From: Sulfitobacter indolifex
GTDB lineage: Bacteria > Pseudomonadota > Alphaproteobacteria > Rhodobacterales > Rhodobacteraceae
Length of the DNA stretch: 64,000 bases
NCBI RefSeq assembly: GCF_022788655.1
Contig: NZ_CP084951.1
Span: 186,001-250,000, forward strand
Direction: 5' to 3'
Below, piece after piece: positions 1-64,000 of this stretch (the stretch's first letter is position 1; every line of letters begins with the position of its first letter). Under the pieces are notes generated by a model. It worked only from the letters and a program-made list of their open reading frames with translations. It searched no databases and was not told the origin of the DNA. The position numbers and the translations under genes are program-made.

Positions 1-3000
1 TCGCCCGAGATCCCTATTCCGACGCTCTATGTCTCCACCACGCTCGAAGGTATCTCACCCGAAGACAGTGAACGGCTGTTGGTCGAGCCGCTTGAGACAG
101 AGCTTAGCGCGATCACCGGGCTAAAGCAGATCACCTCAAACGGGGCCGAAGGCCATGCCTCTGTGCAACTGGAGTTTGAGCCGGGGTTCGACTCTGATGA
201 AGCGCTCGACAAGGTGCGCGAAGGCGTTGACCGGGCTAAGTCTGACCTGCCCGAAGACGCCACCGACCCGGTTGTGACCGAGATCAACACAGCGCTGTTC
301 CCGATCCTGACCGCGATCCTGTCCGGGCCGGTGCCAGAGCGCACGCTTAACCGTATTTCCGAGGAACTGAAGGACGCGATTGAAGGGCTGTCTGGCGTGC
401 TCGAAGTCGACGTTGGCGGAGAGCGCACAGAGCTTTTGGAGGTCTTAATCGACCCCACGGTGTTTGAGACCTACAACATCTCGTTCGAAGAGCTGATCAG
501 TCAGATCAACCGCAACAACCGCCTGATTGCTGCAGGCGCGATTGAAAGCGGCGCGGGGCGGCTGGTGCTCAAGGTGCCGGGGCTGATCGAAGACGTCGAA
601 GACGTCATGTCTCTGCCAATCAAGGTGCGCGGCGATACTGTGGTGACCTTCGCTGATGTCGCCACGATCCGCCGCACCTTCAAAGATCCCACCGGCTTTG
701 CGCGCATTGATGGGCAACCGGCACTGGCGTTGGAGATCAAGAAACGCTCGGGCGCGAACATCATTGAAACGGTTGCCGCCGTGCGCGAGCTGATTGATGA
801 AATGCGGACGGAATGGCCTGACAGCATCACCGTCAAATACACCCAAGACGAATCTGAGCAGGTCCAAAGCATGCTCAGCGATCTGGAAGCGAATGTTATT
901 GCGGCCGTGATCCTTGTGATGATCGTGATCGTCTGGGCCTTGGGCGTCCGCTCGGCTCTGCTGGTGGGGCTGGCGATTCCGGGGGCGTTTCTGGCCGGTG
1001 TCACCGCGCTTTGGGTGATGGGCTATACGATGAACCTCGTGGTGCTTTTCTCGCTGATCCTCGTGGTGGGCATGCTGGTGGACGGCGCCATCGTAACCAC
1101 CGAACTGGCCGATCGCCGCCTGCAGGAGGGGCATTCCCCCCGTGCGGCCTATGCCCATGCGGCGAAGCGTATGTCATGGCCGATCATCGCCTCAACTGCC
1201 ACGACGTTGAGCGTGTTCTTCCCGCTGCTGTTCTGGACCGGCACAGTGGGGGAGTTCATGAAATTCCTGCCGATTACGGTTATTTTGACCCTGACGGCCT
1301 CGCTTTTCATGGCATTGGTTTTTATCCCCGTGGTTGGCGGGATCATCGGCAAACGCCCCCCGCAATCGGCCAAGGATAAGGCCACGCTTTATGCCGCTGA
1401 ACAGGGTGATCCGCGTGATCTGAAGGGCTTTACCGGCGGCTATGTCAAACTGCTGCAATTCGCCATTCTGCGGCCTTGGATGACATTGATACTAGCGATT
1501 TCTATGCTGATGGGGGGCTTTACTGCCTATGCGCAGTTCGGCAACGGCATCACCTTTTTCCCCGAAGTAGAGCCTGATTTCGCGCAGGTACAGGTCCGCG
1601 CGCGGGACAATTTCTCAATCTACGAACAAGACGAACTGGTACGGCAGGTTGAGCAGCGGTTGTTCGAGTATGATGAGATTGCCAGTGTCTATGCGCGCAC
1701 CGGCGGCGGCAACCGTGACAGCGCCGATTTGATTGGCACTGTTCAGGTGGAATTTACCGAATGGGACGAACGCCGGACCGCCGCGATGATCGGCGAGGAT
1801 ATCCGCACCGAGATGGCGGCCATTCCGGGCATCGATGTGCAGGTTCAGACGGCCTCAAACGGACCCACTGGCGGAAAGCCCGTCAATCTGCGGATCAAGG
1901 CACATGACAGTGAAGTGCAGCAGCAGGTTGTTAACCAAATCCGTGAGAAGATGTCGGATATCGGCGGTTTCACCGATGTGACGGATTCGCGCCCCCTGCC
2001 GGGGGTGGAGTGGCGCATCGCAGTTAACCGTTCCGAAGCAGCACGGTTCGGGGCCGATATCTCCACCTTGGGTCAAGCGGTGCAACTGCTGACGCGCGGC
2101 ATCACCGTGGCGGATTACCGCCCCGACGATGCCGAAGGTTCCATCGACATTAACGTCCGCTTTCCGTCTGATGAACGCACGCTGGAAGAGCTTCAATCGC
2201 TGCGCGTGCCGACCTCTGCAGGGCTGGTGCCGATCTCGAACTTCGTGACGTTCGAGCCAAGCCCGCGCACCGGCACGATCACGCGCGTTGATCAAGAACG
2301 CGTGGTGACGGTCGAAGCGAACGTCGCACCCGGCGTCTTGGTGAACGATCAAACGGTTGCTCTGCGCAGCGCGATTGACGCAATGGACCTGCCCCCGGGG
2401 GTCGAAGCCTCCTTTGCGGGCGAAGCGGAAGACCAGCAGGAATCGATGATCTTCCTCGCAGGGGCGTTTATCACCGCGATCTTCCTGATGTTCGTGATCC
2501 TCGTGATCCAGTTCAACACGTTCTACCAAGCCTTTGTCGTCATGTCGGCCATTGTCTTTTCCATTGCAGGCGTACTTTTTGGTCTGCTCGTCACCGGGCG
2601 GCCCTTTGGCGTCGTCATGGGCGGCATCGGGGTGATCGCGCTGGCGGGGATCGTGGTGAACAACAATATCGTTCTGATCGACACTTATAACGATCTTAAG
2701 AAAACCGGGCTTTCACCGCTAGAAGCCGCGTTGCGCACCGGGGCACAACGTCTGCGGCCAGTGGTGCTGACCTCCGTTACGACTGCGCTTGGCCTGATGC
2801 CCATGGTGATCGGGCTCAACATCAACTTCTTCACCCGTGAGATTGTCTATGGCGCGCCGTCGACACAGTGGTGGACCGAGTTGAGTTCGGCCATTGCAGG
2901 TGGCCTGGTGGTCGCGACCGTGCTGACACTGGTGGTGACACCAGCAATGTTGATGTTGGGCGAGAAAAAAGCGACACGCGGCGCGCCCACCCCGCAAGAG

Positions 3001-3021
3001 GCCGAGCCCGCAGCGGTGTGA
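1..3021 (+). CDS. RND efflux pump inner-membrane subunit, HAE-1/AcrB-like (5' end outside window)
   Basis: Proton-driven exporter of the inner membrane that works with a periplasmic adaptor and an outer-membrane channel. The frame is already open at base 1 (it reads SPEIPIPTLYVSTTLEG), so the first in-frame start at 79 is internal. About 1006 residues are present, against some 1020-1050 for the family, so little is missing. Two membrane blocks, each a single helix followed by porter and helix clusters, lie around bases 880-1500 and 2440-2990. The fourth-helix motif reads LVDGAIV (near base 1080), keeping only one of the two aspartates of the AcrB proton relay. The adaptor gene is probably just upstream. 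The substrate cannot be told from the sequence. Confidence 0.93.
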   Translation, partial: SPEIPIPTLYVSTTLEGISPEDSERLLVEPLETELSAITGLKQITSNGAEGHASVQLEFEPGFDSDEALDKVREGVDRAKSDLPEDATDPVVTEINTALFPILTAILSGPVPERTLNRISEELKDAIEGLSGVLEVDVGGERTELLEVLIDPTVFETYNISFEELISQINRNNRLIAAGAIESGAGRLVLKVPGLIEDVEDVMSLPIKVRGDTVVTFADVATIRRTFKDPTGFARIDGQPALALEIKKRSGANIIETVAAVRELIDEMRTEWPDSITVKYTQDESEQVQSMLSDLEANVIAAVILVMIVIVWALGVRSALLVGLAIPGAFLAGVTALWVMGYTMNLVVLFSLILVVGMLVDGAIVTTELADRRLQEGHSPRAAYAHAAKRMSWPIIASTATTLSVFFPLLFWTGTVGEFMKFLPITVILTLTASLFMALVFIPVVGGIIGKRPPQSAKDKATLYAAEQGDPRDLKGFTGGYVKLLQFAILRPWMTLILAISMLMGGFTAYAQFGNGITFFPEVEPDFAQVQVRARDNFSIYEQDELVRQVEQRLFEYDEIASVYARTGGGNRDSADLIGTVQVEFTEWDERRTAAMIGEDIRTEMAAIPGIDVQVQTASNGPTGGKPVNLRIKAHDSEVQQQVVNQIREKMSDIGGFTDVTDSRPLPGVEWRIAVNRSEAARFGADISTLGQAVQLLTRGITVADYRPDDAEGSIDINVRFPSDERTLEELQSLRVPTSAGLVPISNFVTFEPSPRTGTITRVDQERVVTVEANVAPGVLVNDQTVALRSAIDAMDLPPGVEASFAGEAEDQQESMIFLAGAFITAIFLMFVILVIQFNTFYQAFVVMSAIVFSIAGVLFGLLVTGRPFGVVMGGIGVIALAGIVVNNNIVLIDTYNDLKKTGLSPLEAALRTGAQRLRPVVLTSVTTALGLMPMVIGLNINFFTREIVYGAPSTQWWTELSSAIAGGLVVATVLTLVVTPAMLMLGEKKATRGAPTPQEAEPAAV

Positions 3022-3028
3022 GCCGATG

Positions 3029-3493
3029 TTAGGCGGCCTTGTCGGCCTTGTCCTCGGTCAGAATGGTATAAAGCGTGGCCGGGTCTGGGTTCGACCGCAG
3101 CTTGGTGCAGATGCTGGTGTCTCGCAATGTGCGGGCCACCAGCGCCAGCGCTTTGAGGTGCTCAACCCCTGCGTCTTCGGGGGCGAACAGGGCAAAGGCC
3201 ACATCGACAGGTTGACGGTCGACCGACGAAAAATCGATTGGTTTGTCCAGCAGCACGAAAGCACCGACCACGCGGTCGATGCCATTCATGCGCGCGTGGG
3301 GCAGGGCGACGCCGTGGCCCACACCGGTCGGGCCAAGGGTTTCGCGCGTCATCAGCGCATCCACCACTTGGCCAGCCGGCAGCCCATAGGCATGCTGGGC
3401 GAGTTCGCCGATATCCTGCATCAGCCGCTTCTTGCTAGAAGCCGAAGTCAAAACCTTTACGGCCTCTGGCTTGAGGAGTTTGCCGAAATCCAT
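3029..3493 (-). CDS. ptsN: PTS IIA-like nitrogen regulatory protein PtsN
   Basis: Cytoplasmic EIIA-Ntr protein, the end acceptor of the nitrogen phosphotransferase chain (PtsP-NPr-PtsN), which acts by protein contacts rather than sugar transport. It has 154 residues, the normal length. The phosphorylatable histidine is H66 in the motif GVALPHARM. It lies 40 bp downstream of hpf on the same strand, the usual pairing in alphaproteobacteria. Its 3' end converges on the RND gene, with only 7 bp between the stops. The neighbouring rpoN expected in many proteobacteria is not here. Confidence 0.95.
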   Translation of the reverse strand: MDFGKLLKPEAVKVLTSASSKKRLMQDIGELAQHAYGLPAGQVVDALMTRETLGPTGVGHGVALPHARMNGIDRVVGAFVLLDKPIDFSSVDRQPVDVAFALFAPEDAGVEHLKALALVARTLRDTSICTKLRSNPDPATLYTILTEDKADKAA

Positions 3494-3533
3494 ACCGCTC
3501 GCCCTGCTCTGTGGCGGATATTACCGCCGTGGG

Positions 3534-4100
3534 TTACGAAGGGTCGATCCAGCCGATGTTCCCGTCCTCACGACGGTACACGACATTCATCCCTTCCTGG
3601 CCTTCCTTGCGAAACAGCAGCACCGGATCGCCCGACAATTCCATCTGCATGACCGCTTCACCGACAGACAAAGTTGGCACCTTCATCTGCATCTCGGCAA
3701 TGATCATGGGTTGGAGGGTATCAGGTTCCTGCGCGTCTGAATCGCTGTCTGACGCGAGGATATAGGAGGACGCCCCCAAAAGTTCAACCGGTTCGGCACG
3801 ATCTTTGTGATGGTCCTTCAAGCGGCGCTTGTAACGGCGCAGTTGTTTTTCCATCTTCGCGCAGCAACTATCGAAAGCAGCATAGATTTCCGTCGCCTTG
3901 GCCTTGGCCGAAGCGGTGAGACCGGTAGAAAGATGCACCGTTGCCTCACAGGCAAATTCGTGACCCGTTTTGGAAAACACCACCAGGGCATCGGTCGGGC
4001 GTTCGGCATATTTGCCTACCGCCTCGTCCAGTTCCGTCCGGACATGTGTCCGAAGCGCATCGCCAATGTCGATCTGTTTGCCACTGATCTGATACCGCAT
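3534..4100 (-). CDS. hpf: Ribosome hibernation promoting factor, long form
   Basis: Binds the 30S subunit in slow growth and drives 100S ribosome dimer formation. The 188-residue protein has the S30AE domain at residues 1-105 (starts MRYQISGKQIDIGDAL, basic helix KQLRRYKRRLKDHHKD) and a C-terminal domain at about 130-188 (VVKxK-like VPTLSVGEAVMQMELSGDP). The C-terminal extension is what defines long HPF. A good Shine-Dalgarno (AAGGAGACG) sits before the start. Likely co-transcribed with ptsN. A 308-bp gap separates it from lptB, so it probably has its own promoter. Confidence 0.95.
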   Translation of the reverse strand: MRYQISGKQIDIGDALRTHVRTELDEAVGKYAERPTDALVVFSKTGHEFACEATVHLSTGLTASAKAKATEIYAAFDSCCAKMEKQLRRYKRRLKDHHKDRAEPVELLGASSYILASDSDSDAQEPDTLQPMIIAEMQMKVPTLSVGEAVMQMELSGDPVLLFRKEGQEGMNVVYRREDGNIGWIDPS

Positions 4101-4408
4101 ATCGTCTCCTTGTCTTTCTTGTTCCGAACATCGCCAAACGGTCCACGAGCGTGGAGCGGGGCAATTATCAGATATGGAGGAATGGTGCCGCGACCAGAAT
4201 GATTTTGACCGTTCCTTCGCGGGAAGGGCACTGCAGGATCAAACAGGAACGCGATTTCACCATATATCAATGAGGCCGCGTTTCGGTTTGAAAGTCAATG
4301 GCGCCGATGCGCTCGGCGCCGTTTAATGACTACAATCAGAGCGATTTTCAACAAAGGCTAAGCAATGCTATGCCAAAGACTGGCCAAGCCAATAAAACAC
4401 GCTAAGTC
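4101..4408. other. Intergenic region between lptB and hpf
   Basis: No credible gene is seen in these 308 bases; the short ORFs here lack a ribosome site and resemble nothing. It should hold the hpf promoter on its left side. Its only clear structure is the hairpin at 4300-4320. In many proteobacteria rpoN occupies this spot; no trace of a sigma-54 gene is visible. Confidence 0.6.
4300..4320 (-). terminator. Possible lptB terminator hairpin
   Basis: Perfect 8-bp inverted repeat GGCGCCGA/TCGGCGCC with a 5-base loop, about 90 bp past the lptB stop. There is no real T-run after it on the minus strand, so it may be a weak terminator, an RNA-stabilising end or a binding site. Confidence 0.4.
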
Positions 4409-5164
4409 CTAGGAAATACGGAAATTATCGCCAAGATAGACGCGGCGCACATTCTCGTTTTGCACAACTTCCTCGGGCGTTCCGGACATCAGAACTTTGC
4501 CCTCATGCAGGATATAGGCGCGGTCGACGATCTCTAGTGTTTCGCGGACATTGTGGTCAGTGATCAGCACGCCGATGCCACGCTTCTTGAGGTCGGCAAC
4601 CAATTGCCGGATGTCCCCAACGGAAATCGGATCGACCCCGGCAAAGGGTTCGTCAAGCAGCAGATAGCTGGGATTGGCGGCCAGACAACGGGCGATTTCG
4701 ACGCGGCGACGCTCCCCCCCCGACAGCGCCAGCGCAGGGGCGCGGCGCAGGTGTTCGATGGAAAACTCGGTCAGCAGCTCTTCAAGCCGCTCGCGCCGCT
4801 GGTGGCGGTGTTTGACCCGGATATCGAGGATCGCGCTGATGTTGTCTTGTACCGACAGCCCGCGAAAGATGCTCATTTCCTGCGGCAGATAGCCAATGCC
4901 AAGCTGCGCGCGGCGGTACATCGGCAGGGTGGTGACATCCTTGCCATCCACGGTCACACGCCCCCCCTCGGGCGTGACAAGTCCAGCCACGGCGTAGAAG
5001 GTCGTCGTCTTGCCCGAACCGTTTGGCCCTAAGAGGGCAACAACCTCGCCGCGGTCAAGCTCCATTGAGAAGTCGCGGATCACCGCTTTCTTGCGATAAG
5101 ATTTGCGCAAATGCTGAATGCGCAGGCCGGAGTCGCCCCCGGCAACCTTGAGCTCGGGGGGCAT
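4409..5164 (-). CDS. lptB: LPS export ABC transporter ATP-binding protein LptB
   Basis: ATPase that powers extraction of lipopolysaccharide from the inner membrane by LptB2FGC. Walker A is GPNGSGKTT (about residue 45), the signature is [15 protein letters not shown], and Walker B is [13 protein letters not shown] followed by the H-loop ITDHNV. The 251 residues are the usual size. The first ATG overlaps the last base of the lptA stop, so translation is coupled. The permease genes lptF and lptG are not in the window, which is normal. Confidence 0.97.
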
Positions 5165-5658
5165 CAGTTGCCGCTGCCGGGCTGCAAAATGGTCTTCACG
5201 CCGCCTGACATCTGCGCCGTGCCGTCGTTCAGGTTCACCGTCATTTCCTGCGCGCTCAGCGCACTTGGCCCTTGGGTCATCAGGACATCGCCGCTCATCA
5301 CCAAGGTGCCCGCGTCGATATCATAGTCGGCGCGCTGCGATTCAGCGGCGTCTTCGCCAGCGACCAGTACAACGCCGCCGGTCGCCTCAAGCTTGGCAAT
5401 GCCCTGATCTTCCGCGCGGTAGATCACTTGCACCTTGCCCGCAGAAAGCGTCATTTCACCCTGAGAGATCAATACGTTACCAGTAAAAATAGCCGTGCCC
5501 GAAGCGTTATCGACCGACAGATTATCGGCGGTCACTTCGACAGGCAGGCTGGTGTCTTGCTCTAGCGCGCCAAAGGCCACATTGGCCGATTGTGCAGTGA
5601 CAGGGGCGGCCTGCAGCGCGAAAAGCAGCGGCAGCATCAAAATAAACAAGTGTTTCAA
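5164..5658 (-). CDS. lptA: LPS transport periplasmic protein LptA
   Basis: Periplasmic bridge protein that carries lipopolysaccharide between LptC and the outer-membrane LptD/E. It starts with a Sec signal peptide ([20 protein letters not shown], cleaved after about VTAQS), followed by an OstA/jelly-roll domain with [29 protein letters not shown] strands. It is 164 residues, 5 bp downstream of lptC and overlapping lptB by one base. Family assignment rests on the OstA-like strands and on position between lptC and lptB. Confidence 0.93.
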
Positions 5659-5663
5659 GGCAG

Positions 5664-6272
5664 TTACTCTTTCGTTGCTTGCGGCGTGTATATCAGTTTC
5701 ACACCTTTTGTGAAAAGCAATTGCGAGCCGGCGCTGTTCTGCCGATTGGTGATTGCCATGCTTCCGGCGGTGATCTTGCCTGCCGGACTGGTGGCTTCGA
5801 CCGGGCCGGGTGAAAGAAGATCTAGTGTGGTTAGGTTGGTTGTCATCCGCTCAGATAGAATCTGGTAGCCGGTTGAGGTGCTGACGCGCACATCGCCCGC
5901 CAGTTCCGCTTCCTCCGCACCGGTGTCAAACCTGCCGCTGCTGGATTGCAGTATGATTTTCGCACCATCCTGTAGATCTAGGGTGGCCTCGATATCTTCG
6001 GCCTCATTGGTGCCGGTCTCGCCGCCGGGGGTTGTCAACTTTTCGGCGGAGAATGAGATCAGATCGCCGTCCGCCGTGGTGCCGGAGTAGAAGGGGCCGG
6101 TGATCTGCTGGTCGCGCAGCCGATCCTGTACTTCTTTATCCGCAAAAGGGATCACCGCCTGCGGTTCTATCGCGCGCGACAACAGGAACAGGGTCGACAG
6201 CAGTGCCAGCGCAATCAGCGGAAAGAGCACTTTCAGCCAAGAGACAACACGTGAGTGGCGGTCGCCCTTCAT
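5664..6272 (-). CDS. lptC: LPS export system protein LptC
   Basis: Bitopic inner-membrane protein that passes lipopolysaccharide from LptB2FG to LptA. One N-terminal membrane helix (LFPLIALALLSTLFLLS, residues about 16-33) anchors a periplasmic beta-jellyroll domain. The 202 residues match alphaproteobacterial LptC. It lies 6 bp after kdsD and 5 bp before lptA, so the three form one operon. Sequence conservation in this family is low; context carries much of the call. Confidence 0.9.
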   Translation of the reverse strand: MKGDRHSRVVSWLKVLFPLIALALLSTLFLLSRAIEPQAVIPFADKEVQDRLRDQQITGPFYSGTTADGDLISFSAEKLTTPGGETGTNEAEDIEATLDLQDGAKIILQSSSGRFDTGAEEAELAGDVRVSTSTGYQILSERMTTNLTTLDLLSPGPVEATSPAGKITAGSMAITNRQNSAGSQLLFTKGVKLIYTPQATKE

Positions 6273-6278
6273 CCCGCG

Positions 6279-7247
6279 TTACCCCAGCCCGACGCGCAGA
6301 CAGTCGTGGATATGCAGCAGCCCCACGGGCGATTTGCCGTCGTTCTGCGCTGGATCTGTGACGATCAGGCAGGTGATCTTGCGGTTGTTCATCACGCCCA
6401 CGGCTTTTTCGGCCAGTTCGTCGGGGCTGATGGTGACGGGTGCGGGGGTCATGACCTCACGCGCGGTCATGGTCATCAGCCCATCTAAGTGACGCGCGAG
6501 GTCGCCCATGGTGATGATACCTTCAAGCGTGCCCGCGTCATTCACCACGCAGACCACGCCAAAACCCTTGCGGCTGATCTCGCTCAACGCGTCGGCCATT
6601 GGCGCATCGGCAGAGACCAATGGCAGCGCATCGCCCACATGCATTAAGTCTGCCACACGGCTCAGCCGCGCGCCCAGTTTGCCGCCAGGGTGGAAGTCGC
6701 GGAAATGCTCAGCGGTGAAGGCGCGGTTCTCCATCAGGGCCACGGCCACGGCATCGCCCATTGCCAGCGTCAGCGTGGTTGAGGTGGTCGGCACAACGCC
6801 TGTGCCGCAAGCCTCGGCAATGCGGGGCAGTTCCAGCACCACATCGCTGTGGCGGCCCAAGCTGCTGTCAGGGCGGCTGGTGATCCCGATGAGCGGGATC
6901 GCATAGCGGCGCGAGTAGGCGATGAGGTTGGCCAATTCCGGCGCTTCGCCGGAGTTGGAGATCGCCAGCACCACGTCAGCTGCGGTGATCATGCCCAAGT
7001 CGCCGTGGCTTGCCTCGGCCGGATGCACAAATTGGGCAGGGGTCCCGGTGGAGGCCAGCGTCGCTGCGATTTTGTTGCCGATATGGCCCGATTTACCGAT
7101 GCCGGTGACGATGATGCGGCCCTTGCACGCGCGCATCAGGTCCACGGCACCGCGGAAACGGTCATCAAGGCTGTCGGCAAGCTGGATCAGCGCGTCAGAT
7201 TCGCAGCGGATCACGCGACGGGCGGTATCAAGAAAAGGTGTGTTCAT
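6279..7247 (-). CDS. kdsD: Arabinose-5-phosphate isomerase KdsD (KpsF/GutQ family)
   Basis: Interconverts ribulose 5-phosphate and arabinose 5-phosphate, the first step to Kdo for the LPS core. An N-terminal SIS sugar-isomerase domain (residues about 30-165, with VTGIGKSGHIGNKIAATLAS) precedes two CBS domains (about 200-320). I start it at MNTPFLDTARR (7247), because this gives the usual 322 residues and an ATGA overlap with the rnd stop; a start 30 bp upstream is possible. Context with lptCAB supports a role in lipopolysaccharide. Confidence 0.95.
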   Translation of the reverse strand: MNTPFLDTARRVIRCESDALIQLADSLDDRFRGAVDLMRACKGRIIVTGIGKSGHIGNKIAATLASTGTPAQFVHPAEASHGDLGMITAADVVLAISNSGEAPELANLIAYSRRYAIPLIGITSRPDSSLGRHSDVVLELPRIAEACGTGVVPTTSTTLTLAMGDAVAVALMENRAFTAEHFRDFHPGGKLGARLSRVADLMHVGDALPLVSADAPMADALSEISRKGFGVVCVVNDAGTLEGIITMGDLARHLDGLMTMTAREVMTPAPVTISPDELAEKAVGVMNNRKITCLIVTDPAQNDGKSPVGLLHIHDCLRVGLG

Positions 7248-7858
7248 GCGTGTGCGAAGATGTCCGTGTCCGGCCATCCCTCCAGATCAAGCCGGGCGCG
7301 CATCGGCAGGAAATCGAAACAGGCCTGCGCCATGTCCATCCGGCCTTCGCGTATCAGGCGTTTGTTAAGTTCATCGCGCAGACGGTGCAGGTAAAGCACA
7401 TCTGACGCGGCATAGTCGATCTGCGCTTGGGTCAGCTCTTTGGCCCCCCAGTCGCTGGATTGTTGCTGTTTGGAGATATCCACGCTCAGTAGTTCCTGAC
7501 AGAGCTTCGCCAGCCCGTGCCGATCCGTATAGGTACGGATCAAACGGCTGGCGATCTTGGTGCAATAGACTGGTGCTGCGGTGGCGCCAAAGGCGTTCAG
7601 CATCGCGGCAATGTCAAAACGGCCATAATGAAACAGCTTCAGCACATGTGGATTTTCCAACAGCGCGCAGAGGTTCGGCGCTTCGGTCTGGCCTTTGGCA
7701 ATCTGCACGAGATGCGCATGACCATCGCCGCCCGACAGCTGCACAACGCACAGCCGATCACGGTGCGGATGCAGCCCCATCGTTTCGCAGTCAATGGCAA
7801 CCATCGGCCCGAGGTCGAGGTCATCCGGCAGGTCGTTCTGATAGAGGAAATTTGTCAT
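7244..7858 (-). CDS. rnd: Ribonuclease D, short form
   Basis: 3'-5' exoribonuclease of the DEDD family for tRNA 3'-end trimming. The 204 residues contain only the exonuclease domain: Exo I VAIDCETMGLHPHRDRL, Exo II LKLFHYGRFDIAAM, Exo III YAASDVLYLHRLRDEL. The HRDC domains of E. coli RNase D are absent, as is usual for the short alphaproteobacterial type. Start MTNFLYQNDLPDD is preferred; an in-frame start 30 bp earlier lacks support. It overlaps kdsD by 4 bp. Confidence 0.92.
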   Translation of the reverse strand: MTNFLYQNDLPDDLDLGPMVAIDCETMGLHPHRDRLCVVQLSGGDGHAHLVQIAKGQTEAPNLCALLENPHVLKLFHYGRFDIAAMLNAFGATAAPVYCTKIASRLIRTYTDRHGLAKLCQELLSVDISKQQQSSDWGAKELTQAQIDYAASDVLYLHRLRDELNKRLIREGRMDMAQACFDFLPMRARLDLEGWPDTDIFAHA

Positions 7859-7912
7859 GAGGTCGTCTATACCGCGCTTGCACGGCATGGGAAAGCAGCG
7901 CTTTGCCGGCGG

Positions 7913-8704
7913 TCAGCCCGCCGCCGAAGCAGCGGCTAAATCTTGCAAGGCGGGCCGGGGGTGGCGGTTTAGCAATTGGTCGACCAGCAGGTGGCATTGG
8001 TAGCCCGACCAGTCGGAACGGATAAGGCCGCCGGGCAGAGCAGGATGTTTCAACGCAAGCCGCCGCCAGTTGTGCACGATAAGACAGCGCAGGACGGCAA
8101 TCTCGAGCGCGTTCATGTGGCTGTCACAGGCCAGCGTTCCTCGCAGCGTAGACAGCGCGTGTAGCAGTGCGTCATATTCCGGTTCCAACGCAGTCGGCTC
8201 CACGGCGCGGCGCAGCCAGTCGGGCGGGGTTTCCCCTCGGAGGGGCAGGCTCCCTTTGGGGGCAGTGCTCTCACTCCGACCGACATAGACGCGTGGCATG
8301 ACTGGGATGAAGCCTTCTGCGCGCAGGGTGGCGTCAATCTCGCGGCCGTTTTCCTCAGTCATCACCATCTGCCATGGCTCCGACAGATCCGGCGGGGCGG
8401 CATAGATACGGGGGCTGGCTGCCGCACTTTCCGCGCGGCCCTGCGCGGTCAGACTGTGCTGGCTGATCCGCCCCACCTTGCGTGACTGCAACCAACCATC
8501 ATTGCGCAACCGGTGCAGGGCCACGCGGCTCGCCTCAGGCCGCACATCAAGTGCTGCCATTATGGTGGATAAAACCGGCCCGTCTATCGCGTCGCCATTG
8601 CCCTGGGCCAGATCACCGAACAGGCTGATCATCAACGACCAGACGCGCTGACCACCCAAACCCGCAAAGGCGGCAACGAGGGGGGCGGGTTGCTCAGAGA
8701 GCAT
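7913..8704 (-). CDS. paaX: PaaX family transcriptional repressor of phenylacetate catabolism
   Basis: GntR-superfamily repressor that in known systems is released from DNA by phenylacetyl-CoA. The 263 residues have an N-terminal winged helix (SLFGDLAQGNGDAIDGPVL through RLRNDGWLQSRKVGR, about 20-85) and the PaaX-like C-terminal domain, ending in the region NWRRLALKHPALPGGL. It overlaps the end of paaZ by 11 bp and is the last gene of the paa operon, so it probably regulates its own transcript. A candidate operator lies upstream of pcaF. Confidence 0.92.
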   Translation of the reverse strand: MLSEQPAPLVAAFAGLGGQRVWSLMISLFGDLAQGNGDAIDGPVLSTIMAALDVRPEASRVALHRLRNDGWLQSRKVGRISQHSLTAQGRAESAAASPRIYAAPPDLSEPWQMVMTEENGREIDATLRAEGFIPVMPRVYVGRSESTAPKGSLPLRGETPPDWLRRAVEPTALEPEYDALLHALSTLRGTLACDSHMNALEIAVLRCLIVHNWRRLALKHPALPGGLIRSDWSGYQCHLLVDQLLNRHPRPALQDLAAASAAG

Positions 8705-10718
8705 TCATCGTCAGCAGATCGTATTCCGCGACCGCTTCCTCCCGTTGGTTGGTCAGGGTCACATGCCAACGCACCTCGCCGTATTCCTCGTTACGCGGGG
8801 TCTTGTGCTTAACCGTTAACCGCACTTTCATGCTGTCCCCGGCAGAGACGGGCTCGAGAAAGCGGAGATTGTCGAGCCCGGTGTTGGCCAGCACCGGCCC
8901 CGGATCGGGCTGCACGAAAAGCCCGGCAGCAAAGCTTAGGAGCAGGTAGCCGTGCGCCACGCGCCCCGGAAAGAACGGGTTCGCCGCGGCGGCTTCGTCG
9001 TCCATATGCGCATAGAAAGTGTCGCCGGTGAAATTGGCGAAGGTCTCAATATCGTCGAGCGAGATTTCGCGGGACTTGGAATAGAAGGTTTCGCCTAAAT
9101 CCAACTCGGTGAAACGCCGGGTGAAAGGGTGATCGCGGTCGGTGATCTCCTGAGCGCCCGGCACCCATTGTTTGCCAATGGCGGTGAGGATGTCGGGGCT
9201 GCCCTGCACTGCGGTGCGCTGCATATAGTGCATCACGCCCCGAATGCCGCCCAGTTCTTCGCCGCCGCCCGCACGGCCCGGGCCGCCATGGACCATATGC
9301 GGCAGCGGGGAGCCGTGGCCCGTCGCTTCTTTCATCGACGTGCGGTTGTTGAAATAGAGCCGTCCGTGGAAGGCTGCCGAACCTATGGTCAACTCACGCG
9401 CCACCTCACCATCGTTGGTGATGATGGAGGCGACGAGCGACCCTTGGCCGCGATTCAAAAGCGCACTCGCATGGGGCAGGTCGCGGTAAGGCATGAGGGT
9501 CGAAACCGGGCCGAAAGCCTCGGTGTCATGCACGCGCTCGGCCTTGTCTGGGTCGGCGCAATGGAACAGCATCGGCGGCAGGAAGGCGCCTTTGTCTTTG
9601 TCAGCGCCTTTGACGGTGAAGTTGTCGGGATCGCCAAAGACGCGCTCGGCCTCGGCGCTCAGCAGAGCAACTTTCTCCAGCACGTCGCGTTTTTGGCTGT
9701 TCGAGACCAACGCGCCCATGCGGGTAGACTCATCGCGGGGATCGCCGATGGTGGTTTTTGCCAAACGCTCAGACAGGGCTGCAATCACAGCGTCGATCTG
9801 TGCCTGCGGGACCATGATCCGGCGGATCGCGGTGCATTTTTGCCCCGCTTTCGCAGTCATCTCCCGCTGCACTTCCTTGACAAAAAGATCGAACTCCGGC
9901 GTGCCAGGGGTGGCATCGGGGCCAAGGACAGACGCGTTGAGACTGTCTTGCTCCGAGGTGAAGCGCACGGAGTTTTGCAACAGCACGGGGTTACTGCGTA
10001 GTTTCAACGCTGTATCGGCAGAGCCGGTAAAGGCCACGGCATCCTGACAGTCGAGATGGTCGAGCATATCGCCCAAGCCACCGCTGACCAGCTGCAACGC
10101 GCCCTTCGGCAGTAGCCCGCTATCCAGCATCAGCCGCACGCAGTGTTCGGTCACATAGCAGGTCGCGGTGGCAGGTTTCACGATGGCCGGAACGCCCGCC
10201 AGCAGGGTAGGGGCGAGCTTCTCCAACATGCCCCAAACGGGGAAGTTGAAGGCATTGATATGCACCGCGACGCCTTGCAAGGGCGTGCAGATGTGCCGCC
10301 CCATGAACTGCCCTTCGCGGCCCAATTGCTCAGGCGCACCGTCGAGATAGACATGCGCATCCGGCATCTCGCGCCGACCCTTAGAGGCAAAGACGAGCAT
10401 CGTGCCAATGCCGCCGTCGACGTCGATCTTGTGGTCCGACAGGGTCGCACCGGTGTCGTAACTCAGATCATAGAGCGCCTGTTTGTGCTCCATCAGATGC
10501 AACGCCAGCGCTTTCAGCATCCGCGCGCGGTCGTGGAATGTCATCGCGCGCAGGGCGGGGCCGCCGTGGTCGCGGGCAAAGCCCAGCATCGCCTGCACGT
10601 CCAGCGCATCGTTGCCGGCTTGGGCGATCACATCACCGGTGATGGCGCTGGCGATGTTGCGGGCGCCCGCGCCCGGGGCCAGCCATTCGCCTGCGGCAAA
10701 GCTTTGAATATCGCGCAT
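8694..10718 (-). CDS. paaZ: Bifunctional oxepin-CoA hydrolase / 3-oxo-5,6-dehydrosuberyl-CoA semialdehyde dehydrogenase PaaZ
   Basis: Opens the oxepin-CoA ring and oxidises the resulting aldehyde. The 674 residues comprise an aldehyde dehydrogenase domain (about 1-520; cofactor region [16 protein letters not shown], catalytic cysteine in [27 protein letters not shown]) and a C-terminal MaoC-like R-specific enoyl-CoA hydratase domain (about 535-674, [15 protein letters not shown] and [13 protein letters not shown]). Both halves look intact. The start is 11 bp after the paaE stop. Because the hydratase is present, oxepin-CoA should be processed without loss of the aldehyde to the tropone side route. 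Confidence 0.96.
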
Positions 10719-10728
10719 GTCGGCTCCT

Positions 10729-11793
10729 TTAATGCGTGTCGTAGTCGATGGTGAGCGTGTCGCTGAGCGGGTAGCTCTGGCAGGTCAGCACATAGCCGCG
10801 CTCGACCTCATAGTCCTCAAGCGCATGGTTCGAGAGCATTTCAACCTCACCGTCGAGCACCTTGCCCATGCAGGTCGAGCAGACCCCGGCCTTGCAGGCA
10901 AACGGCGCTTCCTGCCCGTTCTCCAGTGCGGCTTCGAGCACGGACTGGCCCTTCTGCATGGTAAAGCTGCGCCGTGCGCCGTCGATGATGACGGTGACTT
11001 CGGTGCCGCTTTGGCCTTCGCTGCGCTTGGCCATTTCCTGTTTGGCCAGACGGCCCTGCTGGCTTTCGCTGAAGAGTTCGAATTTGATCTGATCGTCGCC
11101 GAGACCGTTGGTCTTCAGCGCCTCAGCAATCGCCAGCATCATCGGCTCTGGCCCGCAGATAAAGGCGGTGTCGATATTGTCGATCTGGATCCAATGTTTG
11201 AACAGCGCGTCGCATTTAGCCTGATCGACGCGGCCTTCGAACAACTCCATATCCTGCCCGGATTCGAGGATATGGATGATCGTCAGCCGACCCATGTAGT
11301 GGTTCTTGAGGTCCTCAAGCTCCTCGCGGAACATGATCGTGTTCACGGCGCGGTTGGCATAGACCAGCGTGAAGGTCGAATTAGGCTCGCGTTTCAGCAC
11401 CGTTTTGAGGATCGACAGTACCGGAGTGATGCCTGAGCCACCCGCAAAACCGAGGTAGTTTTTGGCCACCTCCGGCTCAATCTCGGTGAAGAACTTGCCC
11501 TGCGGCGGCATGGCGTGCAGCGTGTCGCCGACCTTCAACTCGGTATTGGCATAGGTCGAAAACGCCCCGCCATCGACGCGTTTGATGCCGACTTTCAATT
11601 CGCCATCATCCAGCCCCGCGCAAATCGAATAGTTGCGCCGCAATTCGGTGCCGTCGAAATCCTGCTTGAAGGTCAGGTACTGGCCTTGGGTAAAGGCGAA
11701 TGCGTCAGGGTTTTCTGGCTTCAGCGTCAGCACCACCGCATCGCGGATGGTGTGGTGAATATCAGTCACTAACAGGGGGTGAAACTGGCTCAT
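10729..11793 (-). CDS. paaE: 1,2-phenylacetyl-CoA epoxidase reductase subunit PaaE
   Basis: Passes electrons from NAD(P)H to the PaaAC di-iron epoxidase. The 354 residues have an FAD domain (RRNYSICAG, about 55), an NAD domain (GFAGGSGITPVLSILKT) and a C-terminal plant-type 2Fe-2S ferredoxin (CKAGVCSTCMGKV plus a later cysteine in YVLTCQSYP). I place the start at MSQFHPLLVTDIHH (11793), 7 bp after the paaD stop; the longer frame would overlap paaD without a ribosome site. Also called paaK in some species. Confidence 0.96.
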   Translation of the reverse strand: MSQFHPLLVTDIHHTIRDAVVLTLKPENPDAFAFTQGQYLTFKQDFDGTELRRNYSICAGLDDGELKVGIKRVDGGAFSTYANTELKVGDTLHAMPPQGKFFTEIEPEVAKNYLGFAGGSGITPVLSILKTVLKREPNSTFTLVYANRAVNTIMFREELEDLKNHYMGRLTIIHILESGQDMELFEGRVDQAKCDALFKHWIQIDNIDTAFICGPEPMMLAIAEALKTNGLGDDQIKFELFSESQQGRLAKQEMAKRSEGQSGTEVTVIIDGARRSFTMQKGQSVLEAALENGQEAPFACKAGVCSTCMGKVLDGEVEMLSNHALEDYEVERGYVLTCQSYPLSDTLTIDYDTH

Positions 11794-11800
11794 TGGGGCC

Positions 11801-12352
11801 TCAGATACATTTGAAATAGTCAAAGGGTTCAAGGCAGTCTTGGCACCGCCATTGCGCCTTGCAGGGGGTCGAGCCGAACTGGCTGATCCGCTCCACCGCT
11901 TGGCTTTTGCAATGCGGGCAATGCTGCGGGCCGCCGGCGGGGCGGGGTGGCGCGATACCGTAGGCTTCCAGCTTGGCGCGGCCGGTATCGGTCATCCAGT
12001 CGGTGGTCCAAGGCGGGGAGAGCTGCCGTTGCAGGGACAGGTTCTCGATGCCGTGGTCGCGCAGGGCCATTTCGATATCAAGGTTGATAATGCTGGTGGC
12101 GGGACAGCCGGAATAGGTCGGCGTGATGGTTACGACCAGCGTCTGATCCTGCCACTGCACATCACGGATGATGCCCAGATCGGTTAGTGAGATGGCCGGG
12201 ATTTCCGGGTCGGGAATGGCGGATAGCCACGCCCAAACAGTCTCTAAACTGGGCTTTTTGCCGCCGCGGACAGGGCCGCGCGGCGACCTGTCGCGGACCA
12301 CCCCGGGCACCGGCGCGGGGGCGGGCCGGGTGCTGGGGGCGGATCTTACCAT
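11801..12352 (-). CDS. paaD: Phenylacetate-CoA oxygenase assembly protein PaaD
   Basis: DUF59/MIP18-type protein thought to help iron-sulfur or metal maturation of the epoxidase. The DUF59 domain spans about residues 35-115 (PEIPAISLTDLGIIRDV, YSGCPATSIINLD), and a C-terminal cysteine-rich ribbon has CPHC and CQDC pairs and ends FDYFKCI. The start MVRSAPSTRP overlaps the paaC end by 7 bp; the first 30 residues are Pro/Arg-rich and may be poorly ordered. It has 183 residues. Confidence 0.93.
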   Translation of the reverse strand: MVRSAPSTRPAPAPVPGVVRDRSPRGPVRGGKKPSLETVWAWLSAIPDPEIPAISLTDLGIIRDVQWQDQTLVVTITPTYSGCPATSIINLDIEMALRDHGIENLSLQRQLSPPWTTDWMTDTGRAKLEAYGIAPPRPAGGPQHCPHCKSQAVERISQFGSTPCKAQWRCQDCLEPFDYFKCI

Positions 12353-13107
12353 GAGGCATCCGGGTAGGCGCGCTGCAACCACTGCATTTGGGTCAGCATA
12401 TGGCCCAGATGTTCGCTGTGCCGCGCGCCACTTTTCCCGCCCCGATGGGCAAAGTCATCTTCGGGCTTGCTGAGTGTCGCGGCCGCCAGCGTGTCGCCGA
12501 CCAACTGGTCATAGCCGGCGCGCAGGCTTTCTGGTTCGGGCGCGATGCCCGCCTCAACCATCGCCGCGTCGACGTCATCACCAAGAAACATCTCGCCGAC
12601 ATAGGGCCAAAGCAGATCAAGCGCCGCTTGCATCCGGCGGTGGCTTTCCTCTGTCCCGTCGCCAAGGCCAATCACCGTGTCAGAGGAGCGCTCGAGGTGG
12701 TAGGTCACTTCCTTGGCGGATTTCTCGGCAATCGCGGCGATCTCCTTGTCGCTGGAATCGACCAGCGCGGTCAGTTGCGCCAGATGCCACGCGTCAAACA
12801 AGAACTGCCGCATCATGGTCTGGCCGAAATCGCCGTTGGGCTGCTCCGCCAGCAGCACATTGCGGAAATCCCAAACGTCGCGGTGAAAGGCGAGCTTGTC
12901 GGCGTCACGCCCCTCACCTTCGACTTCGCCAGCAAGGCCCAGCCAAAGCTGCGTCTGGCCGATCAAATCAAGCGCCACATTGGCGAGCGCGATGTCTTCC
13001 TCCAGCACCGGCGCCACGCCGCACCATTCAGAGACGCGATGGCCCAGCACCAAGGCGTTGTCGCCCATGCGGCAGAGGAATTCGAACTTGGGATTAACCG
13101 TGCTCAC
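12346..13107 (-). CDS. paaC: 1,2-phenylacetyl-CoA epoxidase structural subunit PaaC
   Basis: Ferritin-like helical partner of PaaA in the epoxidase; it has the fold but not the working di-iron site. The 253 residues start MSTVNPKFEFLCRMGDNAL and include LIGQTQLWLGLAGEVEGEG and KEVTYHLERSSDTVIGLGDG, typical of PaaC. It overlaps paaB by 4 bp (ATGA) and paaD by 7 bp, so translation of paaBCD is coupled. Confidence 0.96.
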   Translation of the reverse strand: MSTVNPKFEFLCRMGDNALVLGHRVSEWCGVAPVLEEDIALANVALDLIGQTQLWLGLAGEVEGEGRDADKLAFHRDVWDFRNVLLAEQPNGDFGQTMMRQFLFDAWHLAQLTALVDSSDKEIAAIAEKSAKEVTYHLERSSDTVIGLGDGTEESHRRMQAALDLLWPYVGEMFLGDDVDAAMVEAGIAPEPESLRAGYDQLVGDTLAAATLSKPEDDFAHRGGKSGARHSEHLGHMLTQMQWLQRAYPDASW

Positions 13108-13448
13108 ATCGCCCCCACTTCGTCGGGAATGTCGAAAAAGGTCGGGTGGCGGTAGACCTTGTCGTTGGCGGGCTCATAAAGCGCGCCTTTTTCCTCAGGC
13201 GAGGAAGCCGCGATGGCGCTGGCCTCGACCGCCCAGATGCTCACGCCTTCGTTGCGGCGGGTATAGACATCGCGGGCGTTCTTGATCGCCATCTCCGCGT
13301 CTGCTGCATGCAGGCTGCCAACGTGGCGGTGGCTTAGCCCGTGCTGGCCGCGGATGAAGACCTCCCACAGGGGCCATTCGGTGGACCGTGCCTTGCCGTG
13401 CGGTGCTGCTTCGGTGCCGTCGTATTCACTGGATTCAGGGCTGCTCAT
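13104..13448 (-). CDS. paaB: 1,2-phenylacetyl-CoA epoxidase subunit PaaB
   Basis: Small bridging subunit needed for the working PaaABCE complex. I start it at MSSPESSEYDG (13448), giving 114 residues; an AGAGGAA ribosome site, which lies in the last codons of the upstream small ORF, supports this start. The core is WPLWEVFIRGQHGLSHRHVG with FIRxxxG typical of PaaB. The frame is open for 36 more codons upstream, but those are the antisense-free shadow of the small zinc-ribbon ORF, not part of PaaB. Confidence 0.95.
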   Translation of the reverse strand: MSSPESSEYDGTEAAPHGKARSTEWPLWEVFIRGQHGLSHRHVGSLHAADAEMAIKNARDVYTRRNEGVSIWAVEASAIAASSPEEKGALYEPANDKVYRHPTFFDIPDEVGAM

Positions 13449-13449
13449 T

Positions 13450-13695
13450 TCACATTCCTCTTGGAAGCCAACCAGCTGCATTTCGAGCTGGAATAGGGAT
13501 ATTTTTCTCATTGAGATGTGTAATGACTTTGGGTTCGTGGATCGGAGCCCAACCATCCCAGTTCATCTTAAAACAAGGCATACAGACCTGCATTTTGTAG
13601 GCCGGGATAAACTTTCCATCGTACCGGCCTGGACCCATCTGATGGCGAGAACCACAGACATCACAGCTATACATTATCTTATCACCGCTGCTCAT
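13450..13695 (-). CDS. Small zinc-ribbon-like protein inside the paa operon, function unknown
   Basis: 81-residue ORF between paaA (6 bp gap) and paaB (1 bp gap). It has two CxxC pairs, CDVC at 11-14 and CMPC at 38-41, suggesting a zinc or iron ribbon, then a conserved-looking Trp-rich tail (NWDGWAP, PARNAAGWLPRG). It has no signal peptide or membrane helix. Its base composition is clearly more AT-rich than its neighbours, with codons such as ATA, AGA, AAA and AAT that the paa genes avoid, which suggests it was acquired. Tight spacing and the placing of the paaB ribosome site within its last codons argue that it is translated. It is not one of the known Paa subunits I recognise. A metal-delivery or regulatory role is only a guess. 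Confidence 0.75.
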   Translation of the reverse strand: MSSGDKIMYSCDVCGSRHQMGPGRYDGKFIPAYKMQVCMPCFKMNWDGWAPIHEPKVITHLNEKNIPIPARNAAGWLPRGM

Positions 13696-13700
13696 GTTGC

Positions 13701-14693
13701 TTACTCCGCTGCCATTTTTCTGCTGCGCTTTTTCTCGGCGTGGGCCAGAAGCCCTTCGCGCACCCAACGGCCTTCGTCCCATGCCTTGTTGCGCGCCGCC
13801 AGCCGTTCGGTGTTGCAGGGGCCATTGCCCTTGAGCACCTGAAAGAACTCTTCCCAATCCGGCTCGGTAAAGTCGTAATGGCCGGTGTCCTCGTTGAACT
13901 TGAGGGTCTCGTCGGGGATGGTCAGGCCGAGGTATTCCGCCTGCGGCACCGTCTCATCGACGAACTTTTGGCGCAGCTCATCGTTGGTGTTCATCTTGAT
14001 CTTCCATGCCATCGACTGCGCGGAATGGACCGAGTCCTTGTCCGAGGGGCCAAACATCATCAGCGCCGGGAACCAGAAACGGTTCAGCGCGTCTTGGGCC
14101 ATTTTGCGCTGCGCTTCTGTGCCGTTGGCCATCTTCATCATGATGTCGAAGCCCTGGCGCTGGTGGAAGCTCTCTTCCTTGCAGATACGCACCATGGCGC
14201 GGGCGTAAGGTCCGTAAGAGGTCCGTTGCAGCGGCACTTGGTTCATGATCGCGGCCCCATCGACCAGCCAGCCGACAGCGCCCATATCGGCCCATGTTAG
14301 GGTCGGATAGTTGAAGATCGAGGAGTACTTCATCTTGCCTGACAGCAGGTCGCGGGTCATTTGGTCGCGGGTGACGCCCAGTGTCTCGGCCGCGCAGTAG
14401 AGGTAGAGACCGTGGCCCGCCTCGTCTTGCACCTTGGCCAGCAGGATCGCCTTGCGCTCCAGCGTGGGCGCGCGGGTGATCCAGTTGCCCTCGGGCAGCT
14501 GGCCGACGATTTCGCTATGCGCGTGTTGGCCGATCTGACGGATCAGGTTTTTGCGGTACCCGTCGGGCATCCAGTCTTTGGGTTCGATCTTGCCGCCCGC
14601 GTCGATGCGCTCCTGAAAGGCGCGCTCTTCGGGCTCCATCTCGTCAAGGGACTTGATGCCCTTGCCGGTGGATTTGATCATCTGTGCATACAT
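13701..14693 (-). CDS. paaA: 1,2-phenylacetyl-CoA epoxidase catalytic subunit PaaA
   Basis: Di-iron monooxygenase subunit that forms the ring 1,2-epoxide of phenylacetyl-CoA. The 330 residues carry the ferritin-like iron ligands in [19 protein letters not shown] and [16 protein letters not shown] (ExxH pairs). The N-terminus [20 protein letters not shown] is normal. It lies 28 bp after pcaF and 6 bp before the small zinc-ribbon ORF, in one transcript with paaBCDEZX. Confidence 0.97.
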
Positions 14694-14721
14694 CGTTCTG
14701 TTCCTTTCTCGGAAAGAAGTC

Positions 14722-15927
14722 TCAGCCTGCGTTTTCGAGGATCAGGGCGACGCCCTGTCCCACGCCCACACACATTGTACATAGCGCGTATTTGCCACCC
14801 GTCCGCTTGAGTTGCAGCGCCGCCGTCATCACCAAACGCGCGCCGGACATGCCCAAGGGGTGGCCGATGGCGATGGCGCCGCCGTTGGCATTCACATGGG
14901 GCGCATCGTCTGCCACGCCCAAGGCGCGCAGGGTGGCGAGGCCTTGGCTCGCGAAAGCCTCATTGAGTTCGATCACGTCCATCTGCTCGATGGTCAGCCC
15001 GGCGCGGTCCAACACCTTGCGCACGGCGGGGATCGGGCCGATGCCCATGACGCGGGGCTCGACACCTGCGGCGGACATAGCGACGACGCGGGCGATGGGG
15101 GTGAGGCCGTGGTCTTTTACGCCTGCTTCCGAGGCGAGCAACATCGCCGCCGCGCCATCATTCACGCCGGAGGCGTTGCCAGCAGTTACAGTCAGGTCAG
15201 CGCCATTGATGCCGCGCAGCTTGGCGAGTTTATCGGGCGAGGTGCCGGGGCGGGGGTGTTCGTCGCGGTCGACTATCACATCATCGCCTTTGCGCTGCGG
15301 GATCGTGACGGGGGTAATTTCCTCGGCAAAGATGCCCTTTTCATCCGCCTCGGCCCAGCGTTGCTGGCTGCGGGCGGCGAAAGCGTCTTGATCTTCGCGC
15401 GACACATCATGGTCGGCGGCGACGTTGTCAGCGGTTTCGGGCATGGAATCCACGCCGAACTGCGCCTTCATCTTAGGGTTCACAAAGCGCCAGCCGATGG
15501 TGGTGTCATAGACCGCATTGCTGCGCGAAAAGGCGGTTTCGGCCTTGGGCATCACGAAGGGCGCGCGGGACATGCTCTCAATCCCGCCAGCAATGGCGAG
15601 ATCCATGTCACCAGCGCGGATCGCACGGGCGGCGGCACCCACGGCATCCATGCCGCTGGCGCAGAGCCGGTTGATCGTGGCGCCCGGTACATCGACAGGC
15701 AGACCGGCCAGAAGTGCGGCCATGCGCGCGACGTTGCGGTTGTCTTCGCCCGCTTGGTTGGCACAACCCATGATGACATCATCGACACGCGCCCAATCCA
15801 CCGACGGGTTCCGCTCCATCAGCGCTTTCAGCGGGATTGCGGCCAGATCATCGGCGCGAACCGAAGAGAGGGCACCGCCGTAACGGCCAATGGGGGTGCG
15901 CTGCGCGTCGCAGATGAATGCCTGCAT
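14722..15927 (-). CDS. pcaF: 3-oxoadipyl-CoA/3-oxo-5,6-dehydrosuberyl-CoA thiolase
   Basis: Cleaves 3-oxoadipyl-CoA to succinyl-CoA and acetyl-CoA, the last step of the phenylacetate and beta-ketoadipate routes (paaJ in the former). Starting at [18 protein letters not shown] gives 401 residues. The catalytic residues are Cys in [12 protein letters not shown] (about 90), His in [17 protein letters not shown] and Cys in [11 protein letters not shown]. It is the first gene of the paa operon. A long upstream extension of the frame has no ribosome site and runs through the probable promoter. Confidence 0.95.
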
Positions 15928-15979
15928 GGGGGTACTCCTGTTGTTGCCCTGCAATCTACACATCGCGGCGATTCGTTTC

Positions 15980-16025
15980 AATCTAAATGTTACGGAATGT
16001 GTCTGTGGATTAGATTTCGGTAACA
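15980..16025 (-). promoter_or_regulatory. Inverted repeat upstream of pcaF, candidate paa operator
   Basis: Two arms, AATCTAA-a-TGTTACGGAA (15980-15997) and TTAGATTTCGGTAACA (16010-16025), each contain a complementary AATCTAA/TTAGATT pair and a near-complementary TGTTACGGAA/TTCGGTAACA pair (one mismatch). They lie 53-98 bp before the pcaF start, where a repressor such as PaaX would be expected to bind. The link to PaaX is inference from position. Confidence 0.45.
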
Positions 16026-16108
16026 CGTCACCGGGCAGAGGGGCATGCTGTGGCTCAGAGCCCGCGCCGCATGGTGCGGGGATGAGATGATGCATTGCGA
16101 TAGAATTG

Positions 16109-16140
16109 AAAAAGGCCGCCCTTGCGGAAGGACGGCCTTT
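16109..16140 (-). terminator. Rho-independent terminator after cobO
   Basis: Read on the minus strand it is AAAGGCCGTCCTT, a 6-base loop, AAGGGCGGCCTTT and a following T-run: a 13-bp stem with one mismatch. It lies 30 bp past the cobO stop and just upstream of the paa promoter region, so it isolates the two units. Confidence 0.85.
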
Positions 16141-16170
16141 GGTACCTTTAAAGAAGCAAAGCTAGGGGGC

Positions 16171-16776
16171 TTAGTAGTCCACACCGCGCTGCGCTTTGAT
16201 GCCTGCTTTGAACGGGTGTTTAACCTCTGACATCTCGGTCACCAGATCGGCATAGTCGCAAAGCTCGGGCCGGGCATCGCGGCCAGTCAAAACCACGGCG
16301 GTGCGCTTGTCGCGGCTCTCAAGTCCGGCGATGACGTCTTCGATCTTGAGGTATTCATAGCGGATGGCGATGTTGATTTCGTCCATCACCACAAGGTCAT
16401 ATTCGCCGCTCGCCATCATTTCGCGCGCTTTGCCGAATGCGGCTTCGGCGGCGGCAATGTCACGGTTGCGGTCTTGCGTGTCCCAGGTGAAACCTTCGCC
16501 CATCGTGTGCCATGTCACCTCATCAAGCTGTTCAAAGAACAGCCGTTCGCCGGTCTTCCATTTGCCCTTGATGAACTGCACCACACCCACGCGCTGTTTC
16601 CAGCCAAGCGCGCGTACGACAACGCCGAAAGCAGAGGAGGATTTGCCCTTGCCCGGCCCGGTATGGACCAGCACCAGACCCTTTTCCGGGTCTTGCAATT
16701 CAGCCACCTTGGCGCGTTGCTCGGCCTGACGCTGCTGCATCTTTTCCTTGTGGTCTTGCGGATCCGCGTCGCTCAT
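16171..16776 (-). CDS. cobO: Cob(I)yrinic acid a,c-diamide adenosyltransferase
   Basis: Adds the upper 5'-deoxyadenosyl ligand to corrinoids from ATP (CobA/BtuR/CobO family). The 201 residues hold the P-loop VHTGPGKGKSSSAFG (about residue 37), RALGWKQRVGVVQFIKG and the C-terminal motif VKHPFKAGIKAQRGVDY. Function may be de novo cobalamin synthesis or corrinoid salvage; no other cobalamin gene is near. It is followed by a strong terminator. Confidence 0.96.
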   Translation of the reverse strand: MSDADPQDHKEKMQQRQAEQRAKVAELQDPEKGLVLVHTGPGKGKSSSAFGVVVRALGWKQRVGVVQFIKGKWKTGERLFFEQLDEVTWHTMGEGFTWDTQDRNRDIAAAEAAFGKAREMMASGEYDLVVMDEINIAIRYEYLKIEDVIAGLESRDKRTAVVLTGRDARPELCDYADLVTEMSEVKHPFKAGIKAQRGVDY

Positions 16777-16846
16777 CGGTCATCTCCTCTATCCGGTTTC
16801 GGGGCACCATAGGCAGAGGATTGGTCAGGCGAAAGCCCGCAATGAA

Positions 16847-17785
16847 TCACGCTTTGGGATCGGTGACAGACCGCGCCTTGCCACGCTCCATCCCCAATTG
16901 CCGCTCTCGCCAAATCACCAGTGCGCCCGCGCTGATCACTAGGGCTGCGCCTGCCAGCATCATCATCGTCGGCAGTTCGGCAAAGAAGACATAGCCCAGC
17001 ACGATGGCAAAAAGCATCGAGGTATAGTCATAGGGTGCCAGCATTGAAGCCGAGCCAAAACGATAGGCCGAGGTGATGAGAATTTGCGCCACCCCGCCGA
17101 TCAACCCGGCAAGCACCAGCAGGCCGAAAGTCTGCAGATCGGGCAATACCCAGCCAAAGGGCAGGGTGCAAAGCGCCAGCAAAGACGCGGTGCAGGAGAA
17201 GTAGAACACGATCGCGGCGGTGTCTTCGTTCTGCACCAATTGACGAATGTGGATCTGCACAAGGCTGCGCACCATCGTCGCCATCAGGATCAACAGTGCG
17301 CCAATGGTGGCCGTCTGCTCCATCGTGCCAATATTGCTGAAACGCGGCCAGAGGATGATCATCACGCCCACCAGCCCGATGGCCACGGCGGTCACGCGGA
17401 TCAGACGGATTTGCTCGCCCAGCAGCACGGCGGCAAGGATCACAGTAAAGATCGGCGTGGCGAAACCGATGGCGGTGACCTCGGGCAGGGGCAGCAGGCC
17501 AAGGCCGGTAAAGGTCAGCCCCATCGCCGTGGTGCCAAACAGCCCGCGCCAGACATGGCCCATCGCGTTCTTGGTCTTGAGCCCGCTTTTCAGTTTGCCG
17601 CGTTGCGCCAACCAAATCAGGATCACCGGAATGGCAAAGAAGGAGCGGAAGAAGACCGACTCACCCGCCGGGACGTCGTCGGCCAGCGATTTGATGATTG
17701 CCGACATGCAGGTAAAGAGCAGGATCGCCGTGATCTTCAGTCCGACGCCAAGGGCAGGGCGGGCGGAGAAATCATCGACTTTCAT
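16847..17785 (-). CDS. EamA/DMT family transporter
   Basis: Inner-membrane protein of the drug/metabolite transporter superfamily with about ten hydrophobic helices in two EamA repeats (first half ending LVGVMIILWPRF, second half with PYDYTSMLFAIVLGYVFFAE). It has 312 residues and a short cytoplasmic N-terminus. The substrate cannot be predicted. It stands between aroC and cobO on the same strand, but gaps of 24 and 70 bp and no shared role argue only weakly for an operon. Confidence 0.88.
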   Translation of the reverse strand: MKVDDFSARPALGVGLKITAILLFTCMSAIIKSLADDVPAGESVFFRSFFAIPVILIWLAQRGKLKSGLKTKNAMGHVWRGLFGTTAMGLTFTGLGLLPLPEVTAIGFATPIFTVILAAVLLGEQIRLIRVTAVAIGLVGVMIILWPRFSNIGTMEQTATIGALLILMATMVRSLVQIHIRQLVQNEDTAAIVFYFSCTASLLALCTLPFGWVLPDLQTFGLLVLAGLIGGVAQILITSAYRFGSASMLAPYDYTSMLFAIVLGYVFFAELPTMMMLAGAALVISAGALVIWRERQLGMERGKARSVTDPKA

Positions 17786-17809
17786 ACTCTGGTCCTCATG
17801 CCTGCACCC

Positions 17810-18919
17810 CTATGCTTCGGGGCCGATCCGTCCGCGGTTGGTGCCGATCTGCCCGCGATGTAGCAGCAGGTGATCTAGCACCACGCAGGCCATCATCGCC
17901 TCGCCCACCGGCACGGCGCGGATACCGACGCAGGGGTCATGGCGGCCCTTGGTGATGATCTCGGTCTCTTCGCCCTGTTTGGTGATGGTGCGCCGCGTGG
18001 TCAGGATGCTGGAGGTCGGTTTGACCGCAAAACGCACGACCACGTCCTGTCCGGTGCTGATACCGCCCAAGATACCGCCCGCGTGGTTAGAGGAATACTC
18101 CGGCCCCTCCGGCCCCATGGTGATCTCATCCGCGTTCAACTCGCCCGTCAGCATCGCGGCTGACATGCCCTCGCCGATCTCCACGCCTTTGACGGCATTG
18201 ATGCTCATCATCGCGGCGGCCAGATCGGTGTCGAGCTTGCCATAGACCGGTGCGCCGAGCCCCGCAGGCACGCCGCGCGCAGTCAATTCGATGATCGCAC
18301 CCACGCTGCTGCCCGATTTGCGCAGCCCGTCGAGGTAATCGGCCCAGTCGCCTGCCGCCTTGGCGTCGGGCACCCAAAAGGGGTTCTGGTCGATCTGATC
18401 CCAGTCGAACGCTTCGCGGTCGATTTTATGAGGGCCCATCTGCACCATATAGCCGGTGATTTGTAGGTTCGGGGCCAGTGCCTTGATCGCCTCGCGCGCC
18501 AAGCCACCCGCCGCCACCCGCGCCGCCGTTTCGCGCGCCGAGGAACGGCCACCACCGCGATAGTCGCGGATGCCGTATTTTTGGAAATAGGTGATGTCGG
18601 CGTGGCCGGGGCGGAACTTGTCCTTGATGTCGCCGTAGTCTTTGGAGCGTTGATCTGTGTTCTCGATCATCAGCTGGATCGGCGTGCCTGTGGTCACCCC
18701 TTCGAAGGTGCCCGAGAGTATCCGCACCTCATCGGCCTCGCGCCGCTGGGTGGTGTATTTGTTCTGGCCGGGTTTGCGCTTGTCCAACCACTGCTGGATC
18801 ATTGCTTCGTCAATCGGCACACCGGGGGGGCAGCCATCAATCGTGGCGCCAAGGGCGGGCCCGTGGCTCTCGCCCCATGTGGTGACCCGGTAAAGATGGC
18901 CAAAGCTGTTGATCGACAT
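17810..18919 (-). CDS. aroC: Chorismate synthase
   Basis: Makes chorismate from 5-enolpyruvylshikimate 3-phosphate with reduced FMN, the last step of the shikimate pathway. Starting at [20 protein letters not shown] gives 369 residues. Family signatures present are [39 protein letters not shown] and [19 protein letters not shown]. The start has an AGGAGGT ribosome site; the longer frame does not. Confidence 0.97.
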
Positions 18920-19013
18920 GGGCGGACCTCCTGTTGTCAAACCCTTAGCCGGGGCAGCGCCCTGCCTCAAGGGGATTTGCCTTGCCAATTGTACAGGTCC
19001 GATCTACCCCTGA

Positions 19014-19104
19014 CGCTACCTCGGGGGGCCTTTGGGCTGAGATGTACGTGTTGTGCGGACCCGTTGAACCTGAACCGGTTAACACCGGCGGAGGGAAGGT
19101 CCGG
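19014..19104 (+). ncRNA. TPP riboswitch (THI element)
   Basis: The conserved THI-box core is present in order: GGGCTGAGA, then GGACCCGTTGAACCTGA, then CCGGTTAACACCGG and GGAGGGAAGGT, with a closing stem ACCTC/GAGGGAAGGT. It lies 44 bp before thiB and should shut off the thiBPQ operon when thiamine pyrophosphate is plentiful, probably by hiding the strong ribosome site AAGGAGG at about 19136. Confidence 0.95.
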
Positions 19105-19147
19105 ACAGACATCCACCTTTTACCTTTCGCCGCAAAAGGAGGATGCA

Positions 19148-20125
19148 ATGAAGTATCTTACACTTGCTGCGGGCGTCTTGGGCGCATCGGCTGCATGGGC
19201 GGAAACGCCTGAATTGACAGTCTATACCTACGACAGTTTCGTCACCGAATGGGGCCCCGGCCCGGCCATCGAAGAGGGTTTTGAGGCGCAGTGCGGCTGC
19301 GATTTGAAATTCGTCGGCATGGGCGATGGCGCGGCACTTCTGGCGCGGCTTAAGCTTGAGGGCGCCCGCTCTGACGCGGATATCGTGCTGGGGCTCGACA
19401 CCAGCCTTGTCGCGGCAGCGAAGGAGACTGAGCTTTTCGCGCCGAGCGAGTTGCAGGCAGAATATGACCTGCCGATCGCTTGGGAAGATAAAGTCTTCGT
19501 CCCCTATGACTGGGGCTACTTCGCCTTTGTTCATGGCACCGATCTTGACGCTCCTGCAGATTTCAAAGCGCTCGCCGAGAGTGATTTGAAGATCGTGATC
19601 CAAGACCCCCGTTCATCGACCCCCGGTCTGGGTCTGTTGATGTGGGTCAAAGCGGCCTATGGCGATGAGGCCCCCGAGGTCTGGGCAGGGCTGGCGGATA
19701 ATATCGTGACGGTCACCAAAGGCTGGTCCGAAGCTTACGGTCTGTTCCTCGAAGGCGAAGCCGACATGGTGCTGAGCTACACGACCTCGCCCGCCTATCA
19801 CCTGATCGCGGAAGAGGATGACAGCAAAACTGCCGCCCTCTTTGACGAAGGCCACTACATGCAGATCGAAGTGGCGGGAAAGCTCGCGGGATCAGATCAG
19901 CCCGAACTGGCGGATCAGTTCCTGCAGTACCTCGTGTCCAACGCGGCGCAATCGGTGCTGCCGACGACCAACTGGATGTATCCTGCCGTAACGCCTGAGG
20001 GTGGTCTGCCCGAAGGGTTCAAAGGGATGATCCAACCCGGCAAGGCGCTGTTGGTGCCCAATGCCGATGTACCCGCGCTCCGTGAAGAGGCCTTGAACGA
20101 ATGGCTGACCGCGCTGTCGCGCTAA
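19148..20125 (+). CDS. thiB: Thiamine ABC transporter substrate-binding protein
   Basis: Periplasmic binding protein for thiamine, thiamine phosphate and TPP. The ATG at 19148 follows AAGGAGG and starts a Sec signal peptide (MKYLTLAAGVLGASAAWA, cut before ETPELTVYTYDS). The 325 residues include CGCDLKFVGMGDGAALLARL and VLPTTNWMYPAV, typical of ThiB. The frame is open far upstream, but through the riboswitch and aroC, so that part is not coding. It heads the TPP-regulated thiBPQ operon. Confidence 0.95.
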   Translation: MKYLTLAAGVLGASAAWAETPELTVYTYDSFVTEWGPGPAIEEGFEAQCGCDLKFVGMGDGAALLARLKLEGARSDADIVLGLDTSLVAAAKETELFAPSELQAEYDLPIAWEDKVFVPYDWGYFAFVHGTDLDAPADFKALAESDLKIVIQDPRSSTPGLGLLMWVKAAYGDEAPEVWAGLADNIVTVTKGWSEAYGLFLEGEADMVLSYTTSPAYHLIAEEDDSKTAALFDEGHYMQIEVAGKLAGSDQPELADQFLQYLVSNAAQSVLPTTNWMYPAVTPEGGLPEGFKGMIQPGKALLVPNADVPALREEALNEWLTALSR

Positions 20126-21657
20126 GCAGCAAGACGGGGCTTTTCGCCGCCGTTCTGGTCGCGGGCCTGATCCTTGCCGCCTTGGTCGCCGTTTTCATGG
20201 CGGCCGATGTGGCGGCAGGGCTCGGCGCGGCGGACTGGGCGGCGGTGCGTTTTACTGTCACGCAGGCGGTGTGGTCGGCGGTGCTGTCTGTGCTGCTCGC
20301 GGTACCGGTCGCCCGCGCCTTGGCACGGCGGCGGTTTTGGGGGCGTGGGGCGTTGATTACGCTGCTCGGCGCGCCCTTTATTCTGCCAGTCATCGTTGCG
20401 GTGTTGGGGTTGCTGACGGTCTTTGGCCGCTCGGGCCTGCTGAACCAATTTGGTGGGGCGCTTGGCCTCCCGCCCGTGTCGATCTACGGGCTGCATGGCG
20501 TGGTTCTGGCGCATGTTTTCTTTAATCTTCCGCTGGCGACCCGGCTTTTGCTGCAAGGCTGGCAGAGCATCCCGTCCGAGCGGTTTCGGCTGGCCGGGCA
20601 GCTGCAGATGACGCCCCGTGCGGTGTTTCTGGCGCTAGAGTGGCCGATGCTGCGGCAGGTGTTACCTGGGGTGGCGGCGCTGATTTTCGTGATTTGCCTG
20701 ACGAGTTTTGCCGTGGCGTTGACGCTGGGCGGCGGACCTCGTGCGACGACGATCGAACTGGCGATCTATCAGGCGTTTCGGTTTGATTTTGATCTGGGCC
20801 GCGCCGCGCTTTTATCGGTGGTGCAGCTCGCGTTGGCTGGCGCAGCGGCGGTCGCGGCACTTTGGCTGATCCCGCCGATCAGCTTGGGCGGCGGGTTGGA
20901 CCGCCCTCTGCGCCGGTGGGATGCGCTGGGCGGAGGACAGCGGTTGCTCGACATCACCGTGATTATGCTTGCCGCGCTGTTTTTGCTGCTGCCACTGGGG
21001 GCCGTGGTGCTGCGTGGTTTGGCGGGGGTAGGGCAGCTGCCACCCTCGGTTTGGCAGGCCGCGCTGAACAGCATTCTGGTAGCGGGCCTAAGTGTGCTGG
21101 TGCTTGCCGTGTTGGCCCTGCCGATGGCGGGGTGGATCGCCACCCGGCGGCGCGGCGGGGTGGAGGCGATTGGCTTGATGGGCCTCGCCGCCTCACCGCT
21201 GATGATCGGCACGGGATGGTTCATCATGATCAACCCAGTGCTGGATCCCGCACGGCTGAGCTTGCCGGTCACGGCCTTGGTGAACGCGCTGATGGCGCTG
21301 CCCTTCGTGCTGCGTATCCTGGTGCCGCGCCTTCGCGAGACGTTGCAGGATTTTGGCCCGCTGACGCAGACCCTCGGCATGGGTGGCTGGACGCTGTGGC
21401 GTCTGCTGGTCCTGCCGCGCTTGCGTCCGCAACTGGGCTTTGCTGCCGGGTTGACGGGGGCGTTGTCGGTGGGTGACCTCGGCGTCATCGCGCTGTTCGC
21501 GGATCAAGACCGTGCGACGCTGCCCTTGCAGATGTACCGTCTGATGGGGGCTTACCGGATGGAGGCCGCTGCGGGCGCGGCGCTGCTGCTGTTGATCTTG
21601 GCGCTGGCGGTGTTTTTCATCTGCGACAAATGGGGGCGCTGGCATGCTGACGCTTGA
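20101..21657 (+). CDS. thiP: Thiamine ABC transporter permease ThiP
   Basis: Inner-membrane permease made of two fused halves, as is usual for ThiP. The 518 residues have about twelve helices and two EAA-type loops (around MTPRAVFLALEWPMLRQVLPG and TLGMGGWTLWRLLVLPRLRP). The start at 20101 overlaps the thiB end by 25 bp, giving coupled translation. It is extremely rich in Ala, Leu and GC codons, which makes long antisense frames. Confidence 0.94.
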   Translation: MADRAVALSSKTGLFAAVLVAGLILAALVAVFMAADVAAGLGAADWAAVRFTVTQAVWSAVLSVLLAVPVARALARRRFWGRGALITLLGAPFILPVIVAVLGLLTVFGRSGLLNQFGGALGLPPVSIYGLHGVVLAHVFFNLPLATRLLLQGWQSIPSERFRLAGQLQMTPRAVFLALEWPMLRQVLPGVAALIFVICLTSFAVALTLGGGPRATTIELAIYQAFRFDFDLGRAALLSVVQLALAGAAAVAALWLIPPISLGGGLDRPLRRWDALGGGQRLLDITVIMLAALFLLLPLGAVVLRGLAGVGQLPPSVWQAALNSILVAGLSVLVLAVLALPMAGWIATRRRGGVEAIGLMGLAASPLMIGTGWFIMINPVLDPARLSLPVTALVNALMALPFVLRILVPRLRETLQDFGPLTQTLGMGGWTLWRLLVLPRLRPQLGFAAGLTGALSVGDLGVIALFADQDRATLPLQMYRLMGAYRMEAAAGAALLLLILALAVFFICDKWGRWHADA

Positions 21658-22336
21658 AGAGATGCGCATTGAGCGGGGCGACTTTAGCCTCTCTGCCGAT
21701 ATGACGCTCGCGCAGGGGCGCAGCTACGCGGTAATCGGCCCCTCTGGTTCGGGCAAGTCGACCTTGCTTGCGGCGATCTGTGGCTTTGTGCCTGTGGCGG
21801 CAGGGCGGTTGTTGCGGGATGGCGCGGACATCACCGACCAGCATCCGGGCCAGCGCGGCATGACGATGCTGTTTCAGGATAATAATCTGTTTCCCCATCT
21901 CACTGTGCGGCAGAATGTAGGCCTTGGTCTGCGCCCCGACCTGCGGTTGAAGGCGGCGGATCAAGTGCGGATCGATGCCGCCCTCGCGCGAGTGGGGCTG
22001 AGCGACCATGCCGCCAAACGCCCGGGCGCATTGTCAGGCGGACAGCAAAGCCGCGTGGCGCTGGCGCGGGTGCTGGTGCAGGCGCGGCCTTGGGTGCTGT
22101 TGGATGAACCCTTTGCCGCCCTCGGCCCGGCGCTGAGGGTTGAGATGCTAGATCTGGTCCAAGACCTCGCCCGCGAGACCGGGGCGGGGCTGATCATGGT
22201 GACCCATGCGCCCGATGACGTGCGGCGCATCGCGGATGAGGTGATCTTTGTTGAAGGCGGTCGTGCCCATGCGCCGGGGCCGGCGGCGGAGCTTTTGGAC
22301 AACCCGCCCCCGGCCCTGCGCGCCTATCTGGGTTAA
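21644..22336 (+). CDS. thiQ: Thiamine ABC transporter ATP-binding protein ThiQ
   Basis: ATPase of the thiamine importer. Walker A is [10 protein letters not shown] (residue about 37), Q-loop [14 protein letters not shown], signature [15 protein letters not shown], Walker [15 protein letters not shown]-loop VTHAPDDV. It has 230 residues and overlaps thiP by 14 bp. It converges on ribH, whose stop lies 4 bp inside this gene's end. Confidence 0.95.
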
Positions 22337-22815
22337 GCGGCGGAAATTTTTGAAATTTCCGGGACGTTTTCTTTTGAAGAAAACGTGTCTAGTGCTTGCG
22401 TCATGCCAAGCGCGGCCTGAGCCGCCTCGCGCCCTTTGGTCACGAAGTGATCGCGGTAGATGGCATTGTGGTGTTCAGTTTCCTGATAATGATGCGGGGT
22501 CAGCGAGACCGACAGCACCGGCAGGTCGCAATCCAACCCCACGCGCATCAGCCCATCGACCACGGTCTGCGCCACGAAGTCATGGCGGTAGATGCCGCCA
22601 TCCACCACAAAGGCCGCGCAGATTACGGCGTCATAGCGCCCCGTCTTGGCCAAACGCTGCGCCATAAGCGGCAGTTCAAACGCGCCGGGAACGGCAAAGC
22701 TGTCTACCTGCGTGGCATCAATGATTTCGGTAAATCCGTCATAGGCGCGGTCAACGATATCCGCATGCCAGCTTGCACGCACAAAGGCGAAACGGGCGGA
22801 ACGTTCTTGTGTCAT
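22333..22815 (-). CDS. ribH: 6,7-dimethyl-8-ribityllumazine synthase, RibH2 type
   Basis: Condenses the pyrimidinedione with 3,4-dihydroxybutanone phosphate to give the riboflavin precursor. Starting at [20 protein letters not shown] (ribosome site AAGGAGA) gives 160 residues. The features [39 protein letters not shown] and [14 protein letters not shown] fit the RibH2 subgroup known from Brucella and rhizobia, which forms decamers. It stands alone, away from ribBA/ribE, under an FMN riboswitch. Confidence 0.93.
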
Positions 22816-22894
22816 TGTGATCTCCTTTAGGTTCAGACACGTCCACCCAAGGCGATCACGCGCACAGACCGGGCCAAAGCCGCGCCTGTGTTCG

Positions 22895-23029
22895 CATTCT
22901 CTTCCATCCGGACTGTGACCGTCGGCTCTGGAATCGCACCAGATCTGCTGACACCTCCAAAGAGGCCGCTCGCGGGCTTGCGGAGGACCGCTTACCGCCG
23001 GTGGGGAATTTCGCCCCGCCCTGAGAATG
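22895..23029 (-). ncRNA. FMN riboswitch (RFN element)
   Basis: Read on the minus strand it starts TCTCAGGGCGGGG, has AATTCCCCACCGGCGGTAA, GCCCGCGAGC, then CAGATCTGGTGCGATTCCAGAGCCGACGGT (shown here in its two conserved parts around GATTCCAGAGCC) and CAGTCCGGATG before GAAGAGAATG. All conserved RFN arms are present. It lies 80 bp before ribH and should lower ribH expression when FMN is high. Confidence 0.96.
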
Positions 23030-23090
23030 ATGTCAGGTTGCCAAGTTGGGGAAGGCTCTGCAATACCAAAAGAAACGTGCAGGAGCCGCC

Positions 23091-23705
23091 ATGCATCCCA
23101 ATCCGATCTACCGCGATGAATCCCGTGACCGGAATCTGAGTTTCGCCCGTGACGTTGGCTTTGGCGTGCTGGCGATGAACGCCGACGACGGGCCGTTGAT
23201 GGCACATGTGCCTTTCATTCTGAACGATGCCGGGGATCTGGCGGAACTGCACCTGGTGCGCTCAAACCCCATCGCGCGGGCGCTGAAGACCCCGCAACCG
23301 GTGCGTTTGGCGGTCACTGGGGCCGACAGCTATGTCTCGCCTGATTGGTACGGGATCGAAGATCAGGTGCCGACATGGAACTACGTCGCCGTGCACCTGA
23401 CGGGAGTGCTCGAGATGCGCCCGGCAGAGGAACTGCCCGACCTACTGGCGCAGCAATCGGCGGTCTATGAGGCGCGGCTGGCGCCCAAGACCCCATGGAA
23501 AATGGACAAGATGACGCCCGAAGCGCGGGGCAAGATGCTGCGCATGATCGTGCCTTGTCAGATCCGTGTCACCGGGATCGACGGCACATGGAAGCTGGGC
23601 CAGAACAAGGATGACGCCGTGCGTCTGGCGGCAGCGGATCAGATGGCAGCGCATGGGTTTGGCACGGAGCCGGCGGTGATGGCTGCATTGATGCGCGGCG
23701 TGTGA
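23091..23705 (+). CDS. PaiB-like FMN-binding negative transcriptional regulator family protein
   Basis: Member of the PaiB family, FMN-binding split-barrel proteins named after a Bacillus regulator of protease and sporulation genes; in most bacteria the role is unproven. The ATG at 23091 ([15 protein letters not shown]) has a CAGGAG ribosome site and gives 204 residues. Typical motifs are [26 protein letters not shown] and [25 protein letters not shown] blocks. It is divergent from ribH, across the FMN riboswitch. Confidence 0.9.
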
Positions 23706-23765
23706 TCGCCGTTGCGTCTGACCGTGCGGCGTTGAATAGTGCGGCCAACCAAGGGGGGACTTCAC

Positions 23766-24374
23766 GTGAAACTATTCTATTCTCCAACCTCACCCTATGT
23801 CCGCAAGGTCATGGTGTTGCTGCATGAAACTGGCCAACTCGACGATGTCACACTGGAGCCGACCTCGGGCACGCCGCTGGCACCTGCCACGGGCCTTGTC
23901 GAAAAGAACCCTCTTACCAAGGTGCCTGCATTGGAGCGGGCCGATGGCTGCACGCTCTATGACAGCCGGGTGATCTGCGCGTATCTGGACGACCGCGCGG
24001 GCGGCAAGCTTTACCCCAGCGGGGTCGCAAGGTGGGACACATTGACGCTGGAAGCCACGGCGGATGGCATGCTCGATGCCGCTTTGGCGATGGTCTACGA
24101 AGGCAAACTGCGCCCCGACGAAAAGCGCATGTCAGAGTGGGTCGAGGCTCAGTGGTGCAAGGTTGCCCGCGCCTGCACGACGTTGAACGCAAGATGGGTC
24201 GCGCATCTGGCGGGGCCATTGGATATGGGGCAAATCGCCCTTGGCTGCGCATTGGGCTATGTCGATTTTCGCCATGGCGCGCGGGATTGGCGTGCTGGAA
24301 ATCCTGATCTGGCGGCATGGTTCGACAATTTTGATTCGCGCCCCGCGATGACGCATACAGCGCCGCCGCAGTAA
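23766..24374 (+). CDS. Glutathione S-transferase family protein
   Basis: Soluble GST-fold protein. The thioredoxin-like N-terminal domain (MKLFYSPTSPYVRKVMVLLHE, NPLTKVPALERADG, YDSRVICAYLD) is followed by an all-helical C-terminal domain, 202 residues in total. I choose the GTG at 23766, preceded by AAGGGGGG at good distance; an upstream GTG at 23739 is weaker. The SPY motif suggests a serine-type or Cys-lacking site. Substrate unknown. Confidence 0.88.
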   Translation: MKLFYSPTSPYVRKVMVLLHETGQLDDVTLEPTSGTPLAPATGLVEKNPLTKVPALERADGCTLYDSRVICAYLDDRAGGKLYPSGVARWDTLTLEATADGMLDAALAMVYEGKLRPDEKRMSEWVEAQWCKVARACTTLNARWVAHLAGPLDMGQIALGCALGYVDFRHGARDWRAGNPDLAAWFDNFDSRPAMTHTAPPQ

Positions 24375-24392
24375 TCACGCCGTAATGATATT

Positions 24393-24426
24393 GCCACAAT
24401 CGCGGTATTTTTGCCGCGTTGTGGCG
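24393..24426. promoter_or_regulatory. Hairpin upstream of petA; possible terminator or operator, with a TTGACC box after it
   Basis: GCCACAATCGCGG and CCGCGTTGTGGC pair over 12 bp with one bulged base across the loop TATTTTTG. It lies just after the GST gene. A -35-like TTGACC follows at 24429. The hairpin may end the GST transcript or be a binding site for the petABC promoter; the sequence alone does not decide. Confidence 0.4.
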
Positions 24427-24564
24427 GGCTTGACCCAAGATGCGCGGCTTTGGCATCTGGACGGGCGCGGTCCATCCCGGTAGATAGCGGCGAGAAGTCA
24501 GGTGGCAAGGTGACGCCACCCCTATGTCTGACGGCCAAATTTGGCCAAGAATTGGAGTAAACCC

Positions 24565-25125
24565 GTGTCCCAAGCAGAAGAACACGCAGGCACCCGGAGG
24601 GATTTCCTGTATTACGCGACAGCCGGTACAGGTGCCGTCGCCGTTGGTGCCGCCGTCTGGCCGCTGGTCAACCAGATGAACCCCTCTGCCGACGTAAAGG
24701 CGCTGTCGTCCATCCGTGTGGATGTGTCCGGCGTTGAAGTCGGGACGCAGCTGACTGTGAAGTGGCTGGGCAAGCCGGTGTTCATTCGCCGCCGCACCGA
24801 AGCCGAGATCGAAGAGGCGAAAGCCGTCGATGTATCGACGCTGCCCGATCCGATCGCGCAGAACGAGAACCTCAGCGGCGACGTGCCTGCCACGGACGAG
24901 AACCGCGCGTTGGATGAAACTGGCGAATGGCTGGTTCAGATGGGCGTTTGTACGCACCTTGGCTGTGTGCCTTTGGGTGATGCGGGTGACTTTGGCGGCT
25001 GGTTCTGCCCCTGCCACGGGTCGCACTACGACACCGCAGGCCGCATCCGTAAAGGGCCGGCCCCACGCAACTTGCCGGTGCCTGTCGCCGAATTCGTGGA
25101 CGAGTCCACGATTAAACTGGGTTAA
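24565..25125 (+). CDS. petA: Ubiquinol-cytochrome c reductase Rieske iron-sulfur subunit
   Basis: 2Fe-2S subunit of the cytochrome bc1 complex that takes the first electron from ubiquinol. The GTG at 24565 gives [20 protein letters not shown], matching the Tat-type RRDFLY anchor of Rhodobacter PetA; it has 186 residues. One N-terminal helix ([18 protein letters not shown]) precedes the cluster domain with ligands in CTHLGC and CPCHGSH. First gene of petABC. Confidence 0.97.
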
Positions 25126-25140
25126 GGGAGCGGAAGAAAG

Positions 25141-26484
25141 ATGTCTGGAATTCCTCACGACCATTACGAGCCGAATTCGAACGGCGAAAAGTGGCTGCAC
25201 CGCCGCCTTCCCATCGTTGGCCTTTTGTACGACACATTGATGATCCCCACGCCCAAGAACCTGAACTGGATGTGGATCTGGGGCATCGTGCTGACTTTCT
25301 GTCTGGCACTGCAAATTATCACCGGCATCGTTTTGGTGATGCACTACACGCCGCATGTCGACATGGCCTTTTCGTCGGTTGAGCATATTATGCGCAACGT
25401 GAACGGCGGCTATATGATCCGCTATCTGCATATGAACGGCGCGTCGTTGTTCTTCATCGCGGTCTATGCCCACATTTTCCGCGGTCTTTACTACGGGTCG
25501 TATAAAGCCCCGCGTGAGATCACATGGATCATCGGCATGTTGATCTACCTGCTGATGATGGCCACAGGTTTCATGGGCTACGTTCTGCCTTGGGGTCAGA
25601 TGTCCTTCTGGGGCGCGACCGTGATCACCGGCCTCTTTGGCGCGATCCCGTTCATCGGCGAAGGTCTGCAGACCTTCCTGCTGGGTGGACCTGCCGTTGA
25701 TAACGCGACGCTGAACCGCTTCTTCTCGTTGCACTATCTGCTGCCGTTTGTGATTGCGGGTCTTGTGGTTCTCCACATCTGGGCCTTCCACACGACTGGC
25801 AACAACAACCCCACCGGGGTCGAAGTGCGCCGCACCTCCAAAGAAGACGCCAAGAAAGACACGCTGCCGTTCTGGCCCTACTTCGTGATCAAGGACTTGT
25901 TCGCGCTGGCGGTGATCCTGACGCTGTTCTTCGCGGTTGTTGGCTTCATGCCGAACTACCTTGGCCACCCGGACAACTACATCGAAGCGAACGCTCTGGC
26001 GACGCCTGCGCACATCGTGCCGGAATGGTACTTCCTGCCCTTCTACGCGATCCTGCGGGCCTTCACTTCTGAAGTTTGGGTTGTCCAAATCGCGTCCTTC
26101 GTGACCGGTGGCATCATCGACGCCAAGTTCTTCGGCGTGTTGGCGATGTTTGGTGCGATTGCGGTTATGGCGCTGGTGCCTTGGCTGGACACATCCTCTG
26201 TACGTTCGGGCCGTTACCGTCCGATGTTCAAATGGTGGTTCGCCCTGCTGGTGATCGACTTCTTCGCCCTGATGTGGCTGGGCGCGATGCCAGCGGAAGA
26301 GCCCTACGCGAGCTTCTCACTGATCGCTTCGGCCTACTGGTTCGCCTACTTCCTCGTGATCCTGCCTCTCTTGGGTGTGATCGAGAAGCCGCTGGCGCAG
26401 CCGGAGACCATCGAAGCCGACTTTGACGCGCATTACGCGCCCAAGGCTGGCGGCACCAAGACGCTTGTGAACCCGGCGAAATAA
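25141..26484 (+). CDS. petB: Cytochrome b of the bc1 complex
   Basis: Eight-helix inner-membrane subunit with two b hemes and the Qo and Qi quinone sites. The 447 residues start [20 protein letters not shown]. The conserved PEWY of the Qo site is visible in [17 protein letters not shown], with [20 protein letters not shown] before it; paired heme histidines lie in [20 protein letters not shown] and [25 protein letters not shown] helices. It lies 15 bp after petA and 5 bp before petC. Confidence 0.98.
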
Positions 26485-26489
26485 GGATC

Positions 26490-27800
26490 ATGACCATGAT
26501 GAAGACCAACCTCCTTTCTGCCGTGGTATCTTTGGGCCTTGCCCTGCCGGGAACGGCAGTGCTGGCGCAAGACACAGCGACAGAAGAAGAACTGCTAACA
26601 ACTCCGGCGGAAACGCCGGAGGCCGAAGCCGAGACTGCACCGGCTGAAGCGCCAGCCGCAGAAGAAGCCCCGGTTGAAGAGCCGACAGTCGACGCAGTCC
26701 CGGCTGACGAAGCTGCCGACGCACCCGAAGTCGCACCCGCTCCTTCCGAGGAGCCTGCGGCTGAGGAAGCACCTGCCGAGGAAGCCGCCACAGAAGAGGC
26801 TCCTGCAGAGGAACCTGTGGCTGAGGAAGCGCCAGCTGAAGCAGAAGCAACCGAGGAAGCGCCTGTTGAAGAGGCACCTGCCGAGGAAGCCGAAGCCACT
26901 GGTGAAGAGCAGTCCACTGCCGAAGAAAACGCCGATGCCGATGTCATTGCCGAAGATGACGTTGCCGGTCAGGCGCATAGCGATGACCCCGAAGTGGGCG
27001 TTATGGAAGCGGATGACCACGGCGAGGAAACTGCCTCTGACGATCATGCCGGTGACGACGATCACGGTGACGATTCCCACGCCACGCCGCATATCGAAAA
27101 CATCGATTTCTCCTTCGATGGTCCCTTCGGCGGCTATGACGTAAACCAGCTTCAGCGCGGTCTGCAGATCTATACCGAGGTTTGCGCCGCCTGCCACGGT
27201 CTGGAATATGTCGCGATGCGGACATTGTCGGACGAAACCGGTCCGAACATGCCCAACGATCAGGTGATCGAATACGCCAAGGGCTATGACATCTATGACG
27301 CCGAGCTGGACGACACCCGTCCCGGCACCCCGGTCGATCACTTCCCCGGCTCTAACCTGTCTAATGCACCTGACCTGTCGCTGATGGCCAAGAAACGCGC
27401 CGCGTTCCATGGCCCTTACGGTTTGGGCATCAACCAGTTCCTCAAAGGGATTGGCGGGCCGGAGTATATCACCGCGCTGCTGACCGGTTATACTGGCGAA
27501 GAGAAAGAGCAGGCGGGCACCGTTCTTTATGAAAACACCGTCTTCCCCGGTGGTTGGATCGCCATGGCGCCGCCCCTGTCGGATGAGCTGGTCGAGTTCG
27601 CAGATGAACATGCCAATGACGTGCAGCACTTGGCCGAGGATGTCTCTGCCTTCCTGATGTGGACCGCCGAGCCTAAGTTGGGCGCGCGTAAGCAGGCCGG
27701 TTTTGCGGGTGTCGCGCTGCTGGGCTTGCTCTCGGTGCTGCTCTATCTGACCAACAAGAAGCTCTGGGCGCCGATCAAGAATCGCCGCAAGGACGACTAA
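26490..27800 (+). CDS. petC: Cytochrome c1 with long acidic Ala/Glu/Pro-rich insertion
   Basis: Heme c subunit of the bc1 complex, passing electrons to cytochrome c. A Sec signal peptide (to AVLAQ, residue about 27) is followed by some 175 residues of low-complexity EEAPAEE-type sequence and an Asp/His-rich stretch ([12 protein letters not shown]), before the heme site CAACH at about 232-236. The C-terminal anchor is [15 protein letters not shown]. It has 436 residues against about 260 in Rhodobacter capsulatus; Paracoccus denitrificans c1 has a comparable acidic insertion. ATG codons at 26490, 26496 and 26499 compete; the AAGGA site suits 26496 best. Confidence 0.96.
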
Positions 27801-27829
27801 TCGGGCCACGGCTTGAGAGAATGCATGAG

Positions 27830-27856
27830 GGGGCGTCGGGAAACCGGCGCCCCTTT
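27830..27856 (+). terminator. petABC terminator
   Basis: GGGGCGTCGG and CCGGCGCCCC form a 10-bp stem (one G-T pair) around a GAAA loop, followed by TTT, 29 bp after the petC stop. A short T-run but a very stable stem. Confidence 0.8.
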
Positions 27857-28136
27857 CGCGTTGGTGGGCTTGATGGCTGCGGGTTGGTGCCCGGCTCAAA
27901 GTGCGTCCAGCGGGTGCAAGTGGTACAAGCTGTGCGGCTATATCTCTCAATGCCCCCAGCTACGGTCACGATTTGCCTACAACAGATGCCCGGCCCAGTG
28001 GCACACATGCAGCGGGCGATTTCAAAGCGACTTACGATACGGGATCGTTGCAGCTAAGGCAGGCCGTGTGGGTACCGCAAAAGCGCCATCGCCCCCAAGG
28101 GAGGGCGATACCCTTAGCGCTGCACTTCAACCGCTG
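27857..28136. other. Convergent intergenic region between petC and mtaB, no gene seen
   Basis: Together with the terminator this makes a 336-bp gap between converging genes. Several overlapping frames run through it but none has a ribosome site, a start in a sensible place or recognisable protein features. It ends directly at the mtaB stop. I see nothing else in it. Confidence 0.55.
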
Positions 28137-29390
28137 CTAGGCGGTCAACTGTGTGCCTGAAATCCCGGTGATTCTGGTCTGCACGATATCGCCTTCGACC
28201 TGCGGCACGGCAAAGGTCACTTCGGTGAACTGCGCCGTACGGCCCATATGGGGGTTCTCCATCAGCACAGCGTGCATCTGCCCAGCCTGCGCCTCCAGAT
28301 GACGCTGCACCTGCCGCTCCCCAGCCGCGCGCAGCCGGGCTGCCCGTTCCTTGATTGCCGCACCGTTCACCGCAGGCATTCGCGCGGCAGGCGTGCCGGG
28401 GCGTGCTGAATAGGGAAAGACATGCAGCCACGTCAGGTCGCATTCCTCGACGAGCTTCATCGAGTTTTCAAACATCGCCTCGGTTTCAGTCGGGAAACCG
28501 GCGATAATGTCCGCGCCAAAGGTCATGTCAGGCCGCAGAGCGCGGGCCTCTTGGGCGAAGCGGATCGCATCATCGCGCAGGTGGCGGCGCTTCATGCGCT
28601 TCAGAATCATATCGTCGCCATGCTGCAACGACAGGTGCAGATGCGGCATCAGGCGCGGTTCGGTGGCGATGGCCTGCATCAGGTTCTCGTCCACCTCAAT
28701 CGAGTCGATCGAGGAAATCCGCAAGCGCGGCAGATCGGGCACCAACCGCAGGATGCGCATGACCAGATCGCCCAGTTTCGGTGTGGCAGGCAGGTCCGCG
28801 CCCCAAGAGGTCAGGTCGACCCCGGTGAGCACCACTTCGTTAAAGCCCTTATCGACCAACCGCTTGATCTGATCCACCACAACGCCCGCAGGGACCGAGC
28901 GCGAATTGCCACGGCCATAGGGGATGATGCAGAAGGTGCAGCGATGGTCGCAGCCATTCTGGACCTGTACATAGGCGCGGCTGCGGGTGCCAAACCCGTC
29001 GATCAGATGGCCCGCGGTTTCCGTCACCGACATGATGTCGTCGACTTGCACCGTCTCAGTCTCACCAATGAAATCAGCGGCCATGCCCTGCCACGTCGCG
29101 CCCTGCATCTTCTCGGTGTTGCCGATCACGACATCAACCTCGGGCATGGCGTTGAAGGTTTCTGGCTCGGTCTGTGCCGCGCAGCCGGTGACAATCAACC
29201 GCGCCTCTGGGTGCGCCTTGCGCAGCTTGCGGATGTCTTGGCGGGCTTTGCGGACGGCTTCGGCGGTGACGGCGCAGGTGTTGACGACAACGGCGTTCTG
29301 CAACCCGGCTTGCTCGGCCAGTTCCTTCATCGCCTCGGTCTCATAGGCATTCAGACGGCAGCCCATGGTGCTGAAAACGGGGGCGCTCAT
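28137..29390 (-). CDS. mtaB: tRNA t6A37 methylthiotransferase MtaB
   Basis: Radical SAM enzyme that turns t6A37 of ANN-decoding tRNAs into ms2t6A. Starting at MSAPVFSTMGCRLNAYETEAM gives 417 residues. An N-terminal MTTase domain carries three cluster cysteines (GCRLN, VNTCAVT, VTGCAAQ). The radical SAM motif is CDHRCTFC in NGCDHRCTFCIIPYGRG, and a C-terminal TRAM-like region follows. The start overlaps the dapF stop by 4 bp. A longer frame would run through dapF and is rejected. Confidence 0.95.
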   Translation of the reverse strand: MSAPVFSTMGCRLNAYETEAMKELAEQAGLQNAVVVNTCAVTAEAVRKARQDIRKLRKAHPEARLIVTGCAAQTEPETFNAMPEVDVVIGNTEKMQGATWQGMAADFIGETETVQVDDIMSVTETAGHLIDGFGTRSRAYVQVQNGCDHRCTFCIIPYGRGNSRSVPAGVVVDQIKRLVDKGFNEVVLTGVDLTSWGADLPATPKLGDLVMRILRLVPDLPRLRISSIDSIEVDENLMQAIATEPRLMPHLHLSLQHGDDMILKRMKRRHLRDDAIRFAQEARALRPDMTFGADIIAGFPTETEAMFENSMKLVEECDLTWLHVFPYSARPGTPAARMPAVNGAAIKERAARLRAAGERQVQRHLEAQAGQMHAVLMENPHMGRTAQFTEVTFAVPQVEGDIVQTRITGISGTQLTA

Positions 29391-30220
29391 GTCAGGCTCT
29401 CCAGAAAATCTGCGGTAAAGGTGCCGGAGAAAACGTGCATTGTAGGTCCGGTCATCCAGACACCGTCGTCTCGCCAATCGATATGCAGCGTGCCGCCGTC
29501 AAGGTCGATGCGTACGGCGCGGCCTGTGAGGCCCCGGCGCGCGGCAGCAACGGCAGTTGCGCAGGACGACGAACCCGAAGCCAGCGTCACGCCCACGCCG
29601 CGTTCCCAGACCCGCATGCGGATGTGGTTGGGTCCAACGATCTGCGCGACCTGCACATTGGTGCGCTCAGGGAACAGCGGATCATGCTCGGCGCGGGGGC
29701 CGATGTCAGAGAGGTCCACAGCCTCGACATCCTTAACAAAGAAGGTGCAATGCGGGTTGCCCATGCCGGCGGCGACAGGATCGCCCTCAATCGGCAGATG
29801 CAGCGTGTCCATCTCGCGCGCCAGCGGCACTTCGTCCCATTTTAGCTGCGGGTGGCCCATATTGACCGAGGTTAGCCCGTTGCCCGCGTCCTTGGCCGCC
29901 AGATCGCCGCGCGCGGTGGTCAGGTGCAGCGAATCGCGGCCCGTCTCATCCATCAGGAATCGCGCGATGCAGCGCGTGGCGTTGCCACAGGCGGCGGAGA
30001 GCGAACCATCGGAATTGTAAAACGTCAGTTGCGCATCGCCCGCGCCCTGCGTGATGACCGCAAGCTGATCAAAACCCACACCAAATTGCCGATGGCCGAT
30101 CGCCTGCGCCATGGCGGGGCTCACGTTGATCGCCTCCGCGCGTGCATCAAGCACGACGAAGTCATTGCCTAGCCCATGCATCTTCATGAAGGGCAATCCG
30201 GGGGTCTGAGCGCTATACAT
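29387..30220 (-). CDS. dapF: Diaminopimelate epimerase
   Basis: Interconverts LL- and meso-diaminopimelate for lysine and peptidoglycan. The two catalytic cysteines are in LSAACGNATRC and LASGSSSCATAVAA. The core begins at MKMHGLGNDFVVLD; I take the ATG of MYSAQTPGLPF (277 residues), but 30229 and 30187 are also possible because no clear ribosome site is seen. Overlaps mtaB by 4 bp. Confidence 0.95.
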   Translation of the reverse strand: MYSAQTPGLPFMKMHGLGNDFVVLDARAEAINVSPAMAQAIGHRQFGVGFDQLAVITQGAGDAQLTFYNSDGSLSAACGNATRCIARFLMDETGRDSLHLTTARGDLAAKDAGNGLTSVNMGHPQLKWDEVPLAREMDTLHLPIEGDPVAAGMGNPHCTFFVKDVEAVDLSDIGPRAEHDPLFPERTNVQVAQIVGPNHIRMRVWERGVGVTLASGSSSCATAVAAARRGLTGRAVRIDLDGGTLHIDWRDDGVWMTGPTMHVFSGTFTADFLESLT

Positions 30221-30324
30221 TCGGCGCATATAACCCCGGCATCAAAACTAATCCAGCATCTCGCAATATTTTCGCGATTAAGGGCTTGACCCTGCCGCCC
30301 CAAATTTCTAGTTACCCGCCTAGT

Positions 30325-30400
30325 GGGCCGTTAGCTCAGTTGGTAGAGCAACTGACTTTTAATCAGTAGGTCGATGGTTCGAACCCATCACGGCTCACCA
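30325..30400 (+). tRNA. tRNA-Lys (TTT)
   Basis: A 76-base cloverleaf: acceptor GGGCCGT/ACGGCTC, D-arm TAGCTCAGTTGGTAGAGCA, anticodon arm ACTGA-CTTTTAA-TCAGT with anticodon TTT, T-arm GGTTCGAACCC. The 3' CCA is encoded. It lies alone between dapF and the ABC transporter, all oriented oppositely. Confidence 0.98.
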
Positions 30401-30459
30401 CTCACCCTCCCTTCTTAGTGTTGAAGATCAGGTGTTTGGTGCCGTGAAAGCGGTTTCGC

Positions 30460-31308
30460 CTATTCCTGCCCGCGCAGCCGTGCCGAACGACGCCGCAGCG
30501 CTTCGAGCACGAAAAGCATCGTCGCCGACAGCACCACCAGCAGCGTCGCCACCGCGAGAATCGTCGGGTTGATTTGTTCGCGCAGGCCCGAGAACATTTG
30601 CCGGGGAATCGTGCGTTGTTCGGGACCGGCGAGGAACAGCACCAGCACCACCTCATCGAAGGACGTCACAAAGGCGAAAAGCCCGCCCGAGATCACGCCA
30701 GGGCGAATGAGCGGTATCACCACGTCCCAGAACACTTTGAGCGGTGAGGCCCCAAGGCTGAGGCCTGCAATAAAGAGCGACCGGTCAAAGCCGCTGAGCG
30801 TGGCGGTCACGGTGATGATGACAAAAGGCACGCCAAGGGCGGCGTGGGCGATGATGAGGCCCGTGAAGGTGCCGACCAAGTTGAACTGGGTGTAGAAAAA
30901 GAACATGCCCGCCGCGATGATGATCAGCGGCACGATCATCGGCGACAGCAGCAGCGCCGTGATGACGCGTTTGTAGGGCATGAAGGGCGAGGACAGGCCA
31001 ACCGCCGCCAGTGTGCCGAGCACTGTCGCAATACTGGCCGCAGCGATGCCCACAAGGAAGCTGTTGCGGATCGCAATGCGCCATTTTTGATCGTCGACAA
31101 TCTCCTGATACCAGCGCATCGAATATGCATCTGGATCGAGCGAGAGCATCCCTTGTGTAAAGGTAAAGAACGGCTCGGCGTTGAACGACAGTGGCATGAT
31201 CACAAGGATCGGCAGCATCAGGAAGACCAGCACCAGCGCGGCCATGATACGCAGGCCGTAGTGGCCTGCTTTGTGCCAGATCGTGTAGTATGCGGGCAGT
31301 CGGGTCAT
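30460..31308 (-). CDS. Polyamine-type ABC transporter permease, PotC-like
   Basis: Second permease of a spermidine/putrescine-type importer. The 282 residues have six helices and the EAA loop LSLGASPLKVFWDVVIPLIRPGVI. It lies 3 bp after the PotB-like gene, at the end of the operon. The N-terminus MTRLPAYYTIWHKAGHYGLRI is cytoplasmic. The exact substrate is unknown; related operons in roseobacters serve polyamines or other cationic compounds. Confidence 0.9.
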   Translation of the reverse strand: MTRLPAYYTIWHKAGHYGLRIMAALVLVFLMLPILVIMPLSFNAEPFFTFTQGMLSLDPDAYSMRWYQEIVDDQKWRIAIRNSFLVGIAAASIATVLGTLAAVGLSSPFMPYKRVITALLLSPMIVPLIIIAAGMFFFYTQFNLVGTFTGLIIAHAALGVPFVIITVTATLSGFDRSLFIAGLSLGASPLKVFWDVVIPLIRPGVISGGLFAFVTSFDEVVLVLFLAGPEQRTIPRQMFSGLREQINPTILAVATLLVVLSATMLFVLEALRRRSARLRGQE

Positions 31309-31311
31309 AGT

Positions 31312-32541
31312 CTATCCCAGCTTGAGGTTGTCGGTGCCGACGAAACGGTCGAACAGCCAGTAGAGGACAAGGATCAGGATCAGCAGAAGCGAGCCCAAGG
31401 CCGCCGCCAGTTCCCAATTGTTGGACACCTGCATGTGGAAGGCGATGATGTTGGAAATCATCTGACCATCGGTGCCGCCGACCAGCGCGGGCGTGATGTA
31501 ATAGCCGACAGAGATGATGAAGACCAAAAGCGCCCCGGCCGAGAGGCCCGGCAGGCTCATCGGCAGATAGATTTTATACCACGCGCCAATCGGGTTACTG
31601 CCCATCGAGATTGCGGCACGCATGAAGCTCGCATCAATCCCGCGCATCACCGCATAGAGCGGCAGCACCATGAAGGGCAGCAGGATGTGGGTCATGGCGA
31701 GGATGGTGGAAAATTCGTTGTAGAGCAGTTCAATCGGCTCATTGATCAACCCGGCCCAGATCAGGGTGGAGTTCACCACGCCGCCCGCTTGCAGCAGAGC
31801 GATCCATGCGGTGGTACGCACCAGCAGGGAGGTCCAGAATGGCAGCAGGACAAAAACCATGAGGAAGTTCGCCATCGCCGGCGAGGCTTGCGACATATAA
31901 AAGGCCAGCGGATAGCCCAGCAGCATGGTCAGTCCGGTGATGATCAGCGCCATCTTCAGCGTCTTGCCATAGAGTTGTTTGTAGATCTGTGTATCGCGCA
32001 TGATGATCTCACCCTCGGCGTCATATTCTAGATCGACGGCGGTGAGGTAATAGCTTGAGGTATAGACTTGCCCGGCGCTGCGGATCGCGCGCCATGTGAC
32101 GGGTTTAGCCCAACGGTCATTCTCGGCCAGCAGCATCTCGGCGCCATTGGCGGCAAGTTCAGCATCATCCACGCGGCGCAACCCGCGAGCGGTAGATTTG
32201 ATCACGCTCGACATGCCCGGCAGGGCGCGGTTGATCTCGTCGGCAAATTTGCCGGAGGTACGGTTGTTGGCCATGCGCTTCATGTCGATGGCCATTTGCG
32301 TCACAACAGCCGGTTCGGGCAGGGTCTCGCCTTCCCAGTCTTCGAGCATCTCCAACGTTTCGGGCACCAGTTCGGCGACAGTGGGATTATAGACACTGCG
32401 GAACAGCATCGTGGTGATCGGGGCCACAAAGGCGAAAAGGATAAAGACCAGCAGCGGGACCACGAAAAGAAACGCCTGCGTGCGGCGGCGGCGCAATTGG
32501 CGACGGGCGTTGGCGGCGTCTTGGGTGTTCAGGCTGGGCAC
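31312..32541 (-). CDS. Polyamine-type ABC transporter permease, PotB-like, with large loop
   Basis: First permease of the importer, 409 residues from a GTG at 32541 (VPSLNTQDAANARRQLRRRR). A TTG at 32580 would add 13 residues but lies in a hairpin loop. The first helix (FLFVVPLLVFILFAFVAPITTML) is followed by about 130 hydrophilic, probably periplasmic residues before the second helix (ALIITGLTMLLGYPLAFYM); typical PotB is about 280 residues. The EAA loop reads AISMGSNPIGAWYKIYLPMSLPG. It lies 3 bp before the PotC-like gene. Confidence 0.88.
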   Translation of the reverse strand: MPSLNTQDAANARRQLRRRRTQAFLFVVPLLVFILFAFVAPITTMLFRSVYNPTVAELVPETLEMLEDWEGETLPEPAVVTQMAIDMKRMANNRTSGKFADEINRALPGMSSVIKSTARGLRRVDDAELAANGAEMLLAENDRWAKPVTWRAIRSAGQVYTSSYYLTAVDLEYDAEGEIIMRDTQIYKQLYGKTLKMALIITGLTMLLGYPLAFYMSQASPAMANFLMVFVLLPFWTSLLVRTTAWIALLQAGGVVNSTLIWAGLINEPIELLYNEFSTILAMTHILLPFMVLPLYAVMRGIDASFMRAAISMGSNPIGAWYKIYLPMSLPGLSAGALLVFIISVGYYITPALVGGTDGQMISNIIAFHMQVSNNWELAAALGSLLLILILVLYWLFDRFVGTDNLKLG

Positions 32542-32569
32542 ACTGGGTCTCGTCTTTAATGGGGGAAAT

Positions 32570-32593
32570 CCCCGCGCCAATTAAGGCGCGGGG
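32570..32593 (-). terminator. Intra-operon hairpin between the binding-protein and permease genes
   Basis: Perfect 9-bp stem CCCCGCGCC/GGCGCGGGG with a 6-base AT loop, directly after the binding-protein stop. There is no T-run. It may act as a partial terminator or as a 3' stabiliser that keeps binding-protein mRNA in excess over permease mRNA. Confidence 0.6.
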
Positions 32594-32602
32594 CAGGGAT
32601 GC

Positions 32603-33646
32603 TTATTGCAGCAGCCATTCGTTGAACTTCTCGCCAAGGCTTTCGCCATAGTCGGCCCAGAAGATACCGTCGGCCTTCACGCCCTCATCAAGGTGCGCTG
32701 TGGGCAGGTCTTGCTTGACCTCATCCGGCAGCAGCGCCTGAGCGGAGTTGCGGGTGGGGCCATAGGCCACGTCCTGCATGCCCGACAGCGGCACGGTGCC
32801 GGTGGCGAACTTGATGAACTCCATCGCGAGGTCTTTCTTCTTGGTGCCCTTCATGATCGCCCAGACATCAAGGTCATAGACATGGCTGTCCCAGACGATC
32901 TCGAACGGTGCGCCATCGTCTTTGATCGCGGCAAAGATACGACCGTTGGCGGATTGCACCATGGTGGCGCCGCCGTCGTTCAGCAGAACGGGGGCCTGAG
33001 ACCAGCTGTCATACCAAGTGATGTCGTCTTTGATGGTGTCGAGCTTGGCAAAGGCCCGTTTTTGGCCTTCTTCGGTGGCCAGCACCTCATAGATTTCTTC
33101 CTTCGGCACGCCGTCAGCCAGCAGGGCCCATTCCATGTTCACCTGCGGACGCTTGCGCAGACCACGTTTGCCGGGGAAGGCTTCGGTGTCGAAGAAATCC
33201 GCGATGGTCTTGGGGCCTTCGCCATTTTCGGTGTTCACCGCAAAGACGACGGACCACACGATGTTGCCGACGCCACATTCATTGGCCAGCGCGTCTTCGA
33301 TGAAGTCATCCGCCGCTGCGGTACCATCGTCCCCATCGGGCAGGACGGATTGGTCGATCACTTCCAGATAACCTTCGGCGCAGGCGCGCTCGAGGTCGAT
33401 CACTTCGATGTCGACCACATCCCACAGGATGTTCCCGGCTTCGACCTGCGCCTTCATCTCGGCCACGCCGCCGCCGTAGTCTTCGAACAGGACGTTGGTG
33501 CCGGATTCTTTCATGTAGGGCTCAATCATGTGCTCCATCTGCGCCGCGCCATAAGCGCCGCCGAAGGACGTCACCGTCAAATCTTCGGCCAGAACGGGGC
33601 TGGCAAGCAGCGCCGTCGTGGCCAGATACGTCAGATGTTTCTTCAT
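32603..33646 (-). CDS. Polyamine-type ABC transporter substrate-binding protein, PotD-like
   Basis: Periplasmic binding protein. A Sec signal peptide (MKKHLTYLATTALLASPVLA) precedes a two-lobe domain with LTVTSFGGAYGAAQMEHMIEP and WDVVDIEVIDLERAC; 347 residues in total. These blocks fit the PotD/PotF superfamily used for polyamines and related cations. It lies after the ATPase gene and is separated from the permeases by a hairpin. Confidence 0.9.
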   Translation of the reverse strand: MKKHLTYLATTALLASPVLAEDLTVTSFGGAYGAAQMEHMIEPYMKESGTNVLFEDYGGGVAEMKAQVEAGNILWDVVDIEVIDLERACAEGYLEVIDQSVLPDGDDGTAAADDFIEDALANECGVGNIVWSVVFAVNTENGEGPKTIADFFDTEAFPGKRGLRKRPQVNMEWALLADGVPKEEIYEVLATEEGQKRAFAKLDTIKDDITWYDSWSQAPVLLNDGGATMVQSANGRIFAAIKDDGAPFEIVWDSHVYDLDVWAIMKGTKKKDLAMEFIKFATGTVPLSGMQDVAYGPTRNSAQALLPDEVKQDLPTAHLDEGVKADGIFWADYGESLGEKFNEWLLQ

Positions 33647-33706
33647 CGGGTCTCTCCTTGTTGTGTCCAGGTCTTTTGCGGGGCCCCGGTTTGCCCTCGG
33701 TCGCCT

Positions 33707-34798
33707 TTAATTGGCAAAGGCGATGCAATCTTTCGTCAGGGACAACAGCTGCGCCGTCGCGCCGTCTTCGAATTCTGGCGCGGACAGATCGTTGAGCACT
33801 TTGACGATAATGTCGGTGCCGTCGGGCAGGCGGAAATAATAGCGGATGAAATCGCCCACATAGATGCGCGTGATGAAGGTCGCCGTCAGAGCGTTGTCAT
33901 GGGCGTGGGTTGTGGGGTGAATGAACAGCTTCTCGGGGCGGATTGAGACGCGGCAGGCGGCACCTTCGGTCAGCCCTGCGGAGGTTTGCGTGGTGATGGT
34001 GCCAGTGTCCGTCTCGACCTTGGCAAGGTCGCCTTCGATCTTGCTGACCTTGCCCTGCACGAAGTTGTTTTCCCCGATGAACTCAGCGACGAAGGCATTT
34101 ACCGGGCGCTCGTAAAGCTCCGCCGGGGGCGCACATTGCTGCACCACGCCATCATTGAAAACGGCGATCCGGTCCGACATCGACAGCGCTTCGGTCTGAT
34201 CATGCGTCACATAGATGACAGTAAAGCCGATCTGTTTGTGCAGGCGGGTGATCTCAAACTGCATCTGTTCGCGCAGGTTTTTGTCAAGTGCGCCCAAAGG
34301 TTCGTCCATCAGGATCAGCGTCGGCTGAAAGATCATCGCACGCGCCAGCGCCACACGCTGCCGCTGGCCACCCGAAAGCTGACCGGGACGGCGGTCGCCG
34401 AAGGCCGACAATTCCACTAATGCCAGATATTCCGCCACGCGCTCTTTAATATCGGCCTTAGACATTTTGCGCACGCTAAGCGGATAGGCGAGGTTTTCAG
34501 CCACCGTCATATGCGGAAACAGGGCGTAGTTCTGAAACACCATGCCGATGTTGCGCTTGTTCGGCGCGGTCTTGTTGATCGAGCGGCCGTTGATCGCGAT
34601 ATCGCCCGAGGTGACGCTCTCAAACCCTGCCAGCATCATCAAAACGGTAGTCTTGCCCGACCCGGAGGGGCCAAGAAGGGTGATAAATTCCCCCTCCTGC
34701 ACGTCCATGTCGAACCCTTTGACGACGAGGTTTTCCTGATCGTAGCTCTTCTTGACGTTATCAAAACGCAGAAAAGTCTCTGCTTTGGTGTCTTTCAT
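33707..34798 (-). CDS. Polyamine-type ABC transporter ATP-binding protein, PotA-like
   Basis: ATPase of the importer. Walker A GPSGSGKTTVL (about residue 43), signature LSGGQRQRVALARAM, Walker B LILMDEPLGALDKN, H-loop VTHDQTEAL, then a TOBE domain (about 280-355; CRVSIRPEKLFIH). It has 363 residues and is the first gene of the operon. Upstream, GATTCT (34846) and AGAATC (34876) form a spaced inverted repeat that could be a regulator site. Confidence 0.93.
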   Translation of the reverse strand: MKDTKAETFLRFDNVKKSYDQENLVVKGFDMDVQEGEFITLLGPSGSGKTTVLMMLAGFESVTSGDIAINGRSINKTAPNKRNIGMVFQNYALFPHMTVAENLAYPLSVRKMSKADIKERVAEYLALVELSAFGDRRPGQLSGGQRQRVALARAMIFQPTLILMDEPLGALDKNLREQMQFEITRLHKQIGFTVIYVTHDQTEALSMSDRIAVFNDGVVQQCAPPAELYERPVNAFVAEFIGENNFVQGKVSKIEGDLAKVETDTGTITTQTSAGLTEGAACRVSIRPEKLFIHPTTHAHDNALTATFITRIYVGDFIRYYFRLPDGTDIIVKVLNDLSAPEFEDGATAQLLSLTKDCIAFAN

Positions 34799-35051
34799 TG
34801 TGCCGCGGCTCTCCCTGTCGCTGGGGGGAGTTAAGCAGAGGCGATGATTCTAAACAATATGTTGTATCGCTTAAGAGAATCGCCACCGCATCCTTGGCGC
34901 TTATCGGGCGGGCATGTGACTGCTTTTGTGGCAGGGGGAATGGTAATTGCGCCGTCCAAACGGGAAATCTTTGAAAGAGTACCTATGTCGGTAGCTGAAT
35001 GCATAGGGGCGCACCCCTCAGATTAGAGTTGACCAGAAGGAGACAGCATCG

Positions 35052-36134
35052 ATGGGCAAACGTATCGCAATCGTAGGTGGCGGATATGTAGGCGCTGAGC
35101 TCGCCAAGACGATGGATGACATTGCCGATGTCACTTTGATCGAACAGCGCAGCCATTTCGTGCATGCGCCAGCGATGATCCGTGCTTTGGTTCAGCCCAG
35201 CCTGGTTGAGGAATCGCTGATCCCCTACGATCGTTTGCTAAAGCGTGGCCGGGTGGTCGCGGCGCGGGCAACGCAGATTGATGGGGGTGGTGTCACCCTA
35301 GATGACGGTGCGCGGATTGACGCGGATTATATCGTTGTCGCCACAGGCTCAGAATACGCGGCCCCGTTCAAACCTAAAGGCGCTGACATCGACGGGCTGC
35401 GCACAGCAAATCAAGCAGCGCGCGAAAAACTGGTATCGGCCAAAACCATCGGCATCATCGGCGCCGGCGCAGTGGGTGTCGAGCTTGCAGGCGAGATTGC
35501 CTATGCCATGCCAGACAAAAAAATCACCCTGATCACGATGGACGACAAGCTTTTTGCGGCGAAGCCTGACAGCCTTGGGGCGTCGCTTAGCAAGAAATTG
35601 AAATCCAGCGGCGTGGAGATCATTCTTGGCGAAAAGGCCGAAGGTCTTGCATCAAAAACAGAACCGCATGCGGGCAGTGTGACCCTCGGAGATGGGACGC
35701 AACGGGCGTTTGACCTGATCTTTCCCGTCCTTGGTGCGCAGCCTTGCTCTGATCTGCTGAAAAACCTGCCCGGCGCAGAGGTAACTGCCGCTGAGCGGAT
35801 CAAAACCGACGGATATATGCGCCCCTCGAGCCTGCCCAATGTCTTTGCCGCCGGGGATGTGGCCGATCCTGGCGACAACATGACCATCGTTGCGGTCAGC
35901 CGTCAGTTGCCGTGGCTGAAAAAGACGCTGACCGGGCTGATCACGGGCCGGAAGCTGACGGATATGAAGACCTATCGCCCGTGGGGCCCCGAAGCGCCGA
36001 TCCTGCTGCCCTTAGGGCCCGAGCGCGGCAATAGTTTTTTGATGCTGTTCACCGTGGGAGATTGGATCACTCAAAAAATGAAAGGCGCGCATCTTTTTGT
36101 GTCGAAGTACCAAAAGCTGCTCAATCGCCCCTGA
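35052..36134 (+). CDS. FAD-dependent NAD(P)H-quinone oxidoreductase-like protein (NDH-2/FSP1 type)
   Basis: Flavoprotein of the class that includes type II NADH dehydrogenases and AIFM2/FSP1. The 360 residues have an N-terminal FAD Rossmann motif IAIVGGGYVGAELAKTM, an NAD motif IGIIGAGAVGVELAGEI (about 135) and a third block PNVFAAGDVADPGDNMTI. The ribosome site AGAAGGAGA precedes the ATG. It stands alone between divergent and convergent genes. Electron acceptor and role are not shown by the sequence. Confidence 0.85.
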   Translation: MGKRIAIVGGGYVGAELAKTMDDIADVTLIEQRSHFVHAPAMIRALVQPSLVEESLIPYDRLLKRGRVVAARATQIDGGGVTLDDGARIDADYIVVATGSEYAAPFKPKGADIDGLRTANQAAREKLVSAKTIGIIGAGAVGVELAGEIAYAMPDKKITLITMDDKLFAAKPDSLGASLSKKLKSSGVEIILGEKAEGLASKTEPHAGSVTLGDGTQRAFDLIFPVLGAQPCSDLLKNLPGAEVTAAERIKTDGYMRPSSLPNVFAAGDVADPGDNMTIVAVSRQLPWLKKTLTGLITGRKLTDMKTYRPWGPEAPILLPLGPERGNSFLMLFTVGDWITQKMKGAHLFVSKYQKLLNRP

Positions 36135-36299
36135 CGGAAAGGGCGGTGACCCTTGCGGCTTATTGGGGGCTGCGGGCCGCACGCAGATCTTTCTGGCACC
36201 GCGAATATACCGAAGGGTAGGCCCATTATCCCTAAGCCAGCAGGCATTGGTTGGCGATTTGTGTGAAGGTTGATTGAAGTCAACTCAGGAGCACAAGCC

Positions 36300-36479
36300 A
36301 TGTCCATTCAGTTCAGCAGCACGCGAGAGGCCATCCAGAACGCCGCAAAGATCACGCCAATTACTGCCTGCGTCAGTCTGGGCAAATACGCCACCGCGCA
36401 GGGGGAGCTTATCTGGCAAAAGGGCGACATCGCCTGCGTGCGGGCCTCTTCATCGATGTTTGTCGGCAAACGCATCTGA
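36300..36479 (+). CDS. Small hypothetical protein, 59 residues
   Basis: The ATG at 36300 follows AGGAG with 8 bases between, a very good ribosome site. The protein starts MSIQFSSTREAIQNAAKITP, contains two separated cysteines (TACVSLG, DIACVRAS) and no signal peptide or membrane helix. I do not recognise it. Its 3' end faces the cytochrome c gene. Confidence rests on the ribosome site and clean frame. Confidence 0.5.
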   Translation: MSIQFSSTREAIQNAAKITPITACVSLGKYATAQGELIWQKGDIACVRASSSMFVGKRI

Positions 36480-36695
36480 AGGTTAGCGACACCCTGCCCG
36501 CACTTTGGCGACGGTGCAGCAGCCTATGAGAGCGGCGAGGACCGCTGTTCAGCAGGGTGCAATTCTACCACACGTGAAGTGGCGCGGCGGTTTCAAACGC
36601 CAAAAGATATCCATGTGTCAATGCTTGGCGCGAAAGCCAAGAATGGCCCATTCCTCGAAGCTGCATGCGCAGGCTGCGGTGTTGCCCAACGGCCT

Positions 36696-37121
36696 TCAAT
36701 GCGGTCGATTGCGGCTTGCCTGAGAGGCCTGTTCGCGGGGCGGCCAAGTCGATCTGATATAAGCGAGGATGTCCCAAATATCTTCGTCTGAGAGCGCCTC
36801 GCCAAAAGCTGGCATTCCGCTGTTGAAATCATCGATGCCGCGCGCCGCCAATGCAGCTTTGCCCCCGAGTTTGGTATATTCGAACAGCAAGGCATTATCG
36901 TGATGCCAGGTATGGCCCGTTGCATCATGCGGAGGGGCAGGCAGAACTCCGGCCTCATCGGGCGTCCGCCAGTCGGGTTGGCCTTCGAGGTCAGTGCCGT
37001 GACAAGCCGCACAGGTCTCAGCATAGAGGGCGCGCCCAGCGACGATATCGCGGCCCTCAAGTTCGTGGTCTGCGTGCGCTGTGGTTGCAGAGGCGAGGAT
37101 CAGGAAAGCCAACCTTATCAT
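36696..37121 (-). CDS. Periplasmic c-type cytochrome
   Basis: Single-heme class I cytochrome c, 141 residues from MIRLAFLILASATTAHA, a Sec signal peptide. Heme site CAACH at about residue 36; probable sixth ligand Met in FNSGMPAFGEALSDEDIWDILAYIRSTWP. The start overlaps the stop of the multicopper oxidase upstream by 4 bp, so the two are co-translated; it may exchange electrons with that oxidase. Confidence 0.9.
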   Translation of the reverse strand: MIRLAFLILASATTAHADHELEGRDIVAGRALYAETCAACHGTDLEGQPDWRTPDEAGVLPAPPHDATGHTWHHDNALLFEYTKLGGKAALAARGIDDFNSGMPAFGEALSDEDIWDILAYIRSTWPPREQASQASRNRPH

Positions 37122-38416
37122 GCTACATCTACCCATGTCCGCATCCCTCCGATGGCGTGGCTCAGCATATGACAGTGGATCAACCAACGGCCCGGATTGT
37201 CAAACACGCAAAGAACATCACGGCTTTCACCCGCGGCAACTAAAGTCGTATCGCGGAGGTCGCCGAGACTGCCGTCGGCAGCCAGTTCATAGAAGTGGTG
37301 ACCGTGTAGGTGAATGCCATGCGGGAAAGCGGTATCATTGGCGAGGGTGATGCGTACAGTTTCGCCCCGTTTCATGGAGGCGAATGGCGCGTCCGGCAGG
37401 TCCGAGACATCATTGAAAGACCAGATATTGGCCCCGCCGTGTCGACCGCCCATAGCACCCCCCATCATCGTCAGCGTCAGGTGCTGCGTGGGGTCGCCCG
37501 GCACTGGCAAGTTTGGCGCTGCCAACGGTGCTATGGGTTCTGGTTTCCGATCCGTATTGCTGCCGGAAACCGCCACATCCGCAAGTCGGTAGCTCCCCTG
37601 ACGAGAGTGCATGTCAAAGCTCACTGGCCCAGTGATATCGACGATCAAATCTGCCCTTTGGGCGGGCGCTAGGGTTAGGTCAGACAACCCGCGCGGCTGG
37701 CCCAATGCCATGCCGTCCAGCGCAACGACAGACCCAGCAACGCCTGCAACGGTGAGAGGGAAAATGCGATTGGTGGCCGCGTTGATGATGCGGAACCGGA
37801 CCCGGTCACCTTCCTTCACTTCGGCCTGCGACAAGAATGCGCGGGCAAAGTTGCCCATATAGCCGGCGTGCGCGACGCTGTGCATGTCGGTGAAATCGTC
37901 AGAGAGGCTGCCGTCCTCGTTGATAATCCAATCCGACAGCACGACTGTGATGTCGTGATCCACATCGGGGGGCATATCGTCTTCGACAATAAGCGGCCCC
38001 ATCATGCCCCGCGCAACCTGTTCCTGCGAAATGTAGTGCGAGTGGTACCAATAGGTCCCCGCATCGGGTGGCGCAAAGCTATAGGTTTTGCTGTCGCCGG
38101 GGTTGATAAGGTCCTGTGTCAGCACCGGTACTCCGTCCATTCGGTTTTCAAGCCGAATGCCGTGCCAATGGACGGCGGTGCCTTCCTCCAGCCTATTCTC
38201 GACATCAATCGAGATTTGCTCCCCCCGTTTTAACCTGAGTTCTGGTCCGGGCATCGACCCATTGAAACCCAGCATCGCGGTGGTGCCTTCGCTTTTGGGA
38301 AGAAGCTGTCGGGTGACAGCCTCAGCCGTCAGCTTCAGCGGATCCGCAGCGGCAGAAGCCTGTAGCGGCAGGATTGCCAACGCGGAGGCACTGGCGAGGA
38401 ATTGTCTTCTATTCAT
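37118..38416 (-). CDS. Multicopper oxidase, CueO/SufI-like, Tat-exported
   Basis: Periplasmic multicopper oxidase of 432 residues. It begins MNRRQFLASASALAI, a twin-arginine-like signal. All four copper motifs are present: HWHGIRL, YWYHSHYISQ, FPHGIHLHGHHFYE and HCHMLSHAIGGM, giving the type 1 site (His-Cys-His-Met) and the trinuclear cluster. Likely role: oxidation of Cu(I) or a small reductant. It overlaps the cytochrome c gene and belongs with the copper cluster to its right. Confidence 0.92.
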   Translation of the reverse strand: MNRRQFLASASALAILPLQASAAADPLKLTAEAVTRQLLPKSEGTTAMLGFNGSMPGPELRLKRGEQISIDVENRLEEGTAVHWHGIRLENRMDGVPVLTQDLINPGDSKTYSFAPPDAGTYWYHSHYISQEQVARGMMGPLIVEDDMPPDVDHDITVVLSDWIINEDGSLSDDFTDMHSVAHAGYMGNFARAFLSQAEVKEGDRVRFRIINAATNRIFPLTVAGVAGSVVALDGMALGQPRGLSDLTLAPAQRADLIVDITGPVSFDMHSRQGSYRLADVAVSGSNTDRKPEPIAPLAAPNLPVPGDPTQHLTLTMMGGAMGGRHGGANIWSFNDVSDLPDAPFASMKRGETVRITLANDTAFPHGIHLHGHHFYELAADGSLGDLRDTTLVAAGESRDVLCVFDNPGRWLIHCHMLSHAIGGMRTWVDVA

Positions 38417-38591
38417 GTCATGCCTTATCGGGATCGATTGAGATTGATACTGCCACAGGGACGAAGCGCGCCGCCCTCCGTGGGGTAAAGGTGTTAACAG
38501 CAGGGGCCGATTTCAACTGCCAGTGACCGATTGGAAAGGCGCGCGCATATGCGCCCTCTTTTAGGCAAAAAATCACGGTGAACCATTCGGG

Positions 38592-39041
38592 TCATCCTTT
38601 CTTTGACAGTGGGGCGCCTCCGCCCATGACCTGTAGCACAAAGCTTCCTGACGCCGTGATCATGAGAAAGCCGTGAAACGCCTCGATCCCGGTGAGGAAA
38701 CGCAGGTGCCCCAAGGGGGTCAGGTCGCCGCGTCCCAAGGTGGTGAAGTTGACCAGTGAGAAATAGAAATAGTCCATCATCGTGATCGGCTCATCCGTTG
38801 GGCCGGAGGCGTTTAGCGCGCCAATCTGCAAACCTTGCACCGCCCAGAGGAAGAACAGCGTATAGATCAAAGCCTCAATAACATGGGCAAAAGTAATGGC
38901 GCCGACCGCCAAGCCAAGGTTCTGGCCATGCGCAGTGCTTTTGCGTTGCGCGATGGTATCCGACACCCATTTAAGGACGAAATAATGGATTGTCGTGCAG
39001 ATGCCGACAACCAGAATTGATAGAAGTATTGCTTGGATCAT
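38592..39041 (-). CDS. Two-helix ion channel family protein with altered filter
   Basis: 149-residue membrane protein of the Ion_trans_2/K+ channel pore family. Helices at about 5-25, 45-70 and 120-140 surround a pore loop that reads FTTLGRGDLTPLG, where potassium channels have TVGYGD. The Tyr-to-Arg change in the filter should block or alter K+ selectivity. It has no RCK domain. It lies between the first oxidase and the LuxR-type gene. Confidence 0.8.
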   Translation of the reverse strand: MIQAILLSILVVGICTTIHYFVLKWVSDTIAQRKSTAHGQNLGLAVGAITFAHVIEALIYTLFFLWAVQGLQIGALNASGPTDEPITMMDYFYFSLVNFTTLGRGDLTPLGHLRFLTGIEAFHGFLMITASGSFVLQVMGGGAPLSKKG

Positions 39042-39084
39042 GAGGGGCTACCTGTCTTGTTTGCGGGGGCTTCCCCTCAGGCGG

Positions 39085-39651
39085 TTATGCCGGGGCGGCC
39101 GTTGATCTGGGTGCAGCCACATGCGAACGCTCAGCCGCAGTTTGCGGGGCGTCTGCTGGCACCCAAGCATCATCCATTAAATCCTCAATGAATGTGCTGA
39201 GCAACTGTGTGCGCCCGGTGACGGCGGCCTTGCGATAGATCGCGTTTGTCTGCGCCTTGATCGTCCCCTCAGAGGTGCCCCGCAGCTCCGCAATGTCGCG
39301 GGTGCTCAGGCCTTTGACCAAAAAGACCGCGACATCCCGCTCTGCGGGGGTCAGACGCCAATCCGTGAAGTGCTGCGTCATCACCATCGAGAACTCCGAG
39401 GTGCATCGGCGCATCTTCTCTTCGGCCAGCCGGGCCCGTTGCAGACTGGTTCTGAGGGCGATCCAGCCAAGCGCCACACCGAGGTTCAGGCCGATGGCCA
39501 GCACGGTCTGCTGATACTCATGGCTTTGCCAAACCAGAAAGTCAGGCTCCATTCCCATGGCGTCCAGCAGGAAGCAAACAGTAAAGAAGATCGCCACAAC
39601 AGCCTGTAGTGCAGCGATGGCCCAAAGGGCGACGGTTCCACGCGTTTTCAT
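39085..39651 (-). CDS. Membrane-anchored LuxR-type HTH regulator
   Basis: 188 residues: two N-terminal hydrophobic helices (VALWAIAALQAVVAIFFTVCF and TVLAIGLNLGVALGWIALR-like), a short linker and a LuxR/GerE helix-turn-helix (WRLTPAERDVAVFLVKGLSTR, GTSEGTIKAQTNAIYRKA), then an Ala-rich tail. No receiver or ligand domain is visible. It lies in the copper cluster and may sense envelope conditions; its targets are unknown. Confidence 0.82.
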   Translation of the reverse strand: MKTRGTVALWAIAALQAVVAIFFTVCFLLDAMGMEPDFLVWQSHEYQQTVLAIGLNLGVALGWIALRTSLQRARLAEEKMRRCTSEFSMVMTQHFTDWRLTPAERDVAVFLVKGLSTRDIAELRGTSEGTIKAQTNAIYRKAAVTGRTQLLSTFIEDLMDDAWVPADAPQTAAERSHVAAPRSTAAPA

Positions 39652-39722
39652 AGCTCGAAGTGCCTTGTTATTGTGGTGGAAAATGCGGGGCCAGTCCGTT
39701 CAACCGGCCCCGCAATTGGTGC

Positions 39723-40457
39723 TTACTTCATCGCTATGACGGTGAGCTTGCCTTTCACGCGGTCCGCGACGAACTCGATGTCTTGGCCTTCTTTCATCTT
39801 GGTGATGAGCGCTTCATCGGCTTTGAACACCATGGTCATCGACGGCATGTCGAGGTTTTCGAGTGGGCCGTGAATGATGGTCACTTTCTTACCCTTGGCG
39901 TCGACTTTCTTGATCTTGCCGGTTGAGTAGACGGCGGGCGCCGCGGGCGCCTCTTCAGACTGCTCCACGGTGATCGGGCCATGCATGCCGGATTCGTAGT
40001 GGCCGGGGATCAGGCAAGCGAACTCGAAGGAGCCTTCGTTGGCGAAGGTCCAGATCACCTCGCCCTCCATGCCGGAATCAAGACGGACCGAGTTCGGGTC
40101 GTCATGCTCCATGTCCATCTTTGCCATAGCTTCCTTGTGCTCGGCGTTGCCTTCCATCGTGTCGATCACGAACTCATGCTCGATCTCGCCTTTGTTGACG
40201 ACGTTGAAGCGGATGGTCTCGCCCTTCTTGATGTCGAACTCGGCGGGCTCAAAGATCATCTCGCCGTCGTCGGTTTCGCGCATGATGACGTCGATGGTGC
40301 GGTCAACGGCCTCGGCCTTGCCGGGCATGCCGATGGCCATTTCCTTGTGCATGTCGCCGTGGCCGTCATCGCCGTGGCCGCCGCCATGGGTGCCCGCGGC
40401 AAAGGCCGGGGCGGTGATGAGAAGGCTGAGGGCGGTCGAGAGAAGAAGTTTATTCAT
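39723..40457 (-). CDS. Cupredoxin-CusF fusion, periplasmic copper-binding protein
   Basis: 244-residue secreted protein (signal MNKLLLSTALSLLITAPAFA). A His/Asp-rich start (THGGGHGDDGHGDMH) is followed by a cupredoxin domain (about 45-160) with type 1 copper ligands in EIEHEFVID and FACLIPGHYESGMHG, then a CusF-like domain (about 175-244) with LDMPSMTMVF, where E. coli CusF has NWPEMTM. It likely binds both Cu(II) and Cu(I) and feeds the neighbouring oxidase or efflux protein. ATG 40457 has a clean signal peptide; the longer frame does not. Confidence 0.9.
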   Translation of the reverse strand: MNKLLLSTALSLLITAPAFAAGTHGGGHGDDGHGDMHKEMAIGMPGKAEAVDRTIDVIMRETDDGEMIFEPAEFDIKKGETIRFNVVNKGEIEHEFVIDTMEGNAEHKEAMAKMDMEHDDPNSVRLDSGMEGEVIWTFANEGSFEFACLIPGHYESGMHGPITVEQSEEAPAAPAVYSTGKIKKVDAKGKKVTIIHGPLENLDMPSMTMVFKADEALITKMKEGQDIEFVADRVKGKLTVIAMK

Positions 40458-40503
40458 TGTGTTTCCTGTATGGTTTTTGAGGTGATTATGGTCCAAGGGC
40501 CGC

Positions 40504-41862
40504 TTAGCCCTTGGAGGTTGGTTTTGGCGTGATCTGGGTTTTCGGGCTGTGGTTCTGCGCGAACTCTGGCAGCTCGCCCGTCCATTCATACGCCTCGGTG
40601 CCCGGAGGGTTTTCATACCAGCCGGGATCTTCGTAATCGTCCGCGTCGATGCCTTCGCGCACCTTCACGACCGAAAACATGCCGCCCATTTCCAGCGGAC
40701 CATGCGGCCCCCAACCGGCCATCATCGACACGGTGTTGTCGGGCAGCGGCATCGACATTTCGCCCATATCCGCCATGCCCGCTGTGCCCATGGGCATAAA
40801 CTCTGGCTGCACGCGGCGAACCTGACGGGTCATGTTGGAACTGCTGGTGCCAATGAGCGTCGGCACGTCATGACCCATGGCGTTCATCGTGTGGTGCGAC
40901 TTGTGACAATGGATCGCCCAGTCGCCCAGATGGTCGGCGGTGAACTCATAGGCCCGCATGGCGCCCACGGGGATGTCGATGGAAACCTCGGGCCATTGCG
41001 CCGATTCCGGCACCCAGCCGCCATCGGTGCAGGTGACCTTGAAGTCATAGCCATGCATGTGGATCGGGTGGTTGGTCATCGTCAGGTTGCCGACGCGTAC
41101 GCGCACCTTGTCCCCTTGGTTGACCACCAGCGGGTCAATGTCGGGGAAGATGCGGCTGTTCCATGTCCACAGGTTGAAATCCGTCATCGTCATGATGCGG
41201 GGTATGTAGGTGCCCGGATCAATATCAAAAGCGTTCAGCATGATCAGGAAATCCCGATCGACGCGCATGAAGTCCGGATCCTTGGAGTGGACCACGAACA
41301 TGCCCATCATGCCCATCGCCATCTGCACCATCTCATCCCCATGCGGGTGGTACATGAACGTGCCGGATTTGGTCAGGTCGAACTCATAGACAAAAGTCTT
41401 GCCCGGCGGGATGCCGGGGTGGCTGAGGCCACCGACGCCGTCCATGCCCGAGGGCAGGATCAGCCCGTGCCAGTGCACGGTGGTATGCTCGGGCAGGCGG
41501 TTGGTGACATAGATGCGCACCCGGTCGCCTTCAACCGCTTCGATAGTCGGACCGGTGGACTGGCCGTTGTAGCCCCAAAGGCGTGCGACCATACCATCGG
41601 CCAGCTCACGCTCGACGGGCTCGGCAACGAGGTGAAATTCCTTCACGCCGTTGTTCATCCGGTGCGGCAGGGTCCAGCCGTTGAGCGTGACCACGGGATT
41701 GTAATCCGGCCCGCTGGTGGGGCGGGTTGGCGATTGGGTGAGGGCGCTGTCCATCACCGCTGCTTCGGGCAGGCCCATGTTCATGGTCTGGCCCCATGCT
41801 TTGGAGGACACGAGCGTTGCACCTGCAGCACCGGCCCCCAGCAATTGACGTCTGTTCATCAT
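40504..41862 (-). CDS. Multicopper oxidase, CopA/laccase-like
   Basis: 452-residue Tat-exported oxidase (MMNRRQLLGAGAAGATLVSS; ribosome site AAGGAAG). Copper motifs are HWHGLILPSG, MYHPHGDEM, HPIHMHGYDF and HCHKSHHTMNAMGH. In the second motif the family's usual YHSH is YHPH. A Met-rich stretch (FMPMGTAGMADMGEMSMPL) near the end probably binds Cu(I). It lies 17 bp after the TolC-like gene and 46 bp before the cupredoxin-CusF gene. Distinct in sequence from the oxidase at 37118. Confidence 0.92.
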   Translation of the reverse strand: MMNRRQLLGAGAAGATLVSSKAWGQTMNMGLPEAAVMDSALTQSPTRPTSGPDYNPVVTLNGWTLPHRMNNGVKEFHLVAEPVERELADGMVARLWGYNGQSTGPTIEAVEGDRVRIYVTNRLPEHTTVHWHGLILPSGMDGVGGLSHPGIPPGKTFVYEFDLTKSGTFMYHPHGDEMVQMAMGMMGMFVVHSKDPDFMRVDRDFLIMLNAFDIDPGTYIPRIMTMTDFNLWTWNSRIFPDIDPLVVNQGDKVRVRVGNLTMTNHPIHMHGYDFKVTCTDGGWVPESAQWPEVSIDIPVGAMRAYEFTADHLGDWAIHCHKSHHTMNAMGHDVPTLIGTSSSNMTRQVRRVQPEFMPMGTAGMADMGEMSMPLPDNTVSMMAGWGPHGPLEMGGMFSVVKVREGIDADDYEDPGWYENPPGTEAYEWTGELPEFAQNHSPKTQITPKPTSKG

Positions 41863-41879
41863 GTGATTGCTTCCTTGTC

Positions 41880-43343
41880 TCAATGTCCGCCGCCGCCACC
41901 AGCGGCGATTTGTGTCTCTCCACCGGCACCACCGCCGCCGCTGCCACCGCCATAGATCGCAGCAGTCAGACCGGCAGAAGCCAGCCAGAACTCACGCTTG
42001 GCATTGGCCGCTTCAAGCTGGCTCCCGATCCTTTCGCGGGCGTCGTTCAGCAGGTCGAAGGTGCTGGTGATCATGCCGTTGTTGCTCAGCAGTGCCTCCT
42101 CATCGATGGTGCGCCGCAGGGGCAGCACCACGTCCGAGTAGTGCCGTGCGATCTGGTGGCTTGAGCGGTAGGCCGTGGCCGCAGCACGGGCTTCGGAGCG
42201 GACGTTCACCGCCCGTTCGGCCAGCACATTGGCCGCTTGCAGATAGCTAAGTTCGGCCTTGCGCAGCCGCGCCTTGCCGCTGTCGAAGATTGGGATAACG
42301 AACTCGAACTCGATCTGCGGCGAGATGCTGGTCTCGACTTCTCCGTCCTCTTCCTCGCGCTCAATCTCGGCACCGGCGATGACTTCGAGGTCGGTCAGGG
42401 TGCGGGTGGCATCGGTCAGGCCGTAGGCTTTCGCCGTTGCTGCCAACCCCAGCCGGGCGACTTCCAGATCCACACGATTGGCGAGCGCCAGCCGTTCTAT
42501 GCCCCTGTGGCCGCTGACCGTATTCGGCACGCGCGGCAGGGCGTCGGGGACGTAATAGGCAACGTCCTGCCCCCAGAGACCCATAAGCCGAGTCAACTGT
42601 TCCTTAGCCAATTGCGCATCCAGCCGCGCCTGCGCCAGCTGTCCGGCCATCTCGGCATTGAACGCCTGCTCGCGGGCCTGTGCGGCTTTGTTGAGCGCGC
42701 CGGTCTTGCCCAGCTGCTGCGCCAGTTCCGCCGCTGCATCGGTGGTGACGGCGGCACGTTTAAGGTAGCTCACCGTCTCAAAGGCGGCGACCGCGTTAAC
42801 CCATGCCTCGCGCGTTTCATTGGCCAGCGCCAGCGTGTCGCTGACCGCTTGCATCTGCGCGTGCTGGAACTCCGCCTCAGCAGCGGCGATGCGCTGTTTG
42901 CGGGTGCGGGCATCCAGCAAGTTCACGGCGATCATGCTTTCCAAGGCACGGTAAAGCCCGACCTCAGGCGCGCCGATGCCCAGAAGACCGATGGAGACGA
43001 CGGGGTTCTCTGGCGTGGACTGTTGCCATGCTTCCGCTGCCGACAGACCGATCTGCGCGTAGGATGCCTGAAGCCCCTTGTTGTTCAAAAGCGCGACCTG
43101 CACCGCGGTCTCGGCATTGATCGTCTTGCCCTGCACCATGGCGCGGACCTGTTTGGAGGCCGCGACGGTCTCGGCCTGTGACTGTGCCCAGACGGTACGC
43201 TTGCCGATGGCCTTGGAGGTGCGCGCTTCAACGGTGGCAAAGCCAGCATCGCGGGCTGAGAAGCTCACCGGCAGGTCCGTGGTCGTGCAGGCGCCCAAGA
43301 TCAGAGGCGTAATGACGGCGGCGGTTTTCAGTTTCCAACGCAT
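41880..43343 (-). CDS. TolC family outer-membrane efflux protein
   Basis: 487-residue outer-membrane channel subunit of the CusC/TolC kind. A lipobox-like LILGAC lies at residues 15-20, suggesting a lipoprotein. Long amphipathic coiled-coil helices (for example AAEAEFQHAQMQAVSDTLAL) form the periplasmic barrel. It ends in an odd Gly-rich tail (GGGSGGGGAGG and GGGGGH). No CusA/CusB partner is in the cluster. Its ATG shares one base with the stop of the small lipoprotein gene. Confidence 0.9.
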   Translation of the reverse strand: MRWKLKTAAVITPLILGACTTTDLPVSFSARDAGFATVEARTSKAIGKRTVWAQSQAETVAASKQVRAMVQGKTINAETAVQVALLNNKGLQASYAQIGLSAAEAWQQSTPENPVVSIGLLGIGAPEVGLYRALESMIAVNLLDARTRKQRIAAAEAEFQHAQMQAVSDTLALANETREAWVNAVAAFETVSYLKRAAVTTDAAAELAQQLGKTGALNKAAQAREQAFNAEMAGQLAQARLDAQLAKEQLTRLMGLWGQDVAYYVPDALPRVPNTVSGHRGIERLALANRVDLEVARLGLAATAKAYGLTDATRTLTDLEVIAGAEIEREEEDGEVETSISPQIEFEFVIPIFDSGKARLRKAELSYLQAANVLAERAVNVRSEARAAATAYRSSHQIARHYSDVVLPLRRTIDEEALLSNNGMITSTFDLLNDARERIGSQLEAANAKREFWLASAGLTAAIYGGGSGGGGAGGETQIAAGGGGGH

Positions 43344-43636
43344 CAGTGGTTCATCCCCTGCATATCCATCCCCTGCTTAGGTGCCTGTTCGGCATTCAGC
43401 CGCCGCCAATCGAGCGGCTCCACCACGCCCCGGCGGCGGTAGCCTGCAAAGGGCTGTTCTTCGGCGGTCGCAGCGCTGCCACGCGTGCTGTTGTCAGCGG
43501 CGGTCATCGCGGCCACTTCGGGCAGAGGGGTGGGTTGCTGCACGTAGGCGGTAGTCACGTCGGGAAACGGGGGGAGCGCGGTGGCGCAGGCCCCTAGGGT
43601 CAGGGACATCGCCCCTGCAATCAGCGGTAATTTCAT
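43343..43636 (-). CDS. Small lipoprotein of the copper cluster
   Basis: 97 residues with a lipoprotein signal (MKLPLIAGAMSLTLGACATA, acylated Cys about 17), then a Pro/Ala-rich segment and a short C-terminal motif with Met and His (GMDMQGMNH) suited to copper. It overlaps the TolC-like gene by one base, so it is co-translated with it. No known family recognised. Confidence 0.75.
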   Translation of the reverse strand: MKLPLIAGAMSLTLGACATALPPFPDVTTAYVQQPTPLPEVAAMTAADNSTRGSAATAEEQPFAGYRRRGVVEPLDWRRLNAEQAPKQGMDMQGMNH

Positions 43637-43716
43637 TGGTTTTTTGCCTGAATGAGAGGATCTTAGCCGCAGCCAGAGGCCGCAGATACAAGGGCCGTTA
43701 AGCGGCCGGGATCAAC

Positions 43717-44097
43717 TCAGGCTCGAGGTGGGCGCAATTGGTCTGCGGGCTGGGCAGATGTCACAGACTGAGACACGCGAATATATTCGACGGAGTGCAC
43801 AGCCGTCGCTTTTGCGTCCTGAGATGTGGTCAGCGCCGCCGTAAGACAGATACCGCCACAGCAGGGTTCACCTTCAAAACTGTCCGGTACATCGGTCTGG
43901 CCGGGCAAAGCTGCTGCATCCAGTTGAAGTTCAGGCGCGGCAGTCATTTGGTGAACGGCGTGATGTGCCTCTTGGGCGCCCTCGTGCATACCGCTTTGCG
44001 CATGAACCGAAGACGGCGGAAGCAGCAATAGGCTACATGCCAAAACCACGCCAAGAAGAGCGCGGTAGAGGTTTGATATGTTTGCCAACGAACGCAT
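43717..44097 (-). CDS. Secreted His/Cys protein of the copper cluster, function unknown
   Basis: 126 residues from MRSLANISNLYRALLG. A signal peptide or anchor (LLGVVLACSLLLLPPSSVHA) precedes a His-rich stretch (SGMHEGAQEAHHAVHQM) and a cysteine cluster EPCCGGIC; both could bind metal. No ribosome site is seen before the ATG, and a TTGACA box on the minus strand at 44129-44134 would place transcription near the ATG, so a leaderless mRNA is possible. Start at 44124 is the alternative. Confidence 0.65.
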   Translation of the reverse strand: MRSLANISNLYRALLGVVLACSLLLLPPSSVHAQSGMHEGAQEAHHAVHQMTAAPELQLDAAALPGQTDVPDSFEGEPCCGGICLTAALTTSQDAKATAVHSVEYIRVSQSVTSAQPADQLRPPRA

Positions 44098-44241
44098 GGG
44101 GTCTAGCAGTGTCGTAACCCGCACGTCCTGTCAACGCGTCCAGCGCTGGAAGGATAGCAATTAAATTTTGACGCTATTACATCAGAACACTGAGAACGAG
44201 GGGGAGGCGCACCCCTTAGGCGCCCCTCCCCATAGGGAAAA

Positions 44242-45144
44242 TTACAGTTCGTTTTCGCAGTCCAAGAAGCCGCGATAGCCAACGGTCAGGCCGCGGTCGA
44301 GGTGGAACTTCAGTTCGGCCTCCGAGCGGCGCAGATTGTCTTCTGTGTCGGCCCAATCAGCGCCTGCAATGGGTGTGACTGTGACCTCAACGCCCTCGGC
44401 GGTGAACTGGGCCCCATCGGCAAGTGCGGCTTGGTCGATGGTCTCGTCGGACTGTAGCTCAATCAAGGTGCCCGACAGTTTGATGCCGCCCGCGTTTTCG
44501 GCCATGACAAGGCTCGGCTCGCCTTCGTTGGTCCGGCTGAACTGGCAGGTGGCCGTGGTGCCCAGCAGGCTCTCAACATTCTCAGGGGTCAGCCCAGCCG
44601 GATCGACCTTGGCAACCTCTGCGGACGAGAGTGCTTCATCTATGGTACCGACTTGAGGCTGGCTCTCGGCCTCGCCCAGTTCCGGATCAACCGCATCGCC
44701 ATTCTCTTCGATATCGGCGATCAGGCTGCGCATCTCTGCAATCTCTTTGCGCTGTGCGGCGATGATGCCATCGGCCATCTTTCGCACCCGTGGGTCTGAC
44801 AGCTCCGCCCGCTCAGACGTCATAATTGCGATGGAGTGGTGCGGGATCATGGCGCGCATGTAGCTGGTATCGCCCACGGTGACCTGGCTGCGCACCAACC
44901 AAAGGGTCAGAGCGAATACCACAATGGATCCTACATAAATAGCGATATTGATGGCTTTGTTCGAATACATCGACAACATAAAGCTGAGCATGATGACGGC
45001 CATAACGGCACCCATCAGCAGCGCCATATAAGTCCGCGTCTCGCTAAAGAAGACATGTTCGAATGCGTATGTGTTAATGTACATTAGACCGAACATCACG
45101 ATGGTAGAGGTCGCGATCATCGCGGCGAAGCGCCAGTAGGACAT
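44242..45144 (-). CDS. DUF305 membrane protein with extra C-terminal domain
   Basis: 300 residues. Three N-terminal helices (about 5-105) are followed by a DUF305 segment with YMRAMIPHHSIAIMTSERA and RKMADGIIAAQRKEIAEM, often found with copper genes. The C-terminal 130 residues (from about LTPENVESLLG) form a separate domain with one Cys in TATCQFSRT and one in FLDCENEL and no name I recognise. First gene after the CsoR-type operator. Confidence 0.82.
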   Translation of the reverse strand: MSYWRFAAMIATSTIVMFGLMYINTYAFEHVFFSETRTYMALLMGAVMAVIMLSFMLSMYSNKAINIAIYVGSIVVFALTLWLVRSQVTVGDTSYMRAMIPHHSIAIMTSERAELSDPRVRKMADGIIAAQRKEIAEMRSLIADIEENGDAVDPELGEAESQPQVGTIDEALSSAEVAKVDPAGLTPENVESLLGTTATCQFSRTNEGEPSLVMAENAGGIKLSGTLIELQSDETIDQAALADGAQFTAEGVEVTVTPIAGADWADTEDNLRRSEAELKFHLDRGLTVGYRGFLDCENEL

Positions 45145-45278
45145 GGGTAGTCTCCTTTATCATATCTAAGCGCGATGGTCCTTCGCGCCGTGGCAATTAA
45201 GGGCAGGGCACCATATGATCTTTCGTGCCGTCGTGAGCTGTTCAACGGCTCATGTCGTGTGCGAATTCGGCGGTCCCG

Positions 45279-45295
45279 ATACCCCCCTGTGGTAT
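45279..45295. promoter_or_regulatory. Probable CsoR operator
   Basis: ATACCCCCCTGTGGTAT is a G-tract pseudo-palindrome of the type bound by CsoR copper repressors (TACCC...GGGTA-like). It lies between csoR (49 bp away) and the divergent DUF305 gene (135 bp away), as expected for a shared control site. The match is by eye. Confidence 0.65.
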
Positions 45296-45343
45296 GTTAA
45301 CCAGCCGCTGACGCCTTAGTTCCAAAGCGTGGAGGCGCAAACC

Positions 45344-45622
45344 GTGGAAGCAAAGCAGAACAAGGCAGCAATCCTGAAGCGCTTGGCGCGGTTGGAGGGG
45401 CAACTTCGTGGTGTGACGCGAATGGTGGACGAGAACCGCTATTGCGTAGATGTTCTGGTGCAGACCGCAGCCGTTCGATCGGCGTTGCGAGCAGTTGAGC
45501 GACTGGTGATCGAGGATCACGCCAAACACTGTATGGAAGAGGCGATCTTGTCGGGCGACCGTGATGAACAGCGTGAAAAGTTCCGTGAATTGGTCGCCCT
45601 GTTGGAAAAGGCGCGCGACTGA
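45344..45622 (+). CDS. csoR: CsoR family copper-sensing repressor
   Basis: Small all-helical repressor that leaves DNA when it binds Cu(I). The metal fingerprint Cys-His-Cys is present: C in NRYCVDVL, then H and C four apart in DHAKHCMEEAI. I choose the GTG at 45344 (92 residues), preceded by GGAGG at good distance; a GTG at 45329 is the alternative. It stands divergent to the copper cluster with an operator between. Confidence 0.92.
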   Translation: MEAKQNKAAILKRLARLEGQLRGVTRMVDENRYCVDVLVQTAAVRSALRAVERLVIEDHAKHCMEEAILSGDRDEQREKFRELVALLEKARD

Positions 45623-45911
45623 GGAGAGCGGCTTTATGCGGTATGATTACGAAAATGCGCGTTCCCGAGATCGCTGTGAATCGCGCGTGCTATGCGTCGG
45701 TGAAGGCGGATAGGCAAGGGCTTGATACCGCCTCTGGCGTTGGCGCTGCCGGAATGACTTGGTTTTATAGCGTACCCGTCAGAGACCGGGCCGTCCTACT
45801 CATGGTCATACGCCCGCGGCCAATTTGAAGCAGTCGCGCTAAGGGCTGGAGGGCCTCGACCTGTCGCGGGGCATTCTAAAGCTGGCAGATAGTTACGGCC
45901 GCAAAAACAAA
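45623..45911. other. Intergenic region after csoR, no convincing gene
   Basis: A 61-codon frame at 45643-45828 lacks family features and a good ribosome site. Another short frame at 45836-45905 reads GLEGLDLSRGILKLADSYG, faintly like part of an IS21-type transposase, but is far too short to call. Nothing else is seen. Confidence 0.5.
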
Positions 45912-45943
45912 AACCCCTCGAAAACCGAAGTTTTCAAGGGGTT
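45912..45943 (-). terminator. Terminator after tRNA-Leu (possibly bidirectional)
   Basis: AACCCCTCGAAAAC and GTTTTCAAGGGGTT pair over 14 bp with one mismatch around a CGAA loop, followed by T-runs on both strands. It lies 13 bp past the tRNA-Leu 3' end and can also stop transcription coming from csoR. Confidence 0.85.
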
Positions 45944-45956
45944 TTTTGTTCGAAAT

Positions 45957-46042
45957 TGGTGCCCAGGAGAGGACTCGAACCTCCACACCGTTGCCAGTAC
46001 TAGCACCTGAAGCTAGCGCGTCTACCATTCCGCCACCTGGGC
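45957..46042 (-). tRNA. tRNA-Leu (CAG)
   Basis: An 86-base class II tRNA: acceptor GCCCAGG/CCTGGGC, anticodon arm CTAGC-TTCAGGT-GCTAG with anticodon CAG, a variable arm (TACTGGCAACGGTG region) and T-arm GGTTCGAGTCC. The 3' CCA is encoded. Confidence 0.97.
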
Positions 46043-46210
46043 ACGTATCGTGTGGGGTGCTCTAAGGCTCGTCTGAGTGACTGTCAATCGCAATTCGGGC
46101 GAAAATCAGAAAATCCAGTCACTGACCCGTTGCAACCGGGGGTTTGGCCTTGTGACAGGGGCGGCGCGCGGGTACATCCTGAGAAAGAATTTATCTACAG
46201 GAGCGGCAGA

Positions 46211-47197
46211 ATGTCTAAGCTGGTCACGATTTATGGCGGTTCGGGGTTTGTCGGACGCTATATCGCGTATCGCATGGCCAGAGCTGGCTGGCGGGTGCGG
46301 GTGGCGGTGCGTCATCCCAACGAAGCGCTCTTTGTGCGGACCTATGGCGTGGTTGGCCAAGTTGAGCCGGTTTTGTGCAACATTCGCGACGACGGTTCGG
46401 TGCGCGATGCGCTGCGCGGTGCGGATGCGGTGGTGAACTGCGTGGGCATTCTGGTTGAGACCGGGAAGAACGGTTTTGACGCGGTGCAGTCCGGAGGGGC
46501 CGAGCGTATTGCGCGCATGGCCGCGGGTGAGGGCGTTGATCGCTTTGTCCAAGTTTCTGCCATCGGCGCGGACATGGAATCTGACAGTGACTATGCCCGC
46601 ACCAAAGGCGAAGGCGAAGCGGCAGTGCTCAAGCATATGCCCCATGCCGTGATCCTGCGCCCCTCGATCATGTTCGGGGCCGAGGATGAGTTCTTTAACC
46701 GGTTTGCCGGTATGACCCGTACGGGGCCGATCTTGCCAGTCGCCGGGGCCGCGACCCGCTTTCAGCCGGTCTTTGTCGACGATGTTGCCAAAGCGGCTGA
46801 AACGGCATTGGAAGGGCGCGCCGCATCGGGCGTGTATGAGCTTGGCGGCCCGGATGTGGACACGTTCCGTGGCTTGATGCAACGCATGCTTCACGTGATC
46901 CATCGCCGCCGCTTGGTGCTGAACATGCCGTGGTTCGTTGCCAAGATGGTGGCCTTTGGGTTTGACATGCTACAAGCAATCACCTTCGGGCTTTTCACCA
47001 ACAAGATGCTGACGCGCGATCAGGTCAAGAACCTGCGCAATGACAACGTCGTGGCCGACGGTGCGCGCGGCTTTACCGAGTTGGGCATCACCCCAACCGC
47101 GATGGATGCGGTGCTTCCTGACTACCTGTGGCGCTTCCGGCCCTCGGGGCAATATGATGCAATCAAAGCTTCGGCGCGGAACCTGCGGCAGGGATAA
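46211..47197 (+). CDS. NAD(P)-binding NDUFA9-like protein (complex I-associated epimerase fold)
   Basis: Atypical short-chain dehydrogenase of the NDUFA9 group; in mitochondria this is a complex I subunit, and alphaproteobacterial forms may help assemble or stabilise complex I. Starting at [20 protein letters not shown] (ribosome site AGGAG) gives 328 residues. The nucleotide motif is GGSGFVG, with later [20 protein letters not shown] and a FVDDVAKA block. Its stop overlaps the uppP start. Confidence 0.85.
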
Positions 47198-48003
47198 TGG
47201 AAAACTCGACCACTCTGATCGCCGCCTTTCTGGGTTTGCTAGAGGGGCTGACTGAGTTCATCCCCGTATCCTCGACCGGGCATCTATTGTTGGCCGGGCA
47301 TTTCTTGGGCTTTGAAAGCGCCGGGCGCACCTTTGAGGTCGTGATCCAACTGGGCGCGGTGCTGGCGATCCTGACAGTATATTCAGCACGGCTTTGGGCG
47401 GTTTTCTCTGCCGCGCCGCATGATCCGCAGGCGCGGCGGTTCATCTGGTCGGTGCTTCTGGCCTTTCTGCCTGCTGTCGTGATTGGCGTCATGGCACATG
47501 ACTTCATCAAAACGGTCCTATTTGAGACGCCGCTGCTGATTGCCATCATGCTGGTGCTTGGTGGGGTGGTGCTTTTGGTTGTTGACCGCATCGCGCCTGC
47601 TCCGACCTATTCTGACGCAACCAAATTCCCGCTTTCGATGGCCTTTAAAATTGGGGTGATCCAATGTCTTGCCATGGTGCCCGGCACCTCGCGTTCGGGT
47701 GCAACGATTGTCGGGGCGCTGATGTTGGGTGCCAGCAAGCGTGCAGCGGCGGAGTTTTCATTCTTCCTGTCGATGCCGACCATGGCGGGTGCCTTTGCCT
47801 ATGACATCTACAAGAACCGCGATGTGCTGGATGCCTCCGCCATGGGAGAGATCGCCGTGGGCTTTGCCATGGCCTTTATCTCAGCCGTCTTTGTGGTCCG
47901 TTGGGTGCTCGATTACGTGAGCCGCTATGGATACGCGCTGTTCGGCTGGTGGCGAATCTTGGTTGGCAGCGTGGTTATCGTGGCGCTCTGGGCGGGGTAT
48001 TGA
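47197..48003 (+). CDS. uppP: Undecaprenyl-diphosphatase UppP (BacA)
   Basis: Inner-membrane phosphatase that recycles undecaprenyl pyrophosphate for peptidoglycan and other polymers; overproduction gives bacitracin resistance in other species. The 268 residues have about eight helices and the two signature loops [20 protein letters not shown] and [15 protein letters not shown]. The ATG shares its first base with the upstream stop (TAATG). Confidence 0.97.
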
Positions 48004-48163
48004 CCGAATAGGTCCGAGTCGGACCTTAATTGATGCATAAAAATGATGTCCGGGCGCAGCAAACGCCCGGAAACAGGTAAATAGGTCAGCACTGCTGTCT
48101 TTTATTTACCTTGCCGGTCTTGTATTCGAGCCTTCTGACGGAATTTGTCGAAGGAACGGGTAT

Positions 48164-49597
48164 ATGGCGAAGCAGGTCATGCTGAAATTTACAGACGTCG
48201 CGCGGGATATGCCCGAAAAGCGCCCACCTGATTTGCGCCGCACGGATTTCGATGAGATTTACGCGGAATACGCTGACCGCAAGGCCGCGGAGCAATCGAG
48301 CCGTTGTAGCCAATGTGGCGTGCCTTACTGCCAGACCCATTGCCCGTTGCATAACAACATCCCCGACTGGCTGCGCCTAACTGCCGAAGGCCGTTTGCAA
48401 GAAGCCTATGAGATCAGTCAGGCGACCAATACCTTCCCCGAGATCTGTGGCCGCATCTGCCCGCAGGACCGTCTGTGCGAAGGCAACTGCGTGATCGAAC
48501 AGTCGGGCCACGGCACTGTGACCATCGGCTCGATCGAGAAATACATCACCGATACCGCATGGGAGCAGGGCTGGGTCAAGCCGCCCGCCCCCCGCGAAGA
48601 GCGGCACGAGAGCGTTGGCATCATCGGCGCGGGCCCCGGTGGGCTGGCGGCGGCGGACATGCTGCGGCGCGCAGGCGTGCAGGTCACCATCTATGACCGC
48701 TATGACCGTGCAGGTGGCTTGCTGACCTACGGCATCCCCGGTTTCAAGCTGGAAAAAGACGTGGTCGAGCGGCGCAATGCGCAACTGGTCGAAGGCGGCG
48801 TAACCTTTGAATTGAACTGCGATGTTGGCGTAGACCTCAGCTTTGGGGCGATCCGGGGCAAGCATGACGCGGTGATCATCGCCACTGGTGTCTATAAGAC
48901 GCGCGAGATCGAAGCCCCCGGTGTGGGTGGCTTTGGGGTCGAGCGGGCGATTGATTTCCTGACAGCTAGCAACCGCAAAAGCTTTGGTGACACGGTTGAG
49001 GAATTTGAGAATGGCCGTTTGAATGCCGCTGGCAAGAAGGTCGTTGTGATCGGCGGCGGTGACACGGCGATGGACTGTGTGCGCACCTCGATCCGGCAGG
49101 GCGCGGAGAGCGTCAAATGCCTTTATCGCCGAGACCGGGCCAACATGCCGGGCAGCCAGCGCGAAGTGCAAAACGCCGAAGAAGAAGGCGTGATTTTTGA
49201 GTGGCTCAGTGCGCCCAAGGGTTTTGTCGGCGATCCCGTGACCGGCGTGATGGTACAGAAGATGCGCCTTGGCGCACCGGATGTGACGGGCCGTCAAGCA
49301 CCCGAGGTGATCGAAGGCGCGGATTACGTCGAAGACGCCGATCTGGTGATCATGGCTCTGGGCTTTGAGCCCGAAGACCTGCCGACCCTGTGGAATGAGC
49401 CGGAGTTGCCGGTGAACCGTTGGGGCACGATCAAGGCCGATTACGTCACCGGGGCCACGGTACTTGATGGCGTTTACGCAGTCGGTGACATCGTGCGCGG
49501 CGCGAGCCTTGTGGTCTGGGCGATCAAAGACGGCCGCGACTGTGCCGAAGCGATCCTGAATGATTTCAATGGGGCGCAGCGCATCGCTGCGGAATGA
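48164..49597 (+). CDS. gltD: Glutamate synthase (NADPH) small subunit
   Basis: Flavoprotein that feeds NADPH electrons to GltB for making glutamate from glutamine and 2-oxoglutarate. The 477 residues start with a domain for two 4Fe-4S clusters (CSQCGVPYCQTHCPLHNN and CGRICPQDRLCEGNC), then an FAD motif GIIGAGPGGLAAADML, an NADPH motif VVVIGGGDTAMDCVRT and VYAVGDIVRGASLVVWAI. It is the first gene of an operon that reads gltD, two GFA genes, gltB. Confidence 0.97.
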   Translation: MAKQVMLKFTDVARDMPEKRPPDLRRTDFDEIYAEYADRKAAEQSSRCSQCGVPYCQTHCPLHNNIPDWLRLTAEGRLQEAYEISQATNTFPEICGRICPQDRLCEGNCVIEQSGHGTVTIGSIEKYITDTAWEQGWVKPPAPREERHESVGIIGAGPGGLAAADMLRRAGVQVTIYDRYDRAGGLLTYGIPGFKLEKDVVERRNAQLVEGGVTFELNCDVGVDLSFGAIRGKHDAVIIATGVYKTREIEAPGVGGFGVERAIDFLTASNRKSFGDTVEEFENGRLNAAGKKVVVIGGGDTAMDCVRTSIRQGAESVKCLYRRDRANMPGSQREVQNAEEEGVIFEWLSAPKGFVGDPVTGVMVQKMRLGAPDVTGRQAPEVIEGADYVEDADLVIMALGFEPEDLPTLWNEPELPVNRWGTIKADYVTGATVLDGVYAVGDIVRGASLVVWAIKDGRDCAEAILNDFNGAQRIAAE

Positions 49598-49598
49598 A

Positions 49599-50072
49599 AT
49601 GAGTGCTGGGGCTGCCATCATAGCGGATAACGCCATGGGTGACGAACATCACCATGGCCATTGTCTGTGCGGCGCGGTCACGGTGGATGTGACCGGGCCG
49701 TTGGCTGCGATTTCGGCCTGTCACTGCGACCTCTGCACCCGGTGGAGCGGCTCTGTCCAAATGGGGATCGAAGTGCCCCGCGCGCGGGTTTCCTGCGAAG
49801 GGCCGATCCGGACCTATGCTTCCTCGTCCTTTGCCGAGCGGGCGTGGTGCGAGACTTGCGGCACGGCGGTTTGGTTTGCCGATACCAAAGGCGAGAACGC
49901 GGGTCTGCTGGAACTGGCTCCGGGTTTGTTCGACGGGTTCGGCGGCGCAAAGCTGGCGCGCGTGGTCTATGCCGACCGCGCCCCAAGCAATCTTGCCTTG
50001 GCCGGGGATCTGGAGCGCGTGAGCAAAGCCGATTACGAGGCCTGCGCCTTGCATGTGGAGGACCAGCGATGA
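49599..50072 (+). CDS. GFA family protein (first copy), CENP-V/GFA fold
   Basis: Zinc protein of the glutathione-dependent formaldehyde-activating (GFA) family. The zinc cysteines lie in HCLCGAV, CHCDLC and CETCGT. The ATG at 49599 (157 residues, 1 bp after the gltD stop) is taken for coupling; ATG 49635 gives 145 residues and starts closer to the fold. The name GFA is historical and catalysis is doubtful for most members. Its stop overlaps the next GFA gene. Confidence 0.88.
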   Translation: MSAGAAIIADNAMGDEHHHGHCLCGAVTVDVTGPLAAISACHCDLCTRWSGSVQMGIEVPRARVSCEGPIRTYASSSFAERAWCETCGTAVWFADTKGENAGLLELAPGLFDGFGGAKLARVVYADRAPSNLALAGDLERVSKADYEACALHVEDQR

Positions 50073-50503
50073 GCCCGTTGAGCGGTCATTGCCTCTGCGG
50101 GGCGGTCACGGTCAGCTTTGAGCCGTTGAAAGACGGGCTTGGCGCGTGTCACTGCGAGATGTGCCGCCGTTGGACCGGCAGCGCGTTCCTTGAGATTGAC
50201 GCGAAACCGGGCAGCCTGACCTATGACGGCCCGGTGAAATCCTATGCCTCCTCTGACTGGGCAGAGCGGGCATGGTGCGACAGTTGCGGCAGCACCCTTT
50301 GGTATCACCTCACGCTGCCGGGGCATGACTATTACTCACTCTCTGCCGGATTGGTGGAGAATGCGGGCGGCCTGCCGCTCAAGACCGAGATTTACATAGA
50401 CGTGAAGCCTGCAGGCTATGCCTTTGCCGGGGACCACGAAATCAAAACCAAGGCCGAAGTCGAAGCAGGATTTGCGGCGTTTGTGGAAGGAACCAAGCCA
50501 TGA
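50069..50503 (+). CDS. GFA family protein (second copy), CENP-V/GFA fold
   Basis: 144 residues, starting MSPLSGHCLCGAVTVSFEPL; zinc cysteines in HCLCGAV, CHCEMC and CDSCGS. It shares pattern and length with the gene before it (for example ERAWCxxCG and YASS in both), so the two are probably tandem paralogues that have diverged. It overlaps the first copy and gltB by 4 bp each (ATGA), giving a fully coupled operon. Role unknown. Confidence 0.88.
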   Translation: MSPLSGHCLCGAVTVSFEPLKDGLGACHCEMCRRWTGSAFLEIDAKPGSLTYDGPVKSYASSDWAERAWCDSCGSTLWYHLTLPGHDYYSLSAGLVENAGGLPLKTEIYIDVKPAGYAFAGDHEIKTKAEVEAGFAAFVEGTKP

Positions 50504-53500
50504 CCAAATATGATGACGCCTGGGTGGCCCGCGAAGAAGCCAAACGCGCGATGATGGCCGAAAAGGGCATGTATAGCTTCGAAGAAGAGCATTCCTCTTG
50601 TGGCGTGGGCCTTGTGGTCAACATCAACGGCGAAAAGACCCGCGAGGTTGTGCTTAACGGGATCAACGCGCTGAAGGCGATTTGGCACCGCGGTGCGGTC
50701 GACGCCGATGGGATGACCGGCGATGGCGCGGGCATTCACGTGCAGATCCCCGTGCCCTTCTTCTATGAGCAGGTCCGCCGCACCGGCCACACCCCGCGCG
50801 AGAACGAGCTGATCGCCGTCGGCCAAGTCTTCCTGCCGCGCACCAATTTCGCCGCACAAGAGACCTGCCGGACCATCGTGGAAACCGAAGTGCTCCGCAT
50901 GGGCTATTACATCTACGGCTGGCGCCATGTGCCGGTTGATATCTCGGTGCTGGGCGACAAGGCCAACGCAACCCGGCCTGAGATTGAGCAGATCCTGATC
51001 TCCAACGCCAAGGGCGTCGACGAAGAGACATTCGAGCGTGAGCTGTATGTGATCCGCCGCCGGATTGAGAAAGCCGCCATCGCCGCGCAGGTGCCGCAGA
51101 TGTACATCGCCTCGATGTCCTGCCGCAGCATCATCTACAAGGGGATGATGCTGGCCGAGCAGGTGGCCGAGTTTTATCCCGACCTGAAGGATGACCAGTT
51201 CATCAGTGCCTTCGCGATCTACCACCAGCGCTATTCCACTAACACCTTCCCGCAGTGGTGGCTGGCGCAGCCCTTCCGCATGTTGGCCCATAACGGCGAG
51301 ATCAACACGCTCAAGGGCAACATGAACTGGATGAAGAGCCACGAGATTCGCATGGCCTCCGCCACCTTCGGGGACATGGCCGAAGACATCAAACCAATCG
51401 TCGCCGCCGGGTCGAGCGACTCTGCTGCGTTGGATTCGGTGTTTGAAGTGCTGGTCCGCGCAGGCCGTTCTGCGCCGATGGCCAAGACGATGCTGGTGCC
51501 GGAGTCGTGGTCGAAGCAGGCCGTGGAATTGCCGCAGGCATGGCGCGACATGTACTCCTACTGCAACTCCGTCATGGAGCCATGGGACGGTCCCGCTGCG
51601 CTCGCGATGACCGATGGTCGCTGGGTTTGCGCCGGGCTTGACCGCAACGGCTTGCGCCCGATGCGCTATGTGGTGACATCCGATGGCATGCTGATCGCTG
51701 GCTCAGAAGCCGGGATGGTGCCGCTGGATGAGGCCCGCGTGGTGCGCAAAGGCGCGCTTGGCCCCGGCCAGATCATCGCGGTCGATATGGATGAGGGTAA
51801 GCTCTTCCACGACACTGAGATCAAAGACAAATTGGCGGCCAACCAGCCCTTTGGCGAATGGGTCGGCAAGATCACCGAGATGGACGATGTCCTTGCTGGC
51901 GTCACCGAGAAGCCGCTGTTTGAGGGGGCCGAACTGCGCCGCCGTCAGGTGGCCGCGGGCTATACCATTGAAGAGCTTGAGCAGATCCTCGCCCCCATGG
52001 CCGAGGACGGGAAAGAAACGCTGGCCTCGATGGGCGATGACACGCCATCGGCTGTCCTCAGCGGTCAATACCGCCCGCTGAGCCACTTCTTCCGCCAGAA
52101 CTTTAGCCAGGTCACCAACCCGCCGATCGATAGTCTGCGCGAGTTCCGGGTGATGAGCCTCAAGACCCGCTTTGGCAATCTTAAGAACGTGCTGGACGAA
52201 GACAGCAGCCAGACCGAGATCCTCGTACTCGACAGCCCCTTTGTCGGTAATGCGCAGTTCGAAGAACTGTTGGCGCAGTTCAAGGTGCATACCGTCACTA
52301 TCGACTGTACCTTTGAAGCGGGCAGCAGCAACCTCAGCGCCGGGCTGGCGCGCATTCGGGCCGAGGCGGAAGACGCCGTACGTTCCGGCGCGGGCCATCT
52401 GGTGCTGACGGATCAGTACAGTGGGGCCGACCGGGTCGCGATGCCGATGATCCTCGCCACCAGCGCGGTGCACAGCCACCTGGTGCGCAAAGGGTTGCGG
52501 ACGTTTACCTCGCTCAACGTCCGGGCGGCAGAATGCGTCGATCCGCATTACTTTGCCGTTCTGGTGGGCTGTGGCGCGACCGTGGTAAACGCCTATCTGG
52601 CCGAGGATTCCTTGGCGGATCGGATCGGGCGTGGGCTGTTGGATATGACGCTGACGCAGGCGATCGGCAAATACCGTGAGGCGATTGACCAAGGCTTGCT
52701 CAAGATCATGGCGAAGATGGGGATCTCGGTGATCTCGTCCTACCGTGGTGGTCTGAACTTTGAGGCCGTGGGCCTGTCGCGCGCCATGTGTGCGGAATAT
52801 TTCCCCGGCATGACCAGCCGCATCAGCGGCATTGGCGTGGTGGGTATCCAGCGCAAGGCTGAGGAAGTCCACGCGCGTGGCTGGCGGGCAGATGACGTCA
52901 TCATGCCCATCGGCGGCTTCTACAAGCAGCGCAAGTCGGGTGAGAAACATGCATGGGAAGCCACCAGCATGCATATGCTGCAGATGGCCTGTAACAAGGC
53001 GTCTTATCAGATGTGGCAGCAGTACTCGAAGAAGATGCAGAGCAACCCGCCGATCCATCTGCGCGATCTCTTGGACATCAAACCACGGGGCAATCCTGTG
53101 CCGTTGGAAGAGGTCGAGAGCATCACCTCCATCCGCAAGCGCTTCGTGACGCCGGGGATGTCGCTGGGCGCGCTGTCCCCCGAGGCGCATAAGACGCTGA
53201 ACGTGGCGATGAACCGCATTGGTGCCAAGTCTGACAGCGGTGAGGGCGGCGAAGATCCGGCGCATTTCGTGCCAGAGGCCAATGGCGATAACCCGTCAGC
53301 AAAGATCAAACAGGTCGCCTCGGGACGCTTTGGCGTGACGGCAGAGTATCTTAACCAGTGTGAAGAGCTGGAGATCAAGGTCGCGCAGGGTGCCAAGCCC
53401 GGCGAGGGTGGCCAGCTTCCGGGCATGAAGGTCACCGACCTGATCGCGCGGCTGCGGCACTCGACCAAGGGCGTGACGCTGATCTCGCCCCCGCCGCACC

Positions 53501-55032
53501 ACGATATCTACTCGATCGAAGACCTCGCGCAGCTGATCTATGACCTCAAGCAGATCAACCCGCGCTGTAAGGTGACAGTCAAGCTGGTGGCGTCTTCGGG
53601 CGTTGGCACGATTGCCGCCGGGGTGGCCAAGGCCAAGGCGGATATCATCCTGATCTCGGGCCATAACGGCGGCACCGGGGCATCGCCTGCGACCTCGATC
53701 AAATATGCAGGTCTGCCGTGGGAGATGGGCCTGACCGAGGCGCATCAGGTCCTGTCGATGAACAACCTGCGTGACCGGGTGACATTGCGCACCGATGGTG
53801 GTCTGCGCACGGGGCGTGACATTGTCATGGCGGCGATGATGGGGGCTGAGGAATACGGCATCGGCACCGCGGCACTGATCGCGATGGGCTGCATCATGGT
53901 GCGCCAGTGCCAGTCTAACACCTGCCCCGTGGGCGTGTGTACGCAAGACGAAGCTCTGCGCGGCAAGTTCACCGGCAACGCGGATAAGGTGGTGAACCTC
54001 ATCACCTTCTACGCCACTGAAGTGCGTGAGATCTTGGCCAGTATCGGGGCGCGGAGCCTTGATGAAGTTATTGGCCGTGCGGACCTGTTGACGCAGGTCA
54101 GCCGAGGCTCGGCGCATCTGGATGACCTCGATTTGAACCCGCTGCTCATCACCGTCGATGGCGCGCATGAGAACGTCTATGACCGCGACAAGCCGCGTCA
54201 GGTGGTGCTGGATACGCTGGATTCCCAGATCGTGCGCGATGCGGCGCGGTTCTTGGAGGATGGTGAGAAGATGCAACTGTCATACGCGGTGCAGAACACG
54301 CACCGGACCGTGGGCACGCGGGTCAGCAGCCATATCGTCAAGCGGTTTGGGATGCGCAATTCGTTGCAACCGGATCACCTGACGGTGAAGCTGACCGGGA
54401 GTGCCGGGCAATCGCTTGGTGCCTTTGCGGCACCGGGGCTGAAGCTCGAAGTCTCAGGCGATGCCAATGATTACGTCGGCAAGGGTCTGTCAGGCGGTAC
54501 GATTGTGGTGCGGCCTTCGATGGCCAGCCCGGTGGTGGCGTCCGAGAACACGATCATCGGCAACACGGTGCTTTATGGCGCGACGGCAGGCTATTTGTTC
54601 GCAGCGGGCCGCGCGGGCGAGCGTTTTGCGGTGCGCAACTCGGGCGCGCATGTGGTGATCGAGGGCTGTGGCAGCAACGGTTGTGAATATATGACCGGCG
54701 GTGTGGCGGTGATCCTTGGGGAGATCGGCGCGAACTTTGCCGCCGGGATGACCGGGGGGATGGCCTATCTCTATGATCCCGACGGGCTGGCACCCAAGCT
54801 GATGAATGCCGAAACCATTGTGACCTGCGCGGTGACCGTGGATCATTGGCTGGATCAGTTGCACGGATTGATCGAGCGCCATGTGGCAGAGACGAACAGC
54901 CGCAAGGGCGCAGATATCCTCCAGCATTGGGAGAGTGAGAAGCACAACTTCTTGCAGGTCTGCCCGAAGGAGATGCTGGTGCATCTACCTGCGCCGCTGA
55001 CGGTGGAAGAGACGGCTGTTCCGGCGGAGTGA
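50500..55032 (+). CDS. gltB: Glutamate synthase (NADPH) large subunit
   Basis: 1510-residue subunit that hydrolyses glutamine and builds glutamate through an internal ammonia tunnel. The N-terminal Ntn amidohydrolase has its nucleophile Cys at about residue 34 (HSSCGVGLVV), exposed after removal of a short propeptide. Next come the central domain, the FMN barrel (SGHNGGTGASPATSIKYAGLPWE) with the 3Fe-4S cysteines in CIMVRQCQSNTCPVGVCT, and the C-terminal GXGXG beta-helix. Full length. Follows two GFA genes with a 4-bp overlap. Confidence 0.98.
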   Translation: MTKYDDAWVAREEAKRAMMAEKGMYSFEEEHSSCGVGLVVNINGEKTREVVLNGINALKAIWHRGAVDADGMTGDGAGIHVQIPVPFFYEQVRRTGHTPRENELIAVGQVFLPRTNFAAQETCRTIVETEVLRMGYYIYGWRHVPVDISVLGDKANATRPEIEQILISNAKGVDEETFERELYVIRRRIEKAAIAAQVPQMYIASMSCRSIIYKGMMLAEQVAEFYPDLKDDQFISAFAIYHQRYSTNTFPQWWLAQPFRMLAHNGEINTLKGNMNWMKSHEIRMASATFGDMAEDIKPIVAAGSSDSAALDSVFEVLVRAGRSAPMAKTMLVPESWSKQAVELPQAWRDMYSYCNSVMEPWDGPAALAMTDGRWVCAGLDRNGLRPMRYVVTSDGMLIAGSEAGMVPLDEARVVRKGALGPGQIIAVDMDEGKLFHDTEIKDKLAANQPFGEWVGKITEMDDVLAGVTEKPLFEGAELRRRQVAAGYTIEELEQILAPMAEDGKETLASMGDDTPSAVLSGQYRPLSHFFRQNFSQVTNPPIDSLREFRVMSLKTRFGNLKNVLDEDSSQTEILVLDSPFVGNAQFEELLAQFKVHTVTIDCTFEAGSSNLSAGLARIRAEAEDAVRSGAGHLVLTDQYSGADRVAMPMILATSAVHSHLVRKGLRTFTSLNVRAAECVDPHYFAVLVGCGATVVNAYLAEDSLADRIGRGLLDMTLTQAIGKYREAIDQGLLKIMAKMGISVISSYRGGLNFEAVGLSRAMCAEYFPGMTSRISGIGVVGIQRKAEEVHARGWRADDVIMPIGGFYKQRKSGEKHAWEATSMHMLQMACNKASYQMWQQYSKKMQSNPPIHLRDLLDIKPRGNPVPLEEVESITSIRKRFVTPGMSLGALSPEAHKTLNVAMNRIGAKSDSGEGGEDPAHFVPEANGDNPSAKIKQVASGRFGVTAEYLNQCEELEIKVAQGAKPGEGGQLPGMKVTDLIARLRHSTKGVTLISPPPHHDIYSIEDLAQLIYDLKQINPRCKVTVKLVASSGVGTIAAGVAKAKADIILISGHNGGTGASPATSIKYAGLPWEMGLTEAHQVLSMNNLRDRVTLRTDGGLRTGRDIVMAAMMGAEEYGIGTAALIAMGCIMVRQCQSNTCPVGVCTQDEALRGKFTGNADKVVNLITFYATEVREILASIGARSLDEVIGRADLLTQVSRGSAHLDDLDLNPLLITVDGAHENVYDRDKPRQVVLDTLDSQIVRDAARFLEDGEKMQLSYAVQNTHRTVGTRVSSHIVKRFGMRNSLQPDHLTVKLTGSAGQSLGAFAAPGLKLEVSGDANDYVGKGLSGGTIVVRPSMASPVVASENTIIGNTVLYGATAGYLFAAGRAGERFAVRNSGAHVVIEGCGSNGCEYMTGGVAVILGEIGANFAAGMTGGMAYLYDPDGLAPKLMNAETIVTCAVTVDHWLDQLHGLIERHVAETNSRKGADILQHWESEKHNFLQVCPKEMLVHLPAPLTVEETAVPAE

Positions 55033-55037
55033 GCTAG

Positions 55038-55254
55038 GAGGGCCGTCGACTGCCCGTGGGGTGGCGATTGGGACGGCCCTTCGTGCCACTTTATGGTGCG
55101 GCCTTGGCGTGACTTCGCAGAGTTACGCCAAGGCTCACCAAATCGCCCCCCCGGTCGCACCAAAGGTGCGCCCAAACTAAATAGGCACGCCTCTGGCGTG
55201 ACGGGCGGGCAGGCGATGGCCCGGCGCCTGCGGCTTGATTCCGGGCTGGGGTGG
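55038..55254. repeat. Structured ~217-bp repeat, copy A (direct orientation)
   Basis: This stretch recurs in inverted orientation at 62603-62818 with high identity over its whole length. It starts 6 bp after the gltB stop with a 9-bp inverted pair AGGGCCGTC/GACGGCCCT (55039-55047, 55072-55080), then holds hairpins CCTTGGCGT/ACGCCAAGG, CGCACC-AAA-GGTGCG and CACGCC-TCT-GGCGTG, and ends with a GC-rich part containing GGCAGGCGATGGCCCGG. No long frame with a ribosome site is seen in it. It may double as the gltB transcript end. Confidence 0.88.
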
Positions 55255-55303
55255 CAGAACTAGCCACCTGACCTACCTCTGCTTTCCCCAAGGGAGGCGG
55301 TCC

Positions 55304-56008
55304 ATGCGAAAGATTCTGCCAGTATTGCTGTTAATCACAGGCCTCACCGCCTGCACAGACTCTGCCCCACGCGGCGGCGGAGATATCCTCGTCCTCGGCG
55401 ATTCCATCATGGCGTGGAACGGCAGCGCCGCGATCCCCGATGTTATCGCAAGCCAAACAGGCCGAAGCGTGGTCAGCCGCGCGGTGCCGGGGGCGCAGTT
55501 CGATAACTCTTCCACCATCGCCTCCGCCGTTGGCTTTGACATCCAACAGCAGTTCCCCGGCGGGCGCTGGAACTGGGTGGTGGTCAATGGCGGTGCCAAT
55601 GATCTGAGCGCCGATTGCGGTTGCGGTGCCTGCGGGGCATCCGCGAATGCACTGATCGGACCGGATAGCCAAAGCGGCAGCATCCCAGCGTTCTTGCAGA
55701 AACTTCGCGCCCAGACCGGCGCGCAGGTAATGTGGATGGGGTATTACGCCGGTTCTGGCTCCGGTTCCTTTGCCGGCTGCCGCGATGATCTGGTAGAGAT
55801 TGAATCCCGGATCGCCACCTTCGCCGCAAACCGCCCCGGCATCCATTTTGTCGATTCCGAAGACGTGATCGACCGGGCGGACCGTGGGCTGTTTTCTGGG
55901 GACAACGTACATCCCTCCGCCCGAGGCTCGGCGCAGATCGGGGCGTACCTTGCCGCCGAGATCACAGCGCGCGAGAACCGTTCACAAACCCGCGCGGGCG
56001 GCCTATAG
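55304..56008 (+). CDS. SGNH/GDSL hydrolase family lipoprotein
   Basis: 234-residue probable lipoprotein with esterase fold. The ATG at 55304 has AGGGAGG before it and starts a lipoprotein signal (MRKILPVLLLITGLTAC). SGNH blocks are GDSIMAWNG (nucleophile Ser), NGGANDL and a final DNVHPS with Asp and His. A Cys-rich loop DCGCGACG sits in the middle. Substrate unknown; polysaccharide or lipid acyl groups are usual for such proteins. Confidence 0.87.
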   Translation: MRKILPVLLLITGLTACTDSAPRGGGDILVLGDSIMAWNGSAAIPDVIASQTGRSVVSRAVPGAQFDNSSTIASAVGFDIQQQFPGGRWNWVVVNGGANDLSADCGCGACGASANALIGPDSQSGSIPAFLQKLRAQTGAQVMWMGYYAGSGSGSFAGCRDDLVEIESRIATFAANRPGIHFVDSEDVIDRADRGLFSGDNVHPSARGSAQIGAYLAAEITARENRSQTRAGGL

Positions 56009-56015
56009 CTAAGTC

Positions 56016-56744
56016 ATGGCGACACGTAAAAAGACCGCCCCCAAGGGCAAGAAATCGAGCAATGCAAGCCCTCCGTTGAAAAAGCGCGCGGGCCGTTGGG
56101 CGTTACGCGCGGTTGCGCTGGCTTCTCTGTTGGCGGTGCTACTGGTGCTGCTGTTTCGCTTCGTCAATCCGCCAACCGGTTTCTACATGCTCTCGGAATC
56201 GCGTCGTTTGGGCGGGGTGCAACGCGACTGGGTGCCGCTGGAACAGATCGCCCCTGTGATGGCCCGTGCTGCCGTGGCGGCAGAAGATGCGAATTTTTGC
56301 AATCACTGGGGCTTTGACATGCAGGCGATCCGCACCGCGATTGAAAACGGCTCGGCGCGTGGGGCATCGACGATCAGCCAGCAGACCGTCAAAAATGTGT
56401 ACCTCTGGCATGGCCGGTCGTGGCTGCGCAAAGCGCTAGAGGCCGGGATGACCCCGCTGGTTGAGACGCTTTGGCCCAAGCGCCGGATCATTGAGGTCTA
56501 TCTCAATGTTGCAGAGTTCGATGAGGGTGTCTTTGGCGTCGGCGCTGCGGCCCCGCATTACTTTGGCGTCGCTGCCGCAGACCTAAGCGCCACGCAGGCC
56601 GCCCGGCTCGCGGCAATCTTGCCCGACCCGAAAGAGCGTTCCGCCTCGCGCCCCGGTGATTTTACCCGCAAGCGCACCGCGCAGATCATGGACGGGGCGG
56701 CGACCATCCGCGCGGACGGTCGTGCTGCCTGTTTCGAGAGTTGA
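56016..56744 (+). CDS. mtgA: Monofunctional peptidoglycan glycosyltransferase MtgA
   Basis: Polymerises lipid II into glycan strands at the inner membrane. The 242 residues have a basic Lys-rich start (MATRKKTAPKGKKSS), one membrane helix (VALASLLAVLLVLLFRFV) and the GT51 domain with the catalytic Glu in AAVAAEDANFCNHWG, then GASTISQQTVKNVYLW and KRRIIEVYLNVAEFDEGVFG. 7 bp after the hydrolase gene. Confidence 0.95.
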   Translation: MATRKKTAPKGKKSSNASPPLKKRAGRWALRAVALASLLAVLLVLLFRFVNPPTGFYMLSESRRLGGVQRDWVPLEQIAPVMARAAVAAEDANFCNHWGFDMQAIRTAIENGSARGASTISQQTVKNVYLWHGRSWLRKALEAGMTPLVETLWPKRRIIEVYLNVAEFDEGVFGVGAAAPHYFGVAAADLSATQAARLAAILPDPKERSASRPGDFTRKRTAQIMDGAATIRADGRAACFES

Positions 56745-56802
56745 AAATCCCTACGCCAGCAGGCATGGAAGAGTGCAATCCCTTTAAACACACGGACTTT
56801 AT

Positions 56803-57471
56803 ATGACGGCTCGCTTGTTTCACGTTCCTTTGTCCCCCTTCTGTCGCAAGGTGCGGCTTAGCCTTGGGGAGAAGAAGATTGAGGTGGAACTCGTCGAAGA
56901 GCGCTATTGGGAGCAAGACCCGGATTTCCTGCGCCGAAACCCGGCGGGCAAGGTCCCTGTGCTGCGGCTTGACGGCATAATAATGTCTGAAAGCGCCGCG
57001 ATCTGCGAATATATCGAAGAGACCCGGCCCGAGGCGTCGTTGCTGCCCAGCGATCCGGTGCAGCGGCTTGAAGTGCGCAGGCTGGTGAGCTGGTTTGACG
57101 ACAAGTTCCACCACGAGGTGACTTCGAAACTGCTTTATGAGCGGGTGAACAAGAAGGTCACCAAACAGGGCTACCCAGACAGCAAAAACGTCAAGGCCGG
57201 GGCCAAGGCGATCAAATATCACCTTGATTACATGACATGGCTTTTGGATCACCGCCGCTGGTTGGCGGGCGACGTTATGACACTGGCCGATTTTGCGGCT
57301 GCTGCACATCTGTCCTCGCTCGACTATATCTCGGATGTCGATTGGAACCGGTCGGACGTGGTTAAAGACTGGTACGCCAAGATCAAATCGCGCCCGGCTT
57401 TCCGGTCGATCCTTGCCGATCAAGTGCCGGGTTTCCCGCCGCCCAGACAATACAACAATCTGGATTTCTGA
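56803..57471 (+). CDS. Glutathione S-transferase family protein
   Basis: 222 residues with a thioredoxin-fold N-terminal domain ([19 protein letters not shown], ending [12 protein letters not shown]) and a helical C-terminal domain. The SPFCRKV motif puts a cysteine at the active-site position, as in glutaredoxin-like or omega-type GSTs. Frequent next to queG in roseobacters, as here (23 bp apart). Substrate unknown. Confidence 0.88.
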
Positions 57472-57493
57472 TGGCGTCCGAGGCGCCAAAAGG

Positions 57494-58540
57494 GTGACCG
57501 GGGACAGCGACGACCTAAAGGCGCGCGTGGTCGCACGTGCGTTGGAGGAGGGCTTTGTGGCCTGCCGTATCTGCCGTCCCGCCGATGTGCCCGAAGTGCC
57601 CGAACGCCTCGCCCGTTTTGTCGAAGCCGGATATCACGGGCAGATGGGCTGGATGGAAGACCGGATGCATTGGCGCGGCAATCCTGCAGCGCTTTGGCCC
57701 GAGGCGCGGTCGGTGATCATGCTGGCCGAAAGCTATACCCCCGAACATGACCCCCGCGCGGTGTTGGAGCATCCCGAGAAGGGCGCGATTTCCGTCTATG
57801 CGCAGGGGCGCGACTACCACGATATCGTTAAGAAGCGGCTCAAGCGATTGGCCCGCTGGCTGATGGAAGAGGCCCGCGCAGCGGCGCCTGAGGTGAAGGT
57901 GTTTGTCGATACTGCGCCGGTGCCGGAAAAGGCGCTGGCGCAGGCGGCAGGGCTGGGCTGGCAAGGCAAGCACACAAATCTGCTGAGCCGAAAGTTCGGC
58001 AATTGGGCCTTTTTAGGCTCTGTTTTCACCACGCTTGACCTTGCCCCCGACGCGCCAGAGGTGGACCACTGCGGTTCTTGTCGCGCCTGCCTTGATGTCT
58101 GCCCGACAGATGCCTTTCCCGGTCCCTATCAACTCGATGCACGGCGCTGCATTTCCTATCTTACGATTGAGCATAAAGGCCCAATCGATTTGGAACTGCG
58201 CGAAAAGATGGGCAACCGAATCTATGGGTGTGACGATTGCCTCGCTGCCTGCCCGTGGAACAAATTTGCCGTGACAGCGAGTGATATGCGCTATCACGGG
58301 CCTGCCGTGCAGCCCGCCGATTTGGCCGAGCTTGCAGCGCTGGACGATTCCGCCTTTCGCGCGCGTTATTCCGGGTCTCCGATCAAGCGGATTGGGCGGG
58401 ACCGCTTTGTGCGTAACGTGCTCTATGCCATCGGCAATTCTGGGCTGGCACCGCTGCGCGACGTGGCGCAATCTTTGACCGAAGATGCTGATCCGACCGT
58501 GGCCGAGGCGGCGCGTTGGGCGGCAGAGCGGTTGGCATAG
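57494..58540 (+). CDS. queG: Epoxyqueuosine reductase QueG
   Basis: Reduces epoxyqueuosine to queuosine in tRNA, using cobalamin and two 4Fe-4S clusters. Clusters bind [16 protein letters not shown] and [11 protein letters not shown]; the N-terminal cobalamin-binding part has [20 protein letters not shown]. The C-terminal end is HEAT-like. The only fitting start is a GTG at 57494, giving 348 residues; its ribosome site is poor. The open frame upstream runs antisense-free through the GST gene and is not used. Confidence 0.93.
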
Positions 58541-58551
58541 GAGGCGCGCCG

Positions 58552-60558
58552 GTGGCGATTTTATTGGGCGTGGACACGGGCGGCACCTATACGGATGCGG
58601 TGCTGATCCGGGATGAGACCGAAGTAATGGCCTCGGCCAAGGCGCTGACAACGCGTCATGATTTGGCGATAGGCGTTGGCAATGCGGTGAGTGCGGTACT
58701 GACGCAGTCGGGTGTAGCGCCACAAGATATTGCTATGGCGTCTCTCTCGACCACCTTGGCGACCAATGCGCTGGTCGAAGGGCAGGGCGGGCGCGTGGCT
58801 TTGATCTATGTCGGCTTTCGCGCGCGTGATCTTGAGGCACATGGGCTGTCCGAGGCGCTGCGCGATGATCCCTGCCTGCTGCTCACCGGAGGCCATGATC
58901 ACGCGGGGGCGGAGGTCGCGGCGCTGGATGAAACAGCCCTAACGGCCTTTTTAGAGACACATAAAAAAGACGTGAGCGGCTTTGCTGTGGCCAGCCAATT
59001 CGCAACCCGCAACCCCGCCCATGAGCTTCGGGTCGCGGAGCTGGTGGCGCAGATCACCGGACGTCCCGTATCTGCCTCTCATAGCTTATCGGCCAAGCTA
59101 AACGGCCCGAAACGCGCACTTACGGCGCTGTTAAACGCACGGCTGATCGGCATGATCGACCGCCTAATCGGACGGGCAGAGGCACAGTTGCGCGCCTTGG
59201 GCATCGACGCCCCGATGATGGTCGTGCGCGGCGACGGCGCGCTGATGTCGAGCGCACAGGCGCGCCAGCGCCCGATTGAGACCATTCTCAGCGGTCCTGC
59301 GGCGTCATTGGTGGGCGCACGTTGGCTCACGGGGGCTGAAACGGCGCTGGTGTCAGATATCGGCGGGACCACGACGGATATCGCATTGCTGCGAGACGGG
59401 CGCCCAGCCATTGACCCGGCAGGTGCCCAAGTCGGACCCTATCGCACGATGGTTGAGGCCGTGGCGATGCGCACCCACGGTTTGGGTGGCGACAGTGAGG
59501 TGCACTTTGTCTCAGAAGGGCTAACAGCGGGCGTCACCCTCGGGCCAAGGCGGCTGTTGCCTGTGTCCCTGCTCGCCAAAGAGGCGCCCGAAGTTGTGCT
59601 GCGTGCATTAGACGCGCAAGTCAGGCGAAACATACCCGGAGAACATGATGGCCGTTTTGTCCGGTCCGTGCCGGGGCAGGAAACCGAAGGGCTGAGCGCG
59701 CGCGAACTAGCGCTGCTAAACCGGATAGGTGATGCGACTTGGCCGTTGGGGGATGTCCTGCAGAACCGGGTTGAGCAAGGCGCTTTGGCACGGTTGGTGG
59801 CCCGGGGGCTGGTGCAGATGGCGGGCGTCACGCCATCCGATGCCAGCCATGTTGCGGGGCATTTGACGGCATGGGACGGCAGTGCAGCGCGCAAGGCGTT
59901 GGCATTGTTTGGGCGCAAACGCGGTGGGTCGGGAATGAGATTTTGCCCCGATCCCGATGCACTTGCCGCGATCATTATCGACCGGTTGACCTATCAGACC
60001 AGTTTGGCCCTCTTAGAGACTGCATTCAGCGAAGAAGACCCCGCATTCGGCCTGCCGCCAGAGACCTTAGCGCGCCATGTTTTGATGCAACGTGGTCTGT
60101 CTGGCCACCGTGGCGTGGTGCGTATCGATGCAGGTCTAAACCTACCTGTTGTCGGCTTGGGAGCCTCAGCGGCCACCTATTATCCGGCCGTTGGAAAGGT
60201 GCTGGGCACAAATATGATCTTGCCGGAACATGCGCATGTCGCAAATGCCATCGGTGCGGTGGTGGGGCGGGTGATCATGCGTGAAAGCGGCACCATCACT
60301 GTCCCGCGTGAGGGGACTTTCCGTGCGCACCTTACCGATGGACCTCAAGATTTCCCCGATGCGCAGAGTGCTTTGACTTTGTTAGAGACAGCTTTGACCG
60401 AAACTGCCCGTGCGCGCGCCCATGCAGCCGGGGCCGCACAGATTGAGTGTCAGGTGACGCGTGATATCCGCACGGCAGGTGTGGAGGGGCGGGAGGTTTT
60501 CGTTGAGGCGGAGCTTACCGTCGAAGCCTCAGGACGGCCGCGCGTGGCGGTAGGCTAA
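58552..60558 (+). CDS. Hydantoinase/oxoprolinase family protein, HyuA-like, orphan
   Basis: 668 residues from a GTG at 58552 with a GGAGG site. It has the actin-like ATPase signatures LLGVDTGGTYTDAVLI, STTLATNALVEGQGG and DIGGTTTDIALLRDG. Such proteins are ATP-dependent 5-oxoproline or N-methylhydantoin amidohydrolases, usually paired with a HyuB subunit. No HyuB gene follows; msrA converges instead. Reaction not known here. Confidence 0.87.
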   Translation: MAILLGVDTGGTYTDAVLIRDETEVMASAKALTTRHDLAIGVGNAVSAVLTQSGVAPQDIAMASLSTTLATNALVEGQGGRVALIYVGFRARDLEAHGLSEALRDDPCLLLTGGHDHAGAEVAALDETALTAFLETHKKDVSGFAVASQFATRNPAHELRVAELVAQITGRPVSASHSLSAKLNGPKRALTALLNARLIGMIDRLIGRAEAQLRALGIDAPMMVVRGDGALMSSAQARQRPIETILSGPAASLVGARWLTGAETALVSDIGGTTTDIALLRDGRPAIDPAGAQVGPYRTMVEAVAMRTHGLGGDSEVHFVSEGLTAGVTLGPRRLLPVSLLAKEAPEVVLRALDAQVRRNIPGEHDGRFVRSVPGQETEGLSARELALLNRIGDATWPLGDVLQNRVEQGALARLVARGLVQMAGVTPSDASHVAGHLTAWDGSAARKALALFGRKRGGSGMRFCPDPDALAAIIIDRLTYQTSLALLETAFSEEDPAFGLPPETLARHVLMQRGLSGHRGVVRIDAGLNLPVVGLGASAATYYPAVGKVLGTNMILPEHAHVANAIGAVVGRVIMRESGTITVPREGTFRAHLTDGPQDFPDAQSALTLLETALTETARARAHAAGAAQIECQVTRDIRTAGVEGREVFVEAELTVEASGRPRVAVG

Positions 60559-60579
60559 CCCCCGGCGAAGCGCCGGGGG
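60559..60579. terminator. Bidirectional terminator between the HyuA-like gene and msrA
   Basis: CCCCCGGCG and CGCCGGGGG form a perfect 9-bp stem around an AAG loop, starting at the stop of the HyuA-like gene and 9 bp before the msrA end. T-runs are short on both sides. Confidence 0.8.
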
Positions 60580-60587
60580 CAGCAAAA

Positions 60588-61097
60588 TTATTCAGCCGCT
60601 TCGCGCTTGGGCAGAACCCAATCAGCACGGGGGAAGTGACAGGTATATCCGTTGGGCAGACGTTCTAGATAATCCTGATGCTCTGACTCTGCTTCCCAGA
60701 AATCACCGACCGGTTCGACTTCGGTTACCACTTTACCGGGCCACAGACCCGAAGCCTCAACGTCGGCTATGGTGTCTTCAGCGACCGCTTTTTGCTCATC
60801 ATCGACATAGTAGATCGCCGAACGATAGCTCATGCCAACGTCATTGCCTTGGCGGTTCGTCGTGGTGGGGTCGTGGATCTGGAAGAAGAACTCCAGCAAC
60901 TCGCGGTAGGAGGTCTTTTCGGGGTCGAAGGTGATCTCGATCGCTTCGGCATGGGTGCCGTGATTGCGGTAGGTCGCATTGGGCACGTCACCGCCTGTAT
61001 AACCCACCCGGGTTGAGACGACGCCAAGACGGCGACGGATCAAATCCTGCATGCCCCAGAAACAGCCACCGGCCAGTACTGCGCGTTCGGTTGTCAT
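60588..61097 (-). CDS. msrA: Peptide methionine (S)-S-oxide reductase MsrA
   Basis: Repairs the S form of methionine sulfoxide. The 169 residues have the catalytic Cys in [12 protein letters not shown] (about residue 12), then [23 protein letters not shown] and [17 protein letters not shown]. No second resolving Cys pair is seen except one near the end (YTCHF). The start overlaps the msrB stop by 4 bp. Confidence 0.96.
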
Positions 61098-61543
61098 GTC
61101 ACATTCTCCACTTGGTTAAGGTACTCGCCATAGCCTTCGGCTTCCATGTCGTCGCGGTGGATGAAGCGTAGGGAGGCGGAGTTGATGCAATAGCGCAGCC
61201 CGCCCCGGTCCGGCGGGCCATCGGGGAAGACGTGGCCGAGGTGGCTGTCGCCGTGTTTGCTGCGCACTTCGGTTCGGACCATGCCGAGCGTGGCGTCTTG
61301 CAGCTCTTCGACATAGGCAGGCTCGATGGGCTTGGTGAAGCTCGGCCAACCACAGCCGCTCTCGTATTTGTCACCGCTGGCAAACAGTGGCTCGCCCGAG
61401 ACGATGTCGACATAAATGCCCGGCTCTTTGTTGCTCAGGTATTTGCCGGTGCCGGGGCGTTCAGTGCCGCTGCGCTGCGTGACGTGGAACTCTTCGGCGC
61501 TGAGGGCGTCGATCGCGGCGGTGGTTTTCTCGTAATGGGGCAT
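61094..61543 (-). CDS. msrB: Peptide methionine (R)-S-oxide reductase MsrB
   Basis: Repairs the R form of methionine sulfoxide. The 149 residues include [10 protein letters not shown] and the catalytic Cys in [13 protein letters not shown]. The two CxxC pairs that bind zinc in many MsrB proteins are missing (the region reads [12 protein letters not shown]), so this is the zinc-free form. Together with msrA it forms a two-gene operon. Confidence 0.95.
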
Positions 61544-61622
61544 GGCGTCCTCCAGTTATGGGCTTGGCCTATTAGATGGGGTGTGGCCGCGAAATTCAAA
61601 GGGTTTGAGGCTCACACTGGCG

Positions 61623-62492
61623 TTACGTCTTGCGCTGGCGAGAGACTTGGACGGCAAGGATGCCGCCCGCGATGATCGCCACGCCAAGGATGTCACGGGG
61701 CCCGAGGGTTTCGCCCAGTAACAGAGCCGCAATGGCCACGCCGAAGAACGGGTTGAGGAAGTGGAAGGTCGCCGCCCGGGTGGCGCCGATGCGGTTCACG
61801 AGCCAGAACCAAACCACGGTGGCGGCAAGGCCCGGGACCAGGCAGGTATAGGCGAAGGCGAGCGTTAGGCGCAGGCTGGGGTCGATGCGCGGTGTTTCGA
61901 ACAAAAGGGTCGCGATGGTTAGGGCGACGCAGCCGACGAGCATTTGCAGGCCGACGATCATGAGGAAATTCCCGCCCGATGTGGCGCCGCGCACAAGCAG
62001 GGTTGCGGCGGTGAGGGCCACCACGCCGATGGCGCAGAGGATGAGGCCAAAAAGGTCAACCTCGCCGCCGAGCCGTGCACCCATGATAATCGCCACGCCG
62101 ACAACACCCGCCAGCAGCCCGGCCACCCCGAGGGGCCGGAGCTTTTCACCGAGGAAAGCCCAAGCGGCAAAACCAACGAGCAACGGCATGGTTGAGGCGA
62201 TGATCGCAGCGAGGGAGGCCTCAATGGTTTGCATGGCGATGAAGTTCAGCCCGAGGTAGACCGCGTTTTGCAACACGCCAAAGATGATCGTCGCGCGCCA
62301 TTGGGCGGGGGTGAGTCGCCAGCTTTGCCCCAAAGCCAGCGCGATGCCGACGCCGATGAGGCCAGAGATCAGGTAGCGCAGCGAGAGGGCCAGCAGGGGC
62401 GATGCATCCATCACGATGATCCGCGCCGAGGTGAAGGCCGAGGACCACATGACGGCAAAGGCCAGACCCATGAGAATTGCGCGTATGTCCAT
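61623..62492 (-). CDS. EamA/DMT family transporter
   Basis: 289 residues and about ten helices in two EamA repeats (first: AVMWSSAFTSARIIV; second: FAYTCLVPGLAATVVWFWLV). Inner-membrane exporter of unknown metabolite. Not closely similar to the EamA protein at 16847 except in fold. 79 bp after msrB in the other order of transcription; probably its own unit. Confidence 0.88.
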   Translation of the reverse strand: MDIRAILMGLAFAVMWSSAFTSARIIVMDASPLLALSLRYLISGLIGVGIALALGQSWRLTPAQWRATIIFGVLQNAVYLGLNFIAMQTIEASLAAIIASTMPLLVGFAAWAFLGEKLRPLGVAGLLAGVVGVAIIMGARLGGEVDLFGLILCAIGVVALTAATLLVRGATSGGNFLMIVGLQMLVGCVALTIATLLFETPRIDPSLRLTLAFAYTCLVPGLAATVVWFWLVNRIGATRAATFHFLNPFFGVAIAALLLGETLGPRDILGVAIIAGGILAVQVSRQRKT

Positions 62493-62602
62493 GAGATGCC
62501 CCCTGTACTGAACTTGCTAAGCAATGGCTGGTTTGCGGGGGAAGGACAAGATGGGTTTGGTGGGCTATCATAGAGGGCAGGAATGCCCGACCCTCAAGCA
62601 AA

Positions 62603-62818
62603 CCACCCCGACCCGGAATCAAGCCGCAGGCGCCGGGCCATCGCCTGCCCGCCCGTCACGCCAAAGGCGTGCCGATATTATTCTGGCGCACCTTTGGTGC
62701 GACCGGGTAGGCGATTTAGTAAGGCTGGGTGGAACTTCGCGAAGTCACATCATGGCTGCACCATAAAGTGGTACGAAGCGATGTCGGATCGCCGACCCGC
62801 GGGCAGGCGATGGCCCTC
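62603..62818. repeat. Structured ~216-bp repeat, copy B (inverted relative to copy A)
   Basis: The reverse complement of this stretch matches 55038-55254 closely. The best parts are CCACTTTATGGTGC, CGGTCGCACCAAAGGTGCGCC, GGCGTGACGGGCGGGCAGGC and GGCCCGGCGCCTGCGGCTTG. Differences cluster in the first third, where copy A's GGGCCGTC/GACGGCCC stem is lost, while the short hairpins GCGCACC-TTT-GGTGCG and CACGCC/GGCGTG stay. Both copies lie outside genes. Confidence 0.88.
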
Positions 62819-62920
62819 GGGTCACAAATTCACAGGCTCAGAGCAATGCAGCGCGTTGGTTATGGCCGCAGCTGAGTTGGGTATCAAGTCGTAGGCGCTT
62901 TCCCTCATTTCTCTCCAACG

Positions 62921-62949
62921 AAAAAGGGCCGCCCAAGGGCGACCCTTTC
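62921..62949 (-). terminator. Rho-independent terminator of the HU gene
   Basis: On the minus strand GGGTCGCCC-TT-GGGCGGCCC followed by TTTTT, 21 bp after the HU stop. Strong stem with one mismatch and a clear T-run. Confidence 0.9.
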
Positions 62950-62969
62950 GCAAACATTCAGCCAGTGGC

Positions 62970-63257
62970 TCACTCGTTTACGCTGTCCTTCAGCGCCTTC
63001 GCGATGGTCATCTTGACCACTTTGTCGGCGTCTTTCTTGAACTGCTCGCCCGTGGCGGGGTTGCGGACCATCCGCTCGGGGCGCTCACGGCAATAGATTT
63101 TGCCAACGCCCGGCAGGGTCACGGCACCGCCGGCGGACACTTCACGGGTGATCAGGTTGCAAACGGCGTCGAGCGCTGCGCCTGCGGATTTCTTGTCTGT
63201 GTCCATCTCTTCTGCCAGTGCGGCGACGAGCTGGGTCTTGGTCATCGGTTTTGCCAT
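62970..63257 (-). CDS. HU family DNA-binding protein
   Basis: Small histone-like DNA-bending protein. Starting at MAKPMTKTQLVAALAEEMDT (ribosome site AAGGAG) gives 95 residues. The DNA-binding arm reads ERMVRNPATGEQFKKDADKV, with the conserved R-NPxTG. The variant IYCRERPER in place of the common FxVRxRAAR hints at a divergent HU group common in roseobacters. A longer frame upstream has no support. Confidence 0.94.
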   Translation of the reverse strand: MAKPMTKTQLVAALAEEMDTDKKSAGAALDAVCNLITREVSAGGAVTLPGVGKIYCRERPERMVRNPATGEQFKKDADKVVKMTIAKALKDSVNE

Positions 63258-63384
63258 TTTATTCTCCTTAGACTGCCCGCTTTTTAGGGCCTCATGGCCG
63301 GAATGTAACGGTATGTTGTGGGATAACACAACGAATTGTGGCGCCCTAAACGTGAAAACATGCGATTTTCCGCTGTTTTTACCC

Positions 63385-64000
63385 CTACAGGAACGCGGTT
63401 TCGTCAAAGGAGCGCAATTTCCGGCTGTGGATCCGCTCGAGCGGCATCCGCCGCAGCAGTTCCATGGCGCGAATGCCGATCATCAGATGGCGCGCAACTT
63501 GGGTTTTGTAGAAGTCCGAGGCCATGCCGGGCAGTTTCAACTCTCCGTGCAGCGGTTTGTCTGACACACAAAGCAGCGTGCCATAGGGCACCCGGAAACG
63601 GTAGCCATTGGCGGCGATTGTGGCGCTTTCCATATCCAGCGCCACGGCGCGCGATTGGCTCAGCCGCTGCACAGGGCCACTCTGATCGCGCAGCTCCCAG
63701 TTGCGGTTGTCGATGGTGGCGACGGTGCCGGTACGCATGATGCGTTTCAGCTCATAGCCTTCAAGCTGCGTGACCTGCGCCACCGATTGCTCTAGCGCGA
63801 TCTGAATTTCGGCCAGCGCCGGGATCGGCACCCAGACCGGCAGGTCGTCGTCGAGCACATGGTCTTCGCGCAGGTATCCATGGGCCAGAACGAAATCGCC
63901 CAACGCCTGCGTATTGCGCAGCCCGGCACAGTGACCAACCATCAGCCACGCATGAGGGCGCAGCACGGCGATGTGATCGGTCGCGGTTTTTGCGTTCGAC
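63385..64000 (-). CDS. amn: AMP nucleosidase, C-terminal part (continues past window end)
   Basis: Cleaves AMP to adenine and ribose 5-phosphate. The frame is open to base 64000 and reads SNAKTATDHIAVLRPHAWLMVGHCAGLRNTQ in its first residues (given here up to the GHCAGL motif), characteristic of the catalytic domain, then VALDMESATIAANGYRFRVPYG and CVSDKPLHGELKLPG. About 205 codons are present of some 490. The GTG at 63966 is internal. Confidence 0.93.
   Translation of the reverse strand, partial: SNAKTATDHIAVLRPHAWLMVGHCAGLRNTQALGDFVLAHGYLREDHVLDDDLPVWVPIPALAEIQIALEQSVAQVTQLEGYELKRIMRTGTVATIDNRNWELRDQSGPVQRLSQSRAVALDMESATIAANGYRFRVPYGTLLCVSDKPLHGELKLPGMASDFYKTQVARHLMIGIRAMELLRRMPLERIHSRKLRSFDETAFL

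Follow-up and report, generated by a model that had tools for sequence, protein, structure and literature searches.

Free-standing homing endonuclease genes are bare ORFs that occupy the gaps between conserved genes, and they are patchy in distribution, present in single copy, and prone to decay. Alien and ORFan genes in operons were reportedly treated by Price, Arkin, and Alm in 2006. Such pathway-foreign genes are described as occurring inside operons in the accessible text of PMC8305728, and integron gene cassettes appear as promoterless single genes in the accessible text of PMC1382264. For phenylacetate degradation, a 2026 survey of the pathway (PMC13186573) stresses, in its accessible sections, that paaA, paaB, and paaC are conserved in position, and those sections make no mention of a gene between paaA and paaB; our literature search likewise found no title or abstract start on such a gene.

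The locus described here lies in the window, by which we mean the whole 64,000-nucleotide stretch of Sulfitobacter indolifex DNA that was analyzed, and it consists of a small ORF placed between paaA and paaB. The family to which this ORF belongs resembles free-standing homing endonuclease genes in being bare, patchy, single-copy, and subject to decay, but differs from them in that neither a recognized nuclease motif nor a general duplication or site rule was found. As in the alien and ORFan genes of PMC8305728, a foreign gene is found in a compact operon and is absent from close relatives; unlike in the accessible account of those genes, (i) comparison with a near relative resolves the insertion to the base, (ii) a ribosome site appears to have been taken over, and (iii) the gene has a traceable family. 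With the integron cassettes of PMC1382264, so far as these are described in its accessible text, it shares the form of a promoterless single gene, and one relative (L013) is situated in an attC-like array; in contrast to cassettes, the window copy is not part of an array, and neither an attC nor a flanking mobile element was seen beside it, its flanks being those of the empty junction in a genome of the same genus (G003). The reading that we consider likely is that a roaming, promoterless gene was recently inserted here, and that its product is probably a zinc-binding passenger that uses the paa operon, rather than a subunit of the epoxidase.

The inserted ORF and its junction with the paa genes

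An 81-codon ORF with two cysteine pairs, wedged between paaA and paaB, had been proposed in the initial annotation, and we found its frame to be intact, with CxxC pairs at residues 11-14 and 38-41 of the 81-residue product and with neighbors verified by TIGR02156 and TIGR02157 (Table 1). The claimed 1-bp gap to paaB (13449) was also seen, but the gap to paaA measures 5 bp (13696-13700) and not the 6 bp claimed. The base composition is, as had been noted, unlike that of the GC-rich paa genes, with a GC content of 46.7% and a GC3 of 45.1%, as compared with GC3 values of 82%, 77%, and 76% for paaA, paaB, and paaC, respectively. The window holds 58 mechanical ORFs that are 300 nt or longer (median GC3, 0.70), of which a single one (0.42) has a lower GC3 than the small ORF; apart from the small ORF, low-GC3 mechanical ORFs (GC3 0.42 to 0.51) were observed at 26076-26426, 34511-34834, and 28114-28443. 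The region from 12000 to 16000 of the window gave no Rfam match at gathering score. The small ORF is a real gene: its frame is not a chance one, because 90-99% of the length of the window protein is covered by those listed relatives that come from unrelated sources, and because a close pair of relatives shows a dN of 0.084 against a dS of 0.534 (a second pair has a dN of 0.083).

No match to the gene was obtained in the 35 further genomes of its genus, of which a few are incomplete, whereas paaA is present in at least 21 of them; the sequence following paaA was compared in 21 of the 35. The nearest of these genomes by paaA, G003 (98% identical), aligns to the window with a single 247-bp gap, the flanking bins being identical at 43-50 of 50 positions over up to 300 bp on each side. 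The junction in G003 reads TAA-GCGAC-ATGAGCAGCCCTGAA, and that in the window reads TAA-GCAAC-ATGAGCAGC-(rest of ORF)-A-ATGAGCAGCCCTGAA. The repeated element ATGAGCAGC, which comprises the first nine bases of paaB, flanks the insert, and its presence at both ends gives the 247-bp insertion several equivalent placements. This clean insertion and the 35 same-genus absences uphold the earlier claim of a recent gain, and the sequence comparison strongly supports acquisition of the gene after the split from the G003 lineage; an exact loss in G003 instead is unlikely, given those absences. The initial annotation had also held that a frame not conserved in close relatives would speak against the gene. 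The absence was indeed found, but it reflects the recent gain rather than a false frame. Further, most relatives start with M-x(3)-K-x-M, and the window protein has one extra residue before the K, which suggests that the first codons of the window gene may have been taken from paaB.

In G003, a GGAG-type site at the end of paaA precedes paaB, whereas in the window it precedes the inserted gene. A ribosome site for paaB had been placed in the final codons of the small gene, and the SD-like AGAGGA is present there. We propose that a single promoterless gene from a horizontally roaming family of ~80-residue proteins entered between paaA and paaB, where it would be co-transcribed with the paa genes and translated from the former paaB ribosome site, with paaB now presumably being started from AGAGGA. 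As judged from the sequence, one message can suffice for the translation of both the inserted gene and paaB, the stop of the one and the start of the other being 1 bp apart. An effect of the inserted gene on paaB expression, as had been suggested, is plausible, since the putative paaB ribosome site now lies within it. A built-in exit ribosome site was considered as a feature of the family and rejected: the terminal arginine is an AGR codon in 12 of 31 cases, as compared with 43 of 125 other arginines (p 0.68), and the AGAGGA that would serve paaB thus does not appear to be an evolved trait of the family.

Table 1. Positions in the window of the inserted gene, its paa neighbors, and the elements at their junctions
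Feature	Position	Strand	Basis or remark
81-codon ORF, undescribed CxxC/CxxC family	13450..13695	minus	Intact frame; ATG start, TGA stop
paaA	13701..14693	minus	TIGR02156 528.8 bits, PF05138
paaB	13104..13448	minus	TIGR02157 139.6 bits, PF06243
paaC	12346..13107	minus	TIGR02158 277.7 bits, PF05138
Insertion relative to G003, 247 bp	13449..13695	minus	One among several equivalent placements
ATGAGCAGC copy 1, start of inserted gene	13687..13695	minus	Sequence
ATGAGCAGC copy 2, paaB start	13440..13448	minus	Sequence
SD-like AGAGGA, 7 nt before paaB ATG, in last codons of inserted gene	13456..13461	minus	Sequence; putative function
GGAG-type site, overlaps paaA end, 8 nt before inserted ATG	13704..13707	minus	Position within a base or two; putative function

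The protein family and the places of its relatives

The window protein has 448 relatives at E ≤ 1e-3, which make up a conserved family of ~80 residues. Four candidate metal ligands, namely C11, C14, C38, and C41, are invariant in 31 of 31 alignment rows, and the window protein retains all 15 of the invariant columns of this alignment. Neither Pfam, NCBIfam, nor PADLOC holds a model for the family; no model of a Paa family, such as those of the epoxidase components PaaABCE and PaaD, turned up when P0002 was matched to Pfam and NCBIfam, and no nuclease family was among the Pfam matches listed. The PHROG matches were weak and included HNH at E 0.071 and 0.16, with one member each. By sequence, the best PDB match had an E of 0.021 with A1 (a cytochrome, with no stretch passing alone) and of 0.24 with A2, and fold searches of BFVD and the PDB gave no match at E ≤ 0.001. 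The weak matches in the fold list are to small zinc domains of the eL24-like, PHD, RING, and ZZ types, and by these weak matches the family resembles such domains in being short and strand-rich, with two helices and two CxxC pairs. From its sequence, the family is probably zinc-binding, and we envisage the protein as an autonomous small zinc domain that would most likely bind a nucleic acid or a protein partner. A search from two distant loci (A3) returned six proteins, none with a telling name. An intact homolog family with a known unrelated role had been named in the initial annotation as a finding that would count against its reading; the family exists, but no such role was found for it.

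The loci of the relatives, 32 from the genome collection and 12 from viral contigs, are scattered, with record titles naming Pseudomonadota, Nitrospirae, Lentisphaerae, and Deltaproteobacteria. The gene is rare: the family draw of 394 genomes gave 2 with it, the class draw of 385 gave 9, and a draw of 347 around a Sphingomonas gave 8, one of which is a remnant at E 9.7e-4. Neither the plasmid nor the phage collection contained a tblastn match to P0002, and no match to P0044 was found among the plasmids. Nine of the 32 copies (L007, L016, L019, and L029 to L034) are interrupted, frame-broken, or partial, which may include assembly errors.

At 12 of the 32 genome loci, a same-strand ORF ends no more than 29 nt ahead of the start of the relative or runs into it; among these, L024 was read by eye, the upstream ORF is doubtful in L003, and the copies in L019 and L031 are broken. 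The genes upstream include uvrA (by eye, in L008, L017, and L143, with a remnant after uvrA in L146), lysC (by eye, in L010 and L144), the ribonucleotide reductase small chain (by Pfam, in L025), and, in three unrelated records (L018, L023, and L046), a DUF2971 gene (by Pfam); a tRNA-like end, read by eye, precedes the relative in L006 and L030. A DUF1156 gene lies upstream in L014, with a DUF499/HEPN gene behind (both by Pfam), and L022 is arranged likewise by likeness. In L014 (3201-9575), where the relative is located between DUF1156 and DUF499/HEPN_Swt1 genes, the neighbors distantly resemble anti-phage-associated NCBIfam models, far below the cut-offs.

Mobility and target sites

Exact repeats are found at the ends of two inserts, namely the 9-bp ATGAGCAGC in the window and the 7-bp CGGAGTA in L024. 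A general target-site duplication was nevertheless rejected, as the longest flanking repeat has a mean of 5.57 nt over 37 loci versus 5.50 nt over 480 mismatched pairs. For the copies at lysC and rplS, comparison of their flanks in relatives yielded no exact insert ends. The relative in L013 has attC-like repeats on both sides (5912-5968 and 6233-6287); the stretch from 600 to 8500 of this Oleiagrimonas locus is a cassette array, in which one family of attC-like repeats has 11 copies. Behind uvrA, the sequence differs among most of the relatives shown, and a sphingomonad genome carries partial extra uvrA 3' ends near its full uvrA (G872:C1, 2882190-2882655 and 2873069-2873419); together, these observations make an integration hotspot after uvrA likely.

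Like free-standing homing endonuclease genes, the bare ORF might instead insert repeatedly just behind a particular set of conserved genes, at their 3' ends, through a nuclease-like activity of its own or through homology, which would fit its recurrence behind uvrA, lysC, and paaA (the window and L024), its single place per genome in 31 of 32 cases, its frequent decay, and the repeats at the two inserts. However, the flanking repeats are no longer than those of the controls, no nuclease family was matched beyond the weak HNH hits in PHROG, the differing sequence after uvrA suggests a general hotspot, and L008 and L143, both behind uvrA, form a supported pair in the tree, so that these two insertions may be one event. 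We therefore regard such a site preference as improbable, and think it just as improbable that the family moves as a bare ORF that prefers sites by its own mechanism and swaps the ribosome site of the next gene. Borrowed mobility, by way of integrons, prophages, or capture at a break, is favored over self-mobility.

Recurrence between paaA and paaB

Apart from the window copy, the family draw of 394 genomes yielded a single relative, L024 in the Rhodobacteraceae genome G265, and it too is situated between paaA and paaB. A second family-draw match at this place would seldom arise by chance alone, and the match leaves room for a paa-linked role, or a preferred site, of the window family. A single origin at this junction, with spread between genera through recombination of the flanking paa genes, would account for the shared place, and an AU test does not reject window and L024 as a clade, either with 147 rows (p 0.561; constrained tree 7.65 log units better than the free one) or with 35 rows (p 0.364), in trees that left out proteins longer than 90 residues and loci with broken copies. 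We hold it to be very unlikely, however: (i) the window flanks track G003 right to the insert, and the paaA end is only 75% identical to that of L024, so that an L024-like donor is unlikely to have supplied the gene together with long flanks; (ii) the two proteins share 42% identity and, by score, are 140th and 89th of 146 among each other's relatives; and (iii) the insert ends differ between the two.

The paaA-paaB distance was measured at 35 of 39 loci, which correspond to 33 distinct genomes with G046 and G049 counted once each, and three of these genomes hold an extra gene at the junction, namely that of the window, G265, and G015. In G015 (L064), which is of the same genus, the gap contains a different ORF of ~150 codons that is DUF3291-like by eye.

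A lineage-specific accessory of the phenylacetyl-CoA epoxidase, acting in assembly, iron loading, or paaB control and kept between paaA and paaB by its function, would explain why L024 occupies the same place. It would also fit the position of the L025 relative behind the ribonucleotide reductase small chain, which, like the epoxidase, is a di-iron protein. We nonetheless doubt this explanation, as none of the same-genus genomes, including those that have paaA, carries the gene, most of the identified neighbors elsewhere are unrelated to paa, and the junction also takes an unrelated ORF; a functional reading is weakened further by the recurrence behind uvrA and lysC and by the low identity of the two proteins at this junction, each of which has many closer relatives. 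The initial annotation had proposed that the gene may affect the assembly or metal loading of the epoxidase, which the mostly paa-unrelated neighbors leave unsupported, and had asked whether homologs sit between paaA and paaB in other Rhodobacteraceae: L024 does, but the Rhodobacteraceae-type relatives L014, L015, and L034 are located away from paaA and paaB. Under the passenger reading that we prefer, the operon would only provide expression, and the protein would not be an epoxidase subunit.

The window offers a recent case, exact to the base, in which a foreign gene has entered a working operon and both neighbors have been left translatable. It also draws attention to a widespread protein family that is absent from the family libraries searched, and the recurrence of this family behind uvrA, lysC, and paaA makes chance, hotspot, and target choice testable against one another.
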